The notes under the pieces were generated by a model that worked only from the letters and a program-made list of their open reading frames with translations, did no database searches and was not told the DNA's origin. Shown here piece after piece: positions 1 to 64,000 of a stretch of 64,000 nucleotides of DNA. How positions within the stretch are numbered: the first letter of the stretch is position 1; the number at the start of each line of letters is the position of its first letter. Both the position numbers and the translations under genes were made by a program. Source of the stretch: Andreprevotia sp. IGB-42 (GTDB taxonomy: Bacteria > Pseudomonadota > Gammaproteobacteria > Burkholderiales > Chitinibacteraceae); contig NZ_WXTX01000007.1 of the NCBI RefSeq assembly GCF_009848685.1, positions 124,001 to 188,000 of the forward strand. The letters are read 5' to 3'.

Positions 1-2
1 AG

Positions 3-245
3 ACAGACATTTCGCTGGAAGTGGCGGATGCGGAAACTTCCGAGCAGGTAAAGCAGTACTTGCCGAAAATCCAGAGCCAGATCAACCTGTTCCTCAGCGC
101 GCAAAAGCCGGACGAGGCGCGCGATGTCACCAAGCGTGACAAGCTGGGCAAGGATATCCGCCACCTGGTCAACAAGATCCTGGGCGTGGAAGGCGAGGAA
201 GAGGGCGTGCTCTCGGTGAATTTCACTACATTTATCGTGCAATAA
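3..245 (+). CDS. fliL: Flagellar basal body-associated protein FliL (3' part)
   Basis: The reading frame is open from the left edge, so the start lies outside the window; about 80 C-terminal residues are visible. FliL is a single-pass inner-membrane protein that forms a periplasmic ring around the stator and supports torque generation. The visible part is the periplasmic domain ending in a hydrophobic tail (VNFTTFIVQ), typical of FliL C-termini. It is followed 46 bp later by fliM, the usual order in proteobacterial fli operons, and the whole block to fliR runs on the same strand. The identity rests on this context plus the C-terminal pattern. Confidence 0.88.
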   Translation, partial: TDISLEVADAETSEQVKQYLPKIQSQINLFLSAQKPDEARDVTKRDKLGKDIRHLVNKILGVEGEEEGVLSVNFTTFIVQ

Positions 246-291
246 GCCGATAACCCGGTTATCCGGATAACGACGGCGGACTATAGAGACC

Positions 292-1305
292 ATGGCAGAC
301 GATATCCTTTCCCAGGAAGAGGTCGACGCGCTACTGCGCGGTGTGACCGGGGAGGAGGACAGCAACGACGATCAGGTCGATGCGTCGTCGGTGCGCGCCT
401 ACGATATTGGCCGGCAGGAACGTATTGTCCGCGGCCGGATGCCGACGCTCGAAATCATCAACGAGCGCTTTGCCCGCTATCTGCGGATTGCCCTGTTCAA
501 CTTCATGCGCCGCAATGCCGAAATCTCGGTAGGGCCGGTGCGGGTACAGAAGTACAGCGAGTTCATCCGCAACCTGGTGGTACCCACCAACCTCAACCTG
601 ATCAACATGAAGCCGCTGCGCGGCACCGGCCTGTTCATTTTCGATCCGGACCTGGTGTTCCTCGTGGTGGACAACCTGTTCGGCTCGGACGGTCGCTACC
701 ACGTGCGCGTGGAAGGGCGTGATTTCACGCCGACCGAGCAGCGCATCATCCAGCGGCTGCTGGATGTGGTGTTCGAGGAATACCAGAAAGCCTGGAAGCC
801 GGTATTCGAATGTGAATTCGGCTACCAGCGTTCAGAAATGAATACGCAGTTTGCCAATATCGCAACGCCGACCGAAGTGGTGGTGGCGTATACCTTCAAG
901 ATCGAACTGGGTTCGGGCGGCGGGGATTTTCACGTGTGCTTCCCGTATTCGATGATCGAGCCGATCCGCGACATGCTCTACAGCACCATGCAGGCGGACC
1001 GCATCGAGGCGGATACCCGGTGGGTAAGCTTGCTGAAGAAGCAGGTGCAGGGAGCGGAAGTGGACCTGGTTGCCAACCTGGGTAATGCCAGGATCACGCT
1101 GGGCGACATCATCAACCTCAAGGAGGGTGACGTCATCTCGATGGACGTGCCCGAGGCCATCGTGGCCGAGGTGGATGGCGTGCCGGTGCTCGAATGCAAA
1201 TATGGTATTCTGAATGGCCAATATGCATTGAAAGTGAACCGCATCCTCAATGGCGCTGATGCCGACATTGTGGCGACAGACGGTCAGGGGGAAGGCAATG
1301 GCTGA
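292..1305 (+). CDS. fliM: Flagellar motor switch protein FliM
   Basis: FliM is the middle C-ring subunit that binds phospho-CheY and switches rotation direction. The 337-aa product has the usual length. The N-terminus carries the conserved CheY-P binding segment (DILSQEEVDALL, residues 4-15). The central CheC-like domain includes the ERFARYLRIALFNFMRR stretch, and a SpoA domain lies at about residues 255-325 (contains LGNARITLGDIINL). The start ATG at 292 sits after fliL. The stop overlaps the fliN start by 8 bp, indicating translational coupling. Confidence 0.97.
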   Translation: MADDILSQEEVDALLRGVTGEEDSNDDQVDASSVRAYDIGRQERIVRGRMPTLEIINERFARYLRIALFNFMRRNAEISVGPVRVQKYSEFIRNLVVPTNLNLINMKPLRGTGLFIFDPDLVFLVVDNLFGSDGRYHVRVEGRDFTPTEQRIIQRLLDVVFEEYQKAWKPVFECEFGYQRSEMNTQFANIATPTEVVVAYTFKIELGSGGGDFHVCFPYSMIEPIRDMLYSTMQADRIEADTRWVSLLKKQVQGAEVDLVANLGNARITLGDIINLKEGDVISMDVPEAIVAEVDGVPVLECKYGILNGQYALKVNRILNGADADIVATDGQGEGNG

Positions 1306-1735
1306 AGATACCGTGGCGCAGGACGACGACGCAGGCATGGACGACTGGGCTGCTGCCATGGCCGAGCAGGCCGAGGTGGATGCGGCCAGCGCGGCTGCAC
1401 CGGAGGCGCCGTCGATGCAGGCGGCCGATATTTTCGAGCGCTTCGATACGCCGCAGATTGCCGGCAATACCTCCGGCAACATCGACATGATCCTCGATAT
1501 CCCGGTCACGCTGACCGTGGAGCTAGGGCGGACCAAAATTGCCATCCGCAGCCTGCTGCAACTGGCGCAGGGCTCGGTGGTCGAACTCGACGGACTGGCC
1601 GGCGAGCCGATGGATGTACTCGTCAATGGCTGTCTGATTGCGCAGGGCGAAGTGGTGGTGGTGAACGACAAGTTCGGTATCCGGCTGACCGACATCATCA
1701 CCCCGGCAGAGCGTATACGCCGCCTGCACAAGTAA
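1298..1735 (+). CDS. fliN: Flagellar motor switch protein FliN
   Basis: FliN forms the base of the C-ring with FliM and docks the export ATPase complex. I chose the ATG at 1298 because a strong GGGGGAAGG Shine-Dalgarno lies directly upstream and because it overlaps the fliM stop; the frame also stays open further upstream, but that part lies inside fliM. The 145-aa product has an acidic, alanine-rich N-terminal half and a SpoA domain from about residue 65 ([19 protein letters not shown]) to the end. Its TAA stop shares one base with the fliO ATG. Confidence 0.95.
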
Positions 1736-2211
1736 TGCCGCGCATCCTGTCGCGGTGCACGCCGCTTGTTGTTGCCCTGTTGTCTGCCGCCCATGCCGGT
1801 CATGCTGCCGTGGCTTCCGCTTTTTCTCCCGCTTCTGCAGTCGCTTCCGCACCGCTTGCCACACTGTCCGCACCGTCACTGAGTGGCCAGTTCGTACAGG
1901 TGATCGTTGCGCTGGGTCTGGTGCTGGGGCTGATCGTTGCCGTGGCATGGCTGATGCGCCGCTTCACCATGCTGCCCATGGCAGCTGGCGCGCGTTTACG
2001 CGTGGTATCGGGCGTGATGGTCGGGCCGAAAGAGCGGGTGGTCATTGTCGAGATCGACGACACCTGGCTGGTGCTGGGTGTGACCGCGCAAGCCGTCAAC
2101 AAGCTGCACGAGCTTCCCAGGTCCGTACAGCCCGCTGCAACCCCCGGGCCGGCGATGCCGGCCTTTGCCGAGCGGCTGGCGCGCGCGCTGATGCGCAAGG
2201 ATCCGCAATGA
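1735..2211 (+). CDS. fliO: Flagellar biosynthetic protein FliO
   Basis: FliO is a small inner-membrane chaperone that assists assembly of the FliP ring in the export gate. The 158-aa product has a hydrophobic leader-like N-terminus ([14 protein letters not shown]), one clear membrane span ([21 protein letters not shown], about residues 51-71) and then a basic cytoplasmic domain, matching the family architecture. FliO sequences diverge strongly, so the call leans on topology and on its position between fliN and fliP. The start shares one base with the fliN stop and the stop overlaps the fliP start, so it is translationally coupled on both sides. Confidence 0.9.
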
Positions 2212-2948
2212 AGCGCTATCTGCCCCTTTTGTTGCTGCTGCTGGGCAGCACCGCGCTGGCGGCCGATGCCGGCATTCCGTTCATGTCGGCCACGCCGGCG
2301 GCCGGCGGCACCAATTATTCGCTGCCCATCCAGACACTGCTGTTCCTGACGGCGCTCACCTTCCTGCCGGCGTTGCTGCTGATGATGACGGCGTTCACCC
2401 GCATCATCATCGTGCTGTCGCTGTTGCGCCAAGCGCTGGGCACCATGCAGGCGCCGCCCAATCAGGTGATCGTGGGGCTGTCGCTGTTCCTGACCTTCTT
2501 CATCATGGCGCCGACCTTCGACAAGATCTACGCCGAGGCATACCAGCCGTATTCCGAACAGAAAATCACCTTCAACGAGATGCTGGACAAGGGCTCGGTG
2601 CCGTTGAAGGAGTTCATGCTCAAGCAGACCCGCCAGAAAGACCTGGGGTTTTTCGTGGAAGTGTCCGGCATGCAGAAACCCAATGGCCCGGAAGATGTGA
2701 GCCTGCGCGTGCTGGTGCCGGCCTTTGTGACCAGCGAATTGAAAACGGCTTTCCAGATCGGTTTTCTGGTGTTCATTCCCTTCATCATCATCGACTTCGT
2801 GGTGGCGAGTATCCTGATGGCCATGGGGATGATGATGGTGTCGCCGGTGATCATCTCGCTGCCATTCAAGTTGATGCTGTTCGTGCTGATCGATGGCTGG
2901 ACGCTGTTGATGGGCTCGCTGGTGCAAAGCTTCATGCTTGGAGGATAG
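2208..2948 (+). CDS. fliP: Flagellar export gate protein FliP
   Basis: FliP forms the pentameric core of the flagellar type III export gate with FliQ and FliR. The chosen ATG at 2208 overlaps the fliO TGA and gives 246 aa, the normal length; the frame is open further upstream, but only through fliO. The product starts with a cleavable signal peptide ([20 protein letters not shown]), has family motifs such as [20 protein letters not shown] and [21 protein letters not shown] (partial), and has hydrophobic helices near residues 180-240 including the methionine-rich [10 protein letters not shown] turn. Confidence 0.97.
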
Positions 2949-2953
2949 CGGTC

Positions 2954-3223
2954 ATGACACCGGAAACAGTCATTACCGAAGTACAGCGTGCGATGGAAAT
3001 GCTGGTATTGCTGGCCGGCCCCATGCTGCTGGCGGCGCTGGCCACCGGGCTGATCGTGAGTATTTTCCAGGCCGCCACGCAGATCAACGAGGCCACGCTG
3101 TCATTCATCCCCAAATTGCTGGTCGCCTTTCTGGTGTTCGTGCTGGCTGGGCCATGGATGATTGAAACCGCCATGGATTACACCATCCGGCTCTTCCAGA
3201 GCATCCCGACCTTGATCGGTTGA
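2954..3223 (+). CDS. fliQ: Flagellar export gate protein FliQ
   Basis: FliQ is a small two-helix membrane protein that wraps around the FliP/FliR core of the export gate. The 89-aa product has the standard length. Two hydrophobic segments lie at about residues 16-36 and 52-72, joined by the conserved loop with FQAATQINEATLSFIPK. It starts 5 bp after the fliP stop and is followed by fliR after 7 bp, as expected for a co-transcribed gate operon. Confidence 0.97.
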   Translation: MTPETVITEVQRAMEMLVLLAGPMLLAALATGLIVSIFQAATQINEATLSFIPKLLVAFLVFVLAGPWMIETAMDYTIRLFQSIPTLIG

Positions 3224-3230
3224 TCCGGCC

Positions 3231-4022
3231 GTGATGTTCACTGTCTCGCAGGCGCAGATCGAACTGTGGCTGGGGCTTTTCTGGTGGCCATTCCTGCGGA
3301 TTTTCGGCTTGCTGCTGAGTGATCCGTTCTATTCCAGCCGCTCCATTTCATCACCGGTGCGCGTTGCGCTGGCCATCCTGCTGGCGATGCTGGTCAGCCC
3401 GCTGTTGCCGCCGCTGCCGGCGATCAATGTGGTATCGCCTGCCGGCATCCTGATTGCGGTGAATCAGCTGATGATCGGCCTGATGATCGGCTTCGTGGCC
3501 CGGCTGCTGTTTACCGCGGTAGAGCTTGCCGGCCACCTGATCGGCCTGCAGATGGGCCTGAGCTTTGCCACAGCCTATGATCCGGTGCATGCCACACAGG
3601 TGCCCATCGTGGCACAGTTTCTCAGCTTGGTGACCTTGCTGCTGTTCCTGTCCATGAACGGTCACCTGATCATGATCAGGGTGGTGGTGGACAGTTTTAC
3701 GCAAATCCCCATCGACGTGCGCCCGTTGGGTGCCGATGCATTCCGTCTGGTGGCGGAGCGCGGCGCCATGGTGTTCCGGCTTGGCATGTTGTTGTCGTTG
3801 CCGGTGGTGGGAGCGCTGTTGATTGCCAACCTGGCCATCGGCGTGATGACGCGCGCCGCGCCGCAGCTCAATGTGTTTGCGGTGGGCTTTCCGCTGTTGC
3901 TGGGCATCGGCCTGGGCGCGCTTTACCTGGTGTTGCCGTACTACCCGCCCTATATCGATTCGATGGTGGGCGACCTTACCCGCTTCCTGGCCAAGCTGAT
4001 GGGGGCGCTGGCCACGCACTGA
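3231..4022 (+). CDS. fliR: Flagellar export gate protein FliR
   Basis: FliR is the single-copy subunit that completes the FliP5-FliR1 spiral of the export gate. The 263-aa product is polytopic, with the family signatures GFVARLLFTAVELAGHLIGLQMG in the middle (shortened here to GFVARLLFTAVELAGHLIG) and the C-terminal VLPYYPPYIDSM. Two adjacent start codons exist (GTG 3231 and ATG 3234), differing by one residue, and neither has a strong ribosome binding site. It closes the flagellar block: flhB, which often follows, is not present. Confidence 0.95.
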   Translation: MMFTVSQAQIELWLGLFWWPFLRIFGLLLSDPFYSSRSISSPVRVALAILLAMLVSPLLPPLPAINVVSPAGILIAVNQLMIGLMIGFVARLLFTAVELAGHLIGLQMGLSFATAYDPVHATQVPIVAQFLSLVTLLLFLSMNGHLIMIRVVVDSFTQIPIDVRPLGADAFRLVAERGAMVFRLGMLLSLPVVGALLIANLAIGVMTRAAPQLNVFAVGFPLLLGIGLGALYLVLPYYPPYIDSMVGDLTRFLAKLMGALATH

Positions 4023-4107
4023 ATCTGTTTGCAATCGCGGCAGGAAGTGGCGCAGCGGGTGAGGCGCAGCGCAAAGACCGGGTGTACGCGTGGCCATGTG
4101 GATGTTT

Positions 4108-4142
4108 GGCTGCGGATAAGCGCCGATCGGCGCTTCGCAGCC
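4108..4142 (+). terminator. Long GC-rich hairpin downstream of fliR
   Basis: An outer 7-bp stem (GGCTGCG/CGCAGCC) encloses an 18-bp perfect palindrome (AAGCGCCGATCGGCGCTT, 4118-4135), with a 3-base bulge (GAT) on the left arm. There is no T tract, so it is not a classical intrinsic terminator. Position 86 bp after the fliR stop suggests a transcript end or mRNA-stabilising hairpin. The rest of 4023-4202 shows no gene. Confidence 0.5.
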
Positions 4143-4202
4143 AGATCGCATGCAGGCTCCGGGTGCGGCGCGCGTGCATTTCCTGCGTTCTGCAGGGCTG
4201 TT

Positions 4203-4520
4203 ATGCTGCACGCCCTGTCCCCGTTTGGCGCCTGCCTGATGTATATCCTGCTGATTGGTTATCTGTATGTGGTCGTAATGTATGCAGCCGGCACAGGCGA
4301 CCCTGCCAAGGCAGCTGTATGGATTGTCTTGCTGGGTATCCTGCCCACCTGGCTGCTGGTGTGGATCAAGCGGCGTGGCCAGCTGGCGCGCCGCCGCAAG
4401 CTGCAAGAGGCGCAGCAGGATGCTACCGCGCGTGCGGTGGAAGCGGGCGCGGCTGCAGTGGGTGACAATGTGGCGGGTGAGGGCGTAGCCGGTACCGATG
4501 CGGGCACAGGCGGGCGCTGA
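4203..4520 (+). CDS. Small membrane protein of unknown function
   Basis: I do not recognise this gene. From the ATG at 4203 (AGGG six bases upstream) it encodes 105 aa. It has two hydrophobic segments (LMYILLIGYLYVVVMYAAG and AAVWIVLLGILPTWLLVWI), then a strongly basic stretch (KRRGQLARRRK) and a Gly/Ala-rich tail. This fits a two-span inner-membrane protein with a cytoplasmic C-terminus by the positive-inside rule. An ATG at 4239 would give a slightly shorter form. It lies between the flagellar operon and the convergent pgeF gene and is not obviously linked to either. Confidence 0.6.
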   Translation: MLHALSPFGACLMYILLIGYLYVVVMYAAGTGDPAKAAVWIVLLGILPTWLLVWIKRRGQLARRRKLQEAQQDATARAVEAGAAAVGDNVAGEGVAGTDAGTGGR

Positions 4521-4544
4521 CCCGCCAGCACCGGTGACTGGCGT

Positions 4545-5309
4545 TCAATCCTGCAGCCACACCAGGCTGGCCATGCGCCCGGTGATCCTGTCGCGACGGT
4601 AGGAGAAAAACCGCGCGCTATCGGTCACGGTGCAGAAATCGCCGCCATACACTGCGGTCAGCCCCTGGCTGGCCAGCCGTTGCCGCGCCAGCAGGTACAT
4701 ATCCGCAAGCCATTTTCCCGCTTGCGCGCCCGGCGTGAAGGCGCTGGCTGCAGCGGCATCGTGCGCCACGAAGGCTGCGCGTACTTCCTCGCCCACTTCG
4801 AATCTGGCCGGGCCGATGGCCGGCCCCAGCCAGGCCAGCAGATCGGTGCCGGGGATGCCCATGGCGGTGATGGTGGCTTCCAGCACGCCATCGCACAGTC
4901 CGCGCCAGCCAGCGTGTGCGGCAGCCACGACCGTGCCGGCACGATCGCAGAACAACACCGGCAGGCAATCGGCAGTCATGATCGCGCTGGCGATGTTGCC
5001 GCGCGAAATGCTTGCATCTGCTTCGCTGCCCTGTGCTGCGCTGGCGGTATCGGCCACCGTGGTGCCGTGTACCTGCGTGAGCCATAGTGGCGCTGCCGGC
5101 AGGTGCCGGCCAACCAGGGCGCGGTTGGCAGTAACCGCCGCGATGTCGTCGCCCACATGATCGCCCAGGTTCAGGCTGGCATACGGGGCGCTGCTGACGC
5201 CGCCGTTGCGCGTGGTGACGAGTGCGCGCACCTGTGCCGGCGCCGGCCAGTCGGGAATGATCCAGTCCGTGCCGGTGTGATCCACTGGCCATGGCTCATT
5301 CGCGGACAT
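4545..5309 (-). CDS. pgeF: Purine nucleoside phosphorylase / multicopper-oxidase-like protein PgeF (YfiH family)
   Basis: This family was long annotated as laccase-like polyphenol oxidase. It binds zinc, can phosphorolyse purine nucleosides, and E. coli YfiH/PgeF has been tied to peptidoglycan precursor editing. The 254-aa product shows the conserved metal site: His81 in TQVHGTT, Cys115 in TADCLPVLF and His132 in AAHAGWRGL. The start at 5309 overlaps the end of rluD by 14 bp, so the two genes form a coupled minus-strand pair, a common arrangement in proteobacteria. Which activity matters in vivo here cannot be told from sequence. Confidence 0.93.
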   Translation of the reverse strand: MSANEPWPVDHTGTDWIIPDWPAPAQVRALVTTRNGGVSSAPYASLNLGDHVGDDIAAVTANRALVGRHLPAAPLWLTQVHGTTVADTASAAQGSEADASISRGNIASAIMTADCLPVLFCDRAGTVVAAAHAGWRGLCDGVLEATITAMGIPGTDLLAWLGPAIGPARFEVGEEVRAAFVAHDAAAASAFTPGAQAGKWLADMYLLARQRLASQGLTAVYGGDFCTVTDSARFFSYRRDRITGRMASLVWLQD

Positions 5310-6348
5310 AGATCACCTCGGTATCGCTGTCGTCGTCATCTTCCCATTCTTCTTCGTCCCAATCGTCGTCAAGGCCGGCTGCGGCGCGCATCACGTTGAG
5401 CAGGATTTCAAAGTCTTCCGGCAGCGGTGATTTCCAGGTCATGGTCTTGCCGGTGACCGGATGCTCCAGGCTGAGCTTCTTGGCATGTAGCGCCTGGCGC
5501 GCGAAGTCTTCCAGCGCCAGGTTCACTTCCGGCTCCTGCAGCTTGGCCCGCCCGCCGTAGACCGGATCGGCCGCCAGTGGATGATTGATGTGTCCCATGT
5601 GCACGCGGATCTGGTGCGTGCGGCCGGTTTCCAGCTTGCATTCCACCAGTGTGTGGCCGGACAGGTGCTCCAGCACGCGGTAATGCGTGACCGCTGGCTT
5701 GCCGCTGCCGACCACCGCCATCTTGATCCGCTCCTTGGGGTGGCGGCCGATCGGGGCATCCACCTTGCCATCGCGGCGCACCTCGCCCTGCACGATGGCA
5801 AAGTAATGGCGTTTGACGGTACGCGCCTGCAGTTGCTGCACCAGCAGGTTTTGTGCGGTCAGCGTGCGCGCCACCACCATCAGACCGCTGGTGTCCTTGT
5901 CCAGCCGATGCACGATACCGGCGCGCGGCACGCCCTTCAGTTCCGGATATGCGTGCAGCAGGCCGTTGAGCAGCGTGCCGGACCAGTTGCCACTGCCCGG
6001 GTGCACCACCAGACCCGCCGGTTTGTTGATCACGATCACCGCATCGTCGGCATAAATTACGTCCAGCGGGATATCTTCCGGCTGGAAGGCTACTTCTTCC
6101 GGGTTGGGCTGAATGTCCACACTGACGGTCTCGCCCCCCCACAGTTTATCCTTGGGATTGGCGGGTTTGCCGTCTATGGTGACCTTTTCATCCTTGATCC
6201 AGGTGCTCAGGCGGCTGCGTGAATAATCGGGCAGCAGGCTTGCCAGCGCCGCATCCAACCGTTGCCCTGCACAACTGGCAGGAATGGTCAGGATACGCGG
6301 CTCGGCGAAGTCGCTATAATCGTCGGGTTCAAAATCGGAATGCATCAT
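5296..6348 (-). CDS. rluD: 23S rRNA pseudouridine synthase RluD
   Basis: RluD converts uridines 1911, 1915 and 1917 of 23S rRNA helix 69 to pseudouridine. From the ATG at 6348 (a second ATG follows at 6345) the protein has 350 aa. An S4-like RNA-binding domain lies at residues 28-85 (RLDAALASLLPDYSRSRLSTW). The catalytic domain carries the active-site Asp150 in GIVHRLDKDTSGL, and GRTHQIRVHMGHINHPLAAD is also present. The C-terminal tail is very acidic (WDEEEWEDDDDSDTE), an extension beyond the E. coli protein. The gene is divergent from bamD with overlapping start codons, so its promoter must lie inside bamD; a TAGAAT hexamer at 6356-6361 (minus) is the only candidate I see. Confidence 0.93.
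   Translation of the reverse strand: MMHSDFEPDDYSDFAEPRILTIPASCAGQRLDAALASLLPDYSRSRLSTWIKDEKVTIDGKPANPKDKLWGGETVSVDIQPNPEEVAFQPEDIPLDVIYADDAVIVINKPAGLVVHPGSGNWSGTLLNGLLHAYPELKGVPRAGIVHRLDKDTSGLMVVARTLTAQNLLVQQLQARTVKRHYFAIVQGEVRRDGKVDAPIGRHPKERIKMAVVGSGKPAVTHYRVLEHLSGHTLVECKLETGRTHQIRVHMGHINHPLAADPVYGGRAKLQEPEVNLALEDFARQALHAKKLSLEHPVTGKTMTWKSPLPEDFEILLNVMRAAAGLDDDWDEEEWEDDDDSDTEVIYVRE
6315..6320 (+). promoter_or_regulatory. Candidate -10 element for bamD inside rluD
   Basis: A perfect TATAAT lies 26 bp upstream of the bamD ATG, within the rluD coding region. No good -35 is present at the right spacing. In GC-rich coding sequence a consensus -10 is unlikely by chance, and bamD needs a promoter here because its start codon overlaps that of the divergent rluD. 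Confidence 0.45.
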
Positions 6349-7147
6349 GAAGCAGATTCTACCGCGATTCTTCCTGGCCTCCGTGGCTGCCGTGCTGGTT
6401 GCCGGTTGCGCGTCCGAGCCCAAGGATAAGGACGAAACCAAAGGCTGGCCGGCCGAGAAGTTGTTCTCCGAGGCCAAAGCCGAGCAGGCGGCCAAGAGCT
6501 ATACCAAGTCGATCGAGCTGTTTGAAAAGCTGGAGGCGCGCTTTCCCTACGGCAAGTATGCCCAGCAGGCCCAGCTGGAAATCGCCTACGATCAGTACAA
6601 GGATCAGGAGCCGTTGCTGGCTCAGGCAGCGATAGACCGGTTCATCAAGACCAATCCTGCCCACCCCAGCATGGATTACGCGCTGTACCTGAAAGGCTTG
6701 GTGAGTTTCAACGAGGTGCAGGGTTTTGGTTCGGCGATGTTCAAGCAGGACATGTCCGAGCGTGACCCGAAAGCGGCACGTGAATCGTTCGAAGCATTCC
6801 GCCAGCTGGTGAACCGCTACCCGGACAGCAAGTACACGGGTGACGCTACTGCGCGCATGGATTACCTGATCGGTGCACTGGCCAGTTATGAACTGCACGT
6901 GTCCAAGTATTACTACAAACGTGGTGCTTACCTGGCTGCCGCCAACCGTGGCAAGCTGCTGATCGAGACCTACCCCAAGACCAGACAGGTTGAGGGCGGG
7001 CTGGGCATGATGGTGATTTCCTACGATAAACTGGGCCTGAACGATCTGCGTGACGATGCAAAACGCGTTTTGCTGCAAAATTATCCAAAAACCGTCGTGC
7101 TTGATCCGGCGTTCCTGGATGGTGATCCGTGGTGGCGTCCGTGGTAA
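6347..7147 (+). CDS. bamD: Outer membrane protein assembly lipoprotein BamD (ComL)
   Basis: BamD is an essential lipoprotein of the BAM complex that inserts beta-barrel proteins in the outer membrane. In Neisseria it is known as ComL. The 266-aa product has a lipoprotein signal peptide with lipobox VAGC (lipidated Cys21) and a TPR-type helical repeat body starting with WPAEKLFSEAKAEQAAKSY and including the conserved FPYGKYAQQAQLE and RYPDSKYTGDA segments. The C-terminus ends WWRPW. It starts head-to-head with rluD and is followed by the tRNA operon 85 bp downstream. Confidence 0.95.
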   Translation: MKQILPRFFLASVAAVLVAGCASEPKDKDETKGWPAEKLFSEAKAEQAAKSYTKSIELFEKLEARFPYGKYAQQAQLEIAYDQYKDQEPLLAQAAIDRFIKTNPAHPSMDYALYLKGLVSFNEVQGFGSAMFKQDMSERDPKAARESFEAFRQLVNRYPDSKYTGDATARMDYLIGALASYELHVSKYYYKRGAYLAAANRGKLLIETYPKTRQVEGGLGMMVISYDKLGLNDLRDDAKRVLLQNYPKTVVLDPAFLDGDPWWRPW

Positions 7148-7191
7148 GTCTTTGATTTGTAATATGGGCAACAAAAAGTTTCACAAAGTGC

Positions 7192-7220
7192 TTTACAAGG
7201 TTCTGATCGCCATCTATAGT
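7192..7220 (+). promoter_or_regulatory. Promoter of the tRNA operon
   Basis: A -35 TTTACA (7192-7197) and a -10 TATAGT (7215-7220) are separated by exactly 17 bp. The predicted start is about 7226, only some 7 bases before the first tRNA. An inverted repeat GATCGCCA/TGGCGATC (7205-7227) spans the -10 region. Confidence 0.8.
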
Positions 7221-7232
7221 GGCGATCTCTTC

Positions 7233-7308
<76 letters not shown>

Positions 7309-7359
7309 AAGATTCAAAGTCGGCACCCAACAGCCGGCATGTTGTAAAAGTTGTTTGCT

Positions 7360-7435
7360 GTCCCCATCGTCTAGAGGCCTAGGACACCACCCTTTCACGG
7401 TGACTACCGGGGTTCGAATCCCCGTGGGGACGCCA
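7360..7435 (+). tRNA. tRNA-Glu (anticodon TTC), copy 1
   Basis: 76 nt including CCA. The acceptor stem GTCCCCA pairs with TGGGGAC, discriminator base G. The anticodon loop CTTTCAC holds TTC. It has an identical copy at 7559-7634. Confidence 0.97.
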
Positions 7436-7459
7436 CCAGGCAGTAAAAGAAGTAACTGT

Positions 7460-7536
7460 GCACCCGTAGCTCAGTTGGATAGAGTATCTGGCTACGAACC
7501 AGAGGGTCGGGCGTTCGAATCGCTCCGGGTGCACCA
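7460..7536 (+). tRNA. tRNA-Arg (anticodon ACG)
   Basis: 77 nt including CCA. The acceptor stem GCACCCG pairs with CGGGTGC. The anticodon stem TCTGG/CCAGA encloses CTACGAA with anticodon ACG. The A34 is normally deaminated to inosine by TadA, so it reads CGU, CGC and CGA. Confidence 0.96.
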
Positions 7537-7558
7537 TTTGCTTTTTAGTTTTTCCAGG

Positions 7559-7634
7559 GTCCCCATCGTCTAGAGGCCTAGGACACCACCCTTTCACGGT
7601 GACTACCGGGGTTCGAATCCCCGTGGGGACGCCA
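7559..7634 (+). tRNA. tRNA-Glu (anticodon TTC), copy 2
   Basis: Identical over all 76 nt to the copy at 7360-7435, interrupted by tRNA-Arg between them. It is the last gene of the operon before the terminator at 7713. The two copies probably arose by local duplication. Confidence 0.97.
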
Positions 7635-7712
7635 CCATATCCTGGTGGCAAGCCAGACCGGCAACAGCGGTTGGCACTGCAAGAACGCAATACCAAGGTA
7701 ACACCTGATTCC

Positions 7713-7747
7713 GGCTTGACGATCACTCGTCAGGCCGTTTTCATTTC
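7713..7747 (+). terminator. Intrinsic terminator of the tRNA operon
   Basis: A 10-bp stem (GGCTTGACGA / TCGTCAGGCC, one G-T pair) with loop TCAC at 7713-7736 is followed by GTTTTCATTT. It sits 79 bp after the last tRNA. No gene is visible in 7635-7892. Confidence 0.8.
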
Positions 7748-7892
7748 TGGCGTTACCCCTAGCGCCTGCATTCTGCTTGTGCCTGCCTGCTTCTCGTTTT
7801 TTCTTCCAGCCCGTATCCGCGAACATCGTTTTGCGTGGCGCAGCAGGGCCGTTCGGCCAGCTGCCGTGCCACATCCTCGCCTGCCGATGCCC

Positions 7893-8516
7893 TTACCGTG
7901 ATGGACTGTTGCGGCCTATGCCATCAAAACACACGCCCAGCATGTGCGCGATGATCGCCTCGGTATCCATCTTGCTGTACAGCCGCAGATATTCCACCGC
8001 CGGATCACACGTGCGGGCGTAGTAGCTGAACAGGATCACGTCGTCCGGCAGATCGCTGCGTAGCTCGCCCGCTTTTTTGCCTGCCTGCACGATTTTTTCC
8101 AGCTGGCCATTGAGCTTGAGCACCTTGGTCACGTAACGCAGGTTGCGCGTGAGCATGTCCCGCACCTGCGGGCTGGCGGAGGGCAGGAAAGGCAGGCCGC
8201 CATCCAGCCGCACGCGCATCGCCCATTCCAGCAGGCCACTCAAGCGGCCAACGGGGCTGTCTGCCGTGTTTTGCCGGGCAAGAAAATCCAGTGCGCCATC
8301 CAGCAGGCGAATCATCGCCTCGCCCACCAGATCTTCCTTGGATTTGAAGTGCTTGTAGAGGCTGGGTTTGGACAGCCCGACCTCAAGCGCGACGTCATCC
8401 ATGGTCATCAGGTCAAAGCCCTTGCCGGCGAGGATGCGCGTGGCGGCGTCGAGGATTGCATCCTCGCGCAGCTTGAATGCCTGATCCTTGAAGCTGAGTT
8501 TGCTTAAAATACTCAT
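7893..8516 (-). CDS. TetR/AcrR family transcriptional regulator
   Basis: This is a one-component repressor of 207 aa. The N-terminal helix-turn-helix lies at about residues 20-65 (ILDAATRILAGKGFDLMTMDDVALEVGLSKPSLYKHFKSKEDL, quoted in part: VGLSKPSLYKHFKSKEDL). The C-terminal part is an all-helical ligand domain without a recognisable subfamily. It is transcribed divergently from the lipid-type operon that starts at 8771, across a 254-bp intergenic region, so it most likely controls that operon and itself. The ligand is unknown. Confidence 0.9.
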   Translation of the reverse strand: MSILSKLSFKDQAFKLREDAILDAATRILAGKGFDLMTMDDVALEVGLSKPSLYKHFKSKEDLVGEAMIRLLDGALDFLARQNTADSPVGRLSGLLEWAMRVRLDGGLPFLPSASPQVRDMLTRNLRYVTKVLKLNGQLEKIVQAGKKAGELRSDLPDDVILFSYYARTCDPAVEYLRLYSKMDTEAIIAHMLGVCFDGIGRNSPSR

Positions 8517-8770
8517 TGGTAATTTTGTTTACTGTATGGTAGATTTTTTAACATGATGGTACCAAAACGATCTTAGCACCATTTGAACCTGGCGGGTGCA
8601 GTAGCCCCTGCGAAGCCGGGCCAGACCAGCAGGCGGTATGACCGGCGGTACATCCAGCCACTGCCTTGCTGCGTATGTGTGACGGTAGGCATCCAGAACG
8701 AAATGCGTGGCGTAGCAGGGCAAATGGCAGGTGCCTTGCTGTTGGCGGCAGGCTTGATGAGGAAACGACG
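8517..8770. promoter_or_regulatory. Divergent control region between the TetR gene and the flavin-oxidase operon
   Basis: This is 254 bp without a convincing gene. The TetR-proximal third is AT-rich. It contains TTGGTA at 8516-8521 and TACCAA at 8560-8565, plus repeated ATGGTA half-elements (8535-8541 and 8555-8561), which could be operator parts. I cannot define an exact operator. Confidence 0.4.
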
Positions 8771-10081
8771 TTGACCGACGCAGTACACGACAGCACCACA
8801 GCAAGACAGCCGCCGGGCCAGCGTATCGCCGTGATCGGCGCGGGAATTGCCGGCCTTGCCAGCGCCTATCTGCTCAATCGTCGTCATGCCGTCACCCTGT
8901 TTGAAAATGCCGCTTACCTGGGTGGGCACACCAATACCGTGGATGTGACCCTTGATGGCCAGACCGGCCCGGTGGATACCGGCTTCCTGGTATTCAATGA
9001 CCGTACCTATCCCAATCTGATTGCGTTGTTCGATGAGCTGGGCGTTGCCTCGCACGCCAGCGACATGTCGTTCGGCGTCACGCTCGACAACGGCCGCTTT
9101 GAATGGGCCGGTACCAATATCGATACGGTGTTTGCCCAGCGCAGCAATCTGCTGTCGCCACGTTTCATCGGCATGCTGCGCGATATCCTGTGCTTCAACG
9201 CCGCAGCACAGGTCAACCTGGCTGCTGCCGAAGCATCGGGCAACACGCTGGGGCAGTTGCTTGATGCCGGCAATTACTCGCAGGCGTTCCGCGAGGGTTA
9301 TCTGTTGCCCATGGCCGCGGCCATATGGTCCAGCGCGCCGGGCGATATCCTGCGGTTTCCCGCGGCCACCTTCCTGCGCTTTTGCCTGAACCATGCGCTG
9401 TTGCAAGTGAATAACCGCCCGCAATGGCGTTCAGTGGTGGGTGGCGGGCGCGAATACGTGCGCCGCATTGCTGCCACCTTGCCCGATATCCGCCTGCAGG
9501 CTGGTGTGGCTGCGGTAGCACGCGATGTGGATGGCGTGGTGGTGCACAGTACCAATGGCGCGGAGCGCTTCGATGCCGTGGTGTTCGCCACCCATGCCCC
9601 TACCACGCTGGCGTTGCTGCAGGATGCCGACGAACGTGAAGCCAATATGCTGGGCGCGGTGCGCTATCAGCCCAATACTGCGGTGCTGCATGCGGATACC
9701 CGTTTTCTGCCGCGCCGCCGCAAGGTCTGGTCGGCGTGGAATTACCTTGGCGGTGCGGTGATCGATGGTCAGAGGCCAGTTTGTGTGAGTTACCTGATCA
9801 ACGCGCTGCAGCAACTGCCGTTCACATCCCCGGTGATCGTCACGCTCAATCCATACAGCGAGCCTGATCCGGCGCGCGTGTTTGCACGCTTCAATTACGA
9901 GCACCCGCTGCTTGATCACGCGGCAATCGCTGCACAGCAACAGTTGCCAGCACTGCAGGGGCGCAACCGGGCGTGGTTTGCGGGTGCGTGGACCGGCTAC
10001 GGCTTCCATGAAGATGGCCTGAAATCGGCACTGCGGGTGGCTGCGGATTTCGACGTGTTGCCGGCGTGGGCACGGTCATGA
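8771..10081 (+). CDS. FAD-dependent amine oxidase-like oxidoreductase
   Basis: This is a flavoprotein of the amine oxidase/protoporphyrinogen oxidase fold. I chose the TTG at 8771 because GAGG lies 8 bases upstream and the dinucleotide-binding motif IAVIGAGIAGLASA then begins near residue 18, giving 436 aa; in-frame ATG codons further upstream add residues with no family similarity. Further FAD contacts appear in LGGHTNTVD, and the C-terminal WFAGAWTGYGFHEDGLKSA is the usual second FAD motif. It heads an operon with DUF1365 and a Cfa-like methyltransferase. Homologues in such operons are thought to oxidise or desaturate modified fatty acyl chains; the exact substrate here is not known. Confidence 0.88.
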   Translation: MTDAVHDSTTARQPPGQRIAVIGAGIAGLASAYLLNRRHAVTLFENAAYLGGHTNTVDVTLDGQTGPVDTGFLVFNDRTYPNLIALFDELGVASHASDMSFGVTLDNGRFEWAGTNIDTVFAQRSNLLSPRFIGMLRDILCFNAAAQVNLAAAEASGNTLGQLLDAGNYSQAFREGYLLPMAAAIWSSAPGDILRFPAATFLRFCLNHALLQVNNRPQWRSVVGGGREYVRRIAATLPDIRLQAGVAAVARDVDGVVVHSTNGAERFDAVVFATHAPTTLALLQDADEREANMLGAVRYQPNTAVLHADTRFLPRRRKVWSAWNYLGGAVIDGQRPVCVSYLINALQQLPFTSPVIVTLNPYSEPDPARVFARFNYEHPLLDHAAIAAQQQLPALQGRNRAWFAGAWTGYGFHEDGLKSALRVAADFDVLPAWARS

Positions 10082-10863
10082 GTGCCGCTGAACTGATCAT
10101 CGGGCAGGTGATGCACGAGCGCCTGCGCCCGGTGCGCAATCACTTCGTTTACCCGGTGTTCTATCTGCGGGTGGACCTGGCGCGGCTGGCCGAACTGAAC
10201 AACCGCTGGTTCGGCGTGGACCACTGGCGCCCGCTGGGCATACGCACCGCCGATTATGGCCCGCGTGACGGTTCGGACCTGCAGGCGTGGATGCGTGCCG
10301 TATTGCGCGATGCGGGCCTGCCCAGCGATGGCTGCATCCAGCTGCAGACCTTCCCACGCCTGTTCGGATATGCCTTCAACCCGGTCAGTTTCTGGTATTG
10401 CCACGATCACGAAGATCGGCTGCGTGCAGTGCTGGCTGAAGTGAGCAACACCTTTGGCGAGCGGCACAGCTATCTGCTTTGCGCGGGTGATGGCGGGCAG
10501 ATCGACGCCGACAGCCTGCTGGTCTGCCGCAAGGTGTTTCACGTCTCGCCCTTCTGCAAGGTGGAAGGGGAGTATCGGTTCCGTTTTCGCGATAGCGGCG
10601 CGCTGCGCTTCGTATCCATCGATTACCACGATGCCGACGGGGTGTTGTTGCATACGGCGATTGGCGGACGCAGCGCGCCTTTCACCACCGACAACCTGCG
10701 CCGTGTGTTGTGGCGCCAACCTTTGCTGATATTGGGCGTGGTTGCCCGCATCCATTGGCAGGCATTCCGGCTCTGGCGCAACAAAGTGCCGTTCCACAGC
10801 AAACCCGAACCGCCGGCACACGCGCTCAGCTGCAGCGCAATGCAGGAGAAACCCCATGAGTAA
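10078..10863 (+). CDS. DUF1365 family protein
   Basis: The ATG at 10078 overlaps the upstream stop (ATGA) and gives 261 aa. The protein shows the DUF1365 hallmarks: the N-terminal HERLRPVRNHFVYPVFYL, the central PRLFGYAFNPVSFWYCHD and EVSNTFGERHSYLL, and KVFHVSPF. The function of the family is not established. It is repeatedly found between a flavin oxidase and a Cfa-like methyltransferase gene, which suggests a part in modified fatty-acid or lipid synthesis. The stop overlaps the next start by 8 bp. Confidence 0.9.
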   Translation: MSAAELIIGQVMHERLRPVRNHFVYPVFYLRVDLARLAELNNRWFGVDHWRPLGIRTADYGPRDGSDLQAWMRAVLRDAGLPSDGCIQLQTFPRLFGYAFNPVSFWYCHDHEDRLRAVLAEVSNTFGERHSYLLCAGDGGQIDADSLLVCRKVFHVSPFCKVEGEYRFRFRDSGALRFVSIDYHDADGVLLHTAIGGRSAPFTTDNLRRVLWRQPLLILGVVARIHWQAFRLWRNKVPFHSKPEPPAHALSCSAMQEKPHE

Positions 10864-12067
10864 TACGCAAACCCTGTCTGGCTTGTCGGCCGGCATTCCT
10901 GCTGCGGCAAAAATCTTCCTGGCCATGTTGGCACGCCTGAACCATGGTCATCTGCAGGTGGTAACGCCCGCTGGCGACCGGTTGCTGTTCGGTGATCTGC
11001 GCATGCCGCCGGGTGCGGAGCTGCATATCCGTGACTGGCGCGCGTGCGCGCGCATCCTGCAGGCGGGCGATATCGGCTTTGCCGACGCCTATCGTGCTGG
11101 CTGGTTGGATACGCCAGACCTGACCGCGCTGTTACGTCTGGCGCTACAGAACGAAGCCGCGCTGGAGCGCTTTGTCTTCGGCGGCAAGCTATCCACCCTG
11201 TTCCACCGCATCAAGCACTGGCTGAACGCCAATAGCCGGCGCGGCAGTCAGCGCAATATCCACGCGCATTACGATATCGGCAACGATTTTTACCGGCTGT
11301 GGCTGGACGAGAGCTGGAGCTACTCCAGCGCCTGGTTCAACGGCGATACCAGCCAGCCATTGGCGCATGCCCAGGCGGCCAAGTACCAGCGCATCATCGA
11401 CGTGCTGGGCCTGCAGGCGGGCATGAAGGTCCTGGAAATCGGTTGTGGCTGGGGTGGGTTTGCACTGCATGCTGCACGGCAGGGTATCCATGTGCATGGC
11501 ATTACCATTTCGCCCGCGCAACTGGCAGTGGCGCAGGGCCGGGTGGCAGAGGCGGGCCTCAGGCATCTGGCCCGGCTGGAATTGCGGGATTACCGCGATC
11601 TGTCCAGCCAGTACGATGCCATCGTGTCGATCGAGATGTTCGAGGCGGTGGGAGAGCGCTACTGGGCCGGCTACTTTGATGTGCTGCGGCAAAGCCTGCA
11701 GCCGGGTGGCCGGGCGCTGGTGCAGTCGATCACCATTGCAGATGACCGTTTCGAACGCTATCGCAGCGGCAGTGATTTCATCCAGCAGTTCATTTTTCCG
11801 GGCGGCATGCTGCCCAGCCCCACGCGCTTCAGTGCCGTTGCCGCACAGCGTGGCATGGCCACCCGGCAAGTACACGCGTTTGGCGCCGATTACGCAGAAA
11901 CATTGCGCCGCTGGCGGCGTGATTTCGAAGCCGCGCGCGAGCAGGTGCAGGCGCAGGGCTTCGACGAAGCCTTCATGCGGATCTGGCGGCTGTACCTGGC
12001 GTATTGTGAAGCGGGCTTCGAGGAAAGCCGTACCGATGTGGTGCAATTCCTGTTGCAGCGCGAATGA
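10856..12067 (+). CDS. Cyclopropane-fatty-acyl-phospholipid synthase family methyltransferase
   Basis: This SAM-dependent enzyme transfers a methylene or methyl group to the double bond of phospholipid acyl chains. From the ATG at 10856 (AGGAG 7 bases upstream) it has 403 aa. An N-terminal lipid-binding region is followed by the Cfa core with HYDIGNDFYRLWLDES, the SAM motif VLEIGCGWGGF (about 192-202) and the signature DFIQQFIFPGGMLPS. The family makes either cyclopropane or methyl-branched products, and the operon partners (flavin oxidase, DUF1365, DUF3833) point to a special product. I therefore give no gene symbol. Confidence 0.9.
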   Translation: MSNTQTLSGLSAGIPAAAKIFLAMLARLNHGHLQVVTPAGDRLLFGDLRMPPGAELHIRDWRACARILQAGDIGFADAYRAGWLDTPDLTALLRLALQNEAALERFVFGGKLSTLFHRIKHWLNANSRRGSQRNIHAHYDIGNDFYRLWLDESWSYSSAWFNGDTSQPLAHAQAAKYQRIIDVLGLQAGMKVLEIGCGWGGFALHAARQGIHVHGITISPAQLAVAQGRVAEAGLRHLARLELRDYRDLSSQYDAIVSIEMFEAVGERYWAGYFDVLRQSLQPGGRALVQSITIADDRFERYRSGSDFIQQFIFPGGMLPSPTRFSAVAAQRGMATRQVHAFGADYAETLRRWRRDFEAAREQVQAQGFDEAFMRIWRLYLAYCEAGFEESRTDVVQFLLQRE

Positions 12068-12600
12068 ATACCGCCAGGCGCTACCGTGCTGTTTTGCTGG
12101 GTGTGCTGTTGCTATGCAGCCCCATAGCGGACGCCGCAGGCTGGCAGAGTGTATTGCCATCGCCCCGGCTGGTGGGGCAGGGTGATTTCCGCTATTTCGG
12201 TTTCCGCATCTATACCGCGCGGTTGTGGGTAAGCGAGGGCGCCAGTGCCGATGGCAGTGCGCCGTATGCGCTGGAGCTGACCTATCACCGCAATATTTCC
12301 CGCACGCAGTTTGTCGAGCGCAGCATTGACGAGATCCGGCGTATCTTCGGGCGCCAGGTCAGTGATGCGCAGCTGGCACGCTGGCAAGGCTATATGCAGC
12401 AGGCGTTTACCGATGTGCAGCCCGGTGCGCAACTGACCGGGGTTTACCTGCCCGGCAAGGGCTGCCAGTTTTACAGCCGCGACAAGCAGCTGGCTGACAT
12501 TGCGGACCCCGAGTTTGCCCATGCCTTCTTTGCCATCTGGCTGAACGAGAAAACCCGCGACAGTGATTTGCGCCGGCAATTGCTGGCAGGTGCCCGATGA
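12064..12600 (+). CDS. Chalcone isomerase-like periplasmic protein
   Basis: The 178-aa product has a signal peptide (about residues 1-24, ending PIADA). The domain resembles the bacterial chalcone-isomerase-like family: GQGDFRYFGFRIYTARLWV near the N-terminus, then LELTYHRNISRTQFVERS and FFAIWLNEKTRDSDLRRQLL at the C-terminus. Related folds bind fatty acids, which would fit a lipid operon. The bacterial family has no proven reaction that I know of. It is coupled by 4-bp overlaps to both neighbours. Confidence 0.8.
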   Translation: MNTARRYRAVLLGVLLLCSPIADAAGWQSVLPSPRLVGQGDFRYFGFRIYTARLWVSEGASADGSAPYALELTYHRNISRTQFVERSIDEIRRIFGRQVSDAQLARWQGYMQQAFTDVQPGAQLTGVYLPGKGCQFYSRDKQLADIADPEFAHAFFAIWLNEKTRDSDLRRQLLAGAR

Positions 12601-13880
12601 CCGCTGCCGTGCATGGTGCACTCCCGGCACATTCTCTGTTTGCATACGGCCTGTTGGGCTTGCCGCTGGCTATGGCTGCGCTGCCGGTCTATGTACAGGC
12701 ACCCGCCTATTACGCACAGCAACTGGGCATGGCACTGGGAACGACCGGGTTGGTGCTGTTTCTGGCCCGCTTGGTGGATACCGCGCAAGACCCATGGCTG
12801 GGCAGGCTGATCGATCGCGCCGCCAGTGCCGGCAGGCTGGCACCGCTGCTGGCTGCTGCAGCGGGCGTGCTGGCTTTGGCTTTTGCTGGTCTGTGGTTGC
12901 CGCCGGTACGCGGGGGCGCACTGGTGTGGTGGCTGGCGGCGATGCTGATCATTGCGTATACCGCGCACAGCGTACTCAATATCGCTTACCTCGCCTGGGG
13001 TGCGCGGCTATCCGGGCAGGTGGATACGCTTGCCCGTGCGGCGGCGTGGCGCGAAGGCGCTGGGCTTGCCGGTGTGGTCTTGGCCAGTGTATTGCCGGTA
13101 TGGCTGATGCACGCTTCGCAGTCGGGCGCTGCTGGTGGCATGGCGGTATACGCAGCCGTTTTTGCCGTGATGCTCGCAGTTGGTGTGTGCTTATTGCTGG
13201 CCGCCGCACCGCCATGGCTGCGGGCCAGAACTGCGCAGCCACCTGCCTGGCGCAGTGCATTGGGCAATGCGGCATTCCGCCGGCTGTTGCTGCCTTACTT
13301 CCTGAACGCGGTATCGGTAGCCATTCCTGCCACGCTGGCCATGTTCTTCATTGCCGACCGGATCGGCAAACCGGCATGGGCTGGTGTTTTCTTGGGGGCG
13401 TATTTCATTGCTGGCGCGGCGGGCTTGCCGCTGTGGGCGCGGCTTGCTGCCCGCAGCGGTACCGCCGGCGCGTGGCGGGCCGGCATGCTGCTGGCGGTGC
13501 TGGCGTTTGCATGGGCCGGCTTGCTGGGGCCAGGTGACCATTGGCCCTATCTGGTGGTGTGTGTGCTGGCCGGTCTTGCGCTGGGTGCAGACCTGACCCT
13601 GCCGCCGGTGTTGCTGGCGCAGCTGATTCCGCCTCATGAACAACCTGCCAGTTACTACGGCGTATGGACGCTGCTGGGCAAGCTTGCGCTGGCGCTATCG
13701 GGGCTGATGTTGCCGCTGCTGGCATGGCTGGGTTACCAGCCAAGCCAGCAGGTGGAGGTGGGGAACCGGGCTGGCTGGGCGCTGGCGCTCAGCTATGCGG
13801 TGTTGCCGTGTGTGATCAAGTTGCTGGCTTTGCTGGCGCTGTCGCGCCTCGTGATTGCCGCAAAGGAGAAACAAGCATGA
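12597..13880 (+). CDS. MFS transporter (glycoside-pentoside-hexuronide/MFS_2 type)
   Basis: This 427-aa inner-membrane carrier has about 12 hydrophobic spans. It resembles the MFS_2 group, with LVDTAQDPWLGRLIDRA after span 2 and LAWGARLSGQ in the central loop. MFS_2 includes sugar cation symporters and lipid flippases, so in this operon a lipid or lysolipid substrate is as plausible as a sugar. It overlaps the preceding gene by 4 bp and the following lipoprotein gene by 4 bp. Confidence 0.82.
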   Translation: MTAAVHGALPAHSLFAYGLLGLPLAMAALPVYVQAPAYYAQQLGMALGTTGLVLFLARLVDTAQDPWLGRLIDRAASAGRLAPLLAAAAGVLALAFAGLWLPPVRGGALVWWLAAMLIIAYTAHSVLNIAYLAWGARLSGQVDTLARAAAWREGAGLAGVVLASVLPVWLMHASQSGAAGGMAVYAAVFAVMLAVGVCLLLAAAPPWLRARTAQPPAWRSALGNAAFRRLLLPYFLNAVSVAIPATLAMFFIADRIGKPAWAGVFLGAYFIAGAAGLPLWARLAARSGTAGAWRAGMLLAVLAFAWAGLLGPGDHWPYLVVCVLAGLALGADLTLPPVLLAQLIPPHEQPASYYGVWTLLGKLALALSGLMLPLLAWLGYQPSQQVEVGNRAGWALALSYAVLPCVIKLLALLALSRLVIAAKEKQA

Positions 13881-14401
13881 AACGTGGATTGATCGTGTTG
13901 TGTTGCAGTGCCTTGCTGGCCTGCGCCAGTCCGGACGTTGCGTTGTACCGCGACCAGAAACCGGTGCTGGACCCGGTACACTATTTCAGTGGCAAGACCG
14001 AGGCGTGGGGCATGTTCCAGAAACGCGGGGGCGAGGTGGTCAAGCGCTTTCACGTGGAGATTGCCGGCAGGGTGGAAGGCAAGGCCCTGATCCTGGACGA
14101 GCATTTCAGTTACAGCGATGGCACCACCCAGCAGCGTACCTGGACCTTGCTCAAACAGGCCGATGGCCGATGGCATGGGACTGCGGGTGATGTGGTGGGG
14201 GAGGCCATCGGTGAAGTGGCCGGCAATGCGCTGCACTGGCAGTACACGCTGCGTTTGCCGGTGGATGGCCGCGAATACGACATGCACATGGATGACTGGA
14301 TGTACCAGATGGACGACCACACGCTGATCAACCGCACCACGATGAGCAAGCTGGGCATCGAGGTGGGCCAGATCACGCTGTTCTTCCGCAAGCTGCAGTG
14401 A
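13877..14401 (+). CDS. DUF3833 family lipoprotein
   Basis: The ATG at 13877 (AAAGGAG upstream) gives 174 aa with a lipoprotein signal peptide (LLACAS, lipidated Cys at about residue 17). The body matches DUF3833: YFSGKTEAWGMFQKRGGEVVKRF, quoted here only to GKTEAWGMFQKRGGEV, and later DDWMYQMDDHTLINRTTMSK. The family is an envelope lipoprotein of unknown activity that recurs with Cfa-like and flavin oxidase genes. The beta-rich pattern and the operon suggest lipid handling in the periplasm. Confidence 0.85.
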   Translation: MKRGLIVLCCSALLACASPDVALYRDQKPVLDPVHYFSGKTEAWGMFQKRGGEVVKRFHVEIAGRVEGKALILDEHFSYSDGTTQQRTWTLLKQADGRWHGTAGDVVGEAIGEVAGNALHWQYTLRLPVDGREYDMHMDDWMYQMDDHTLINRTTMSKLGIEVGQITLFFRKLQ

Positions 14402-14409
14402 GGCCAGCC

Positions 14410-15201
14410 ATGTTCAATCTGCTCAAGCCGCTGAACCCCACCTGGCCGGATTGGCGTGACCGTCGCATCTGGCTGGTGGGGGCATCCAGCGGCATCGGCG
14501 CTGCATTGGCAAAGGCGCTGGTGGTGCACGGTGCACGCGTGGCCATTTCTGCCCGCAACCAGTTACAGCTGGCGCAGATTGCCGCTGGCCACCCGCAGGT
14601 GACGGTGCTGCCCATGGATGCCACCGACCCGGCTGCGTGGGCAAACGCACATGCAACTTTGCAAGCCGGCTGGGGCGGTTTGGATCTGGTGGTGTTCTGC
14701 GCCGCAGAATACCGGCCCGAGCGCGCGTGGGAAATCGAAGCCGGCCAGGTGCGGCACACACTGGATGTCAACATCGCCAGCGTGTATTACGGGCTGGAAG
14801 CCATCCTGCCCACGCTGATCGCGCAGCACCATGGCAATGTGGCGCTGATTGCCAGCGTGGCCGGCTATATGGGGCTGCCCACGGCTACCGTATACGGGCC
14901 ATCCAAAGCGGCATTGATCAACCTGGCCGAGTTGCTGTATTGCGACCTGAAACCCAAGGGCATCGGCGTTTACCTGATCAACCCCGGCTTTGTAAAAACC
15001 CGGCTCACTGCGCGCAATGCATTTGCAATGCCGGCCTTGCAAACAGCGGATGAGGCGGCGGCGGCCATCCTGGCCGGCATTGCCCGGGGGCGCTTCGAGG
15101 TCGATTTTCCACGGCGCTTTACCCGGATATTGCAGCTGGTACGCTTGCTGCCTTACCGCTGGCGTTTTTCCTTGATCAACCGCGCACTCGGACTGTCATG
15201 A
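14410..15201 (+). CDS. Short-chain dehydrogenase/reductase
   Basis: This NAD(P)-dependent oxidoreductase has 263 aa from the ATG at 14410; a GTG at 14398 would add four residues. It has the cofactor motif LVGASSGIGAAL near the N-terminus, the NxxS region VALIASVAGYMG with the catalytic Ser, and the catalytic Tyr/Lys pair in VYGPSKAALI. It is the seventh gene of the lipid-type operon, and its substrate is unknown. The stop overlaps the next gene by 4 bp. Confidence 0.9.
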   Translation: MFNLLKPLNPTWPDWRDRRIWLVGASSGIGAALAKALVVHGARVAISARNQLQLAQIAAGHPQVTVLPMDATDPAAWANAHATLQAGWGGLDLVVFCAAEYRPERAWEIEAGQVRHTLDVNIASVYYGLEAILPTLIAQHHGNVALIASVAGYMGLPTATVYGPSKAALINLAELLYCDLKPKGIGVYLINPGFVKTRLTARNAFAMPALQTADEAAAAILAGIARGRFEVDFPRRFTRILQLVRLLPYRWRFSLINRALGLS

Positions 15202-15617
15202 ACAAGCTGGATGAACTGCTCGACTGGTACGGTACGCTCAGCCCGCCCACGCTGGATCGTGTGACGGCATTTTATGCCAGCCATGCCCGCTTCAAGGATC
15301 CGTTCAACGATGTGAGCGGCCACGCTGCCATCCGCCGGCTGTTCGAGCACATGTTCGAAACCACGCAAAACCCGCGCTTTGTCATCGTTGACCGGATTGT
15401 GCAGGGCCAGCAGGCGTTTGTGACGTGGCAATTCCACTTTGGCCTGCAAGGGCGTGATTACACCGTGCTAGGTGGCTCACACTTGCGCTTCGATGCGGAT
15501 GGGCTGGTCATCGAGCACCGTGATTACTGGGATGCCGCTGAAGAACTGTTTCAGAAGCTGCCGGTGATCGGAAGCCTGATCGGCTGGTTGCGCCGCCGGT
15601 TTGCCGTGCCGGCCTGA
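15198..15617 (+). CDS. NTF2-like (SnoaL-type) protein
   Basis: The 139-aa protein has the NTF2-like cone-fold pattern: an N-terminal helix (LDELLDWYGTLSP), FYASHARFKDPFNDVSG, then beta strands with GGSHLRFDADGLVIEHRDYWDAAEEL. Such proteins are isomerases, hydratases or binding proteins, and no catalytic assignment is possible. It is the last gene of the operon. Its final 67 bp overlap the convergent serine hydrolase gene. Confidence 0.82.
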   Translation: MNKLDELLDWYGTLSPPTLDRVTAFYASHARFKDPFNDVSGHAAIRRLFEHMFETTQNPRFVIVDRIVQGQQAFVTWQFHFGLQGRDYTVLGGSHLRFDADGLVIEHRDYWDAAEELFQKLPVIGSLIGWLRRRFAVPA

Positions 15618-17044
15618 TCGCCTCCGGAACGGTATCGGCGCAGCAACACCAGTAACAGCAGCAAGCCCGCCAGCGCTGCGTTGCCTGCCAGCAGCAGCCC
15701 GGCATCCGGCGTGGTGGCGATGACGGCGCGGATGTTGGCGTGATAAACCGTCGGCACATACAGCAACAGTACGGTTGTGACCGCCAGTAGCAGCAGTGCG
15801 CTGACCAGCGCCAGGATGGGCCGATGCGCTTTGCCCGCCAGCAGGCGATAGCCGTGCCAGGCAATCAGAGTAGCCAGCAATGCGGTAATGCCGAGCAGCG
15901 CTGCCAGCGGCAGCAGTATGCCCGGCAATACCTGCATGGGCTCACCGGCCTGACCGTGGATGATGTCGACCAGTTGGTTGCCCAAGGTGGGCAATTGCGG
16001 GCCGCTGAAGAAGCTGTTGGCGTTCACCAGCAGCACCATGCCCCATCCTTCCCGTGGCGAGATCGCCATATAACTGTGGTAGTCGGCGGTATCACCCCCG
16101 TGGCTGAACACCGCCGGGTTGGCCGCTTCATACATCCAGCCCATTGCATACATGGTATCGGTGCCGGCGGCCACACCGTCGCGGTGTAGCGTATCGATGC
16201 CCGCTGCGGAGAGTACGCGCGTACCTTGCAGTTCGCCGCCATTGAGTTGCGCCTGCAGATAGCGCCCCATGTCCGCGGCGCTGGCGTACAGGTAGCCGGC
16301 CGGCACGTTGCTATCCGGCCGCGGTACATCGTCTGTGGCAACGGCTTGCCCAAACCAGTAGCGGTGGCCGGTGGCAAGCGCACGTTGCCGCGCTTGCGCC
16401 GCATCCGCAGTGATTTGTGTCATCCGCAGTGGCGTGAAGATATGCTGCTGCACATACTGGCCGTAGGACTGGCCCGAGGCCCGCTCGATCAGCGCACCGA
16501 GGATCACGTAGTTGAGATTGGAATATTCATAATTGGCACCCGGCGCCTGCTGTTGCGGAATGTCGCCCAGTTGCGTGATGCGCTCCGCAATGCGGGTGTG
16601 CGTGGCCATGCCGAAGTCACGATTGCCGTCTGCGGTAGAAATGCCGCTCTGGTGGTTGAGCAGTTGCCGCACCGTGATCTGTGCCGACATGGCCGGATCT
16701 GCCAGCCGGAAATCGGGCAGGTAATGCACCACCGGCTCATCGAGCTTGATCTTGCCTGCTTCAACCAGCTGCATCACCGCCAGCGCGGTAAATGATTTGC
16801 TGACCGAGCCCAGTATGAACAGGCTGTCCGGCGTGACTGCTTGCCCGTCCGGCCCGCGCATGCCGAAGCCCTTGACCTGCAGCACCTGATCCCGGGTTAC
16901 CACCACCAGTGCCGCGCCGGGTACGCCACCCCGGGCCAGCTGTGTTTCTACATAGCGGTTCAGCGCTGGCAGGGTCTGCGCCACATCCCTGGCAAAGCAG
17001 GGCAGGGCGAGCAGGCAGGCGAACAGGGCAAAGCGGATTTTCAT
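15551..17044 (-). CDS. Serine hydrolase of the beta-lactamase/class C family with C-terminal membrane domain
   Basis: The 497-aa protein has a signal peptide (cleavage near CFA-RD, residue 19). The beta-lactamase-like serine hydrolase domain spans about residues 25-370, with the nucleophile Ser80 in SVSK (SxxK), Tyr174-Ser175-Asn176 as the YxN-type motif, and FSHGGDTADY as the third motif. Three hydrophobic segments follow (about residues 385-480), anchoring it to the membrane. The group includes D-aminopeptidases, esterases and PBP-like proteins, so the substrate is open. Its 3' end overlaps the convergent NTF2-like gene by 67 bp. Confidence 0.88.
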   Translation of the reverse strand: MKIRFALFACLLALPCFARDVAQTLPALNRYVETQLARGGVPGAALVVVTRDQVLQVKGFGMRGPDGQAVTPDSLFILGSVSKSFTALAVMQLVEAGKIKLDEPVVHYLPDFRLADPAMSAQITVRQLLNHQSGISTADGNRDFGMATHTRIAERITQLGDIPQQQAPGANYEYSNLNYVILGALIERASGQSYGQYVQQHIFTPLRMTQITADAAQARQRALATGHRYWFGQAVATDDVPRPDSNVPAGYLYASAADMGRYLQAQLNGGELQGTRVLSAAGIDTLHRDGVAAGTDTMYAMGWMYEAANPAVFSHGGDTADYHSYMAISPREGWGMVLLVNANSFFSGPQLPTLGNQLVDIIHGQAGEPMQVLPGILLPLAALLGITALLATLIAWHGYRLLAGKAHRPILALVSALLLLAVTTVLLLYVPTVYHANIRAVIATTPDAGLLLAGNAALAGLLLLLVLLRRYRSGGDQAGTANRRRNQPIRLPITGSF

Positions 17045-17131
17045 GGCTTATGGCGTGGGTGGTGGTGGCAGGGAAGCGCGCGGCCCGCCATAGCGCCGGG
17101 GCCGCTTGCTGCGGGTTTGGTGTTTTGCGGA

Positions 17132-18250
17132 TCAGTGCCCGCTGGCGGCATCACCAAACAGTTTGCCAAGGCCGCGTGGTTGCGAGCGCCAGTATTGCGG
17201 CGGTGCATCCACTTGTGCACCCAGCTCGGCCGCTGCATGCCACGGCCAGCGCGGGTTGTAGAGCATGCCGCGCGCCAGTGCCACCAGGTCTGCTTGACCA
17301 TCCCGCACGATGGCTTCTGCGTGCGCGGCTTCGGTGATCAGCCCCACCGCAATGACGGGGATGGTAGTTATGCTGCGGATGCGTTCGGCAAACGGCACCT
17401 GGTACCCGGCGCCGAGCTGGATCTGCTGGCGTTGCGAGATTCCCCCGCTGGAAACGTGGATGAACGCGCAATCGCGTGTCTGCAATGCCTGCACGAAGGC
17501 GATGCTTTGCTCGATCTCCCAGCCGCCTTCCACCCAATCGGTCGCGGAAATGCGGATGCCCACGGGCATGGAGGAGGGCACGGCCGCACGTATCGCATCG
17601 AATACCGCCAGCGGAAAGCGCATGCGGTTTTCCAGCGTGCCGCCATATTGATCGCTGCGCTGGTTGGCCAATGGGGACAGAAACTGATGCAGCAGATAGC
17701 CATGCGCCGCGTGCAGCTCGATCGCATCGATACCCAGCCGCTGAGCGCGCTGCGCCGCCGCCACGAAGGCATCGCGCACGCGCGCCAGGCCAGCATCATC
17801 CAGCGCCAGCGGCGCATCGTCGGCATCGTTGTGCGGCAGCGATGACGGCGCCACGGTTTGCCAGCCACCTTGCTGGCGGGGCAGCTGTTTGCCGCCTGCC
17901 CACGGCACCGCCACCGATGCCTTGCGCCCGGCATGCGCAAGCTGGATGGCAATCGGCATGGCGGAATGCTGGCGTACCGCTCCCAGCACCCGGCCCAGCG
18001 CCGCTTCGTTCTCTTCCGACCACAAGCCGAGGTCTGCCGGACTGATGCGGCCAGCAGGTTCCACCGCCGTGGCTTCGATGGTGAGCAAACCCGCGCCGGA
18101 GATTGCCAGCTGCCCCAGATGCAGCAGATGCCAGTCGGTGGCGCAGCCGTCCTCGGCCGAGTACTGGCACATGGGGGCGATGACGATGCGGTTTTTCAGC
18201 TGCAGCGCGCCCAGCGCGCAGGAGGTGAAGAGTTGACTGGCCTGGCTCAT
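17132..18250 (-). CDS. NADH:flavin oxidoreductase, old yellow enzyme (YqjM-like)
   Basis: This FMN-dependent ene-reductase of 372 aa is a TIM barrel. The YqjM/thermophilic-like subgroup is indicated by Cys28 in IAPMCQYS, the QLAHAGRKAS strand, the substrate-anion pair in IELHAAHGYLLHQF and LSPLANQRSDQYGG. It probably reduces alpha,beta-unsaturated carbonyls or nitro compounds using NAD(P)H, possibly as detoxification. It sits upstream of the serine hydrolase on the same strand with an 87-bp gap. Confidence 0.92.
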   Translation of the reverse strand: MSQASQLFTSCALGALQLKNRIVIAPMCQYSAEDGCATDWHLLHLGQLAISGAGLLTIEATAVEPAGRISPADLGLWSEENEAALGRVLGAVRQHSAMPIAIQLAHAGRKASVAVPWAGGKQLPRQQGGWQTVAPSSLPHNDADDAPLALDDAGLARVRDAFVAAAQRAQRLGIDAIELHAAHGYLLHQFLSPLANQRSDQYGGTLENRMRFPLAVFDAIRAAVPSSMPVGIRISATDWVEGGWEIEQSIAFVQALQTRDCAFIHVSSGGISQRQQIQLGAGYQVPFAERIRSITTIPVIAVGLITEAAHAEAIVRDGQADLVALARGMLYNPRWPWHAAAELGAQVDAPPQYWRSQPRGLGKLFGDAASGH

Positions 18251-18341
18251 ATCGGTCTCGGTTGCATTGCTTGGGTTATAAGGTGCGAATCACGGCAGGC
18301 AAGTTCTGGCCTGCAGCGGGTATTGGCTGCTGCAGCGTGCA

Positions 18342-18734
18342 TCAAGCACCGTGCGGCATCGAAATATGCTGATGGGTGATCCGCCACTGCCCGTCGTGCT
18401 GCTCCAGGCAGAACGTGGCACGTACCCAGTCTTCAAACGTGTTGCCGCCCTGCAGTGTGCCGCCGCAGTGGATCAGCCCGTAGGCAAATGCCACCTGTTC
18501 CCCGGCATGGATGCGCAGGCCCTGCACCTCGAACCGCAGCTCGCCTTGCGTCTGCGGTTGCCAGTCATCCCAGCTTTGCCGGTAGGCGGCCGTGCCGATG
18601 TATTGCACCGGCGGCAGCACGTCGTAGATGACGGCATCGGCAGCGTGGCCGTCGAGCACGCGGTCCAGCGCACCACTACGGGTATTTTCGGCCCACTGCT
18701 CGATCAGCGTGCGGATTGCGGTTTCGTCTTTCAT
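18342..18734 (-). CDS. SnoaL-like / DUF4440-type NTF2-fold protein
   Basis: From the ATG at 18734 (AAAGG upstream) the product has 130 aa; a TTG at 18767 would extend it by 11. It shows the NTF2 pattern: AIRTLIEQWAENTRSGALDRVL, DAVIYDVLPPVQYIG, YGLIHCGG and WRITHQHISMPHGA at the C-terminus. Proteins with this ending are often annotated as ketosteroid isomerase-like, but no activity is proven. It is on the same strand between the OYE and dienelactone hydrolase genes. Confidence 0.8.
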   Translation of the reverse strand: MKDETAIRTLIEQWAENTRSGALDRVLDGHAADAVIYDVLPPVQYIGTAAYRQSWDDWQPQTQGELRFEVQGLRIHAGEQVAFAYGLIHCGGTLQGGNTFEDWVRATFCLEQHDGQWRITHQHISMPHGA

Positions 18735-18808
18735 TGGTGCGGCCTTTGAGGTGCCAGATTCAGGCAACGCCTTGCTGCATGGATGCAGGCGTTGCCCTTG
18801 TACGCAGC

Positions 18809-19546
18809 TCAGCGCAGCACGCGCCCGAACAGGCCCAGTGCCAGCGCGTAGCCGGTCAGCGCCAGCTGCGGATCGTAGCGTTCGCCTTCGTCGCGCATGA
18901 AGGCATGCTGGCCGTTGAATTCGTGCCAGGTGTAGTTGAGTTCGGCAGCGGCCAGCTTGCGGTAGACCTCGGCGCGGCCGGCGGCGGGGATGTGCGGATC
19001 CTGTTTGCCCCAGATCATCAATAGCTCGCCCTTGATGTTGTCCAGCCTGTCCATGCTGTGCTGGCCGGGGGCGTTGGGGATGGTGTGGTTGTGCAGGTCA
19101 GTGGCGTAGAAGCACGCGGTGGCCTTCACTTCCGGCTGCAGTGCGGCACGGAAGGCCAGGTGACCGCCGATGCAGAAGCCCATCGCACCGACCTGGCCGT
19201 TGCTCCATTGCTGCTGTGCGGCCCAGTCGATCATCGCGCGGTTGTCGCTGTCGTAATCGGTGGCCTGCTTGGCCGCCTTGTCGGCGTTGCCCTTGTCGCG
19301 GCCGGCGTTGTCGTAGGCCAGCACGGTGCCGATGGGGTTGAGCTCGTGGAACACCTCGGGCACCAGCACCGCATAGCCGTGGCCGGCCAGCAAGCGTGCT
19401 GCGCGCTCGATCGGGCCGGTTTGCTGGAAGATTTCCGAATAGAACAGGATGACCGGGTATCTGCCGCCATCGGCCGGGCGATGCACATAGGTACGCATGG
19501 TGCCGGTGGGCGTGGGCAGGTCGATATGCTGGCTTTGGACGATCAT
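18809..19546 (-). CDS. Dienelactone hydrolase family protein
   Basis: This alpha/beta hydrolase of 245 aa starts at the ATG at 19546, with GAGGA as ribosome binding site. The nucleophile elbow GFCIGGHL carries Cys125, as in true dienelactone hydrolases, with the acid in WGKQDPHIP and the catalytic His in FNGQHAFMRDEGERYD. The family opens lactones or cleaves esters. With the neighbouring OYE and NTF2-like genes it suggests a small detoxification or catabolic group, although a specific pathway is not visible. Confidence 0.9.
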   Translation of the reverse strand: MIVQSQHIDLPTPTGTMRTYVHRPADGGRYPVILFYSEIFQQTGPIERAARLLAGHGYAVLVPEVFHELNPIGTVLAYDNAGRDKGNADKAAKQATDYDSDNRAMIDWAAQQQWSNGQVGAMGFCIGGHLAFRAALQPEVKATACFYATDLHNHTIPNAPGQHSMDRLDNIKGELLMIWGKQDPHIPAAGRAEVYRKLAAAELNYTWHEFNGQHAFMRDEGERYDPQLALTGYALALGLFGRVLR

Positions 19547-19798
19547 GGCAATTCCTCGAATCTGGGGTGGGTCGAGTTTAGCGGATCGCGTTTGGTCTTG
19601 CCGCATCCGACAGGCTGAGGCGGTACTTTTTGCTGCATTCGCGTCAGCCGTTTACAGGCAAATCATCATGTAATCAGCGCTCTGGCTACGTGTCGGACAG
19701 GTAGCCACGCTGTTTTGGGCGGGACGGAAGCCGCGCTTTGCGGCACAATGCGCAAGCGGGATACACCGCAAACACAGGGCGCCGCATCGGCGCACACC

Positions 19799-21103
19799 AT
19801 GGGTAGTAATCTATTGCTGGTCGTTGGCGCACTTTTTCTGGTGCTGCTGAACGGCTTCTTCGTTGCCGCTGAGTTCGGTCTGGTCAAACTGCGGCAAACG
19901 CGTGTCAAGGCAATCGCCAAGCGCAACGGATGGCGCGGGCGCATGCTGATCAAGGTACACAGTGACCTTGATGCTTATCTCTCCGCCTGCCAGCTGGGCA
20001 TCACGCTGGCCTCGCTGGGCCTGGGCTGGATCGGCGAACCGGCGTTTGCCGGCTTGCTGCGCCCGGTGCTGGAAGGTGTGGGCATCCACAAGCCGGAAAT
20101 CGTGCACGGCATCTCGTTCTTCTTCGCGTTCTTCACCATCTCTTACCTGCATATCGTGGTGGGCGAGCTGGCTCCCAAGTCGATGGCGATCCGCATGTCG
20201 GAGAAAGTGGGCCTGTGGACGGCCGCGCCGCTGTATGCGTTCTACTGGGTAATGTATCCGGGCATCTGGGTGCTGAACCACAGCGCCAACCGCGTGCTGC
20301 GCGTGCTGGGGCTGGATGCCAGCCACGGCCACGAAGGCGATTACTCGCCGGAAGAACTCAAGCTGATCCTGCGTGGCTCGCAGGTATCGGAAGACTTCAG
20401 CGGTGAAGAATGGCGCGTGCTGGCGCAATCGCTGGATTTCCGCGATCTGGACGTGGGCGACCTGATGCGCCCGCTGCGCGAGATGGTGCCGTTGTCGGTT
20501 ACCGATCCGGTGGACGTGAGCCTGGCGCGCATGGTGCAAACGCGCTACAGCCGTTACCCCTTGCTGGCCGAGGACGGCAGCGTGCTGGGCATGATCCACC
20601 TGAAAGACGTGTTCTTCGCCATGGAGCGCAATGCACTACCGGATGATCTGAAAGACCTGGCCCGCCCGGTGGAAGTGGTGTCGCCGGAAGAACCCGCACT
20701 GGCGCTGTTCCGCCGTTTCCGTACCGTGGCGCCGCACTTTGCCGTGGTGGCGGGGCCAGATGGCCAGCCGCAGGGCTTCATCACGCTGGATAACCTGCTG
20801 GCTGCGCTGGTGGGCGAAATCCGCGATGAATACCGGCAATCGCAAAACGAATGGTCACGGCTGGACGATGGCTCGCTGATCGGCAAGGGCAGCCTGCCCA
20901 TCTTCACACTGGAGCGCGCCATCGGCATCGATATCGAGCACGACGATACCGCCGACAGCGTGGGTGGCCTGATCCTGGGCAAGCTGGGCGAGTTGCCGCA
21001 TGAAGGCCAGCGCATCGAGTTCGACCAGTTCGATACCGTGGTCAAGAAAATGAACGGCCCGCGCATCGTGCTGGTGCGCGTCTACCCCAAGCAGGAAGGC
21101 TGA
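19799..21103 (+). CDS. CNNM/CorC (HlyC) family membrane protein with CBS domains
   Basis: From the ATG at 19799 the product has 434 aa; upstream in-frame ATGs (for example 19748) are possible but add a non-hydrophobic leader. A DUF21 membrane domain occupies about residues 1-190, starting LLLVVGALFLVLLNGFFVAAE. A CBS pair follows (about 205-330) with RYSRYPLLAEDGSVLGMIHLKD, quoted here as RYSRYPLLAEDGSVLG. The C-terminal CorC_HlyC domain ends KMNGPRIVLVRVYPK. The family is linked to Mg/Co efflux and adaptation to divalent metals. The gene stands alone. Confidence 0.92.
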   Translation: MGSNLLLVVGALFLVLLNGFFVAAEFGLVKLRQTRVKAIAKRNGWRGRMLIKVHSDLDAYLSACQLGITLASLGLGWIGEPAFAGLLRPVLEGVGIHKPEIVHGISFFFAFFTISYLHIVVGELAPKSMAIRMSEKVGLWTAAPLYAFYWVMYPGIWVLNHSANRVLRVLGLDASHGHEGDYSPEELKLILRGSQVSEDFSGEEWRVLAQSLDFRDLDVGDLMRPLREMVPLSVTDPVDVSLARMVQTRYSRYPLLAEDGSVLGMIHLKDVFFAMERNALPDDLKDLARPVEVVSPEEPALALFRRFRTVAPHFAVVAGPDGQPQGFITLDNLLAALVGEIRDEYRQSQNEWSRLDDGSLIGKGSLPIFTLERAIGIDIEHDDTADSVGGLILGKLGELPHEGQRIEFDQFDTVVKKMNGPRIVLVRVYPKQEG

Positions 21104-21311
21104 CGTGGCGCTGCGCCGCCGCTGCCGCAGGGGCTTGCCGCGCAGCGCGGCGGCCCGGCTGGCGTTGCGGGTGAGTGCGGCGCAACGCCGTCGCTGTTTC
21201 CGCGCCGGCCAGTAACGCGCGCCAGCAGGCCGCGTTGCCGCCCGCCGCCATCCGGGCGGGAACGATCAGCGGCTGCGTGTGTTCAACAGGTATCAAGCCA
21301 CGGAGAACGCC

Positions 21312-22766
21312 ATGCTCGAATTGAATGATCCGCAACTGCTCAAGACCGCGTGTTACCTGGCTGGCGAATGGCAGCAGGCCGATAGCAGCAACACGCTGGA
21401 CGTGAACAACCCCGCCACCGGGGAATGTATCGCCACCGTGCCGGCGATGGGCGCGGCCGAGGCTGCGCGTGCCATTGTTGCAGCCGATGCCGCATGGCCG
21501 GCCTGGCGTGCAAAGTCCGCCAAGGAACGCGCCACCATCCTGCGCCGCTGGTTCGAGCTGATGCTGGCCAACCTGGATGACCTGGCGCTGATCATGACCG
21601 CCGAGCAAGGCAAGCCGCTGGCCGAATCCCGTGGCGAAATCGCTTATGCGGCCAGCTTCATCGAATGGTTTGCAGAAGAAGGCAAGCGCATCGAGGGCGA
21701 CGTGCTGCAGCACCCGCAGGCGGACAAACGCATCATGGTGATCAAGCAGCCGATCGGCGTATGCGCGGCGATCACGCCGTGGAATTTCCCGGCTGCGATG
21801 ATCACGCGCAAGGCGGGCGCCGCGCTTGCCGCCGGCTGCACCATGGTGGTGAAGCCCGCCAGCCAGACGCCGCTGACTGCATTGGCGCTGGCCGAACTGG
21901 CCGGGCGTGCCGGCATCCCCGCCGGGGTGTTCAGCGTGCTGACCGGTAGCGCCAACGAGATCGGTACCGAGCTTGCCACCAACCCCACCGTGCGCAAATT
22001 GTCGTTCACCGGCAGCACCGCAGTGGGCGCCAAACTGATGGCGCAATGCGCGGGCACCATCAAGAAGGTATCGCTGGAGCTGGGCGGCAATGCGCCGTTC
22101 ATCGTGTTCGACGATGCCGATCTGGATGCCGCCGTGGAGGGCGCCATGGCCTCCAAATACCGTAATACCGGGCAAACTTGCGTGTGCGCCAACCGCATCC
22201 TGGTGCAAGCGGGCATTTACGATGCGTTTGCCGGGCGGCTCACCGAGGCGGTGGCAAAGCTCAAGGTGGGCAACGGCATGGAAGCGGGCGTGAACCAGGG
22301 CCCGCTGATCAACCCGGCTGCGGTGGACAAGGTGGAAGCACACATCACCGATGCGCTGGGCAAGGGCGCGCGCATACTGATCGGCGGCAAGCGCCACGCA
22401 TTGGGCCAGACCTTTTTCGAACCCACGCTGCTGGCCGACGTGACGCCGGACATGCTGGTGGCGCGCGAGGAAACCTTCGGTCCGCTGGCGCCGCTGTTCA
22501 AGTTCGATACCGAAGCCGAGGCCATCCACATGGCGAACGATACCGAATTCGGCCTGGCCAGTTACTTCTACAGCCGCGACCTGGGCCGTGTGTTCCGCGT
22601 GGCAGAGGCGCTGGAATACGGCATGGTGGGGATCAACGTCGGCGTGTTTTCCAACGAAGTGGGGCCGTTCGGCGGCATCAAGCAATCCGGCCATGGCCGC
22701 GAAGGCTCGAAATACGGGCTGGATGATTATCTGGAAATCAAATACCTGTGCATCGGTGGTGTATAG
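21312..22766 (+). CDS. gabD: NADP-dependent succinate-semialdehyde dehydrogenase
   Basis: It oxidises succinate semialdehyde to succinate in 4-aminobutyrate breakdown. The ATG at 21312 follows GGAG and gives 484 aa, the family length. The catalytic Cys is residue 290 in GQTCVCANR, where the CxC pair is typical of GabD. The catalytic Glu lies in LELGGNAPFIVFDD, and TPWNFPAAMITRK is the cofactor-region motif. No gabT or transporter is adjacent. The gene ends at a strong terminator (22798-22822). Confidence 0.94.
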   Translation: MLELNDPQLLKTACYLAGEWQQADSSNTLDVNNPATGECIATVPAMGAAEAARAIVAADAAWPAWRAKSAKERATILRRWFELMLANLDDLALIMTAEQGKPLAESRGEIAYAASFIEWFAEEGKRIEGDVLQHPQADKRIMVIKQPIGVCAAITPWNFPAAMITRKAGAALAAGCTMVVKPASQTPLTALALAELAGRAGIPAGVFSVLTGSANEIGTELATNPTVRKLSFTGSTAVGAKLMAQCAGTIKKVSLELGGNAPFIVFDDADLDAAVEGAMASKYRNTGQTCVCANRILVQAGIYDAFAGRLTEAVAKLKVGNGMEAGVNQGPLINPAAVDKVEAHITDALGKGARILIGGKRHALGQTFFEPTLLADVTPDMLVAREETFGPLAPLFKFDTEAEAIHMANDTEFGLASYFYSRDLGRVFRVAEALEYGMVGINVGVFSNEVGPFGGIKQSGHGREGSKYGLDDYLEIKYLCIGGV

Positions 22767-22797
22767 CCGCCAGTGTCATGTTTCGCAGATCGCTACA

Positions 22798-22822
22798 ACG
22801 CCCGGCCTGCCCGGGCGTTTTG
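22798..22822 (+). terminator. Intrinsic terminator after gabD
   Basis: A 9-bp perfect stem AACGCCCGG/CCGGGCGTT with loop CCTGC is followed by TT and then GCC. It starts 32 bp after the gabD stop. Confidence 0.8.
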
Positions 22823-22897
22823 CCGTGTATTGCCTGCGCGTTGGCATTTGAAGGGGTGTTGCCGCGGGTGCGATGCTGATGAATGGCGCTTGACGTG

Positions 22898-22936
22898 ATA
22901 TCTTGCGATATATATCTTAAGATATGTTTTAAGATG
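22898..22936 (+). promoter_or_regulatory. Palindromic operator cluster upstream of yqjI
   Basis: A perfect 14-bp palindrome ATATCTTAAGATAT (22912-22925) is flanked by further half-sites: ATATCTT at 22898-22904 and AAGAT at 22931-22935. The cluster lies 24-62 bp before the yqjI ATG, where a promoter would be. E. coli YqjI represses itself and yqjH through inverted repeats, so these are probable autoregulatory operators. Confidence 0.7.
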
Positions 22937-22959
22937 TTTTCGCACACGAGGAGCTTGGC

Positions 22960-23691
22960 ATGCGGGACGGAAAAGGCTTTTTCGGGCAGGACATGCTGGC
23001 AAGGCTGCGCCAGCGTATCGCAGCGCACCATGCTGCGCACGGGCACCACCACCACGGCTGGCATGGCCGGCATCACGCGCATGCGATGGGCGGCGGCGGG
23101 CGGCATCGCGGCCACGGTGGTAGTTTCTTCGGTGGCCCGGGTGGTTTCGATGGCGACAGCGGCGGCATGCCGCGTGGCCGCAAGTTCAGTTCGGAAGACT
23201 TGCAGTTGCTGTTGCTGGCTTTGCTGGCAGACCAGCCCGCGCATGGCTACGAATTGATCAAGGCACTGCAGACGCGCTCCAACGGTTTCTACAGCCCCAG
23301 CCCCGGCATGGTGTACCCGGCGCTCACCTATCTGGAAGAAATCGGCCATGCCACGGTGGAGGCCACTGGCAACCGCAAGTGCTACCAGCTGGCCGAGCCA
23401 GGCCGCGTGTATCTGGCCGCCAACCGCGAGCGGGTGGATTTCATGCTGGCCAAGCTGCTGCATATCGGCCGCAAGATGGATTCGGTACGCCGGGCATTTT
23501 CTGGCGAGGAGGAATCTGGCGATGACGCCGGCCCATGGCTGCCGGAACTGGCGAATGCGCGCCGCGCGCTCAAGCATGCATTGCTGATGCGTACTGATGC
23601 ACCGGCTGAAGAGCAACGCCGCATTGCCGCCATCCTGGCCTGTGCCACGGCCGAGATCGAAGCGGGTGCCCCGCAGCGGCCGGCCGAGTGA
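22960..23691 (+). CDS. yqjI: PadR family metal-responsive regulator, YqjI-like
   Basis: The 243-aa protein has a His- and Gly-rich N-terminal extension (residues 20-60, with HGHHHHGWHGRHHAH) that looks like a nickel/iron-binding segment. A PadR winged helix follows, starting near residue 70 (LQLLLLALLADQPAHGYELI, then SPSPGMVYPALTYLEEIGH). In E. coli the nickel-binding YqjI represses the ferric reductase gene yqjH. Here the next gene, 23 bp downstream, is the same type of siderophore-interacting reductase, which strongly supports the assignment. The start has AGGAG spaced 7 bases. Confidence 0.87.
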   Translation: MRDGKGFFGQDMLARLRQRIAAHHAAHGHHHHGWHGRHHAHAMGGGGRHRGHGGSFFGGPGGFDGDSGGMPRGRKFSSEDLQLLLLALLADQPAHGYELIKALQTRSNGFYSPSPGMVYPALTYLEEIGHATVEATGNRKCYQLAEPGRVYLAANRERVDFMLAKLLHIGRKMDSVRRAFSGEEESGDDAGPWLPELANARRALKHALLMRTDAPAEEQRRIAAILACATAEIEAGAPQRPAE

Positions 23692-23714
23692 TCAACCCCC
23701 ATACAGGATAAACC

Positions 23715-24527
23715 ATGACTTCTAGTACCGAGCTTGCCCCGCAGCGGGTGCGCCATCCGCTGAAATTCCGTTTGCTGCAGGTCAGCCGCGTGCAGCCGCT
23801 GAGCCCGCACCTGGTGCGCATCACGCTGAGCGGGGATGACCTGGCGGATTTCGTTTCCGCCTCGTTCGACGACCATATCAAGGTGTTCTTCCCCGCCGCC
23901 GGCGAGGACAAGCCCAACCTGCCCACCATGGGCGAAGATGGCCCCGTGTACCCGCAAGGCGCAGCTCGCCCGGTAGCGCGTGACTACACGCCGCGCCGCT
24001 TTGATGCAGCAGCAAACGAACTGGATATCGACTTCGTGCTGCATGGCATCGGCCCGGCCACCACCTGGGCGGCACAGGCACAGGTCGGCCAGTACCTTGG
24101 CATCGGCGGGCCGCGTGGTTCGTTCGTGATCCCTGCCGGTTATGACTGGCACCTGCTGATCGGCGACGATAGCGCCTTGCCGGCCATCGCGCGCCGGCTG
24201 GAGCAATTACCCGCCGACAGCCGCGCGCTGGTGATCGTGGAAGTGGCGGATGCCGGCGCGCAAATCCGTCTGGATACTTCAGCCGATGCCAGCGTGCAGT
24301 GGCTGCATCGCAGCGATGCAGGTGGCGCAGCGCAGGTGGTGGATGCCGTGCGCAAGCTGGTACTGCCGGCCGGCACCGGCTACGCATGGGCCGCGGGCGA
24401 GCTGGCTACCGCGCAGGCGGTACGCAAGGTGCTGGTGGATGAACTGGGCATTGCCAAGAACCAGATCCGCGCCGCCAGTTACTGGAAGCAGGGCGCAGTG
24501 GCATCGCACGAAACGCTGGATGATTGA
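23715..24527 (+). CDS. yqjH: Siderophore-interacting FAD protein / NADPH-dependent ferric reductase, YqjH-like
   Basis: This cytoplasmic flavoprotein releases iron from ferric chelates. The 270-aa product has the FAD-binding domain (LVRITLSGDDLADF, YTPRRFD, then DIDFVLHGIGPATTWAAQA, quoted as VLHGIGPATTWA) and GPRGSFVIP. The C-terminal SIP domain has LIGDDSALPAIARRLEQLP and YAWAAGELATAQAVRKVL. It forms an operon with the PadR regulator upstream, so expression probably responds to nickel or iron. It is followed by a hairpin shared with the convergent GNAT gene. Confidence 0.9.
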   Translation: MTSSTELAPQRVRHPLKFRLLQVSRVQPLSPHLVRITLSGDDLADFVSASFDDHIKVFFPAAGEDKPNLPTMGEDGPVYPQGAARPVARDYTPRRFDAAANELDIDFVLHGIGPATTWAAQAQVGQYLGIGGPRGSFVIPAGYDWHLLIGDDSALPAIARRLEQLPADSRALVIVEVADAGAQIRLDTSADASVQWLHRSDAGGAAQVVDAVRKLVLPAGTGYAWAAGELATAQAVRKVLVDELGIAKNQIRAASYWKQGAVASHETLDD

Positions 24528-24556
24528 GGCTGCAGGGCCCGGGCGGTGTTGCAGCC
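24528..24556. terminator. Hairpin between convergent yqjH and GNAT genes
   Basis: A 7-bp stem GGCTGCA/TGCAGCC with a GC-rich 15-base loop begins directly after the yqjH stop. There is no T tract, so termination is only suggested. Confidence 0.4.
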
Positions 24557-24573
24557 CGTACCGGCCGGGTTGA

Positions 24574-25188
24574 TCAGCGCCCGATGGCTGCTGGCGGTTG
24601 GCCGGCCAGCCACTGCGCCTGTGTGATCCGGTACAGGCAGTGCGTACGCAGCGGGCTGCCTTCCGGCACCGCGGGATGCTCGAAGTTGGCGGCATCGCGC
24701 TGCATGCCCAGCTTTTCCATCACGCCTTGCGATGGCAGGTTGGGTAGCGCAGTGAACGCGACGATTTCCGGCAACTGCAGTGTGGCAAAGCCCACCTGCA
24801 GCGCCGCCTGTGCCGCTTCCAGCGCGTAACCCTGGCGCCAGTGCGCGCGTGCCAGCCGCCAGCCCATCTCCACACAGGGATAGCATGGCAACTCCGGCCG
24901 CGGCACATTGAGGCCGACGATGCCGATGAACGCGCCGCTGTCCTTGCGCTCCACCGCCCAGAAGCCCCAGCCGCGCAGCGTGATGAGCCCGGCCATGCGC
25001 TCGGCCATCGCATCGCTGTCCGGGCGCGACATGGGCGCCGGGAAGTAACGCATCACTTCCGCATCGGCATTCAGCGCGGCAAACGGCGCCAGATCATCAG
25101 CGCGCCACTGGCGCAGCCGCAAGCGTGCTGTTTCCGGCGTGATCAGCGGCAGGTGCGGTACCGGCATGGGGAAGACGGGTCGGGTCAT
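24574..25188 (-). CDS. GNAT family N-acetyltransferase (RimJ/RimL type)
   Basis: From the ATG at 25188 the protein has 204 aa. It shows the Acetyltransf_3 pattern: LITPETARLRLRQWRADDLAPF at the start (shortened to TARLRLRQWRADDLAPF), PCVEMGWRLARAHWRQGYALE as motif A region (shortened to EMGWRLARAHWRQGYALE), and NLPSQGVMEKLGMQRD. Such enzymes acetylate ribosomal protein N-termini or small amines; the substrate cannot be assigned. It lies 59 bp downstream of the MazG-like gene on the same strand. Confidence 0.88.
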   Translation of the reverse strand: MTRPVFPMPVPHLPLITPETARLRLRQWRADDLAPFAALNADAEVMRYFPAPMSRPDSDAMAERMAGLITLRGWGFWAVERKDSGAFIGIVGLNVPRPELPCYPCVEMGWRLARAHWRQGYALEAAQAALQVGFATLQLPEIVAFTALPNLPSQGVMEKLGMQRDAANFEHPAVPEGSPLRTHCLYRITQAQWLAGQPPAAIGR

Positions 25189-25247
25189 GGTGGTGGGCTG
25201 GATGTCAGGTGGCCTGCATTCAGGTGGCCGGCAGTCGGATGGCGGGT

Positions 25248-25604
25248 TCAGAGCGCATCGTACTTGCGCGCATGGCCGCGCGCCTGCTCGGCCGGGTACT
25301 TCTGTGCGTTCAGCAGCAGCTTGCGTTCGACCACTGCATTCAGGTCCAGCCCGCTGACATCGGCAATGCGCAGCAGGTAGAGCAGCACATCGGCCACTTC
25401 CTCGCCGAGGCGTTCGGCAAATTGCGGATCTTTTGGCGCGAGAGCTGCCTGCTCGTCGTTCAGCCACTGGAACAATTCCAGCAGCTCGGCCGCTTCCACG
25501 CTCAATGCGCAGGCCAGGTTCTTGGGGCTGTGGAATTGATCCCAGTCACGCTCGGCGGAAAATGCCCGCAGCCGCTGCTGCAGGCTGGCGATATCAATGC
25601 TCAT
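25248..25604 (-). CDS. MazG-like nucleotide pyrophosphohydrolase
   Basis: The 118-aa protein matches the small all-alpha NTP pyrophosphatase family (dCTPase/RS21-C6 type). The metal-binding pattern is visible as EAAELLELFQW followed by EEVADVLLYLLRIAD, and the conserved FHSPKNLACALSVE precedes it. It probably hydrolyses non-canonical or modified dNTPs to monophosphates. The ATG at 25604 overlaps the end of ohrR by 11 bp, so the two are translationally coupled; co-expression with a peroxide regulator would fit sanitation of oxidised nucleotides, which is inference. Confidence 0.9.
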   Translation of the reverse strand: MSIDIASLQQRLRAFSAERDWDQFHSPKNLACALSVEAAELLELFQWLNDEQAALAPKDPQFAERLGEEVADVLLYLLRIADVSGLDLNAVVERKLLLNAQKYPAEQARGHARKYDAL

Positions 25605-26049
25605 GTTTCTTCCTGCTGTCGGTAGGGGCCAGTGCGGCCAGCAATTGCTGCAGTTGCGTGCGCAATGCCGGCAACGCCGCGTGTTCCAGTTGCAACTGGC
25701 ACGCCAGTGCACCCGGTATCGCCTCTGCTTGATTACGCAGCGCAAGTCCTGAGTCGGTGAGCGTGATATCCACGCGGCGCTCATCATCGGCAGCGCGCTG
25801 GCGGCGCAGCAGGCCCTGGCTTTCCATGCGCTTGAGCAACGGGGTAAGCGTACCGCTGTCCAGATAGAGCGCACGTCCCAGATCGCCAACGCTGCGCGGT
25901 GCATGTTCCCACAGCGCCAGCATCACCAGGTATTGCGGGTAGGTGAGGCCCAGTGCACCCAGCAGCGGCCGGTACAGCCGCGTCATGAGGTTGCTGGCCG
26001 CGTAAAGCGGAAAGCACAGTTGCTGGTCAAGATGCAGGGGATCAGTCAT
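25594..26049 (-). CDS. ohrR: Organic peroxide-sensing MarR regulator OhrR
   Basis: OhrR represses ohr until its reactive Cys is oxidised by organic hydroperoxides. The 151-aa product carries that cysteine (Cys12) in the diagnostic DQQLCFPLYAASN motif. The winged helix has LGRALYLDSGTLTPLLKRM and RAADDERRVDITLT. The ATG at 26049 lies 77 bp downstream of the ohr gene on the same strand. The ohr gene itself is frameshifted, so this regulator may control a damaged target plus the MazG-like gene and itself. Confidence 0.92.
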   Translation of the reverse strand: MTDPLHLDQQLCFPLYAASNLMTRLYRPLLGALGLTYPQYLVMLALWEHAPRSVGDLGRALYLDSGTLTPLLKRMESQGLLRRQRAADDERRVDITLTDSGLALRNQAEAIPGALACQLQLEHAALPALRTQLQQLLAALAPTDSRKKHEH

Positions 26050-26126
26050 GGCGATGTCTTCATGCGGGGCTCCGAAGATAGCACGGCCCCGCCAGCCGTT
26101 GAAGGCGGGCAGGGCCCCCATCCGAA

Positions 26127-26574
26127 TCAGGCGGCGACGTGAGCGGCAGCCTGGATGGCTTGCGTGCTCAACTGAACGTCGATATTGCCGCGCGTGGCAT
26201 TCGAGTAGGGGCAAACCCGGTGCGCGGTGGCAACCAGTGCCTCGGCGGCAGCCTGGCTGATGCCGGTAATGCTGATGGCCAGCGCCACGGTCAGCGCAAA
26301 GCCGCCGTTGTCATCGGGGCCGATGCCGACGGTGGCAGCTACCTACGGTCTTGCCGATGGCGGCTTTCTGCAGCCGTGCCACATGCTCCAGCGCGCTCTG
26401 GAAGCAGGCGGCGTAGCCGGCGGCAAACAGTTGTTCCGGATTGGCGCCGGCTTTGCCGTTGCCGCCCAGTGCGCGCGGCATGGCCAGATCGGCAGAGAAG
26501 CTGTCGTCGGTGGTGCGGACATGGCCATTGCGGCCGCCGGTAGCGATGGCTGTGGTGCTGTAGAGCGTGCTCAT
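26127..26574 (-). pseudogene. ohr: Organic hydroperoxide resistance peroxiredoxin Ohr, frameshifted
   Basis: Ohr reduces organic hydroperoxides using two cysteines. The frame from the ATG at 26574 gives a normal N-terminal half: MSTLYSTTAIATGGRNGH, and the first catalytic Cys in GYAACFQSALEHVA. After IGKTV it goes out of frame and stops at 26311. The C-terminal half continues in another frame, with VGIGPDDNGGFALTVALAI, the second Cys in AHRVCPYSNATRGNIDVQL and a stop at 26127. The shift is explained by a tandem CTACCTAC at 26339-26346 (plus strand): removing one CTAC restores a single 147-aa Ohr. It is either a real mutation or a sequencing or assembly error. Confidence 0.88.
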
Positions 26575-26627
26575 GATGGCGATCCTTGCAGGTTGTTGGA
26601 TGACGGTTCCATTCTATGCTTACAAAT

Positions 26628-26643
26628 ATATTGCGCACAATAT
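26628..26643. promoter_or_regulatory. Inverted repeat in the ohr promoter region (possible OhrR box)
   Basis: ATATTG-CGCA-CAATAT is a perfect 6-bp inverted repeat in a very AT-rich stretch, 54 bp upstream of the ohr start. Further outward the arms stay nearly symmetrical (AAATAT/ATAATTT). Known OhrR boxes are AT-rich palindromes of the TACAATT type; TACAAATA occurs at 26621-26628. The 220-bp intergenic region 26575-26794 also serves the divergent solute-binding protein gene. Confidence 0.5.
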
Positions 26644-26794
26644 AATTTACAAAAATATAAATGCGGAGCGACGAGCGCTGCCTGCTGCACTGCAGCGAAA
26701 AAGCCACGCGTTCATCCCGCAATCCGTCAGTTTTTCGGGTGTTTGCGGTGTGACGTGCGTATAGTTTGTAAGACAGCAAACCAAGGAGGTCGCC

Positions 26795-27571
26795 ATGCTG
26801 CGGCTGAAAAAACATCTATGGATCGTGGCCGGTTTGCTGCTGGCCGGCAGTGGCTGGGCTGCCTGCAGCAAGACCATGAGTGTGGTGCCGGAAGACTGGG
26901 CGCCATACAGCTACAAGAATGCGCAGGGGCAGTTTGTCGGGCTCGATCTGGAGCTGATGCAGGCCATCTTCAAGGAGGCGGGCTGCAAGCTGGAATACAA
27001 GACCAATATTCCGCGTATCCGCCGCCATGTGATGCACAAGGACGGCCAGCTGGATGTGCTGTTTGCCGCCAGCGAGACCGAAGAGCGCAAGCAGTTCAGC
27101 TGGTTTACCAAGGCCTACCGGGATGAAGTGACCGGCCTGTTTGCGCGTGGCGATGATCTGGGCCGCTTTGCCAGGGTGCGCGGCTTTGCCGATGTGCTGT
27201 CGGCGCGCGAGGCCATCCTGGCGCCCAATGCCGGCTGGTATGGCAATGACTACGCCAAATCGTTGCCGGACCTGATGGCCGCCGGGCTGGTGCAGCATTT
27301 CGAGAGCTTCGAGCAGGGCTTGCGCATGCTCAAGGCGCAGCGTGCCGATTTGCTGATGGGCGATGTGGGTGCGGTGCTGTACATGTCGCGCCAGACGGTG
27401 AAGCTCAACGTGGCGCAACTGCCGTTCACGCCCAACAGCGATCCGGTGCATCTGATGCTGAGCAAGAAAAGCACCACGGAAGCGGATGTGCAGGCACTGG
27501 ATGCCGCGATTGCACGGCTGGAGAAGCGTGGCGATCTGGCGAAGATACGTGCGCGCTACGGCCTGCGCTGA
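26795..27571 (+). CDS. Periplasmic solute-binding protein family 3 (amino-acid type)
   Basis: The 258-aa product has a signal peptide (MLRLKKHLWIVAGLLLAGSGWAA, cleavage near residue 23; quoted here as LWIVAGLLLAGSGWAA). The SBP_bac_3 fold follows: SVVPEDWAPYSYKNAQGQ, GLDLELMQAIFKEAGCKLEY and DLLMGDVGAVLYM. No permease or ATPase gene is nearby. Such orphan binding proteins in this group often act as environmental sensors or pair with remote ABC systems. The ribosome binding site AGGAGG precedes the ATG. Confidence 0.85.
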   Translation: MLRLKKHLWIVAGLLLAGSGWAACSKTMSVVPEDWAPYSYKNAQGQFVGLDLELMQAIFKEAGCKLEYKTNIPRIRRHVMHKDGQLDVLFAASETEERKQFSWFTKAYRDEVTGLFARGDDLGRFARVRGFADVLSAREAILAPNAGWYGNDYAKSLPDLMAAGLVQHFESFEQGLRMLKAQRADLLMGDVGAVLYMSRQTVKLNVAQLPFTPNSDPVHLMLSKKSTTEADVQALDAAIARLEKRGDLAKIRARYGLR

Positions 27572-27649
27572 GCGGGTTTGATCTGCCGGGCGTGATCGAC
27601 CGTTGAAACCGGTCTGGCCGGGTGCATAGCTATTGCAAGCTGTCGGGGC

Positions 27650-27673
27650 GCCGCTTGTCGTTGCCCAAGCGGC
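27650..27673. terminator. Inverted repeat between convergent solute-binding protein and rlmJ genes
   Basis: An 8-bp stem GCCGCTTG/CAAGCGGC with an 8-base loop ends just before the rlmJ stop. There is no T tract on either side. Confidence 0.35.
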
Positions 27674-27681
27674 ATCAGGCC

Positions 27682-28527
27682 TCAACCGGCGTGCTGTTCC
27701 AGTAGGAAGCGCGCGCCGCGGTCCAGCCCCAATGCATCCACCAGCACCGGCAGCACCGTTTGCAAGGTGGCGTGCAGCGTATAGGGCGGGTTGAGGATGA
27801 ACATGCCACTGCCGTGCATGCCGAAACCATCGGCAGACGGGCCCTGCACGAACAGCTCCGCGCGCAGCCATGACTTGGCCGGCAAGCCCTTGAGCTTTCC
27901 CGGCAATGCCTTGGCCTCTTCGCGCTGCAGGCACGGGTACCAGATGGCATAGGTGCCGCCGGCAAAGCGCGCCAGGCTGTCTTCCAGTGCCTTGATCACG
28001 CGCTGGTAATCGTGTTTTTCTTCATACGGCGGGTCGATCAGCGTCAGGCCACGGCGTGGCGCTGGCGGCAGTACCGATTTCAGCCCGTTGAAGCCATCTG
28101 CCGTCTGCACCACCGCCTGGCGGCGCAGGTGATCGACGTTCTCCAGCAGCAGTTTGGCATCGCTCGGGTGCAGCTCGAACAGGCGCAGCTTGTCGTCTGC
28201 GCGCATCACGGCCTGCGCCACGAGTGGCGAGCCGGGGTAGTGCTTGAGCTGCCCATCGGGATTGAAGCCGCGGATCACGTCCACGTACCTTGCCAGCGGT
28301 GCGGGCAGGTCATCGCGCTGCCACAACCGCGCAATGCCGGTTTCAAACTCGGCATTCTTGGTGGCGTAGCCTTCGGTCAGGCTGTATGCGCCGGCGCCGG
28401 CGTGGCTATCGATATACCAGTACGGTTTGTCTTTCTGGTTGAGATAGCCCAGCAGCTCGACCACCAGGAAGTGCTTGAGTACATCGGCATGGTTGCCGGC
28501 ATGGAAGGCGTGGCGGTAGCTGAGCAT
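27682..28527 (-). CDS. rlmJ: 23S rRNA (adenine-2030-N6)-methyltransferase RlmJ
   Basis: RlmJ methylates A2030 of 23S rRNA. From the ATG at 28527 the protein has 281 aa, matching the family, and begins with the diagnostic MLSYRHAFHAGNHADVLKH. The SAM region shows YIDSHAGAGAYSL, and the catalytic motif is LIDPPYEEKHDY (DPPY). The C-terminus has GSGMFILNPPY. The upstream extension of the frame adds 16 unrelated residues and was rejected. It is a single gene after the fpr terminator. Confidence 0.95.
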   Translation of the reverse strand: MLSYRHAFHAGNHADVLKHFLVVELLGYLNQKDKPYWYIDSHAGAGAYSLTEGYATKNAEFETGIARLWQRDDLPAPLARYVDVIRGFNPDGQLKHYPGSPLVAQAVMRADDKLRLFELHPSDAKLLLENVDHLRRQAVVQTADGFNGLKSVLPPAPRRGLTLIDPPYEEKHDYQRVIKALEDSLARFAGGTYAIWYPCLQREEAKALPGKLKGLPAKSWLRAELFVQGPSADGFGMHGSGMFILNPPYTLHATLQTVLPVLVDALGLDRGARFLLEQHAG

Positions 28528-28574
28528 GAACGAAGGTCCGGCAAACAATGGCAGATGATAAGGCGGAAAACGCA

Positions 28575-28602
28575 AAACGGCGTGGCTTTGGCCACACCGT
28601 TT
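28575..28602 (-). terminator. Intrinsic terminator of fpr
   Basis: Read on the minus strand, AAACGGTGTGGC pairs with GCCACGCCGTTT (12 bp, one wobble) around the loop CAAA, followed by TGCGTTTTCC. It lies 44 bp after the fpr stop. Confidence 0.75.
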
Positions 28603-28645
28603 CTGATACCGCTGCTTCGGACTGATTTCATCAGCCCCTGCAGCA

Positions 28646-29422
28646 TTACTTCTCTACGAAGGCGCGTTCGATCACGTAGTCGCCCGCTTCGCCGATACGG
28701 CGCGAAACCTGGAAGCCGCGTGCATCGAGCAGCTTGCAGGTGTCTTCCAGCATGGCCGGGCTACCGCACAGCATGGCGCGGTCGGTTTCCGGGTTCAGCG
28801 GCGGCAGGCCGATATCCTCGAACAGCTTGCCCGATTCGATCAGGTCGGTCAGGCGGCCCTGATTGCGGAACGGCTCACGCGTGACGGTGGGGTAGTAGAT
28901 CAGCTTGTTGCGGACTTCTTCACCAAAGAATTCGTTGCTCGGCAGCACGTTTTCGATGAAATCGGCATAGGCGAGTTCGGATACGGTACGCACGCCATGG
29001 AACAGCACGATCTTGTCGAATTTCTCGTACGCTTCCGGATCCTGGATCAGGCTCATGAACGGCGCGAGGCCGGTACCGGTGGAGAAGTAATACAGGTTCT
29101 TGCCCGGCTTGAGGTCGGACAGCACCAGCGTGCCGGTGGGCTTGCGCGATACCAGCAGGTCGTCACCCACCTTCAGGTGTTGCAGGCGCGAGGTCAGCGG
29201 GCCGTCCTGCACCTTGATGCTGAAGAATTCCAGATGCTCTTCGTAGTTGGCACTGGCGATCGAGTAGGCACGCGCCAGCGGGCGGCCATCCACTTCCAGA
29301 CCGATCATCACGAACTGGCCGTTTTCGAATTTCAGGCCCGGATCACGGGTGGTCTTGAAGCTGAACAGCGTGTCGTTCCAGTGGTGTACCGACAGCACTT
29401 TTTCTACGGCGAATTTGCTCAT
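28646..29422 (-). CDS. fpr: Ferredoxin/flavodoxin-NADP+ reductase
   Basis: This FAD enzyme moves electrons between NADPH and ferredoxin or flavodoxin, and supports Fe-S assembly and oxidative stress defence. The 258-aa product has RAYSIASANYEEHLEFFSIK for FAD binding (RAYSIASANYEE), the NADP-site motif YFSTGTGLAPFMSLI, and MLCGSPAMLEDTC. It ends with the Tyr-less tail typical of bacterial subclass II enzymes (VIERAFVEK). It has its own promoter region (29423-29562), with two direct GTAGATAA repeats. Confidence 0.94.
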   Translation of the reverse strand: MSKFAVEKVLSVHHWNDTLFSFKTTRDPGLKFENGQFVMIGLEVDGRPLARAYSIASANYEEHLEFFSIKVQDGPLTSRLQHLKVGDDLLVSRKPTGTLVLSDLKPGKNLYYFSTGTGLAPFMSLIQDPEAYEKFDKIVLFHGVRTVSELAYADFIENVLPSNEFFGEEVRNKLIYYPTVTREPFRNQGRLTDLIESGKLFEDIGLPPLNPETDRAMLCGSPAMLEDTCKLLDARGFQVSRRIGEAGDYVIERAFVEK

Positions 29423-29442
29423 GATTTCAATGTCTTGATTAT

Positions 29443-29464
29443 GTAGATAAAATTGGGTAGATAA
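29443..29464. repeat. Direct repeats GTAGATAA upstream of fpr
   Basis: Two identical octamers (29443-29450 and 29457-29464) with a 14-bp period lie 21 bp upstream of the fpr start in an AT-rich stretch. The related ATGTAGATAG occurs at 31331-31340 in the control region of the ETF-QO gene. They could be activator sites. Confidence 0.35.
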
Positions 29465-29562
29465 GAATTATACTCATCTGCACGCCAGTGACGATACCCG
29501 GCAGGCAAGATACCGGCAAAGGCGGCGCCGTTACTGACGCGCGCACGCCTTTACCGCGCGCG

Positions 29563-30492
29563 TTACTTGCTGATTGCCGCAGTCAGTGCCGGCAGTGCTT
29601 CGAACAGGTCTGCCACCAGGCCGTAGTCGGCCACGCTGAAAATGGCCGCGTCCGGATCATGGTTGATGGCGACGATGATCTTGCTGTCCTTCATGCCGGC
29701 CAGATGCTGTGCCGCGCCGGAAATACCGGCAGCAATGTAGAGGCCTGGCGCCACGATGGTGCCGGTTTGCCCCACCTGCCAGTCGTTCGGCGCGTAGCCG
29801 GCGTCGACCGCTGCGCGGGTAGCGCCCACGGCGCCTTCCAGCTTTTGCGCCAGCGGGGTCAGCAGCTGATGGAACTGCTCGCCCAGCGAGCGGCCACCCG
29901 ATACCACCACGGGGGCGGAGGCAAGGTCAGGCTGATCGGATTCATTGCGTACTTCGGATACCCAGCGTGATTTGCCATTGGCCGCCGGTGCCGGCAGGCT
30001 GGTGATCTCGGCGTTGCCGCCGTCGTCAGCGGCATCGAAGCTGGTGGCACGCACGGTGACCACCTGCAGTGCATCGGTGTTTTCCACCGTGGCCAGCACG
30101 CTGCCGGCGTAAATCGGCCGGGCGTAGGTGGCGGGCGCCTTGATGCCGATCACGTCGGCCACCACGGCTACGTCCAGCAGTGCGGCGGCGCGCGGCAGGA
30201 TGTTCTTGGCAAAGGTGGTGTGCGGCGCAACCACGATCTTGTAATCACGTGCCAGCGATACCACCAGCGCAGCGACGTCTTCAGCCAGTGGGTGTGCCAG
30301 GTGCGGTGCATCCACGCGGATCACGCGGGCCACGCCGGCCACTTTGGCGGCACTGGCGGCAGCGGCTGCAGTATCGTCGCCAACCAGCAGCAGGTGGACC
30401 GGCAGGCCCCAGGCCTGGGCGGCGCTGATGGTCTGGCGGGCGGCTTTTCTCAGTTGTTGGCCGTCGTGTTCGGCCAGGATCAGGATGCTCAT
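29563..30492 (-). CDS. etfA: Electron transfer flavoprotein alpha subunit
   Basis: EtfA with EtfB carries electrons from acyl-CoA and other dehydrogenases to ETF-QO. The 309-aa product has the N-terminal alpha/beta domain and the C-terminal FAD domain with VVSGGRSLGEQFHQLL, GATRAAVDAGYAPNDWQVGQ (ATRAAVDAGYAPNDWQVGQ), TGTIVAPGLYIAAGISGA and VAINHDPDAAIFSVADYGLV. Its start shares one base with the etfB stop (TGATG), so the subunits are translationally coupled. Confidence 0.96.
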   Translation of the reverse strand: MSILILAEHDGQQLRKAARQTISAAQAWGLPVHLLLVGDDTAAAAASAAKVAGVARVIRVDAPHLAHPLAEDVAALVVSLARDYKIVVAPHTTFAKNILPRAAALLDVAVVADVIGIKAPATYARPIYAGSVLATVENTDALQVVTVRATSFDAADDGGNAEITSLPAPAANGKSRWVSEVRNESDQPDLASAPVVVSGGRSLGEQFHQLLTPLAQKLEGAVGATRAAVDAGYAPNDWQVGQTGTIVAPGLYIAAGISGAAQHLAGMKDSKIIVAINHDPDAAIFSVADYGLVADLFEALPALTAAISK

Positions 30493-31238
30493 CAGATTGC
30501 CCCCACGCTACGCAGTTTCTCGACCAGTTCGGCCACGCTGTTCACCTTGATGCCCGGCTTGCGTGCCGGTGGCTCGGCCAGGTTGGTCACTTTCAGGTGC
30601 GGGGCGGTATCGATGCCCAGATCGGTAGCCTGGATGGTTTCGATGGGCTTTTTCTTGGCCATCATCAGGTTGGGCAGCTTCACGAAGCGCGGCTCGTTCA
30701 GGCGCAGGTCGGTGGTGATCACCGCGGGCAGTTGCAGTGCCACGGTTTCGCTGCCGGTATCCACTTCACGGGTGACGATGGCTTCGTTGCCACTGATTTC
30801 CAGCTTGGAGGCAAACGTGCCCTGGCCGATATCGAGCAGCGCAGCCAGCATCTGGCCGACTTGGCCGGCGTCGTCGTCGATCGCCTGCTTGCCCAGCAGC
30901 ACCAGCTGCGGTTGTTCGCGCTCGTACACTGCCTTGAGGATTTTCGACACGGCCAGTGGCTGCAGCTGTGCGGTGCTGTCGACCAGGATGGCGCGATCCG
31001 CACCCATGGCCAGTGCGTGGCGCAGCACATCCTGGGCGTGCCCATGGCCGATGGTGACGGCAACGATTTCGGTAACGATGCCCTGTGTTTTCAGGCGCAG
31101 CGCTTCTTCGACGGCGATTTCGTCGAACGGGTTGATGCTCATCTTGACGTTTTCGGTTTCAACGCCAGAGCCATCGGGCTTGATGCGTGGCCGGATGTTG
31201 TGATCGATCACGCGTTTGATTGCAACCAAAGCCTTCAT
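30492..31238 (-). CDS. etfB: Electron transfer flavoprotein beta subunit
   Basis: This is the AMP-binding partner of EtfA. The 248-aa product begins [20 protein letters not shown] and has [35 protein letters not shown] (quoted to 20) and the ETF-beta signature [19 protein letters not shown]. The gene is divergent from ETF-QO across 245 bp, so the ETF branch of the respiratory chain is encoded in one place. Confidence 0.96.
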
Positions 31239-31483
31239 TGCACTTCTCCATAATTTCGCGTGATTTTAGCAGAATAGTGCCTATATCTGTAAATTGGATT
31301 ATTTTTCTAATACATATATAAAAAATGGATATGTAGATAGAACGAGACGTGCGGCGGGGTGCCGGGCATGCCGATTCGGCAGCCGGCGCCAGCTGTGCGA
31401 AAATACCGGGTTCAGCGGCCGCAGCAAGGGTACAGATACCCGCTTGCGGTGGCGCCTTCTACTCAAGATTGAAAGAGCAGACC
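31239..31483. promoter_or_regulatory. Divergent control region of etfBA and the ETF-QO gene
   Basis: This is 245 bp without a convincing gene, strongly AT-rich between 31255 and 31345 (TTTTCTAATACATATATAAA area), where promoters for both directions probably lie. ATGTAGATAG at 31331-31340 resembles the fpr upstream repeats. I cannot assign exact -35/-10 elements. Confidence 0.45.
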
Positions 31484-33133
31484 ATGCAACGCGATGTAAT
31501 GACCTACGACGTACTGATCGTTGGCGCCGGCCCGGCGGGCCTTGCTGCCGCAATCCGCATCAAGCAACTGGCCGCTGCGCAAAACCGCGAAATCGGTGTG
31601 TGCATCCTTGAGAAGGGTGCCGAAGTGGGTGCGCATATCCTGTCCGGCGCGGTGATCGACCCGATCGCGCTCGACGAGCTGATTCCGGATTGGCAGGCGC
31701 AGAGTGCCCCGCTCAAGACCGCCGTGGCGGAAGACCGCTTCCTGGTGCTGGATGAAGACGGCGCCTACCGCATCCCCAACCTGCTGTTGCCGCCGTTGAT
31801 GAACAATCACGGTAACTACGTGGTAAGCCTGTCCAACGTCTGCCGCTGGCTGGCCGATCAGGCCGAAGCGCTGGGCGTGGAAATCTATCCCGGCTTTACC
31901 GCGGCCGAGGTGCTGTACGACGACAACGGTGCCGTGCGGGGCGTGATCACCGGCGATATGGGCGTGGCGAAAGACGGCAAGGAAAAAGCCGATTACGCGC
32001 CGGGCATGGCGCTGCAGGCCAGCTATACGCTGATCGGCGAAGGCGTGCGCGGCTCGCTCGCCAAGGCGCTGGAAGCGCGCTTCAACCTGCGTGATGGCGT
32101 GCAGCCGCAGAAGTACGGCATCGGCTTCAAAGAAGTGTGGCAGATCGACCCCAAGCAGCATCAGCCCGGCCTGGTGATGCATACGCAAGGCTGGCCGCTG
32201 GGCAGCGATACCGGTGGCGGTGGCTTCCTGTACCACCTGGAAGAAAACCTGGTGTCGGTGGGCTTCGTGGTGCACCTGAACTACAGCAACCCGTACCTGA
32301 GCCCATTCGATGAATTCCAGCGCTACAAGACGCACCCGGCCATCCGCAAGATGCTGCAGGGTGGCAAGCGGTTGGCGTATGGCGCGCGTGCCATCAATGA
32401 AGGCGGCTTGCAGTCCTTGCCCAAGCTGGTGTTCCCGGGCGGCGCGCTGATCGGTTGCTCGGCCGGCTTCGTCAACGTGCCGCGCATCAAGGGCAGCCAC
32501 AACGCGATGAAGTCCGGCATGCTGGCGGCAGAAGCGGTGGTGGAGGCATTGGCGGCCGGCCGCGTGGCGGATGAGCTGGCAGCCTACCCGCAAGCGCTGC
32601 GCGCATCGTGGGTGTGGAAGGATCTGGACAAGGTGCGCAATGTGAAGCCGGCCTTGTCGAAGTTCGGCAATGTGGCGGGCAGCATCTACGGTGGTGTCGA
32701 GATGTGGCTGGGCAGCCTGGGTGTGCGCCTGCCGTGGACGTTGCGCCATGGCAAGGCCGACCATGCCTGTCTGAAGCCGGCGGCGCAAAGCACGCCGATC
32801 AAGTATCCCAAGTACGATGGCAAGATCAGCTTCGACAAGCTGTCGTCGGTGTTCCTGTCCAACGTGGCACACGAGGAAAACCAGCCCTGTCATCTGAAGC
32901 TGACCGATGCCGCGGTGCCGATCACGCTGAATCTGGCTGATTACGATGCGCCGGAGCAGCGCTATTGCCCTGCCGGCGTATATGAGATCGTGCGTGATGG
33001 CGCCGGACCTAGGCTGCAGATCAATGCCGCCAACTGCATCCACTGCAAGACCTGTGACATCAAGGACCCCAGCCAGAACATCACTTGGGTGACGCCGGAA
33101 GGCGGTGGCGGGCCGAATTACCAGGAAACCTGA
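31484..33133 (+). CDS. Electron transfer flavoprotein-ubiquinone oxidoreductase
   Basis: ETF-QO passes electrons from reduced ETF to the ubiquinone pool at the inner membrane. From the ATG at 31484 it has 549 aa, the normal length. It has the FAD motif YDVLIVGAGPAGLAAAI at residues 8-24, LSGAVIDPIALDELIPDW, and the membrane/quinone region with GFKEVWQI. The C-terminal [4Fe-4S] ligands are Cys in RYCPAGVYE and the triplet in CIHCKTCDIKDPSQNI. It is divergent from etfBA. Confidence 0.96.
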   Translation: MQRDVMTYDVLIVGAGPAGLAAAIRIKQLAAAQNREIGVCILEKGAEVGAHILSGAVIDPIALDELIPDWQAQSAPLKTAVAEDRFLVLDEDGAYRIPNLLLPPLMNNHGNYVVSLSNVCRWLADQAEALGVEIYPGFTAAEVLYDDNGAVRGVITGDMGVAKDGKEKADYAPGMALQASYTLIGEGVRGSLAKALEARFNLRDGVQPQKYGIGFKEVWQIDPKQHQPGLVMHTQGWPLGSDTGGGGFLYHLEENLVSVGFVVHLNYSNPYLSPFDEFQRYKTHPAIRKMLQGGKRLAYGARAINEGGLQSLPKLVFPGGALIGCSAGFVNVPRIKGSHNAMKSGMLAAEAVVEALAAGRVADELAAYPQALRASWVWKDLDKVRNVKPALSKFGNVAGSIYGGVEMWLGSLGVRLPWTLRHGKADHACLKPAAQSTPIKYPKYDGKISFDKLSSVFLSNVAHEENQPCHLKLTDAAVPITLNLADYDAPEQRYCPAGVYEIVRDGAGPRLQINAANCIHCKTCDIKDPSQNITWVTPEGGGGPNYQET

Positions 33134-33163
33134 TGGCGGGGCGGGGGCCTTGCCTCGCCGCAT

Positions 33164-33201
33164 GATGCAAAAAGCCGATCAACTGATCGGCTTTTTGCAT
33201 C
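33164..33201. terminator. Bidirectional intrinsic terminator
   Basis: A near-perfect hairpin has 17-bp arms GATGCAAAAAGCCGATC / GATCGGCTTTTTGCATC and loop AACT. The A and T runs lie inside the arms, so it can stop transcription in both directions. It separates the convergent ETF-QO and outer-membrane protein genes. Confidence 0.9.
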
Positions 33202-33231
33202 CGCTGCCGGCTAGCGCTGGGCCGGTGTGTG

Positions 33232-34194
33232 TTAGAAGTTGCTCAGCAACTTGAAGAACAGCGTATCGCCCTTCAGGCGGTTGTCGGTATCGTTTTCATG
33301 CAGCCACTTCAGCTCGGCGCTGATGGTGTGTGATTGGTATTTGCCAACGTAGGACAGCGCTGGGCCATAGCCGATGGTCTTGGCCTTGAAATCGCCCAGC
33401 GTGGCGCCCGAACCGCTGTCCCCCTCCACCTGCTTGTAGTAATACGCAGACAGCCCCGCACCGGCGAGGCCTCCCCACAGCGGGAAATGCTGGGCCACGG
33501 TGCCGTCGAAATGGATTTGCGTACCGGTCTGGTAGTCGGAATCCTTGTTGCGGGTATTGAAGGTGATACCGCTGAATAGCGATGCCTCGATGCCGTTCTG
33601 CTTGCCGAAGTACATCAGCCCCAGCGTGGGCTCGAAGCTCCAGTAGTTCTTGCCGGTATTGGCAAGCTTGCCCTCGGTATAGCGGCCGGTGGGCGCATAC
33701 GCGGAGATGCGGAAGTTGCTGGAGAAATCGGGTGAGACCTGGTACGCCACCATCAGCGGCATCAGCATGATATCGCCCAGGCCGGAATCGGAATCACTCA
33801 GTTCACGGCCGGGCTGGCCATTGAGCGCTGCGGCAGTACCGCGTGCATGTACATCGACCTTGATGACCGGAATGGTGCCACCCATCGCGTAAGACCAGTT
33901 TTCCGGCAGCGTGATGTCCGGCCGCCATACCATGGTGAGGCCGAGGCCGTCGATATCCACATCGGCATCGGCAACGATATTGCCGGCAATCGGCACCTTG
34001 ATGTTCTTGCCCATGTCGCCGCCGTAATGCAGCGCATTCAGGCGCATCAGGAAAGTGGGGGCGGGGGGCACGCTGTCGATGAACGACGACATCGAGCCTG
34101 GCATGTAGTGGCCGGTGCCGCCTTCTTCGGCGCAGGCCAGGGTAGCCAGCAAGCTGCCGGCCAGCAGCGCCGGCAATCTGTATTTCTTGTGCAT
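33232..34194 (-). CDS. Outer-membrane channel-like protein, phenol MetA-pathway (SphA-like) family
   Basis: The 320-aa product has a signal peptide (LPALLAGSLLATLACA, cleavage near residue 22). The mature part is an antiparallel beta-barrel pattern with many aromatic girdle residues, ending in Phe (FFKLLSNF), as outer-membrane proteins do. The MetA-pathway transporter family is suggested by GHYMPGSMSSFIDSVPP near the start and the YAPTGRYTEGKLANTGKNYW segment. Members are thought to take up aromatic compounds. It lies 190 bp downstream of a secreted sulfatase gene on the same strand. Confidence 0.82.
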   Translation of the reverse strand: MHKKYRLPALLAGSLLATLACAEEGGTGHYMPGSMSSFIDSVPPAPTFLMRLNALHYGGDMGKNIKVPIAGNIVADADVDIDGLGLTMVWRPDITLPENWSYAMGGTIPVIKVDVHARGTAAALNGQPGRELSDSDSGLGDIMLMPLMVAYQVSPDFSSNFRISAYAPTGRYTEGKLANTGKNYWSFEPTLGLMYFGKQNGIEASLFSGITFNTRNKDSDYQTGTQIHFDGTVAQHFPLWGGLAGAGLSAYYYKQVEGDSGSGATLGDFKAKTIGYGPALSYVGKYQSHTISAELKWLHENDTDNRLKGDTLFFKLLSNF

Positions 34195-34384
34195 TGCGTT
34201 TTTCCATGAAGTGACCAGCCCTGCAGCAGGCTTGCCGTAATGCGGTATGCCGGATCAGTTCACTGCGGTCTGGCCGCTTTGCTGCCTGCGACCACAATCT
34301 GTGGTGCCCCCTGAAGCAGCGCGGCGGCTAGCCAGCGCGCATCGACGTGGCATCGATGCTGCGCTGCTGGCCGGGTGAACGCGC

Positions 34385-35977
34385 TTACTGCCCGAGGCCC
34401 ACATCCTTGGGCGGATATTTCTTGAAGGTGGCCGCATGGGCCTTGGCTTCTGCCGCCATGCTGGCCAGCCACGCGTTGCCGCGGTGGCCCACCGGCGTTT
34501 GCTCCCTGGGGTCGATGTACAGGTTGAACAGCCACGGCGCGAGGCCCACCTTCTGCTTGGTGGACATGTCGATATCCATCCACTGCTGTTCCGGCACCGT
34601 GACCTGGAAGTGGATCTTGTACTCGCGCATGCGCATGGCCATCAGATCCTGTTCTACCCAGATGTACACGTTCTCGCGCCGGCTGTTGCCGTTATCCGCC
34701 AGCAGGAACGACGATTGATCGATGCCGTCGATGAAGCGGTCGGTGGGGATGCGGGCATCCGCGCCGGCGATGTGGATGGAGGTGTTGAAGAGGTCCATCA
34801 GATCGAACAGCTCGGCGCTTTCGTGCGGCTGGATCATGCCCTTCCAGTACGCAATGCCCGGCACGCGCACGCCGCCTTCCCAGGCGGAGGCTTTGCCGCC
34901 GCGAAACGGCGTGAAGCCGGTATCGGGCCAGCTGTCCATTTGCGGGCCGTTGTCGGAGGTGATGAAGATGAAGGTGTTGTCTTCGATGCCCGCTTCCTTG
35001 ACCGCCTGGTGGATGCGCCCGATCAGCGCATCGACTTCCACCACCGCATCCTTGTACGGGTACTTGCTGGCGCTCTTGCCCTTGAATTCCTTGCTGGGGA
35101 AGTTGTCCGCGTGCACTTTCATGAAATCGTGGCTAAGGAAGAAAGGCTTGCCGGATTTGGCCAGTGTCTTGATCTTGTTGATCGACCAGTCGGCCAGCTT
35201 GATGTCGGCCTCGGCAAATTGCTCCACGCTGGTGGTGGGCTCGATGATCTGCTCCTGGCCGCCTTTCTTGCCATACTCCAGTGCGCTGGACGCGTGCATG
35301 CTCTTGTAGGCGGCGAGTTTTTCCGGGTCCAGCACCAGGTCCGGGTATTTGCGTTCATCCAGCGACTGGGTGATTTCCTTCTGCGCTGCATAGTAGCCAT
35401 AGTATTCATCGAAGCCGACGTCGAACGGGCGCATGCCCTCCAGCTCGCCGACATGCCATTTGCCGCTCAGCACCGTGTAGTAACCGGCATCGGAGAGGAT
35501 CTTGGCAATGCTGGTTTCCCCGGCCCATGGGTTCATCTTGAGTTTGTCCCCCGCCAGGATGGGGCGCGTCAGCCCGGTGCGTACCGGCAGGCGGCCGGTC
35601 AGGATGGCGGAGCGGGTAGGGGTGCAGGTGGGTTGTGAATAGGTGGAGGTCAGCGCCAGCCCCTCACGCGCAAACTGGTCGATATTGGGTGTGGCTGCGC
35701 CGATATGCGCACCGCCGCCCCACGGCCCGCCGACATCGCCAAAGCCCATGTCGTCGACTACCAGCCAGATGATGTTGGGGCGCTTGCCGGTTTTCTGGTA
35801 CAGCGCATCAAGCTTGGCTTGCGCGGCTTTTTCCTGATCCGGGCGCGGAATGCTGCCTTCCATGTTTTCGCGGGTCTGTACCTTGCGGCTGAGCGGGGTA
35901 GGGCCCGCCATGCTGAGGGCGGGCAGCAGCAGCGCGAGGCCAGTGAGGCCGGCAATGATTGCCTGGGCAATACGCAT
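34385..35977 (-). CDS. Secreted sulfatase (arylsulfatase type)
   Basis: From the ATG at 35977 (AGGAG upstream) it has 530 aa with a signal peptide (IIAGLTGLALLLPALSMAG). The alkaline-phosphatase fold shows the metal site IIWLVVDDMGFGDVGG and the sulfatase signature TCTPTRSAILTGR, where the Cys of CxPxR is converted to formylglycine. Further motifs are GKWHVGELEGMRPFDVGFDE (GKWHVGELEGMRPFDVGF) and FITSDNGPQ. It should release sulfate from organic esters in the periplasm. No formylglycine-generating enzyme is in the window. The next gene encodes an outer-membrane channel, a plausible substrate entry route. Confidence 0.92.
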   Translation of the reverse strand: MRIAQAIIAGLTGLALLLPALSMAGPTPLSRKVQTRENMEGSIPRPDQEKAAQAKLDALYQKTGKRPNIIWLVVDDMGFGDVGGPWGGGAHIGAATPNIDQFAREGLALTSTYSQPTCTPTRSAILTGRLPVRTGLTRPILAGDKLKMNPWAGETSIAKILSDAGYYTVLSGKWHVGELEGMRPFDVGFDEYYGYYAAQKEITQSLDERKYPDLVLDPEKLAAYKSMHASSALEYGKKGGQEQIIEPTTSVEQFAEADIKLADWSINKIKTLAKSGKPFFLSHDFMKVHADNFPSKEFKGKSASKYPYKDAVVEVDALIGRIHQAVKEAGIEDNTFIFITSDNGPQMDSWPDTGFTPFRGGKASAWEGGVRVPGIAYWKGMIQPHESAELFDLMDLFNTSIHIAGADARIPTDRFIDGIDQSSFLLADNGNSRRENVYIWVEQDLMAMRMREYKIHFQVTVPEQQWMDIDMSTKQKVGLAPWLFNLYIDPREQTPVGHRGNAWLASMAAEAKAHAATFKKYPPKDVGLGQ

Positions 35978-36049
35978 ATGAGAACTCCTGGGAGAGATGG
36001 AACGGTGTGCCGTGTTGCCATCGCCGCCCGGCAGCCGCTGCGCCATGAA

Positions 36050-36450
36050 GCCGCGCGCGATGCTGCTGGCGGGTATGCAGGCTGCATGACCGGATATTGG
36101 CGTTGGCTATACTAGCCATATGAAAGTTGCATGGTTGGTTTCTTTCCGCCAGTTTGCAGCTTCTTCATGACGGCGGCAATATAGAATATGGACTGCAGCG
36201 AGCATGCCGATTGGGGGATCAGCGGCCGCTGTACAGCGGCAAGCCGGCATCGGTTTGCACTGAATCACATCATTGTGTTTGCCAGGCACGGGATGGATTG
36301 CTGCGATGGGCATTGGTCAGGCCGGGCAGCCATGACGATGCTGCGATCCCCATTGGTCAGCAGGGTTTTTTAATATGCCACGCTTTGAATGGCAGCTGAA
36401 CGCAGGCCAATTGCCCGATTGAACAGACACTACTCCGTGCGGATTGCGAC
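36050..36450. other. Intergenic region without a recognised gene
   Basis: This is 400 bp between the sulfatase gene and the gene at 36451. No open frame with family-like features is visible on either strand. It contains the imperfect direct repeat at 36299-36360 and presumably the sulfatase promoter near 35980-36120. Confidence 0.5.
36299..36360. repeat. Two imperfect 22-bp direct repeats
   Basis: TGCTGCGATGGGCATTGGTC (continuing AG) at 36299-36320 and TGCTGCGATCCCCATTGGTC (continuing AG) at 36339-36360 differ only at three central bases (GGG versus CCC) and are spaced 40 bp. The function is unknown. Confidence 0.6.
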
Positions 36451-36963
36451 TCAGATCTCGCAATCCAGTACATGCAGGCCGGCATCTCGTGCCAATTGCA
36501 GGACGGGTTCCGCGGCTTGCCTGTCGTTGCAATAAAGCAGATTGGTATCGTCCCACGATTCCGCGTAGATGCAGCCATACTCCGGCAGGATCACGAATTG
36601 GGACGGCGTAGGGTTTGCGTCGAAACGGCACTGGTCGAGAAACCCTTGCCGGTTGGTATAGCGCTTGATGATCAGTCTGGATTTATGTGGCCAGCGACCG
36701 CGGTTCCGCACTGTATAAACCGCGGTGAGATCGAAGAGGGCAGCCCAGTGGGCGGCGAACTTGCGGTTACGCGCGATGCGCTCCGGGCCGTCGTTGCAAT
36801 CCAGCAGCGGCCATTGTGCAGGATCGCGCAGCCAGTGATCGAATACCGAGATCGCCACGCGGGGCGCCTCTATCCTGGCGTGTTCGCGCACACGTTGCAG
36901 GTGCGGGAACTGTGCGTTGATCTGCCCGGCAAGACTTGCGCTGATCTTGCCGAGCAGCTGCAC
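36451..36963 (-). CDS. Protein of unknown function (170 aa)
   Basis: I do not recognise the family. The product is soluble, with no signal or membrane segment. It is rich in Trp, His and Arg, with a pattern of short strands (FVILPEYGCIYAESWDDTNLLYC, shortened to FVILPEYGCIYAESWDDT) near the C-terminus and several Cys. It lies 11 bp downstream of the DUF2322 gene on the same strand and probably belongs to the same transcript, at the far end of the isc-HD-GYP run. Codon use resembles its neighbours. Confidence 0.7.
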   Translation of the reverse strand: MQLLGKISASLAGQINAQFPHLQRVREHARIEAPRVAISVFDHWLRDPAQWPLLDCNDGPERIARNRKFAAHWAALFDLTAVYTVRNRGRWPHKSRLIIKRYTNRQGFLDQCRFDANPTPSQFVILPEYGCIYAESWDDTNLLYCNDRQAAEPVLQLARDAGLHVLDCEI

Positions 36964-36974
36964 GGCCTGGGGGT

Positions 36975-37286
36975 TCAGGCCGTGATCAGGCGCACCGCCA
37001 GCGGCGTTTCACCCTTGGCCAGCGCAAACAGGCGGTCGATGTTCGGGTGGTTGCCGGGGTTGGCTTCGGCGTCTGCGGTGTGCTCGGCGTAGATGCGCAG
37101 GCCCTTGTCGGCTGCGGTGGCGTTGATGGCGCCAAATTCCTGGTACAGCGCGTGGTACACGCGCACGCTGCCGGCCTGGCCGGGCTTGTTCTCGATGCGG
37201 GCGATGATGGTGTCGCCGTCCAGCAATTCCAGCGCGGCCAAGTGGTCGATGGCGGGCAGCGTGGCGAGGTTGTCCTTGAAGCTCAT
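36975..37286 (-). CDS. DUF2322 family protein
   Basis: The 103-aa product begins MSFKDNLATLPAIDHLAALE and has the compact pattern of DUF2322 (AALELLDGDTIIARIENKPG, then VYHALYQEFGAINA and GLRIYAEHT). The function of the family is unknown. The ATG at 37286 overlaps the stop of the HD-GYP-like gene by 4 bp, so it is translationally coupled to it. Confidence 0.75.
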   Translation of the reverse strand: MSFKDNLATLPAIDHLAALELLDGDTIIARIENKPGQAGSVRVYHALYQEFGAINATAADKGLRIYAEHTADAEANPGNHPNIDRLFALAKGETPLAVRLITA

Positions 37287-38356
37287 TCTTGTTCCTGGGT
37301 TGGCTGTGGTTCAGGCAGGTAGGCATCATCACCCCAGATGCTGGCGGGAACGATGGGCACCTGCAGGAACTCGGTTTCGAATACGTTGAGAATGCCGCCA
37401 TCGGGTGGCCCATTCAGGCGTTCCACCGGGGCCGGCAGCGGCTGCATGTGTGCATCGAACAATGCCTGCACCACCGGCACCAGTTCATGCTCGCCGGGGC
37501 GTTTGACCACGCCGATTTCGCCGCTGTAGAGCTGCACCACGCTGCCGGGCGGGTAAAAGCCCAGCGTTTCCATGAACAGGCGGTCCAGCTTGTCGTCCAC
37601 GCCGGCGCTCAATGGCGAGATGGATTGCGCCAGCGCGCTGTCCACCGATTTGGCCGCACGCCACGCGCGCTTGGATAGCAGCGCGCAGTAACGGTCCGCC
37701 AGGCCCAGCAAGCGGGCTTCGAAACGCAGCTTGTCGCCCTTGAGTTTGTTGGGGTAGCCACGGCCATCGGGTGTTTCATGATGTTGCAGCACGCAGTTGA
37801 GCCACACGGTATCGGATACACCACGGCCACGCAGCTCATCCATGCTGACCAGCGGGTGCGATTGCATGGTCTGGCGTTGTTCGGCGGTGAGCGGGCCGGA
37901 TTGCTGATCCAGTTGCTCGTGCAGTGTCTGCATGCCGATATTCATGGTGAGCGCGGCGGCGATGACGGAGCGGCGCTCGCTCTCGTTCTGGCCCAGCCGC
38001 CTGAGTGCCAGCTCCACCACCACTGCCACGTCCACCGCATGGCGAGTAGCGTATTGCGTATCCTGCGCCAGCAAGGTCATGGCCAGCGCCACATTGCGGT
38101 TGCGGCTGCACGCGCTTTGCAGTTGTGCCGCCAGCATGATGACTTCGGTCTGGAAGTGCGGGTTATCGGCATCAAGCAACAAAGCCGCCAGCCTCTCGCG
38201 GCTGGCGAGGATCACTTGGGCAATGCTGGTGCGCCTGGGCAGTTTGGTTTGGGCTGGCGGGTTCACGTGAGCAACAATATGAAAACGGAATGGCTGGCCG
38301 ATTCTAAACGGCTTTGCATTGTCGCTTTGTTGAGAAGTGTTGCAAACAGCTTGCAT
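37283..38356 (-). CDS. HD-GYP-like protein with degenerate HD motif
   Basis: HD-GYP proteins are metal-dependent c-di-GMP phosphodiesterases. The 357-aa product keeps the GYP side (QHHETPDGRGYPNKLKGD) and the downstream LADRYCALLSKRAWR. The place of the metal-binding His-Asp reads AALTMNIGMQTL instead of the usual LHDIGK, so the key HD pair is missing. Catalytic activity is therefore doubtful; a binding or scaffold role is possible. The start is uncertain: ATG 38356 has a weak ribosome binding site, and GTG 38266 is an alternative. It follows iscX by 28 bp on the same strand. Confidence 0.82.
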   Translation of the reverse strand: MQAVCNTSQQSDNAKPFRIGQPFRFHIVAHVNPPAQTKLPRRTSIAQVILASRERLAALLLDADNPHFQTEVIMLAAQLQSACSRNRNVALAMTLLAQDTQYATRHAVDVAVVVELALRRLGQNESERRSVIAAALTMNIGMQTLHEQLDQQSGPLTAEQRQTMQSHPLVSMDELRGRGVSDTVWLNCVLQHHETPDGRGYPNKLKGDKLRFEARLLGLADRYCALLSKRAWRAAKSVDSALAQSISPLSAGVDDKLDRLFMETLGFYPPGSVVQLYSGEIGVVKRPGEHELVPVVQALFDAHMQPLPAPVERLNGPPDGGILNVFETEFLQVPIVPASIWGDDAYLPEPQPTQEQE

Positions 38357-38384
38357 GCAACACTCGTGATTTGCGTGCGCCCGT

Positions 38385-38579
38385 TCAGTCGGCTTCGTCT
38401 ATCCACGTCATCTGGATGGCTTCGAGGATTTTCTCGCCGCTGTGCGCCGGATTGTCGTCAAAGCCGGGCAGGGCCAGTACCCGGTTGCGCAGATCAACAA
38501 AGTTGATGGTCAGCGGGTCGAGATCCGGATAGGTCTCGGCAAGCGCGATGGCGATTTCACGGCTATCGGTCCATTTCAT
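38385..38579 (-). CDS. iscX: Fe-S assembly protein IscX
   Basis: IscX is a small acidic regulator that binds IscS and iron and modulates cluster assembly. The 64-aa product is typical: MKWTDSREIAIALAETYPDL, then LRNRVLALPGFDDNPAHSGE and a C-terminal IQMTWIDEAD. It ends the isc operon. Its ATG overlaps the ybaK stop by 4 bp. Confidence 0.95.
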   Translation of the reverse strand: MKWTDSREIAIALAETYPDLDPLTINFVDLRNRVLALPGFDDNPAHSGEKILEAIQMTWIDEAD

Positions 38580-39061
38580 GCTGTTTTCTCCTCTTTCACG
38601 CGGGCCACGCGGCCAGCGGTCAATGCCAGCAGTTGCACGGGGCTGAGCTTGAATACGCTGTTGGGCGTGCCGGCGGCAGCCCAGATTTCTGCCATGGCAA
38701 GCAGGTCTTCGTCGATCAATGTGATGGGCTCGTGCGCGTGCGCCAGTGGCGATACGCCGCCAATCACGTAGCCGGTTTTCTCGCGGACGAAATCGGCATC
38801 GGCACGGCCGATCTTCTCGCCCACCAGTGCTGCCACGGCTTTTTCATCCACGCGGTTGATGCCGCTGGTGATCACCAGTACATGGCGCTCGCTCTGCTTG
38901 GCACGCAGGATCACTGATTTGGCGATCTGTGCCACCGTGCAGCCGATGGCGGCGGCCGCATCGGCGCTGGTCTTTGTCGAGGCATCGAACTCGACGATTT
39001 CGGTGCTGACGCCGGCCGAGAGCAGCGCGGCTTCGACACGCAACAGGCTCTCGCTGGCCAT
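38576..39061 (-). CDS. YbaK/EbsC family aminoacyl-tRNA deacylase
   Basis: This family hydrolyses mischarged aminoacyl-tRNA such as Cys-tRNA-Pro or Ala-tRNA-Pro in trans. From the ATG at 39061 the protein has 161 aa. It shows TVAQIAKSVILRAKQSERHV with the conserved Lys, VLVITSGINRVDEKAVA, the TGYVIGGVSPLAH loop and LIDEDLLAMAEIWAAAGTPN near the C-terminus. It is inserted between fdx and iscX with overlaps on both sides (1 bp and 4 bp), so it is part of the isc transcript; the link might be cysteine metabolism. Which tRNA it edits is not known. Confidence 0.88.
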   Translation of the reverse strand: MASESLLRVEAALLSAGVSTEIVEFDASTKTSADAAAAIGCTVAQIAKSVILRAKQSERHVLVITSGINRVDEKAVAALVGEKIGRADADFVREKTGYVIGGVSPLAHAHEPITLIDEDLLAMAEIWAAAGTPNSVFKLSPVQLLALTAGRVARVKEEKTA

Positions 39062-39402
39062 CAGTGGTTTTCCTCGCGCGCGTGGTTGATGGTGTACTTG
39101 GGGATTTCGACCACCAGCTCGGTATCGGCAATGAGGGCCTGGCACGACAGCCGCGACTGCGCTTCCAGCCCCCACGCCTTGTCGAGCATGTCTTCCTCTT
39201 CTTCCTCGGCCGCTTCCAGGCTGTTGAAGCCCTGGCGCACCACCACGTGACAGGTGGTGCAGGCACACGATTGCTCGCAGGCGTGCTCGATGAAAATGTC
39301 ATGATAGATCAGCGCATTGCAGATGCTGGTGCCCGGCTCTGCATCGAAGGTGCTGCCTTGCGGGCAGAGCTGCGGGTGGGGAAGGACGACGATCTTGGTC
39401 AT
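39061..39402 (-). CDS. fdx: ISC-type [2Fe-2S] ferredoxin
   Basis: Fdx supplies electrons for cluster assembly on IscU. The 113-aa product has the vertebrate-type ligand pattern: Cys42, Cys48 and Cys51 in HACEQSCACTTCHVV, and the fourth Cys in SRLSCQALIAD. The MLDKAWGLEAQSRL region and the C-terminal KYTINHAREENH are typical of the isc ferredoxin. It follows hscA by 146 bp. Confidence 0.95.
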   Translation of the reverse strand: MTKIVVLPHPQLCPQGSTFDAEPGTSICNALIYHDIFIEHACEQSCACTTCHVVVRQGFNSLEAAEEEEEDMLDKAWGLEAQSRLSCQALIADTELVVEIPKYTINHAREENH

Positions 39403-39548
39403 GGCGATCCTGGAACCTGTTCAAAGTCTGTTTGCACGCGCCGGTTGACGGGGCGGGCAGAAAACGCAGTTTACTCGAGTCGATGCGCGTGCGCTCCGGC
39501 TGTGGCTGGCACTGGCCCGCAGCCAAGCCGCACGCGGCAAGCGCCCGT

Positions 39549-41402
39549 TTACAGCTCGTTGATCTTCTGGCCGGACAGGCCACGGCTGACCGCGCGGTCC
39601 ATGCGGCGCGCGGCAAACTCGCTGGTGGCCTCGTTGAGCGCTTCGGCTGCCAGGCGCACTGCATCGGCATCGTGGCCGGCAATGGCGGCATCGGTGGAAG
39701 TCAGTGCGGCTTCCACGTCGGCGCGTTCATCATGGCTGAGCAAATCGCCATCGAGCTGCAGCGCGGCGCGCGTGGCGGCAAGGATGCTCTCGGCTTCCAC
39801 GCGGGCTTCGCCCAGCTTGCGCGCATGCATGTCGCCTTCGGCGTGCTGCATGGATTCGCGCAGCATGCGGCCGATCTCGTCATCCGACAGGCCATAGCTG
39901 GGCTTGACCATGATGCTGGCTTCGATGCCGGTGCTTTGCTCGCGTGCGGATACGCTGAGCAGGCCATCGGCATCCACCTGGAAGGTGACGCGGATGCGCG
40001 CGGCGCCGGCCACCATGGGCGGAATACCGCGCAGCTCGAAGCGCGCCAGCGAACGGCAATCGCTGACCAGCTCGCGCTCGCCCTGCAATACATGCACCGC
40101 CATCGCGGTCTGGCCGTCCTTGAAGGTGGTGAACTCCTGCGCGCGCGCCGTGGGGATGGTGCTGTTGCGCGGGATGACTTTCTCCACCAGCCCGCCCATG
40201 GTTTCCAGCCCCAAGGACAGCGGGATCACATCCAGCAGCAGCCAGTCGTCATCGCCCTTGTTGCCGGCCAGTACATCGGCCTGCATGGCGGCACCCAGCG
40301 CCACCACCTTGTCCGGGTCGAGATTGGTCAGCGGCTCGCGGCCAAACAGCTCGGCCACCGCGTGGCGCACGTGCGGCATGCGCGTGGCACCGCCCACCAG
40401 CACCACGCCCTTGATGTCGTCCACGCCCAGCCTGGCATCGCGCAGTGCACGGCGCAGCGGGGCAATGGTTTTCTGTACCAGGTGCGCGGTGATCTGCTGG
40501 AACACGCCGGCAGTCAGTTCCACGTCGACCAAGGTTTCATCCGAGAGCCTGGCGGTGATCTGCGTGCGCTCGTGATCGGTCAGCGTTTCCTTCGCCTGGC
40601 GCGCCTTGGTGAGTAGCAGGCGGGTATCGCGGTCATTCAGTTGCGACAGGCCGGCCTGTTCGAGTATCCAGCAATGCAAGCGGTGATCGAAATCGTCGCC
40701 ACCCAGCTGCGAATCGCCACTGGTGGCGCGCACTTCGAACACGCCGCGCGTCAGTTCCAGGATGGAGACATCGAAGGTGCCGCCACCCAGGTCGTAAATC
40801 ACATAAGTGCCTTCGGCCGCGTTATCGAGGCCATAGGCAATGGCCGCCGCGGTGGGCTCATTGAGCAAACGCAGCACATTGATGCCGGCCAGCATGGCGG
40901 CATCCTTGGTGGCCTGGCGCTGTGCATCATCGAAATATGCGGGCACGGTGATCACCGCGCCTACCAGCTCGCCACCCAGGCTGGCTTCCGCGCGCGCCTT
41001 GAGCGTGGTGAGGATGTCGGCAGAGACTTCCACCGGGCTCTTGATGCCGGCAACGGTCTGCAGCTTGAGCATGCCGGGTTCGTCGACAAAGCGGTACGGC
41101 GTGGCGGCATCGGCCACATCGTGCAGGCCGCGGCCCATGAAGCGCTTTACCGATACCACGGTGTTGGCCGGGTCCTGGTTCTGGCGTGCCTGCGCGGCAT
41201 GGCCGACGGTCACGGTTTTGTCGCCGGCGTAGTGCACCACCGAGGGCAGCAGGGCGCGGCCGTTTTCATCAGGCAAGCAGACCGGGCTGCCGCTGCGCAC
41301 GGTGGCCACCAGCGAATTGGTAGTGCCAAGATCTATGCCCACCGCCAGCCGGTGCTGGTGCGGTGCGGCGCTCATGCCGGGTTCGGAAATTTGCAGCAAC
41401 AT
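39549..41402 (-). CDS. hscA: Fe-S cluster chaperone HscA
   Basis: This specialised Hsp70 (617 aa) drives cluster transfer from IscU with HscB. The ATPase domain has [37 protein letters not shown] (quoted to 20), [15 protein letters not shown] and [13 protein letters not shown]. The substrate-binding domain starts about residue 390 ([20 protein letters not shown]). No DnaK-type lid tail is present beyond the HscA length. It lies 47 bp after hscB. Confidence 0.97.
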
Positions 41403-41449
41403 CTAGATCACGCTCACGAGGGGGCGCCGTGCAGGCGCCGGGTTACAGC

Positions 41450-41983
41450 TCAAAACATCACCACGTCGATGGCGTCATCGACTTCTTCGGCCAGTTTTTC
41501 CAAGAAGCGCAGCTTGCGCACCGCCGCAGCGGCAGCCAGCCAGTCTTGCTGCTGATCCAGCAACTGGCCCAGTTCGGCAATCTGCGTTTGCGTGGCGGCC
41601 GCGATCTCGACCGCGAGGGCTTCCAGCGCATCGCCATGGCGTGCGGCCTTCGCGTCACCGATGGCTTCGCGCCATTCCATCTGCTGCATCAGGAAGTCCA
41701 CCGGCATGGCGGTATTGGTTTCTTCCTGCGTATCCACGCCATTGAGCTGCAGCAGGTAGCGCGCGCGCGCCAATGGCGATTTCAGTGCCTGGTAGCCTTG
41801 GTTCACCTGGGTGGCAATCTGCAGGCTCAGGCGCTTCTGCGCGTCGTCTGCGGCGGCAAAGCGGTCCGGGTGGTATTCGGCCTGCAGCTTGCGGTAAGCG
41901 GCGTCCAGCACGTTGCGATCCAGCGCAAACGTGGTGGGCAGCCCGAACAGGGCAAAGTGGGGCAGGCTGAAATCAAAGGTCAT
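41450..41983 (-). CDS. hscB: J-domain co-chaperone HscB
   Basis: HscB delivers IscU to HscA and stimulates its ATPase. From the ATG at 41983 the protein has 177 aa. The J-domain spans about residues 6-75, with the HPD motif in LQAEYHPDRFAAAD, and the HSCB C-terminal helical domain contains the IscU-binding region (FLMQQMEWREAIGDAK). It lies between iscA and hscA, the standard order. Confidence 0.95.
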   Translation of the reverse strand: MTFDFSLPHFALFGLPTTFALDRNVLDAAYRKLQAEYHPDRFAAADDAQKRLSLQIATQVNQGYQALKSPLARARYLLQLNGVDTQEETNTAMPVDFLMQQMEWREAIGDAKAARHGDALEALAVEIAAATQTQIAELGQLLDQQQDWLAAAAAVRKLRFLEKLAEEVDDAIDVVMF

Positions 41984-42068
41984 GGCGCACAGCTCTGGGC
42001 CAGCCAGCAAAAGCAAGAGGGGCGGTTTGCACCTTACCCCTCATGGCGATTGCATCGGCAGCGGTGGA

Positions 42069-42392
42069 TCACACGTGGAAGCTTTCGCCGCAGCCGCACT
42101 CGTTCTTCACGTTGGGGTTGTTGAACTTGAAACCTTCATTCAAGCCTTCCTTCGCGTAGTCGAGCTCGGTGCCGTCGATATACGGCAGCGATTTGGCATC
42201 GGTGAAAATCTTTACGCCGAAGCTCTCGAACATCATGTCGGTATCGAGCGTTGCATCGACGAATTCCAGCTTGTATGCCATACCGGAACAGCCGGCGGTT
42301 TTCACGGCCAGCCGTACGCCCAGGCCCTTGCCGCGGCGGGCAAGGAAGCCGGCAACGTGGTTGGCTGCGCGTTCAGAAAGCGTGAGTGCCAT
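42069..42392 (-). CDS. iscA: Iron-sulfur assembly protein IscA
   Basis: IscA is an A-type carrier that helps build and deliver clusters, especially [4Fe-4S]. The 107-aa product from the ATG at 42392 has the three conserved cysteines: Cys35 in [10 protein letters not shown] and Cys99/Cys101 in ECGCGESF. It is spaced 54 bp from iscU. Confidence 0.96.
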
Positions 42393-42446
42393 GATGTGTA
42401 ACTCCAGTGTGGTGGCGACACGGGGCAAGCCCCGCGCAGTCGCTGA

Positions 42447-42827
42447 TCAAGCGTGTTTTTTCTTGTAATCTTCGACCGCAGCCTTGATGGCATCTTCGGC
42501 GAGGATCGAGCAATGGATTTTCACCGGCGGCAGTGCCAGTTCTTCGGCGATGTGCGTGTTCTTGATGGCCATTGCTTCGTCCAGCGTCTTGCCCTTCACC
42601 CATTCGGTGATCAGCGACGATGACGCAATGGCCGAGCCACAGCCGTAGGTCTTGAACTTGGCATCCTGGATCACGCCATCGCTGCCGACCTTGATCTGCA
42701 GCTTCATCACGTCGCCACAGGCCGGCGCGCCAACCATGCCGGTACCCACGGTGTCGTCACCCTTCTCGAACGCACCCACGTTGCGCGGGTTCTCGTAATG
42801 GTCGAGTACCTTTTCGCTATATGCCAT
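42447..42827 (-). CDS. iscU: Fe-S cluster scaffold IscU
   Basis: The 126-aa scaffold has cluster ligands Cys37 (APACGDV), Cys63 (TYGCGSA) and Cys106 (KIHCSIL), and Asp39. The HscA recognition motif LPPVK lies just before Cys106. A strong GGAGA precedes the ATG. Unlike in most isc operons it is separated from iscS by 266 bp, so it may have its own control element. Confidence 0.97.
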   Translation of the reverse strand: MAYSEKVLDHYENPRNVGAFEKGDDTVGTGMVGAPACGDVMKLQIKVGSDGVIQDAKFKTYGCGSAIASSSLITEWVKGKTLDEAMAIKNTHIAEELALPPVKIHCSILAEDAIKAAVEDYKKKHA

Positions 42828-43093
42828 GTTGTTTCTCCAAGTTCAGTATTCGTTCTGCGTGACCGGCTGCAACCGGTCAAAGGTGATGTATCGCATAGCA
42901 AGCAGCGATCAGTCATCGCACCAAATGGGCCTGAGCCCCAATCCATTTCACTGCGCTTGCCCCGTCTGCCCCTTGACCGATCCAAATGTTTTGGGGTGGA
43001 TCGTCGTGGCAGGCAAGGCACGCAGTCGCGACGTTTACGTCTTGTAAACGAGCGGCTGTGCAACGCCGCATGCTGCGACGAGGCACCCAAAAA
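42828..43093. repeat. Structured non-coding spacer between iscS and iscU (possible interspersed repeat)
   Basis: This is 266 bp with no convincing gene. It holds several hairpins: TGACCGG/CCGGTCA (42860-42879), AAATGG/CCATTT (42923-42948), a GATCC/GGATC pair enclosing CCAAA/TTTGG (42979-43002), and CGTTTAC/GTAAACG with loop GTCTT (43032-43050). E. coli has only a short gap here. The hairpin content and the basic, Arg-rich translation look like a repetitive element rather than a gene. Whether it recurs in the genome cannot be seen from this window. Confidence 0.5.
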
Positions 43094-44302
43094 TCAGTGG
43101 GCGGCCCATTCGATGGTCGAGATGTCCACCCCTTCCTTGTACATATCCCACAGTGGGCTCAGCTCACGCAGCTTGCCGATCTTCTGGTGCACCAGCTTGA
43201 TGGTGAAATCGATGTCTTCCACCGTGGTGAAGCGGCCGATGGTGAAGCGGATGGAGCTATGGGCCAGTTCGTCGCTGCGACCGAGCGCACGCAATACGTA
43301 AGATGGCTCCAGCGAGGCAGAGGTACAGGCCGAGCCCGACGACACTGCCAGCTCCTTCAGCGCCATGATCAGGCTCTCGCCTTCCACATAGTTGAAGCTC
43401 ACATTCAGGTTGTGCGGCACACGCTGTTCCATGTCGCCGTTCAGGTGCACTTCCTCGATATCGTTCAGGCCAGCCCACAGGCGATCACGCAGCATGCGGA
43501 TGCGTTCCAGCTCGGTGCCCATGTCTTCATGCGCAATGCGGAAGGCGCTGCCCATGCCGACGATCTGGTGCGTGGCCAGCGTGCCCGAGCGGAAACCGCG
43601 CTCGTGGCCGCCACCGTGCATCTGCGCTTCCAGGCGCACGCGTGGCTTGCGGCGTACGTACAGCGCGCCGATGCCTTTCGGGCCGTAGGTCTTGTGGGCG
43701 GAGAAGCTCATCAGGTCCACTTTCAGCGCCTGCAGGTCGATCACCACCTTGCCGGTGGCCTGTGCGGCGTCGACATGGAAAATGATGCCTTTCTCGCGGC
43801 ACAGCTCGCCGATGGCCGGGATATCCTGGATCACGCCGATTTCGTTGTTCACGAACATCACCGAGATCAGGATGGTATCCGGGCGGATGGCGGCCTTCAG
43901 TGCTGCCAGATCGAGCAGACCGTTGTCCTGCACGTCCATATAGGTCACTTCAAAACCCTGGCGCTCCAGTTCACGCGTGGTATCGAGCACGGCCTTGTGC
44001 TCGGTCTTCACGGTGATCACGTGCTTGCCCTTGGTCTTGTAGAACTGCGCCGCGCCCTTGATGGCGAGGTTGTTCGATTCGGTAGCGCCCGATGTCCAGA
44101 CGATTTCCTTGGGATCGCAATTGACGAGCCCGGCGACTTCCTCGCGCGCATCTTCCACCGCGGCTTCGCTTTCCCAGCCGTAGGCGTGGCTGCGCGATGC
44201 CGGGTTGCCGAACATTTCGGTCAGATACGGGATCATTTCCTGCGCCACGCGCGGATCAACCGGGGTGGTGGCGGAGTAATCGAGATAGATCGGCTTGCTC
44301 AT
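43094..44302 (-). CDS. iscS: Cysteine desulfurase IscS
   Basis: IscS is a PLP enzyme that takes sulfur from cysteine for Fe-S clusters, thiamine and tRNA thiolation. The 402-aa product has the PLP lysine Lys204 in [12 protein letters not shown] and the mobile-loop Cys326 in [20 protein letters not shown] ([13 protein letters not shown]). It begins [16 protein letters not shown] and ends in the IscU-binding tail. It is followed by the unusual 266-bp spacer. Confidence 0.97.
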
Positions 44303-44369
44303 TGCTGTTTCCTTCGGCTGGCGCTGGCGGCGCCTGATTCATGCTGCTGTTCTGTATGCTGCCGCGCGC

Positions 44370-44861
44370 TCAGGGCTGCACGGTGAATTCGGGGTGCTGC
44401 TTGTTGCGGGCGTCGACCAGTACCTTGCTGCTGCACTCGGCGCGCCGGCGCTGTTTCTCGTGCTGTTCTTCCACCAGCTGCGCCAGCGTCACCGACTTCA
44501 GGTAGTCGTAGATGGTGCTGTTCAGACTGGCCCACAGGTCGTGCGTCATGCAGCGGCCGTCATCGTGGCAGTTTTCCTTGCCGCCGCATTGCGTGGCATC
44601 CAGCGGTTCATCCACCGCACAGATGATGGCGGCCACGGTGATCTCCAGCGCCGGCTTGGCCAGGCAATAACCACCGCCCGGGCCGCGCACGCTGTCCACC
44701 AGCTCGCGGCGGCGTAGCTTGCCGAACAATTGCTCCAGATAGGACAGCGAAATCCGCTGGCGCTCGCTGATCCCGGCCAGCGTGACAGGGCCGCCGGACT
44801 GGCGCAGGGCCAGATCGAGCATGGCAGTCACGGCAAAACGGCCTTTGGTGGTGAGGCGCAT
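44370..44861 (-). CDS. iscR: Fe-S cluster-sensing regulator IscR
   Basis: IscR is an Rrf2-type regulator whose [2Fe-2S] cluster status sets isc expression. The 163-aa product begins [20 protein letters not shown]. It has a winged helix with [19 protein letters not shown] and cluster ligands Cys92, Cys98, Cys104 and His107 ([20 protein letters not shown]), exactly at the E. coli positions. It heads the isc operon behind a promoter containing a type 1 IscR site. Confidence 0.97.
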
Positions 44862-44917
44862 CGGGTGCGGTTGTCCTGTTGCTGGTTCAGTCGGTCAAGT
44901 GGCTCTTGACTGTGGCT

Positions 44918-44950
44918 ATCTTAAAATACCCTAGTGATTTAGTCAACTAA
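44918..44950 (-). promoter_or_regulatory. iscR promoter with type 1 IscR-binding site
   Basis: On the minus strand, -35 TTGACT (44941-44946) and -10 TAAGAT (44918-44923) are 17 bp apart. Overlapping the -35 and spacer is TTAGTTGACTAAATCACTAG (44950 to 44931, continuing GGTAT to 44926), which matches the known type 1 IscR consensus (ATASYYGACTRWWWYAGTCR...) at nearly all positions. This predicts repression by holo-IscR, as in E. coli. Confidence 0.85.
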
Positions 44951-45006
44951 AGCCGGCCCGCCTTCCCACGGTTGCCGCAGTGCGGCAAAGTGGGCAGCGC
45001 CAGTGC

Positions 45007-45756
45007 TCAATCAACGATCTTGTTCAGGTATTGCGGGTCGAACTGATCCTGGCTGGCACGCACTGCGGCGCAATCGATGCCCATTGCTTCGAGCTTTTTC
45101 AGGATTGCCTCAACCTTCTGGTCGGTGGTGACCGAGTGATCGAGCAAACCATGGATGGCCTTGATCATCGGATCGTTCAGGTCGCCGGAAATGCCGTAGG
45201 CGGAAAACCCCAGCGATTCGGCCTTGGCCGCGCGTGCCTGCTGGCTTTCTTCCAGGATGCGCGCTGGGATGCCCACCGCGGTGGCGCCGGCAGGGACCGG
45301 CTTGTTCACCACCGCGTTCGAGCCCACTTTGGCACCGGCGCCGATCACTACCGGGCCGATGATCTTGGCGCCTGCGCCGATGATCACGCCGGCTTCCAGA
45401 GTGGGATGGCGCTTGCCGCCATTGAGCGAGGTGCCACCCAGCGTCACGCCGTGGTACAGCGTGCAGTCGTCGCCGATGATGGCGGTTTCGCCGATCACGA
45501 TGCCCATGCCATGGTCGATGAACACGCGGCGGCCGATCTGCGCGCCCGGGTGGATTTCGATACCGGTGAAAAAACGCCCCAGATGCGAAACCAGCCGTGC
45601 CAGCAGCCGGCAATCGCGCTGCCAGAGCGCATGTGCGGCATGATGAAACGCAATCGCGTGCAAGCCCGGATAACACAACACCACTTCCCAGTGCGAGCGG
45701 GCTGCGGGGTCGCGTTCCTTGATCACGCGGATGGTTTCACGCAAGGCATCGAGCAT
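45007..45756 (-). CDS. cysE: Serine O-acetyltransferase CysE
   Basis: CysE makes O-acetylserine, the first step of cysteine synthesis. The 249-aa product has the N-terminal helical domain and the left-handed beta-helix with hexapeptide repeats ([60 protein letters not shown]). The C-terminus ([13 protein letters not shown]) is longer than the classical enterobacterial one. It lies upstream of iscR on the same strand, so cysteine supply and sulfur mobilisation for Fe-S clusters are neighbours, although iscR has its own promoter. Confidence 0.94.
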
Positions 45757-46039
45757 GGCGCGGGGTGTCCAGAACTTGGAGAAGCCGACTATTTTACTCG
45801 ACTTCTCGCCGCGCCGTCAGGCCAACATGCGTGCGCCAGCTATACTGCGGCTATGCCTTGCCAGAGCCTTTCTGATCGATGACCCTGACTGTTTTCATCC
45901 GTGCCCATACACGCCGTGCCGGCCACCCCGCGCAGTCCGCTTGCTCGGTGGCTGGCGCTCGCGCTGCAAGCGGGCTGTTCATGTGCCTGTTCATGCTTGA
46001 TCCCGTGGCGGTGCCGCCGGCCCGGGCAGCGGGGTAACC
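45757..46039. other. Divergent intergenic region, no gene seen
   Basis: This is 283 bp between cysE and the MHYT-GGDEF-EAL gene. An open frame across it (encoding an Arg/Cys-rich sequence) has no family features and overlaps the downstream gene. It should carry promoters for both directions; none is clear. Confidence 0.4.
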
Positions 46040-48136
46040 ATGGCGCTATTCCTGCCGGTCAGTTATTCCCGTTCGCTGGTCATCCTGTCCATCATGGTGG
46101 CGGTACTGGCATCCTATGTGGCGCTCGATCTGGCCCGGCGCGTGACTTCATCGGGGCCACGCGCGGCGCGCTGGTGGTGGGCCAGTGGTTCGGTAGCGAT
46201 GGGCACCGGCATCTGGTCGATGCATTTCGTCGGCATGATGGCGTTTTCGCTGCCGGTGGCCATCGGGTATGACCCGCTCACCACCGGCTGGTCGTGGCTG
46301 GCCGCAGTGGCGGTATCGGGCATTGCGCTGCAGATCGCCAGCCGGCCGCAGCTGCGGCGTACGCATCTGCTGGTAGGGGCGCTGGCGATGGGCGCCGGCA
46401 TCTGCGCGATGCATTACACCGGCATGTTCGCGATGCAGATGCTGCCGGGCATCGTGTGGGCGTGGGGCTGGGTGCTGGTCTCGGCGCTGATTGCAGTGGG
46501 CGCCTCGCTGGCGTCGCTGCTGATTTTCTTCTGGATGCGCACGCATCCCGGTGGCCGCGTGTGGCGCTGGCAGATTGCCGCGGCGCTGGTGATGGGCGCT
46601 GCCATTGCCGGCATGCATTACAGCGGCATGATGGCCGCGCATTTCCCGCCCGGCAGCATCTGCCGTGCCAGCAGCGGCCTGCGGGGCTCCGGCCTGGGAG
46701 TACTGGTGGGGCTGGGATCGCTGACCCTGCTGGGCGTGACCTTGCTGGCATCGATCCAGGATGCGCGCCTGCAATCGCACAAGGCGAAATGGGCGTCCTC
46801 GCTGCAGGAGGCCAACCAGGCGCTCACGCGCATCGCCTTCCAGGATCCGCTGACCAAGCTTGCCAACCTGCTGCGCTTCCAGGACCGGCTGGAGCACTGC
46901 ATTGCGCAGGCCGACCGGCAAGGCCATCGCGTGTGCCTGCTGTTTGTCGATCTGGACGGCTTCAAGCCGGTGAACGATACGCTGGGGCACCCGGCGGGTG
47001 ACGAGGTGTTGCGCCTGATTGCCGCGCGCCTGCTGACCGTGGCGCGCAGCACCGATACCGTGGCGCGTATCGGTGGCGACGAGTTCGTGGTGCTGATGGA
47101 GCAGGTGGATGACCGGGCCAGTGCATCGTTGCTGGCCGAACGGCTGATCGAGAGCATCAAGCAGGTGATCGAGCTGGACGCGCACGAGCTGATGCTGTCT
47201 GCATCGGTGGGCATTGCCGTCTACCCGGACGATAGCGACGCCGCCCGGCTGATGCCCAATGCCGATGCGGCGATGTATCACGCCAAGCAGGCAGGCAAGG
47301 GCACCTACCGCTATTACAGCAGCGAAATGGATGCCGGTTCCGAGCGCCTGCTCGATCTGCAGCGCGATCTGCGGCTGGCGCTGAACCGTGGCGAGTTCCT
47401 GCTGCATTACCAGCCCAAGGTGGCAGCGGCAACCGGCCGGCTATCCAGTGTGGAGGCATTGCTGCGCTGGCAGCACCCCGAGCGCGGGCTGGTAGCACCA
47501 GGCATGTTCATTGCCGAGGCCGAGCGCTTCGGCCTGATCGTGGAAATGGGCGCGTGGGTGCTCAATGAAGCCTGCCGGCAGGCGGCAGAGTGGTGGCGTG
47601 GCGGTGCGCGTATCCCGGTGGCGGTGAACGTATCGGCGCTGCAGTTCCGCGATGAAGCGCTGGTGGGTACCGTGCAGCAGGTGCTGCAGCGCTATGCGCT
47701 GCCGCCGGAAATGCTCACGCTGGAGCTGACCGAATCCGTGGCCATGAACGATGTCGAGCACTCATTGCGCATCTTGTCGCGCTTCAACGAGCTGGGGGTG
47801 AAAATCGCCATTGATGATTTCGGTACCGGTTATTCCAGCCTGGCCTACCTGCGCCGCTTTACCCCGCAAGAGCTGAAGATAGATCGCTCTTTCGTGCAGG
47901 ATATCGAGACGGATACCGATGCCCGCGTGCTGGTGGGCGCCATCATTCAGCTGGCGCACGCGCTGGGCCTGTCGGTGGTGGCGGAAGGGGTGGAAACCGC
48001 CGGGCAACAGGCGCTGTTGTCTGCCCAGGGGTGCAACGAGCTGCAGGGCTACCTGTTCTCACGCCCGATGCCGGCGCAGATGGTGTTGTCGTATATCGCC
48101 ACCCAGCACCTTGCGGTGCGCGCAGCCACGGTATGA
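46040..48136 (+). CDS. MHYT-GGDEF-EAL membrane c-di-GMP turnover protein
   Basis: This 698-aa protein has an N-terminal MHYT sensor domain of about seven membrane spans (residues 8-235) with three signatures: SMHFVGM, AMHYTGM and GMHYSGM. These bind copper in the proposed model and may sense oxygen, NO or CO. A diguanylate cyclase domain (about 255-425) has an intact GGDEF at 345-349. A phosphodiesterase domain (about 440-690) has an intact EAL at 472-474 and DDFGTGYSSLAYL. Both output domains look catalytically competent. It probably links a gas or redox cue to motility or biofilm choice. Confidence 0.94.
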   Translation: MALFLPVSYSRSLVILSIMVAVLASYVALDLARRVTSSGPRAARWWWASGSVAMGTGIWSMHFVGMMAFSLPVAIGYDPLTTGWSWLAAVAVSGIALQIASRPQLRRTHLLVGALAMGAGICAMHYTGMFAMQMLPGIVWAWGWVLVSALIAVGASLASLLIFFWMRTHPGGRVWRWQIAAALVMGAAIAGMHYSGMMAAHFPPGSICRASSGLRGSGLGVLVGLGSLTLLGVTLLASIQDARLQSHKAKWASSLQEANQALTRIAFQDPLTKLANLLRFQDRLEHCIAQADRQGHRVCLLFVDLDGFKPVNDTLGHPAGDEVLRLIAARLLTVARSTDTVARIGGDEFVVLMEQVDDRASASLLAERLIESIKQVIELDAHELMLSASVGIAVYPDDSDAARLMPNADAAMYHAKQAGKGTYRYYSSEMDAGSERLLDLQRDLRLALNRGEFLLHYQPKVAAATGRLSSVEALLRWQHPERGLVAPGMFIAEAERFGLIVEMGAWVLNEACRQAAEWWRGGARIPVAVNVSALQFRDEALVGTVQQVLQRYALPPEMLTLELTESVAMNDVEHSLRILSRFNELGVKIAIDDFGTGYSSLAYLRRFTPQELKIDRSFVQDIETDTDARVLVGAIIQLAHALGLSVVAEGVETAGQQALLSAQGCNELQGYLFSRPMPAQMVLSYIATQHLAVRAATV

Positions 48137-48176
48137 GTGTGGCCGCGCGCAGCGTGCGTTTACCCCCGGTGCGCGG

Positions 48177-49823
48177 CTAGATACGGCCGTAGTAGGCGCC
48201 GTAGCCACTCATCTGCAGCTTGCCCAGCTCCAGCACGCCGCCGTGCAGGCCGTGGCCATCCAGCGCCTTGGCATTGCGCAGCGCCTTGGGCAGCGGCCAG
48301 TTGTGCGGCTCGTTGCTCAGGTTGAACGCCACCAGCAGCGTTTCCTTGCCATGCGTGCGCGTGAATACCAGCAAGGGCTCCGGTGCATCCAGGAAGGCGA
48401 TGTCACCGTGGATCAGCGTGGGCTGCCGGCGGCGCCAGGCCAGGAACTTGCGGCTGAAGTTGAGTGCGGATTCGCGCGGCTTTTCCTGTGTATCGACTGC
48501 CAGCGCCGCATGCGTGGTGGGAATCGGCAGCCAGGGCTTCACATCGGAAAACCCGGCGTAGTCGCTGCTCTTCTGCCACGGCATCGGGGTACGGCAGCCA
48601 TCACGGCCCTTGAATTCGGGCCAGAAGGTCTTGCCGTAGGGGTCCTGGATGTCTTCATATGCCAGCTCGGCTTCGGGCAGGCCCAGTTCTTCGCCCTGGT
48701 ACAGGCAGCTGGAGCCGCGCAGGCTGGTGACCAGCGCCAGCATCAGCTTGGAGAACACCGGCCCGCCGGCATTCTTGCCCCAGCGCGTGGCCACGCGCGG
48801 CACATCGTGGTTGCCGATCGACCAGCACGCCCAGCCGGGAGTCTTGTGCTCGAACAGCCGGCGTTCCATGTCTTCCACCTGTTCGCGGATGAAGGCAGCG
48901 GAAAACTGCTCGGTCAGCAGGTTGAAGCTGTACGCCTGGTTGAGCTTGTCGTTGTCTGCCGTGTATTCGGCCATGCGCTTGGGGGAATCATCGTCGCCGA
49001 TTTCACCCAGGCTGCTGGCGCCGTACTGATCCAGCAACTTGCGCAGCTTCTGCAGGAACTTGAGGTTTTCCGGCCGCGACTTGTCGTACTTGTGGCGTTG
49101 CATGCCGTAGGGGTTGGACACGTCCACCGACATGGTATCGACCACCTTGGCGGGCGGGTTGTCGCGTAGCTGCTTGTCGTGAAACTGGAAGATGCACGCA
49201 TCCAGCCGCAAACCGTCCACACCGCGCTTGAGCCAGAATTCCACCTCGCCCAAGATGGCCTTCTGCGCATCCTTGCAGTGGAAGTTCAGGTCAGGCTGGC
49301 TGGTCAGAAAGTTGTGCAGGTAGTACTGGCGCCGCCGGCTATCCCATTGCCAGGCGCTGCCACCGAACACCGACAGCCAGTTGTTGGGGGGCGTGCCATC
49401 GGGTTTGGCATCCGCCCACACGTACCAGTCGGCCTTGGGGTTGTCGCGGCTGGCGCGGCTTTCCACGAACCACGCATGTTGCTCGGATGTGTGCGACAGC
49501 ACCTGGTCGATCATCACTTTCAGCCCGGCCTTGTGGGCTTGCTTCAACAATCGGTCAAAATCCTGCAGCGTACCGAACAGCGGATCGACATCGCGATAAT
49601 CGGAAACGTCGTAGCCGAAATCTGACATGGGGCTGCGGAAGAAAGGGGAGACCCAGATCGCATCGACATTCAGGCTGGCAAGGTAGGGCAATTTCTCGAT
49701 GATGCCAGGCAAATCGCCGACCCCGTCGTTGTTGCTGTCGCGGAAACTGCGCGGGTAAATCTGGTAAATCACCGCGCCGCGCCACCAGTCTTTCTGATCC
49801 ATGCCCTTTTTCCCCTTGTCCAT
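48177..49823 (-). CDS. GH13 alpha-glucosidase / oligo-1,6-glucosidase type
   Basis: This 548-aa glycoside hydrolase has the family 13 motifs: VIYQIYPRSFRDSNNDGVGD (to 20), nucleophile Asp in GVDGLRLDACIF, acid Glu in SSLGEIGDDDS and the transition-state Asp in SIGNHDVPRVATR. It acts on alpha-glucosides such as maltose, isomaltose or short maltodextrins. There is no signal peptide, so it is cytoplasmic. It is divergent from the glycogen operon and could degrade maltodextrins released by GlgX/GlgP. An internal ATG at 49802 gives a start seven residues later. Confidence 0.9.
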   Translation of the reverse strand: MDKGKKGMDQKDWWRGAVIYQIYPRSFRDSNNDGVGDLPGIIEKLPYLASLNVDAIWVSPFFRSPMSDFGYDVSDYRDVDPLFGTLQDFDRLLKQAHKAGLKVMIDQVLSHTSEQHAWFVESRASRDNPKADWYVWADAKPDGTPPNNWLSVFGGSAWQWDSRRRQYYLHNFLTSQPDLNFHCKDAQKAILGEVEFWLKRGVDGLRLDACIFQFHDKQLRDNPPAKVVDTMSVDVSNPYGMQRHKYDKSRPENLKFLQKLRKLLDQYGASSLGEIGDDDSPKRMAEYTADNDKLNQAYSFNLLTEQFSAAFIREQVEDMERRLFEHKTPGWACWSIGNHDVPRVATRWGKNAGGPVFSKLMLALVTSLRGSSCLYQGEELGLPEAELAYEDIQDPYGKTFWPEFKGRDGCRTPMPWQKSSDYAGFSDVKPWLPIPTTHAALAVDTQEKPRESALNFSRKFLAWRRRQPTLIHGDIAFLDAPEPLLVFTRTHGKETLLVAFNLSNEPHNWPLPKALRNAKALDGHGLHGGVLELGKLQMSGYGAYYGRI

Positions 49824-49844
49824 TCTTATCCTACAAAGATGGTT

Positions 49845-49870
49845 CGAAAGCGAGACGCAGCAAGCTTTCG
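49845..49870. repeat. Inverted repeat in the GH13/glgB divergent promoter region
   Basis: CGAAAGC and GCTTTCG (7 bp) are separated by 12 bases within the 161-bp gap between the two divergent starts. It might be an operator for a carbon-source regulator, but the long spacer makes this weak. Confidence 0.3.
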
Positions 49871-49984
49871 TTCGTGATTCTGATTGTTGCCTTGCATTGG
49901 CTGCGCAGGCAAGATTGACCTATATACAACACAGTTCCTGCTTCTGCATGCCTGCAGTGGTTACACAACAACAATAGGTGAGGC

Positions 49985-52176
49985 ATGTTCGCCCTTCCAG
50001 ATCAGGTCGCGATAGACGCGCTATTCAACGGCAGCCATGCCGATCCTTTTTCCATCCTGGGCCTGCACGAGCACGATGGCGTGCTGTGGCTGCACGCGCT
50101 GTTGCCGGACGCCGGGGATGTATCGGTCATCGATACCAAGACCGAACGCACGCTGGCCACGCTGGAGCGCGTGGACGCGCGCGGCTTTTTCTCCGGCAAG
50201 ATCCCGCGCCGCAAGAATGCCTTTCCTTACCGGCTGGCCGTGCGCTGGGGCGATGCCTCGTTCGATCTGCAGGATCCGTACCGCTTTGGCGCGGTACTGG
50301 GCGATGTGGATGTATGGCTGCTGGCCGAAGGCACGCACCAGCGCCCCTACCAGGTACTGGGCGCACACCTGAAAGAGCTGGATGGCGTACAGGGCGTGGC
50401 GTTTTCCGTCTGGGCGCCTAATGCGCAGCGCGTGTCCGTGGTGGGTGATTTCAACCTGTGGGACGGCCGTCGCCACCCGATGCGGCTGCGCCGCGAATGC
50501 GGCGTGTGGGAAATCTTCCTGCCCGATGTGGCTGCCGGTGCGCTGTACAAGTATGAAATTCTCGGCGCGGGCGGCCATATCGAACTCAAGTCCGACCCGT
50601 ATGGCTTTGCCGCAGAGTTGCGCCCGGGTACCGCGTCGAAGGCGGCGCCACTGCCCGCAGTGCTGCCGTCCAGTGATGTGCGCCGCAAGGCCAACGCCTT
50701 CAATGCGCCGATCAGCATCTACGAGGTGCACCTGGGATCCTGGCGGCGCGTGCCGGAACAGGGCAACCGCTGGCTCAGCTACCGCGAGCTGGCCGATACG
50801 CTGATCCCGTACGTGAAAGAACTGGGCTTTACCCATATCGAGTTGTTGCCAATCAACGAGCACCCGTTCGACGGCTCCTGGGGCTACCAGCCATTGGGCC
50901 TGTATGCGCCCACCAGCCGTTTCGGCTCGCCGGAAGACTTCCGCCATTTCATCGAAACCGCGCACGCCAACGGCATCGGCGTGCTGCTGGACTGGGTGCC
51001 CGGGCATTTCCCGACCGATGCACATGGTCTGGCGCATTTCGACGGCACGCACCTGTTCGAGCATTCCGATCCGCGTGAAGGCTTTCACCAGGACTGGAGC
51101 ACGCTGATCTACAACTTCGGCCGCAACGAGGTTCGCAACTACCTGACCGGCAATGCGCTGTACTGGATCGAGCGCTTCGGCATCGACGGCCTGCGCGTGG
51201 ATGCGGTCGCGTCCATGCTGTACCGCGACTACAGCCGCAAGGACGGCGAGTGGATACCCAACCACTTGGGCGGGCGCGAGAACCTGGAGGCCATCCATTT
51301 CCTGCGCAGCATGAACGAGACCGTGGGCGTGGCGCGGCCAGAGGCGATCACGCTGGCGGAGGAATCCACCGCGTTCCCGGCAGTGAGCCGGCCGCCGGCG
51401 ATGGGCGGGCTGGGCTTCCACTACAAGTGGAACATGGGCTGGATGCACGACACGCTGGAATACATGCAGCAAGACCCGGTGCACCGCAAATACCATCACC
51501 ACAAGATGACCTTCGGCATGGTGTATGCGTACAACGAGAACTTCGTGCTGCCGCTGTCGCATGACGAAGTGGTACATGGCAAGGGTTCGCTGCTGGCGCG
51601 CATGCCGGGCGATACCTGGCAGCAGTTTGCCAACCTGCGCGCGTACTACGCATTCATGTGGGCGCATCCGGGCAAGAAGCTGCTGTTCATGGGCGCCGAG
51701 CTGGCGCAGGGCCGCGAGTGGAATCACGACGACAGCCTGGACTGGCATTTGCTCGACGACGCCGTCGGCGGGCCATGGCATCGTGGCGTGCATGCGCTGG
51801 TGCGTGACCTGAACGCGGTCTACAAGGCGCAGCCGGCACTGCACCAGATCGACTTCGACCCGGCGGGCTTCCAGTGGATAGCGCACGACGATGCCGAGAA
51901 TTCCATTTTCAGTTTCATCCGCAAGGGCGAGGCCGCGGATGAGCAGGTGGTGGTGCTGGCCAACTTCACGCCGGTACCGCGCCATGCCTACGTGGTAGGC
52001 GTGCCGCAAGCCGGGCGCTGGACGGAAATTCTCAATACCGATGCCACATTCTATGCCGGCACCAATCTCGGCAACGGCGCGCTGGAGGCCGAGCCGCAGG
52101 CCAGCCACGGCTTTGCCCAGTCATTGACCTTGACCATACCGCCGCTGGCGACGATTTACCTCAAACGGGTGGGCTG

Positions 52177-52177
<1 letters not shown>
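49985..52177 (+). CDS. glgB: 1,4-alpha-glucan branching enzyme GlgB
   Basis: GlgB introduces alpha-1,6 branches in glycogen. The 730-aa product has an N1 domain ([19 protein letters not shown]), the CBM48 module ([20 protein letters not shown], to 20) and the GH13 barrel. The barrel has nucleophile Asp in [13 protein letters not shown], acid Glu in [12 protein letters not shown] and Asp in [15 protein letters not shown]. It opens the glycogen operon. Its stop shares one base with the glgX ATG (TGATG). Confidence 0.96.
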
Positions 52178-55853
<3,676 letters not shown>

Positions 55854-55869
55854 TCTGGAATCCGGACCG

Positions 55870-55893
55870 TGGCCGCAACCGCGGCTGCGGCCG
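55870..55893 (+). terminator. GC-rich hairpin between pgm and glgC
   Basis: GGCCGCA/TGCGGCC (7 bp) with an 8-base loop lies 17 bp after the pgm stop, within a 102-bp gap. There is no T tract, so it is more likely a partial terminator or an mRNA processing/stability element. Confidence 0.35.
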
Positions 55894-55955
55894 TACAAGG
55901 GGCAAGCGGCTATGTACCGCGTGCCATCGAAGTCGACGCTTAGAGGATGTTAGCC

Positions 55956-57239
55956 ATGGAAATGCAACTGATCGACAAGGCGACGCTGGCCCGCCAGCTT
56001 CCCAACAAGGCCGTGGCACTGGTGCTGGCAGGCGGGCGTGGTTCGCGCCTGAAGGCACTGACCGACCACCGCGCCAAGCCCGCCGTGTATTTCGGCGGCA
56101 AGTTCCGCATCATTGACTTTGCGCTGTCCAATTGCCTGAATTCCGGCATCCGCCGCATCGGCGTGGTCACGCAGTACAAATCGCATTCGCTGCTGCGGCA
56201 CATCCAGCGTGGCTGGTCGTTCCTGCGCAACGAGATGAACGAGTTCGTCGACCTGCTGCCGGCGCAGCAGCGCGTGGACGAAGAGCACTGGTATCGCGGT
56301 ACCGCGGATGCGGTGTTCCAGAACCTGGACATCCTGCGCAGCTACCGGCCCGAATACGTGGTGGTGCTGGCGGGGGATCACATCTACAAGCAGGACTACG
56401 CCCGCATGCTGGTGGACCATGTGCTGCTGGGTTCCGATTGCACGGTGGCGTGCATCGAAGTACCGCGCATGGAAGCCACCGCGTTCGGCGTGCTGCACAT
56501 CGATGAAACCCGCAAGATTTCCGCCTTCGTGGAGAAGCCGGCCGATCCGCCTGCCATGCCGGGCCGCCCGCAAAGCGCGCTGGCATCGATGGGTGTATAC
56601 GTGTTCAACGCCGACTACCTGTACCGCCTGCTGGAAGAAGACCTGGCCGATCCGGCCTCCGAGCATGACTTCGGCAAGAACATCATTCCGCAGATCGTGA
56701 AGGAAGGCCGTGCGTTTGCGCACCCGTTCTCGATGTCGTGCGTGAAGTCCGATCCGGATGCCAAGGATTACTGGCGCGATGTCGGTACCGTGGATGCGTA
56801 CTGGGAAGCCAACCTCGACCTGGCATCGGTGATGCCCGAGCTCGACATGTACGACCAGGACTGGCCGATCCGCACCTACCAGGAGCAATTGCCGCCCGCC
56901 AAGTTCGTGCAGGACCACAACGGCAGCCACGGCATGACGCTGAACTCGCTGGTATCCGGCGGCTGCATCGTATCGGGTTCGCTGGTGCTCAACTCGGTGC
57001 TGTTTTCCAAGGTGCGCGTGCATTCGTTCTGCACCATCGATTCGGCGGTGATCCTGCCCGATGTGGTGGTGGGCCGCTCCAGCCGCCTGCGCCGCTGCGT
57101 GATCGACCGGGGTTGCGAAATCCCCGAAGGCACCATCGTCGGTGAAAATGCCGAGGAAGATGCACGGCGCTTCCACCGCAGTGAAAACGGCGTGGTGCTG
57201 ATCACCAAGAGCATGCTGGGCCAGCAAACAACCTGCTGA
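55956..57239 (+). CDS. glgC: Glucose-1-phosphate adenylyltransferase GlgC
   Basis: GlgC makes ADP-glucose, the committed step of glycogen synthesis. I chose the ATG at 55956 because AGAGG lies 9 bases upstream, while the ATG at 55947 touches it. The 427-aa product has the nucleotide motif [20 protein letters not shown], the sugar-site FVEKPADPP, and the C-terminal left-handed beta-helix ending near [13 protein letters not shown]. Allosteric regulation by glycolytic intermediates is expected from the family. It is followed by a terminator-like hairpin, so glgA and glgP may be expressed at a different level. Confidence 0.95.
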
Positions 57240-57260
57240 CGCGCATACGCTTGTAAAAAA

Positions 57261-57281
57261 GCCTGCCCACACTGGGCAGGC
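57261..57281 (+). terminator. Hairpin between glgC and glgA
   Basis: A 9-bp perfect stem GCCTGCCCA/TGGGCAGGC has loop CAC. It is preceded by AAAAAA and followed by CCGTTTCTG. It lies in the 64-bp gap, 22 bp after glgC. The weak T tract suggests partial termination, or stronger termination on the minus strand, where the A run becomes a T run. Confidence 0.6.
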
Positions 57282-57303
57282 CCGTTTCTGAAGGAAGTCT
57301 GCA

Positions 57304-58743
57304 ATGCGCGTACTGCACGTCTGCTCGGAGCTGTTCCCCTTGTTGAAAACCGGCGGCCTGGCCGACGTGACCGGCGCACTGCCGGGGGCGCTGGCCCGCC
57401 AGGGCGCGGATGTGCGCGTGCTGCTGCCGGGCTTTCCGGCCATCCGCGCCGGCCTGCCCGAAGAAGGGGAAGTGGCCCAGGTGGACACCCCGTTCGGCCC
57501 GGCGCGGCTGGTGTATTCGCACCTGGCCGACAGCGGCGCCGGCGTGTACGTGATCGATGCGCCACACTTTTACGACCGCCCGGGCAATCCGTACCAAGAT
57601 GATGCACAGCAACCATATGGCGACAATCACCTGCGCTTTGCCCTGTTGGGCTGGATTGCCGCCGAGCTGGCCAGCGGGCTGGATCCGTTCTGGCGCCCGG
57701 AAGTGGTGCATGGCCATGACTGGCATGCCGGCCTGACCCCCGCTTACCTGGCTGCACGCGGCCGCCCGGCGCGCAGTGTACTGACCGTGCACAACCTGGC
57801 GTACCAGGGCGTGTTTCCGCCGCATACCTACGGCGATCTGGCGCTGCCATGGGATTTCTTCGGCGTGGAAGGCGTGGAGTTCCATGGCCAGGTGTCGTTC
57901 CTGAAGGCCGGCCTGTATTACGCCGACCATATCACCACGGTATCGCCCACCTATGCGCGCGAGATTGCCACTGCCGAGCAGGGTTGCGGGCTGGATGGGC
58001 TGCTGCGTGACCGCGCTGCAGACCTGTCCGGCGTGCTCAACGGCGTGGATGAAGCGGTATGGAGCCCGGCCACCGATCCGCTGATCGCTGCCAGCTATAC
58101 GGCAGACAAGCCGGCCGGCAAGCAGAAATGCAAGCAGGCGCTGCAGGAAGCCCTGGGCCTTGCCACCGATTCCGAAGGCCCGTTGTTCGCGGTAGTCAGC
58201 CGCATTACCGAGCAGAAAGGCCTGCACCTGATCCTGGATACGCTGGACGAGATCGTGGCGCGCGGCGGGCAGTTCGTGCTGCTGGGCAGCGGCGATCCGG
58301 ACAAGGAAAGCGCGTTCGTGGCGCGTGCTGCTGCCAACCCGCAGCAGATTGCCGTACGTATCGGCTATGACGAGAACAAATCGCACCGCGTGATGGCGGG
58401 GGCGGATGTCATCATGGTGCCCAGCCGCTTCGAGCCCTGCGGACTGACGCAGCTGTATGGCCTGAAGTACGGTGCGCTACCCTTGGTGCGCAGGGTGGGC
58501 GGCCTGGCCGACACCGTCACCGATGTGGCACTGGAAAACCTCGCTGATGACACGGCCACCGGCTTTGTCTTTACCGACTTCACTGCCGCGGACCTCACCC
58601 GCGCCATCCGCCGCGCATTTGCACTGTGGGCCAAGCCGCAAACCTGGAAAGCGGTTCGTCGCAGCGCCATGCGCAAGGATTTTGGCTGGCATGCGGCTGC
58701 CGAGGACTATTACTCGCTTTACCAGCAACTGCTTGCTGATTGA
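57304..58743 (+). CDS. glgA: Glycogen synthase GlgA
   Basis: GlgA transfers glucose from ADP-glucose to the growing glycogen chain. The 479-aa GT5 enzyme has the [20 protein letters not shown] motif (ADP-glucose binding) near the N-terminus, [16 protein letters not shown], and the C-terminal [19 protein letters not shown] (E-X7-E type) followed by GGLADTV. A good ribosome binding site (AAGGAAG) precedes the ATG. Confidence 0.95.
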
Positions 58744-58775
58744 GCACCGACCTTGTGATTGCACTGGAGTAAGCC

Positions 58776-61235
58776 ATGACGGCTGGTTTTGAACATAATT
58801 CACCGAGCAATGATGTCGATGCGCTCAAGCGCTCGATTGCCAACAAGCTGATCTTTGCTATCGGCAAGGACCCTATCACAGCCAATCCCCGTGACTGGCT
58901 GTTTGCCACCATGCTGGCGGCGCGTGACCGCCTGATCGAGCGCTGGATGGCCACCACCCGCGCGCAGTACTCGCAGGACGTGAAGCGCATCTACTACCTG
59001 TCGATGGAGTTCCTGATGGGGCGGGCGTTGACCAACGGCCTGCTGGCGCTGGGCATCTACGACGAAGTACGCCGCGCGCTGGACGAGCTGGGTATCGACT
59101 ACGACGAGATCGATGAAATCGAGCCCGATGCCGCACTGGGCAATGGTGGCCTTGGCCGCCTGGCCGCATGTTTTCTGGATTCGATGGCAACCCTGGGGTT
59201 GCCTGGATATGGGTACGGCATCCGCTATGACTATGGCATGTTCAAGCAGCGCATCGTCGACGGCAACCAGGTGGAAAGCCCGGATTACTGGCTGGCCAAT
59301 GGCTACCCGTGGGAATTCTCGCGCCCCGAGGTGCAATACCTGGTGCGCTTTGGCGGCCGCGTGCAGGACGTGGGCGAAAACAAGGTCACCTGGCAGGATA
59401 CGCAGGACGTATTCGCCTGCGCCAACGATCACATCATTCCCGGCTACGACACCACGGCTACCAACACGCTGCGGCTGTGGTCGGCCAAAGCCAGCAATGA
59501 AATCAACCTGAGCAAGTTCAACCAGGGTGATTACTTTGCCGCGGTGGAAGAGAAAAACCATTCCGAGAACGTCTCGCGCGTGCTCTACCCGGATGATTCC
59601 ACCTATTCCGGCAAGGAGCTGCGCCTGCGCCAGGAGTATTTCTTCGTCTCTGCCAGCCTGCAGGACATCCTGCGCCGCTACCGCCAGGGCCACAAGGACT
59701 TGAAGGATCTGACCCGCTTGCACGAGAAGGTGGCCATCCACCTGAACGATACGCACCCGGTGCTGGCCATCCCCGAGCTGATGCGCATCCTGATCGACGA
59801 AGCGGGCATGCTGTGGCGCGATGCATGGAGCATCACCCGCCAGGTGTTCTCGTACACCAACCACACGCTGATGAGCGAAGCACTGGAAACCTGGCCGGTG
59901 GACATGCTGGGCCGCGTATTGCCGCGCCACCTCAAGCTGATCCTGGAAATCAACGATGCCTTCCTCAAGGAAGTGCGCGTACGCCTTGGGGACGATGCCG
60001 AGCTGATCCGCCGCATCTCGCTGGTGGACGAAAGCGGCGAGCGCAAGATCCGCATGGCCTACCTGGCCGTGGTGGCCAGCCACAAGGTCAATGGCGTATC
60101 GGCACTGCACTCGCAACTGATGACGGAATCGATCTTTGCCGATTTCGCCAAGCTCTACCCGGAACGCTTCAACAACAAGACCAACGGCATCACGCCGCGT
60201 CGCTGGCTGGCTCAGGCCAACCCGGCGCTGGCCGGCGTGATCGACCACTACATCGGCAAGACCTGGCGCAGCAACCTGGATGAACTGGCAGAACTGCGCC
60301 AGCACATCGATTACCCGGCCTTCGTCAATGCGGTGGCCGAGGCCAAGTTCAGCAACAAGGAGCGGCTGGCGCGCTTCGTGGCCCGCAAGATGGGCGGCGT
60401 GATCGATCCGAATGCGCTGTTCGACGTGCAGGTGAAGCGCATCCACGAATACAAGCGCCAGTTGCTGAACGTGCTGCACGTGATCACCCGCTACAACCGC
60501 ATCCTGAAAGACCCGCAAGCGGATATCGTGCCGCGCGTGGTGATCTTTGCCGGCAAGGCCGCATCGGCATACCGCATGGCCAAGCTGGTGATCAAGCTGA
60601 TCAACGACGTGGGCGCCAAGATCAACAACGACCCGCGCGTGGGCAACAAGCTCAAGGTGGTGTTCGTGCCCAACTACGGCGTGACGCTGGCCGAGCTGAT
60701 CATCCCCGCTGCCGATCTGTCCGAGCAGATTTCCACCGCAGGTACCGAGGCATCGGGCACCGGTAACATGAAGTTTGCACTGAACGGCGCGCTGACTATC
60801 GGCACGCTCGATGGTGCCAACGTGGAAATGCGCGAAGAGGTGGGGGAGGACAACTTCTTCATCTTTGGCAATACCGCGGATCAGGTCGAGGCACTGCGCC
60901 GCGATGGCTACAGCCCGCGCAACTTCTACGAGAACGATGCCGAACTGCGCGAAGTGCTGAACATGCTGGCATCCGGCGTATTCAGCCCGGATGAGCCCGA
61001 GCGTTACCGGCAGATTTTCGATGTACTGGTGAACTGGGGCGATCACTACCAGTTGCTGGCCGATTACCGCAGCTACATCGATACGCAGGATGCGGTCGAT
61101 GCGCTGTATCGCCAGCCCGATGCATGGGCACGCAGCGCGGTGCTCAACATCGCCGGCATGGGCAAGTTCTCGTCCGACCGCACCATCAAGGAATACGCGG
61201 ACGAAATCTGGAAGGTATCGCCAGTACGGCTGTGA
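58776..61235 (+). CDS. glgP: Glycogen/maltodextrin phosphorylase GlgP
   Basis: GlgP releases glucose 1-phosphate from glycogen ends. The 819-aa GT35 enzyme has [20 protein letters not shown] near the N-terminus, [18 protein letters not shown], and the PLP site [20 protein letters not shown] (Lys in MKF). It closes the glg operon and is followed directly by a strong terminator. Co-transcription with synthesis genes implies control mainly at enzyme level. Confidence 0.96.
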
Positions 61236-61259
61236 GTGATCGGCGTTACTTGATGCAGG

Positions 61260-61289
61260 CAGCGGCGGCGCAAGTCGCCGCTGTTTTTT
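61260..61289 (+). terminator. Intrinsic terminator of the glycogen operon
   Basis: CAGCGGCG pairs with CGCCGCTG (8 bp, 8-base loop) and is followed by TTTTTT. It starts 25 bp after the glgP stop. Confidence 0.87.
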
Positions 61290-61394
61290 CGTGCGTTGCT
61301 GCCGTGCCGGCCATGCATGCAGCGGACAGAATCAGCGACAATGCAGCGGCAGGCAGCGCAACGCGCCGCCGTGCATGAAACCTGGGGGAAGGGA

Positions 61395-61949
61395 ATGCAG
61401 GACGACAGTCATCTGATCGAAGTACAAACAGCCAGCGAGCGTGTGTTCGATGGCGCATTGCTGCACATCAACCGCGATACCGTGCGCCTGCCCGACAACA
61501 GCAGCGCCACACGCGAATACGTGGTGCACCCCGGCGCGGTAATGATCATCCCGGTCTTGCCGGATGGCCGGTTGCTGATGGAGCGGCAGTTCCGCTTCCC
61601 GCTCGACCGCGTGTTCATCGAATTCCCGGCCGGCAAGCTCGATCCGGGTGAAGACCCGCTCGCCTGCGGCCAACGCGAGCTGCTGGAAGAAACCGGCTAC
61701 ACCGCCAGCGAATGGCAATACTTGGGCGTGATCCACCCGCTGATCAGCTACAGCTCGGAAGAGATCAAGGTTTACTTGGCGAAAGGATTGGTGGCCGGCG
61801 AGGCACAACTGGACGAAGGCGAGTTTCTGGAGCTGATCAGCATGTCGCTGGATGAGCTGAAAGCGGCGGTGCTGGATGGCCGTATCACCGATGGCAAGAC
61901 CACCAGCGGGATATTCTGGGCGGAGCAGTTGCTGGGTGAAGTGGGCTAA
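61395..61949 (+). CDS. Nudix hydrolase (ADP-ribose pyrophosphatase type)
   Basis: From the ATG at 61395, directly behind GGGGGAAGGG, the product has 184 aa. The Nudix box is complete: GKLDPGEDPLACGQRELLEE followed by TGY (about residues 78-100). The preceding FPLDRVFIEFPAG pattern and the length match the NudF/ADP-ribose pyrophosphatase group, which hydrolyses ADP-ribose and possibly ADP-glucose. The latter would be notable next to the glycogen operon, but the terminator between them argues against co-transcription. It is the last housekeeping gene before the foreign-looking tail. Confidence 0.9.
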   Translation: MQDDSHLIEVQTASERVFDGALLHINRDTVRLPDNSSATREYVVHPGAVMIIPVLPDGRLLMERQFRFPLDRVFIEFPAGKLDPGEDPLACGQRELLEETGYTASEWQYLGVIHPLISYSSEEIKVYLAKGLVAGEAQLDEGEFLELISMSLDELKAAVLDGRITDGKTTSGIFWAEQLLGEVG

Positions 61950-61988
61950 GCAAACCATGTGCATCAAGTGTACTTGGTGTGTCATTTG

Positions 61989-62519
61989 ATGTTTCAAACA
62001 CAATCAATCAATCGATCAGATCTTGGTGCGCCTCTTGGTCGTGGTGGCAATAAAGACGTCTTTGCTTATGGAGAAAGCCAGGCTGTTGGCGTGCTCAGAG
62101 CTGGGGAAAACCCTCAATTGCTTACAGACGAACTTAGGCTGCTGAACCAATTGGAAGATTTGGGTCTGCCAACGGCAAATGCAAGGGGGCCTGTTAACGT
62201 CTCTGGGCATCCGGGATTAGTGTTTGACCGTTTCGCGCAGGGTTCTAAGGACATTGTGAGGCTCGAAAATGGCAAAGTGCGTATTGTTGGAGAGTCCTCG
62301 CTGCTGAATGCTCAGAGCGTTACTGATCTGCAGGGTATTCGCAATACCATGGTAAACAACAAGATTCAGATCAATGATCTTCAGTTCTTGATAAGCGAAC
62401 GTGGCCGAGTCGTTATAGCCGACCCCCTTGCCGTCAATCTGAATACATTGCCATCAAAGAATAATCTGCGAATGATTGATCTTTTGATCCAGTCCGCCAA
62501 GAGCAATGGAGAATTCTAA
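61989..62519 (+). CDS. Orphan polymorphic-toxin C-terminal module (kinase-like)
   Basis: From the ATG at 61989 (a GTG at 61959 is possible; neither has a good ribosome binding site) the product has 176 aa. It resembles C-terminal domains of Rhs/FHA-type polymorphic toxins. A glycine-rich LGRGGNKDVFAYG segment, GHPGLVFDRFAQGSKDIVRL, INDLQFLISERGRVVIADPL (a loop-DxP pattern reminiscent of kinase catalytic and DFG segments) and SKNNLRMIDLLI are visible. There is no signal, delivery or repeat domain, so it looks like a detached cassette. It is AT-richer than the flanks. The next gene begins within its stop codon. A toxin role is inferred. Confidence 0.6.
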   Translation: MFQTQSINRSDLGAPLGRGGNKDVFAYGESQAVGVLRAGENPQLLTDELRLLNQLEDLGLPTANARGPVNVSGHPGLVFDRFAQGSKDIVRLENGKVRIVGESSLLNAQSVTDLQGIRNTMVNNKIQINDLQFLISERGRVVIADPLAVNLNTLPSKNNLRMIDLLIQSAKSNGEF

Positions 62520-63097
62520 TGAAAGACGTGATAAATAACCCAACCCCTCCATCAGCATCATTCGATTTATTAAACACGCTCATTGGCGTTAAAATAATCG
62601 ATTTGGTGCGTTACAGTTGGTGGCCAGCTGATGAGGTTGCGGATGAATGTGACATTCAGGAAGAGCAGGCATTTGCATTGACTGCTGGCCCACTAGGCAT
62701 TGTTTTTGAAGATGGTCGAATTCTTGGTTTGGCAAGCGATCCGGCAATGAACAGTGTCGTAGTTTGGGATGAGGGCGCTCGACGCTCTACCTCATCAAAT
62801 GTTGCTTTGGATCAGGATGACGAGCTATTCCCCATCTCTGCAACAGATGAAGTCCATAGTACTCCTTTCTGGAAGCAAGTGGTTGGCAGTACTTTAGCCC
62901 AATTAACCATTTTAAAGCGCAGCACAATGAGTGCTAAGGAACGTGAACTACCTAGCGAATTAGGCTTGCGCTTTCAATTGCAAGATGGATTGACTTTTGT
63001 TGCATCTCATGGCCTGCATAATGGGGCAGATGATTTTTCGGTTCTCGAGGAGTCGCAGCTTGCTCCGATAGAATTGAAAGAGCTGGCGATTAAATAA
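62519..63097 (+). CDS. Putative immunity protein for the upstream toxin module
   Basis: I do not recognise the family. The ATG shares one base with the TAA of the preceding module. The 192-aa product is acidic and soluble, with no signal or membrane segment. It contains IGVKIIDLVRYSWWPADEVA and GPLGIVFEDGRILGLASDPA (each cut to 20), a pattern of alternating strands. Direct coupling to a toxin-like module and low GC fit an immunity protein. Confidence 0.55.
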   Translation: MKDVINNPTPPSASFDLLNTLIGVKIIDLVRYSWWPADEVADECDIQEEQAFALTAGPLGIVFEDGRILGLASDPAMNSVVVWDEGARRSTSSNVALDQDDELFPISATDEVHSTPFWKQVVGSTLAQLTILKRSTMSAKERELPSELGLRFQLQDGLTFVASHGLHNGADDFSVLEESQLAPIELKELAIK

Positions 63098-63148
63098 GTC
63101 AATTGGAGCGATAAGCCAAGCTGAATATGGATTGTCGTTCCAAACAGT

Positions 63149-63628
63149 GTGAGTCGTTCGGGTAGTTACCCTGTTGGTGAAACACCTTCATTACTTACCC
63201 TCTCGCGACAGCCTGGGAAGGTCACCAGGAGTGCTCTGAGTGATACCGAGTTTGCCCAGACGCAAGAGCTGGCTACATTCCGTGGTGGCGAGTTCGTCGG
63301 GGCTCCGACTAATAACTTCCCTGGTATTGACGGGTGGCTCGACGGCGTGCCCACACAGTTGAAAATAGTGACTGGTCAGGGCGAACAAGCAATCCTGCGC
63401 AATATCGTGAAGGGCACTCGGAACATGTCTAACCAAGGATACGTTGGTGACATTGCTGTCGATGCGACCAAAACGGGCGTCAGCATGAACAGCTTTACCA
63501 AATTCGTGACCCCCAATACACCTGTTGGACGAATCCTAAACGAAGGATCGGTGAATAACGTCTACATCAAGTTTGGTGAAGGCTGGCTCAACATAACAAA
63601 GGGTACGTTGGTCGTGCCTGGAGGGTAA
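63149..63628 (+). CDS. Second orphan toxin-like module, possible PD-(D/E)XK nuclease
   Basis: From the GTG at 63149 the product has 159 aa; the frame is open back to 63125 without another start. The N-terminal SRSGSYPVGETPSLLTLSRQ looks like the linker before a toxin domain. The core GGEFVGAPTNNFPGIDGWLD followed by GVPTQLKIV has the Glu, Asp and QxK spacing of PD-(D/E)XK nucleases, common among contact-dependent toxins. No delivery domain is present. The next frame starts 1 bp after the stop. The function is inferred from motif and context only. Confidence 0.55.
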   Translation: MSRSGSYPVGETPSLLTLSRQPGKVTRSALSDTEFAQTQELATFRGGEFVGAPTNNFPGIDGWLDGVPTQLKIVTGQGEQAILRNIVKGTRNMSNQGYVGDIAVDATKTGVSMNSFTKFVTPNTPVGRILNEGSVNNVYIKFGEGWLNITKGTLVVPGG

Positions 63629-63629
63629 T

Positions 63630-64000
63630 GTGTCTAACAGCGTATTTGTTCCAGTGAATCGGCTACCGGTCTCACTTGAGGAGGTCCGACAAGCGATCGG
63701 TCAAGCATTTGAAGAACTTGGCCTCGAACCGCCAGAGGTGCAATTACATGAATCAAAAGGCTCACCGAAAGCTCTAGGGGACTCAATAGTGACCGTTTAC
63801 GGCAAGGGAGTGCATGAGCATTGCTGGGTTTCATTTGGCGAATACCCTGCAGAGCTTACTGGCACCGACACCACAACGCATATGGGTGATGTGACCACGC
63901 GGGGCAGTTGGTTGTTTGCGGGTGTTGTTGTCCTGGCATTGTTTGAGTTTGGTGGATCCACTGCCTTTAATGATTCTGGTGAGCTGGATGGGCAGCCAGA
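63630..64000 (+). CDS. Putative second immunity protein (3' end outside window)
   Basis: An open frame from the GTG at 63630 runs to the right edge (about 123 codons visible). The product begins with SNSVFVPVNRLPVSLEEVRQ and has an amphipathic helix (VRQAIGQAFEELGLEPPEV), strands with DSIVTVYGKGVHEHCWVSFG, and a hydrophobic stretch WLFAGVVVLALFEF near the edge. It starts 1 bp after the stop of the nuclease-like module, as toxin/immunity pairs do. I do not recognise a family. Confidence 0.5.
   Translation, partial: MSNSVFVPVNRLPVSLEEVRQAIGQAFEELGLEPPEVQLHESKGSPKALGDSIVTVYGKGVHEHCWVSFGEYPAELTGTDTTTHMGDVTTRGSWLFAGVVVLALFEFGGSTAFNDSGELDGQP

Follow-up and report, generated by a model that had tools for sequence, protein, structure and literature searches.

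A probable one-base frameshift in the OhrR-linked ohr gene of Andreprevotia sp. IGB-42

The OhrR-controlled organic hydroperoxide reductase gene (ohr) of Andreprevotia sp. IGB-42 is probably a fresh null allele. The gene lies on the minus strand at 26127–26574 of the window (the whole 64,000-nucleotide stretch analysed here), next to an intact ohrR. An insertion of net one base within 26339–26346 would have shifted its reading frame. We regard the lesion as an ordinary one: a recent frameshift in a well-known gene, or possibly an isolated error in the sequence, and not a switch.

Two halves of Ohr in different frames

Both halves of Ohr are conserved and lie in different frames, as originally predicted; translation and a profile match to each half bear this out. 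From the ATG at 26574, translation runs through 78 Ohr residues to the frame-change site, continues for nine unrelated residues and ends at a stop codon at 26311–26313. This readable 5′ part (26311–26574, minus strand) encodes an 87-residue product with the peroxidatic Cys57, and matches positions 1–70 of the 134 in TIGR03561, the Ohr subfamily profile of the OsmC/Ohr peroxiredoxins (E 2e-27). The 3′ part (26127–26338, minus strand) is in the +1 frame, matches positions 88–133 of the same profile (E 3e-17) and ends at the stop codon at 26129–26127. It carries the resolving cysteine, within VCPYSNATRGN; at the switch there is no plausible start codon from which it could be translated separately. 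Syntenic intact orthologs are present in both congeners (G001 and G002). The two reactive cysteines, 193 nt apart, are in different frames and do not share one open reading frame; judged by its sequence, the locus is a broken gene of the Ohr family, without the status of a working member.

The break is also visible to a method that is blind to homology. A frame-switch decoder based on coding potential, and trained on the organism's own long open reading frames, placed the switch at 26342 in one run and 26336 in the other, with no start codon near. All other decoder switches in the 64-kb window appear to be gene junctions. That the halves are two separate genes meeting at a junction was considered and ruled out by the lack of a nearby start codon. 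A search of 24000–28000 gave no Rfam match to an RNA element.

One nucleotide more than 64 codons separates the two cysteines. In a set of 55 Ohr-type sequences, 34 have a spacing of 64 codons, 14 of 65, 6 of 66 and 1 of 63; the six closest orthologs, which come from the same genus (G001, G002) and the same family (G039–G042), all show 64. In an oriented DNA alignment of the seven ohr genes, a single 1-nt gap interrupts the coding region common to them, at 26339–26346; the other gap there is an in-frame codon gap in G002. The frame-change site (26339–26346, minus strand; CTACCTAC on the plus strand) thus has a net surplus of one nucleotide relative to the six orthologs.

A young lesion or a sequence error

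The broken gene has not decayed. Over 138 comparable codons, the private changes in the window ohr are 3 nonsynonymous to 14 synonymous, and those in the intact sister genes are 7:18 (G001) and 7:15 (G002). Of 75 residues on which all six relatives agree, the window Ohr differs at 3, which is comparable to the same measure in three controls (5/80 in G001, 7/82 in G002 and 7/82 in G041). A crude mixture model allows no more than about a tenth of the branch to have been free of constraint. Upstream of ohr, an imperfect palindrome over a −10-like hexamer (26624–26647), predicted to be the OhrR operator, is conserved in relatives. Together, the 3:14 ratio and this palindrome indicate that ohr was kept under selection until very recently. 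The hallmarks of an old, decaying pseudogene are missing, as there is neither relaxed selection nor a second indel in ohr; a null allele here would have to be very young. The expectation of a very recent event or a sequencing error beside an intact ohrR is supported by the same lack of relaxed selection and of a second lesion, and by the intact operator.

Absence of decay fits a fresh mutation and an artefact equally. The frameshift is called from one draft assembly of one strain, in 52 contigs, and there is a real if lesser chance that it reflects an error in sequencing or assembly, or a mutation confined to the culture that was sequenced, with ohr intact in the species. The draft state of the assembly, the good preservation of ohr outside the break, the intact ohrR and operator, and the fact that every other Ohr sequence examined is intact all favour such an error. 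Against it, the frame-change site is not a homopolymer, the 64-kb window has no other break, and such breaks are no commoner than in a relative assembled as a single contig. In 764 kb of this genome, the decoder reported five frameshift-like breaks that do not look like gene junctions, although at least one of them (C1:475147) may be a junction after all, since a start codon sits at the switch. The corresponding counts are four for 400 kb of the single-contig G041 and one for 400 kb of G001. By this measure the assembly is not unusually broken, and we rejected general noise as the cause. On balance we consider it quite likely that the lesion is real.

As a candidate null, ohr shows no substantive difference from the frameshift pseudogenes and null alleles of draft bacterial genomes, which likewise have a single indel in an otherwise conserved gene and number a few per Mb. 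Should the lesion be real, the strain would be a naturally occurring ohr null that keeps an intact OhrR and has two further Ohr proteins, which makes it a convenient case for asking whether unlinked paralogs can stand in for the regulated Ohr. If not, the break matters to annotation only.

Two probable frameshifts were seen elsewhere in this genome, both on the minus strand. One, at L095:12691 (G000:C1:32691), leaves the gene parts in different frames; we take this gene to be FMN-dependent azoreductase-like. The other, at L089:465 (G000:C50:60465), is in a gene that presumably encodes a methyl-accepting chemotaxis-type sensor.

The short repeat at the frame-change site

The repeat CTACCTAC does lie at 26339–26346, where the original prediction had placed it and had read it as a 4-bp tandem duplication. 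The alignment and the cysteine spacing, which both give a net change of one nucleotide, do not bear out a duplication as the event. Deleting one CTAC reopens the frame, to 147 residues, as had been proposed, but the resulting protein is one residue short of the six orthologs, all of which have a residue there. To judge from these comparisons, a 4-bp duplication is probably the wrong event.

A true 4-bp duplication could be kept by supposing that one codon had earlier been lost, in frame, from the same loop. We think this improbable. The repeat is perfect, and a 63-residue spacing does exist in one of the 55 Ohr sequences; however, two events are required where one is enough, and the shorter loop is absent from all six closest orthologs. 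Nor is the repeat itself telling: the window contains 305 perfect two-copy 4-mers, where mononucleotide shuffles average 286, and at this chance-level frequency the repeat at the frame-change site needs no special cause. Half of the tandem looks ancestral, because three relatives already carry AGGT at this spot (G040, G041 and G042), extended to AGGTAG in G040. In the one-base insertion that we favour, the added base probably completed an earlier near-repeat to a perfect 4+4 repeat, either through slipped misalignment or by chance. No paper on templated single-base insertions at imperfect repeats turned up in a literature search. The case also shows that a short, perfect tandem repeat may sit at a frameshift without being the mutation that caused it.

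The suggestion of phase-variable slippage fares worse. A switch driven by tetranucleotide slippage would account for a frame disruption that sits at a tandem repeat in an otherwise conserved gene, but the repeat has only two units, of a kind found 305 times in 64 kb, Tandem Repeats Finder reports no array at the site, the relatives have no tract there, and the net change is +1 rather than +4. There is no tract above chance at ohr whose units would explain an on/off change. Tetranucleotide phase-variable loci such as the Haemophilus LOS genes (PMC3938747) share with ohr a tandem tetranucleotide at the frame change; ohr differs from them in its two units, its one-base net difference and the lack of a tract in relatives. 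We give a phase switch almost no credence.

Equally far-fetched is programmed +1 frameshifting to full-length Ohr, which would suit the two conserved halves and the +1 direction, but the junction has no recognised slippery site or stop codon, no ortholog has such a shift, and a shift at the later stop would swap out about ten conserved residues.

The regulator and two other Ohr genes

The neighbouring ohrR (25594–26049, minus strand) is intact, as had been claimed. Its translation is a 2-Cys-type MarR-family repressor of 151 residues, with the N-terminal sensing cysteine in LCFPLYA and a second cysteine near the C terminus. It matches PF01047 for the MarR fold and NF052638 (E 2e-50, 170.5 bits, which is below the curated cut-off of 200). 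It is the only close OhrR in the genome; three further matches are remote MarR relatives. On the minus strand, ohr is followed by ohrR and then by a small protein gene (25248–25604), in the same order as in G002; the product of this gene, which had no NCBIfam match, is presumably MazG-like.

Translation of ohr as it stands yields an 87-residue fragment that lacks both the resolving cysteine and the C-terminal half of the fold. Ohr needs its two cysteines, as shown for C. glutamicum (PMC4486171), so the fragment should be inactive. With OhrR and the putative operator still in place, the locus should nevertheless respond to organic peroxides, without a working Ohr. The expression of ohrR itself may be reduced by polarity, because ribosomes would stop about 180 nt short of the usual end of ohr and no intrinsic terminator was found between the two genes.

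The suggested search for a second ohr found two others, both intact, at C49:249270–249674 and C45:269576–269980 (161 and 156 bits to TIGR03561, cut-off 88.85). Neither has an OhrR-like neighbour, because no OhrR/MarR match lies on contig C49 or C45. Both congeners have the OhrR-linked ohr only and lack these two paralogs. In a tree, the C49 Ohr groups with Ohr of G012–G014 and G016 (support 99/96); the C45 Ohr is divergent and its placement uncertain. These two intact proteins may cover the loss of ohr, which may therefore be tolerated. Such backup is not assured, because in Chromobacterium violaceum loss of ohrA alone causes hypersensitivity despite the presence of ohrB, the transcript of which was undetected in any condition tested (PMC3469484).

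The ohrA–ohrR locus of C. violaceum resembles the present one in its adjacent, head-to-tail 2-Cys OhrR and Ohr genes, its inverted-repeat operator at ohr and its unlinked Ohr paralog (PMC3469484). In C. violaceum, however, ohrA is unbroken and follows ohrR in the bicistronic mRNA; here a frameshifted ohr precedes ohrR, and the unlinked paralogs are two. It is conceivable, though rather doubtful, that organic-peroxide defence has been rewired: the OhrR-induced Ohr would have been discarded after two divergent, OhrR-unlinked paralogs took over, leaving OhrR with itself or with other targets.

A GH18-like chitinase gene adjoins the C45 copy, hinting that the organism may be a chitin-degrading relative of Chromobacterium. 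The two unlinked paralogs, at L081:5268–5684 and L082:5571–5999 on the minus strand, have long branches.
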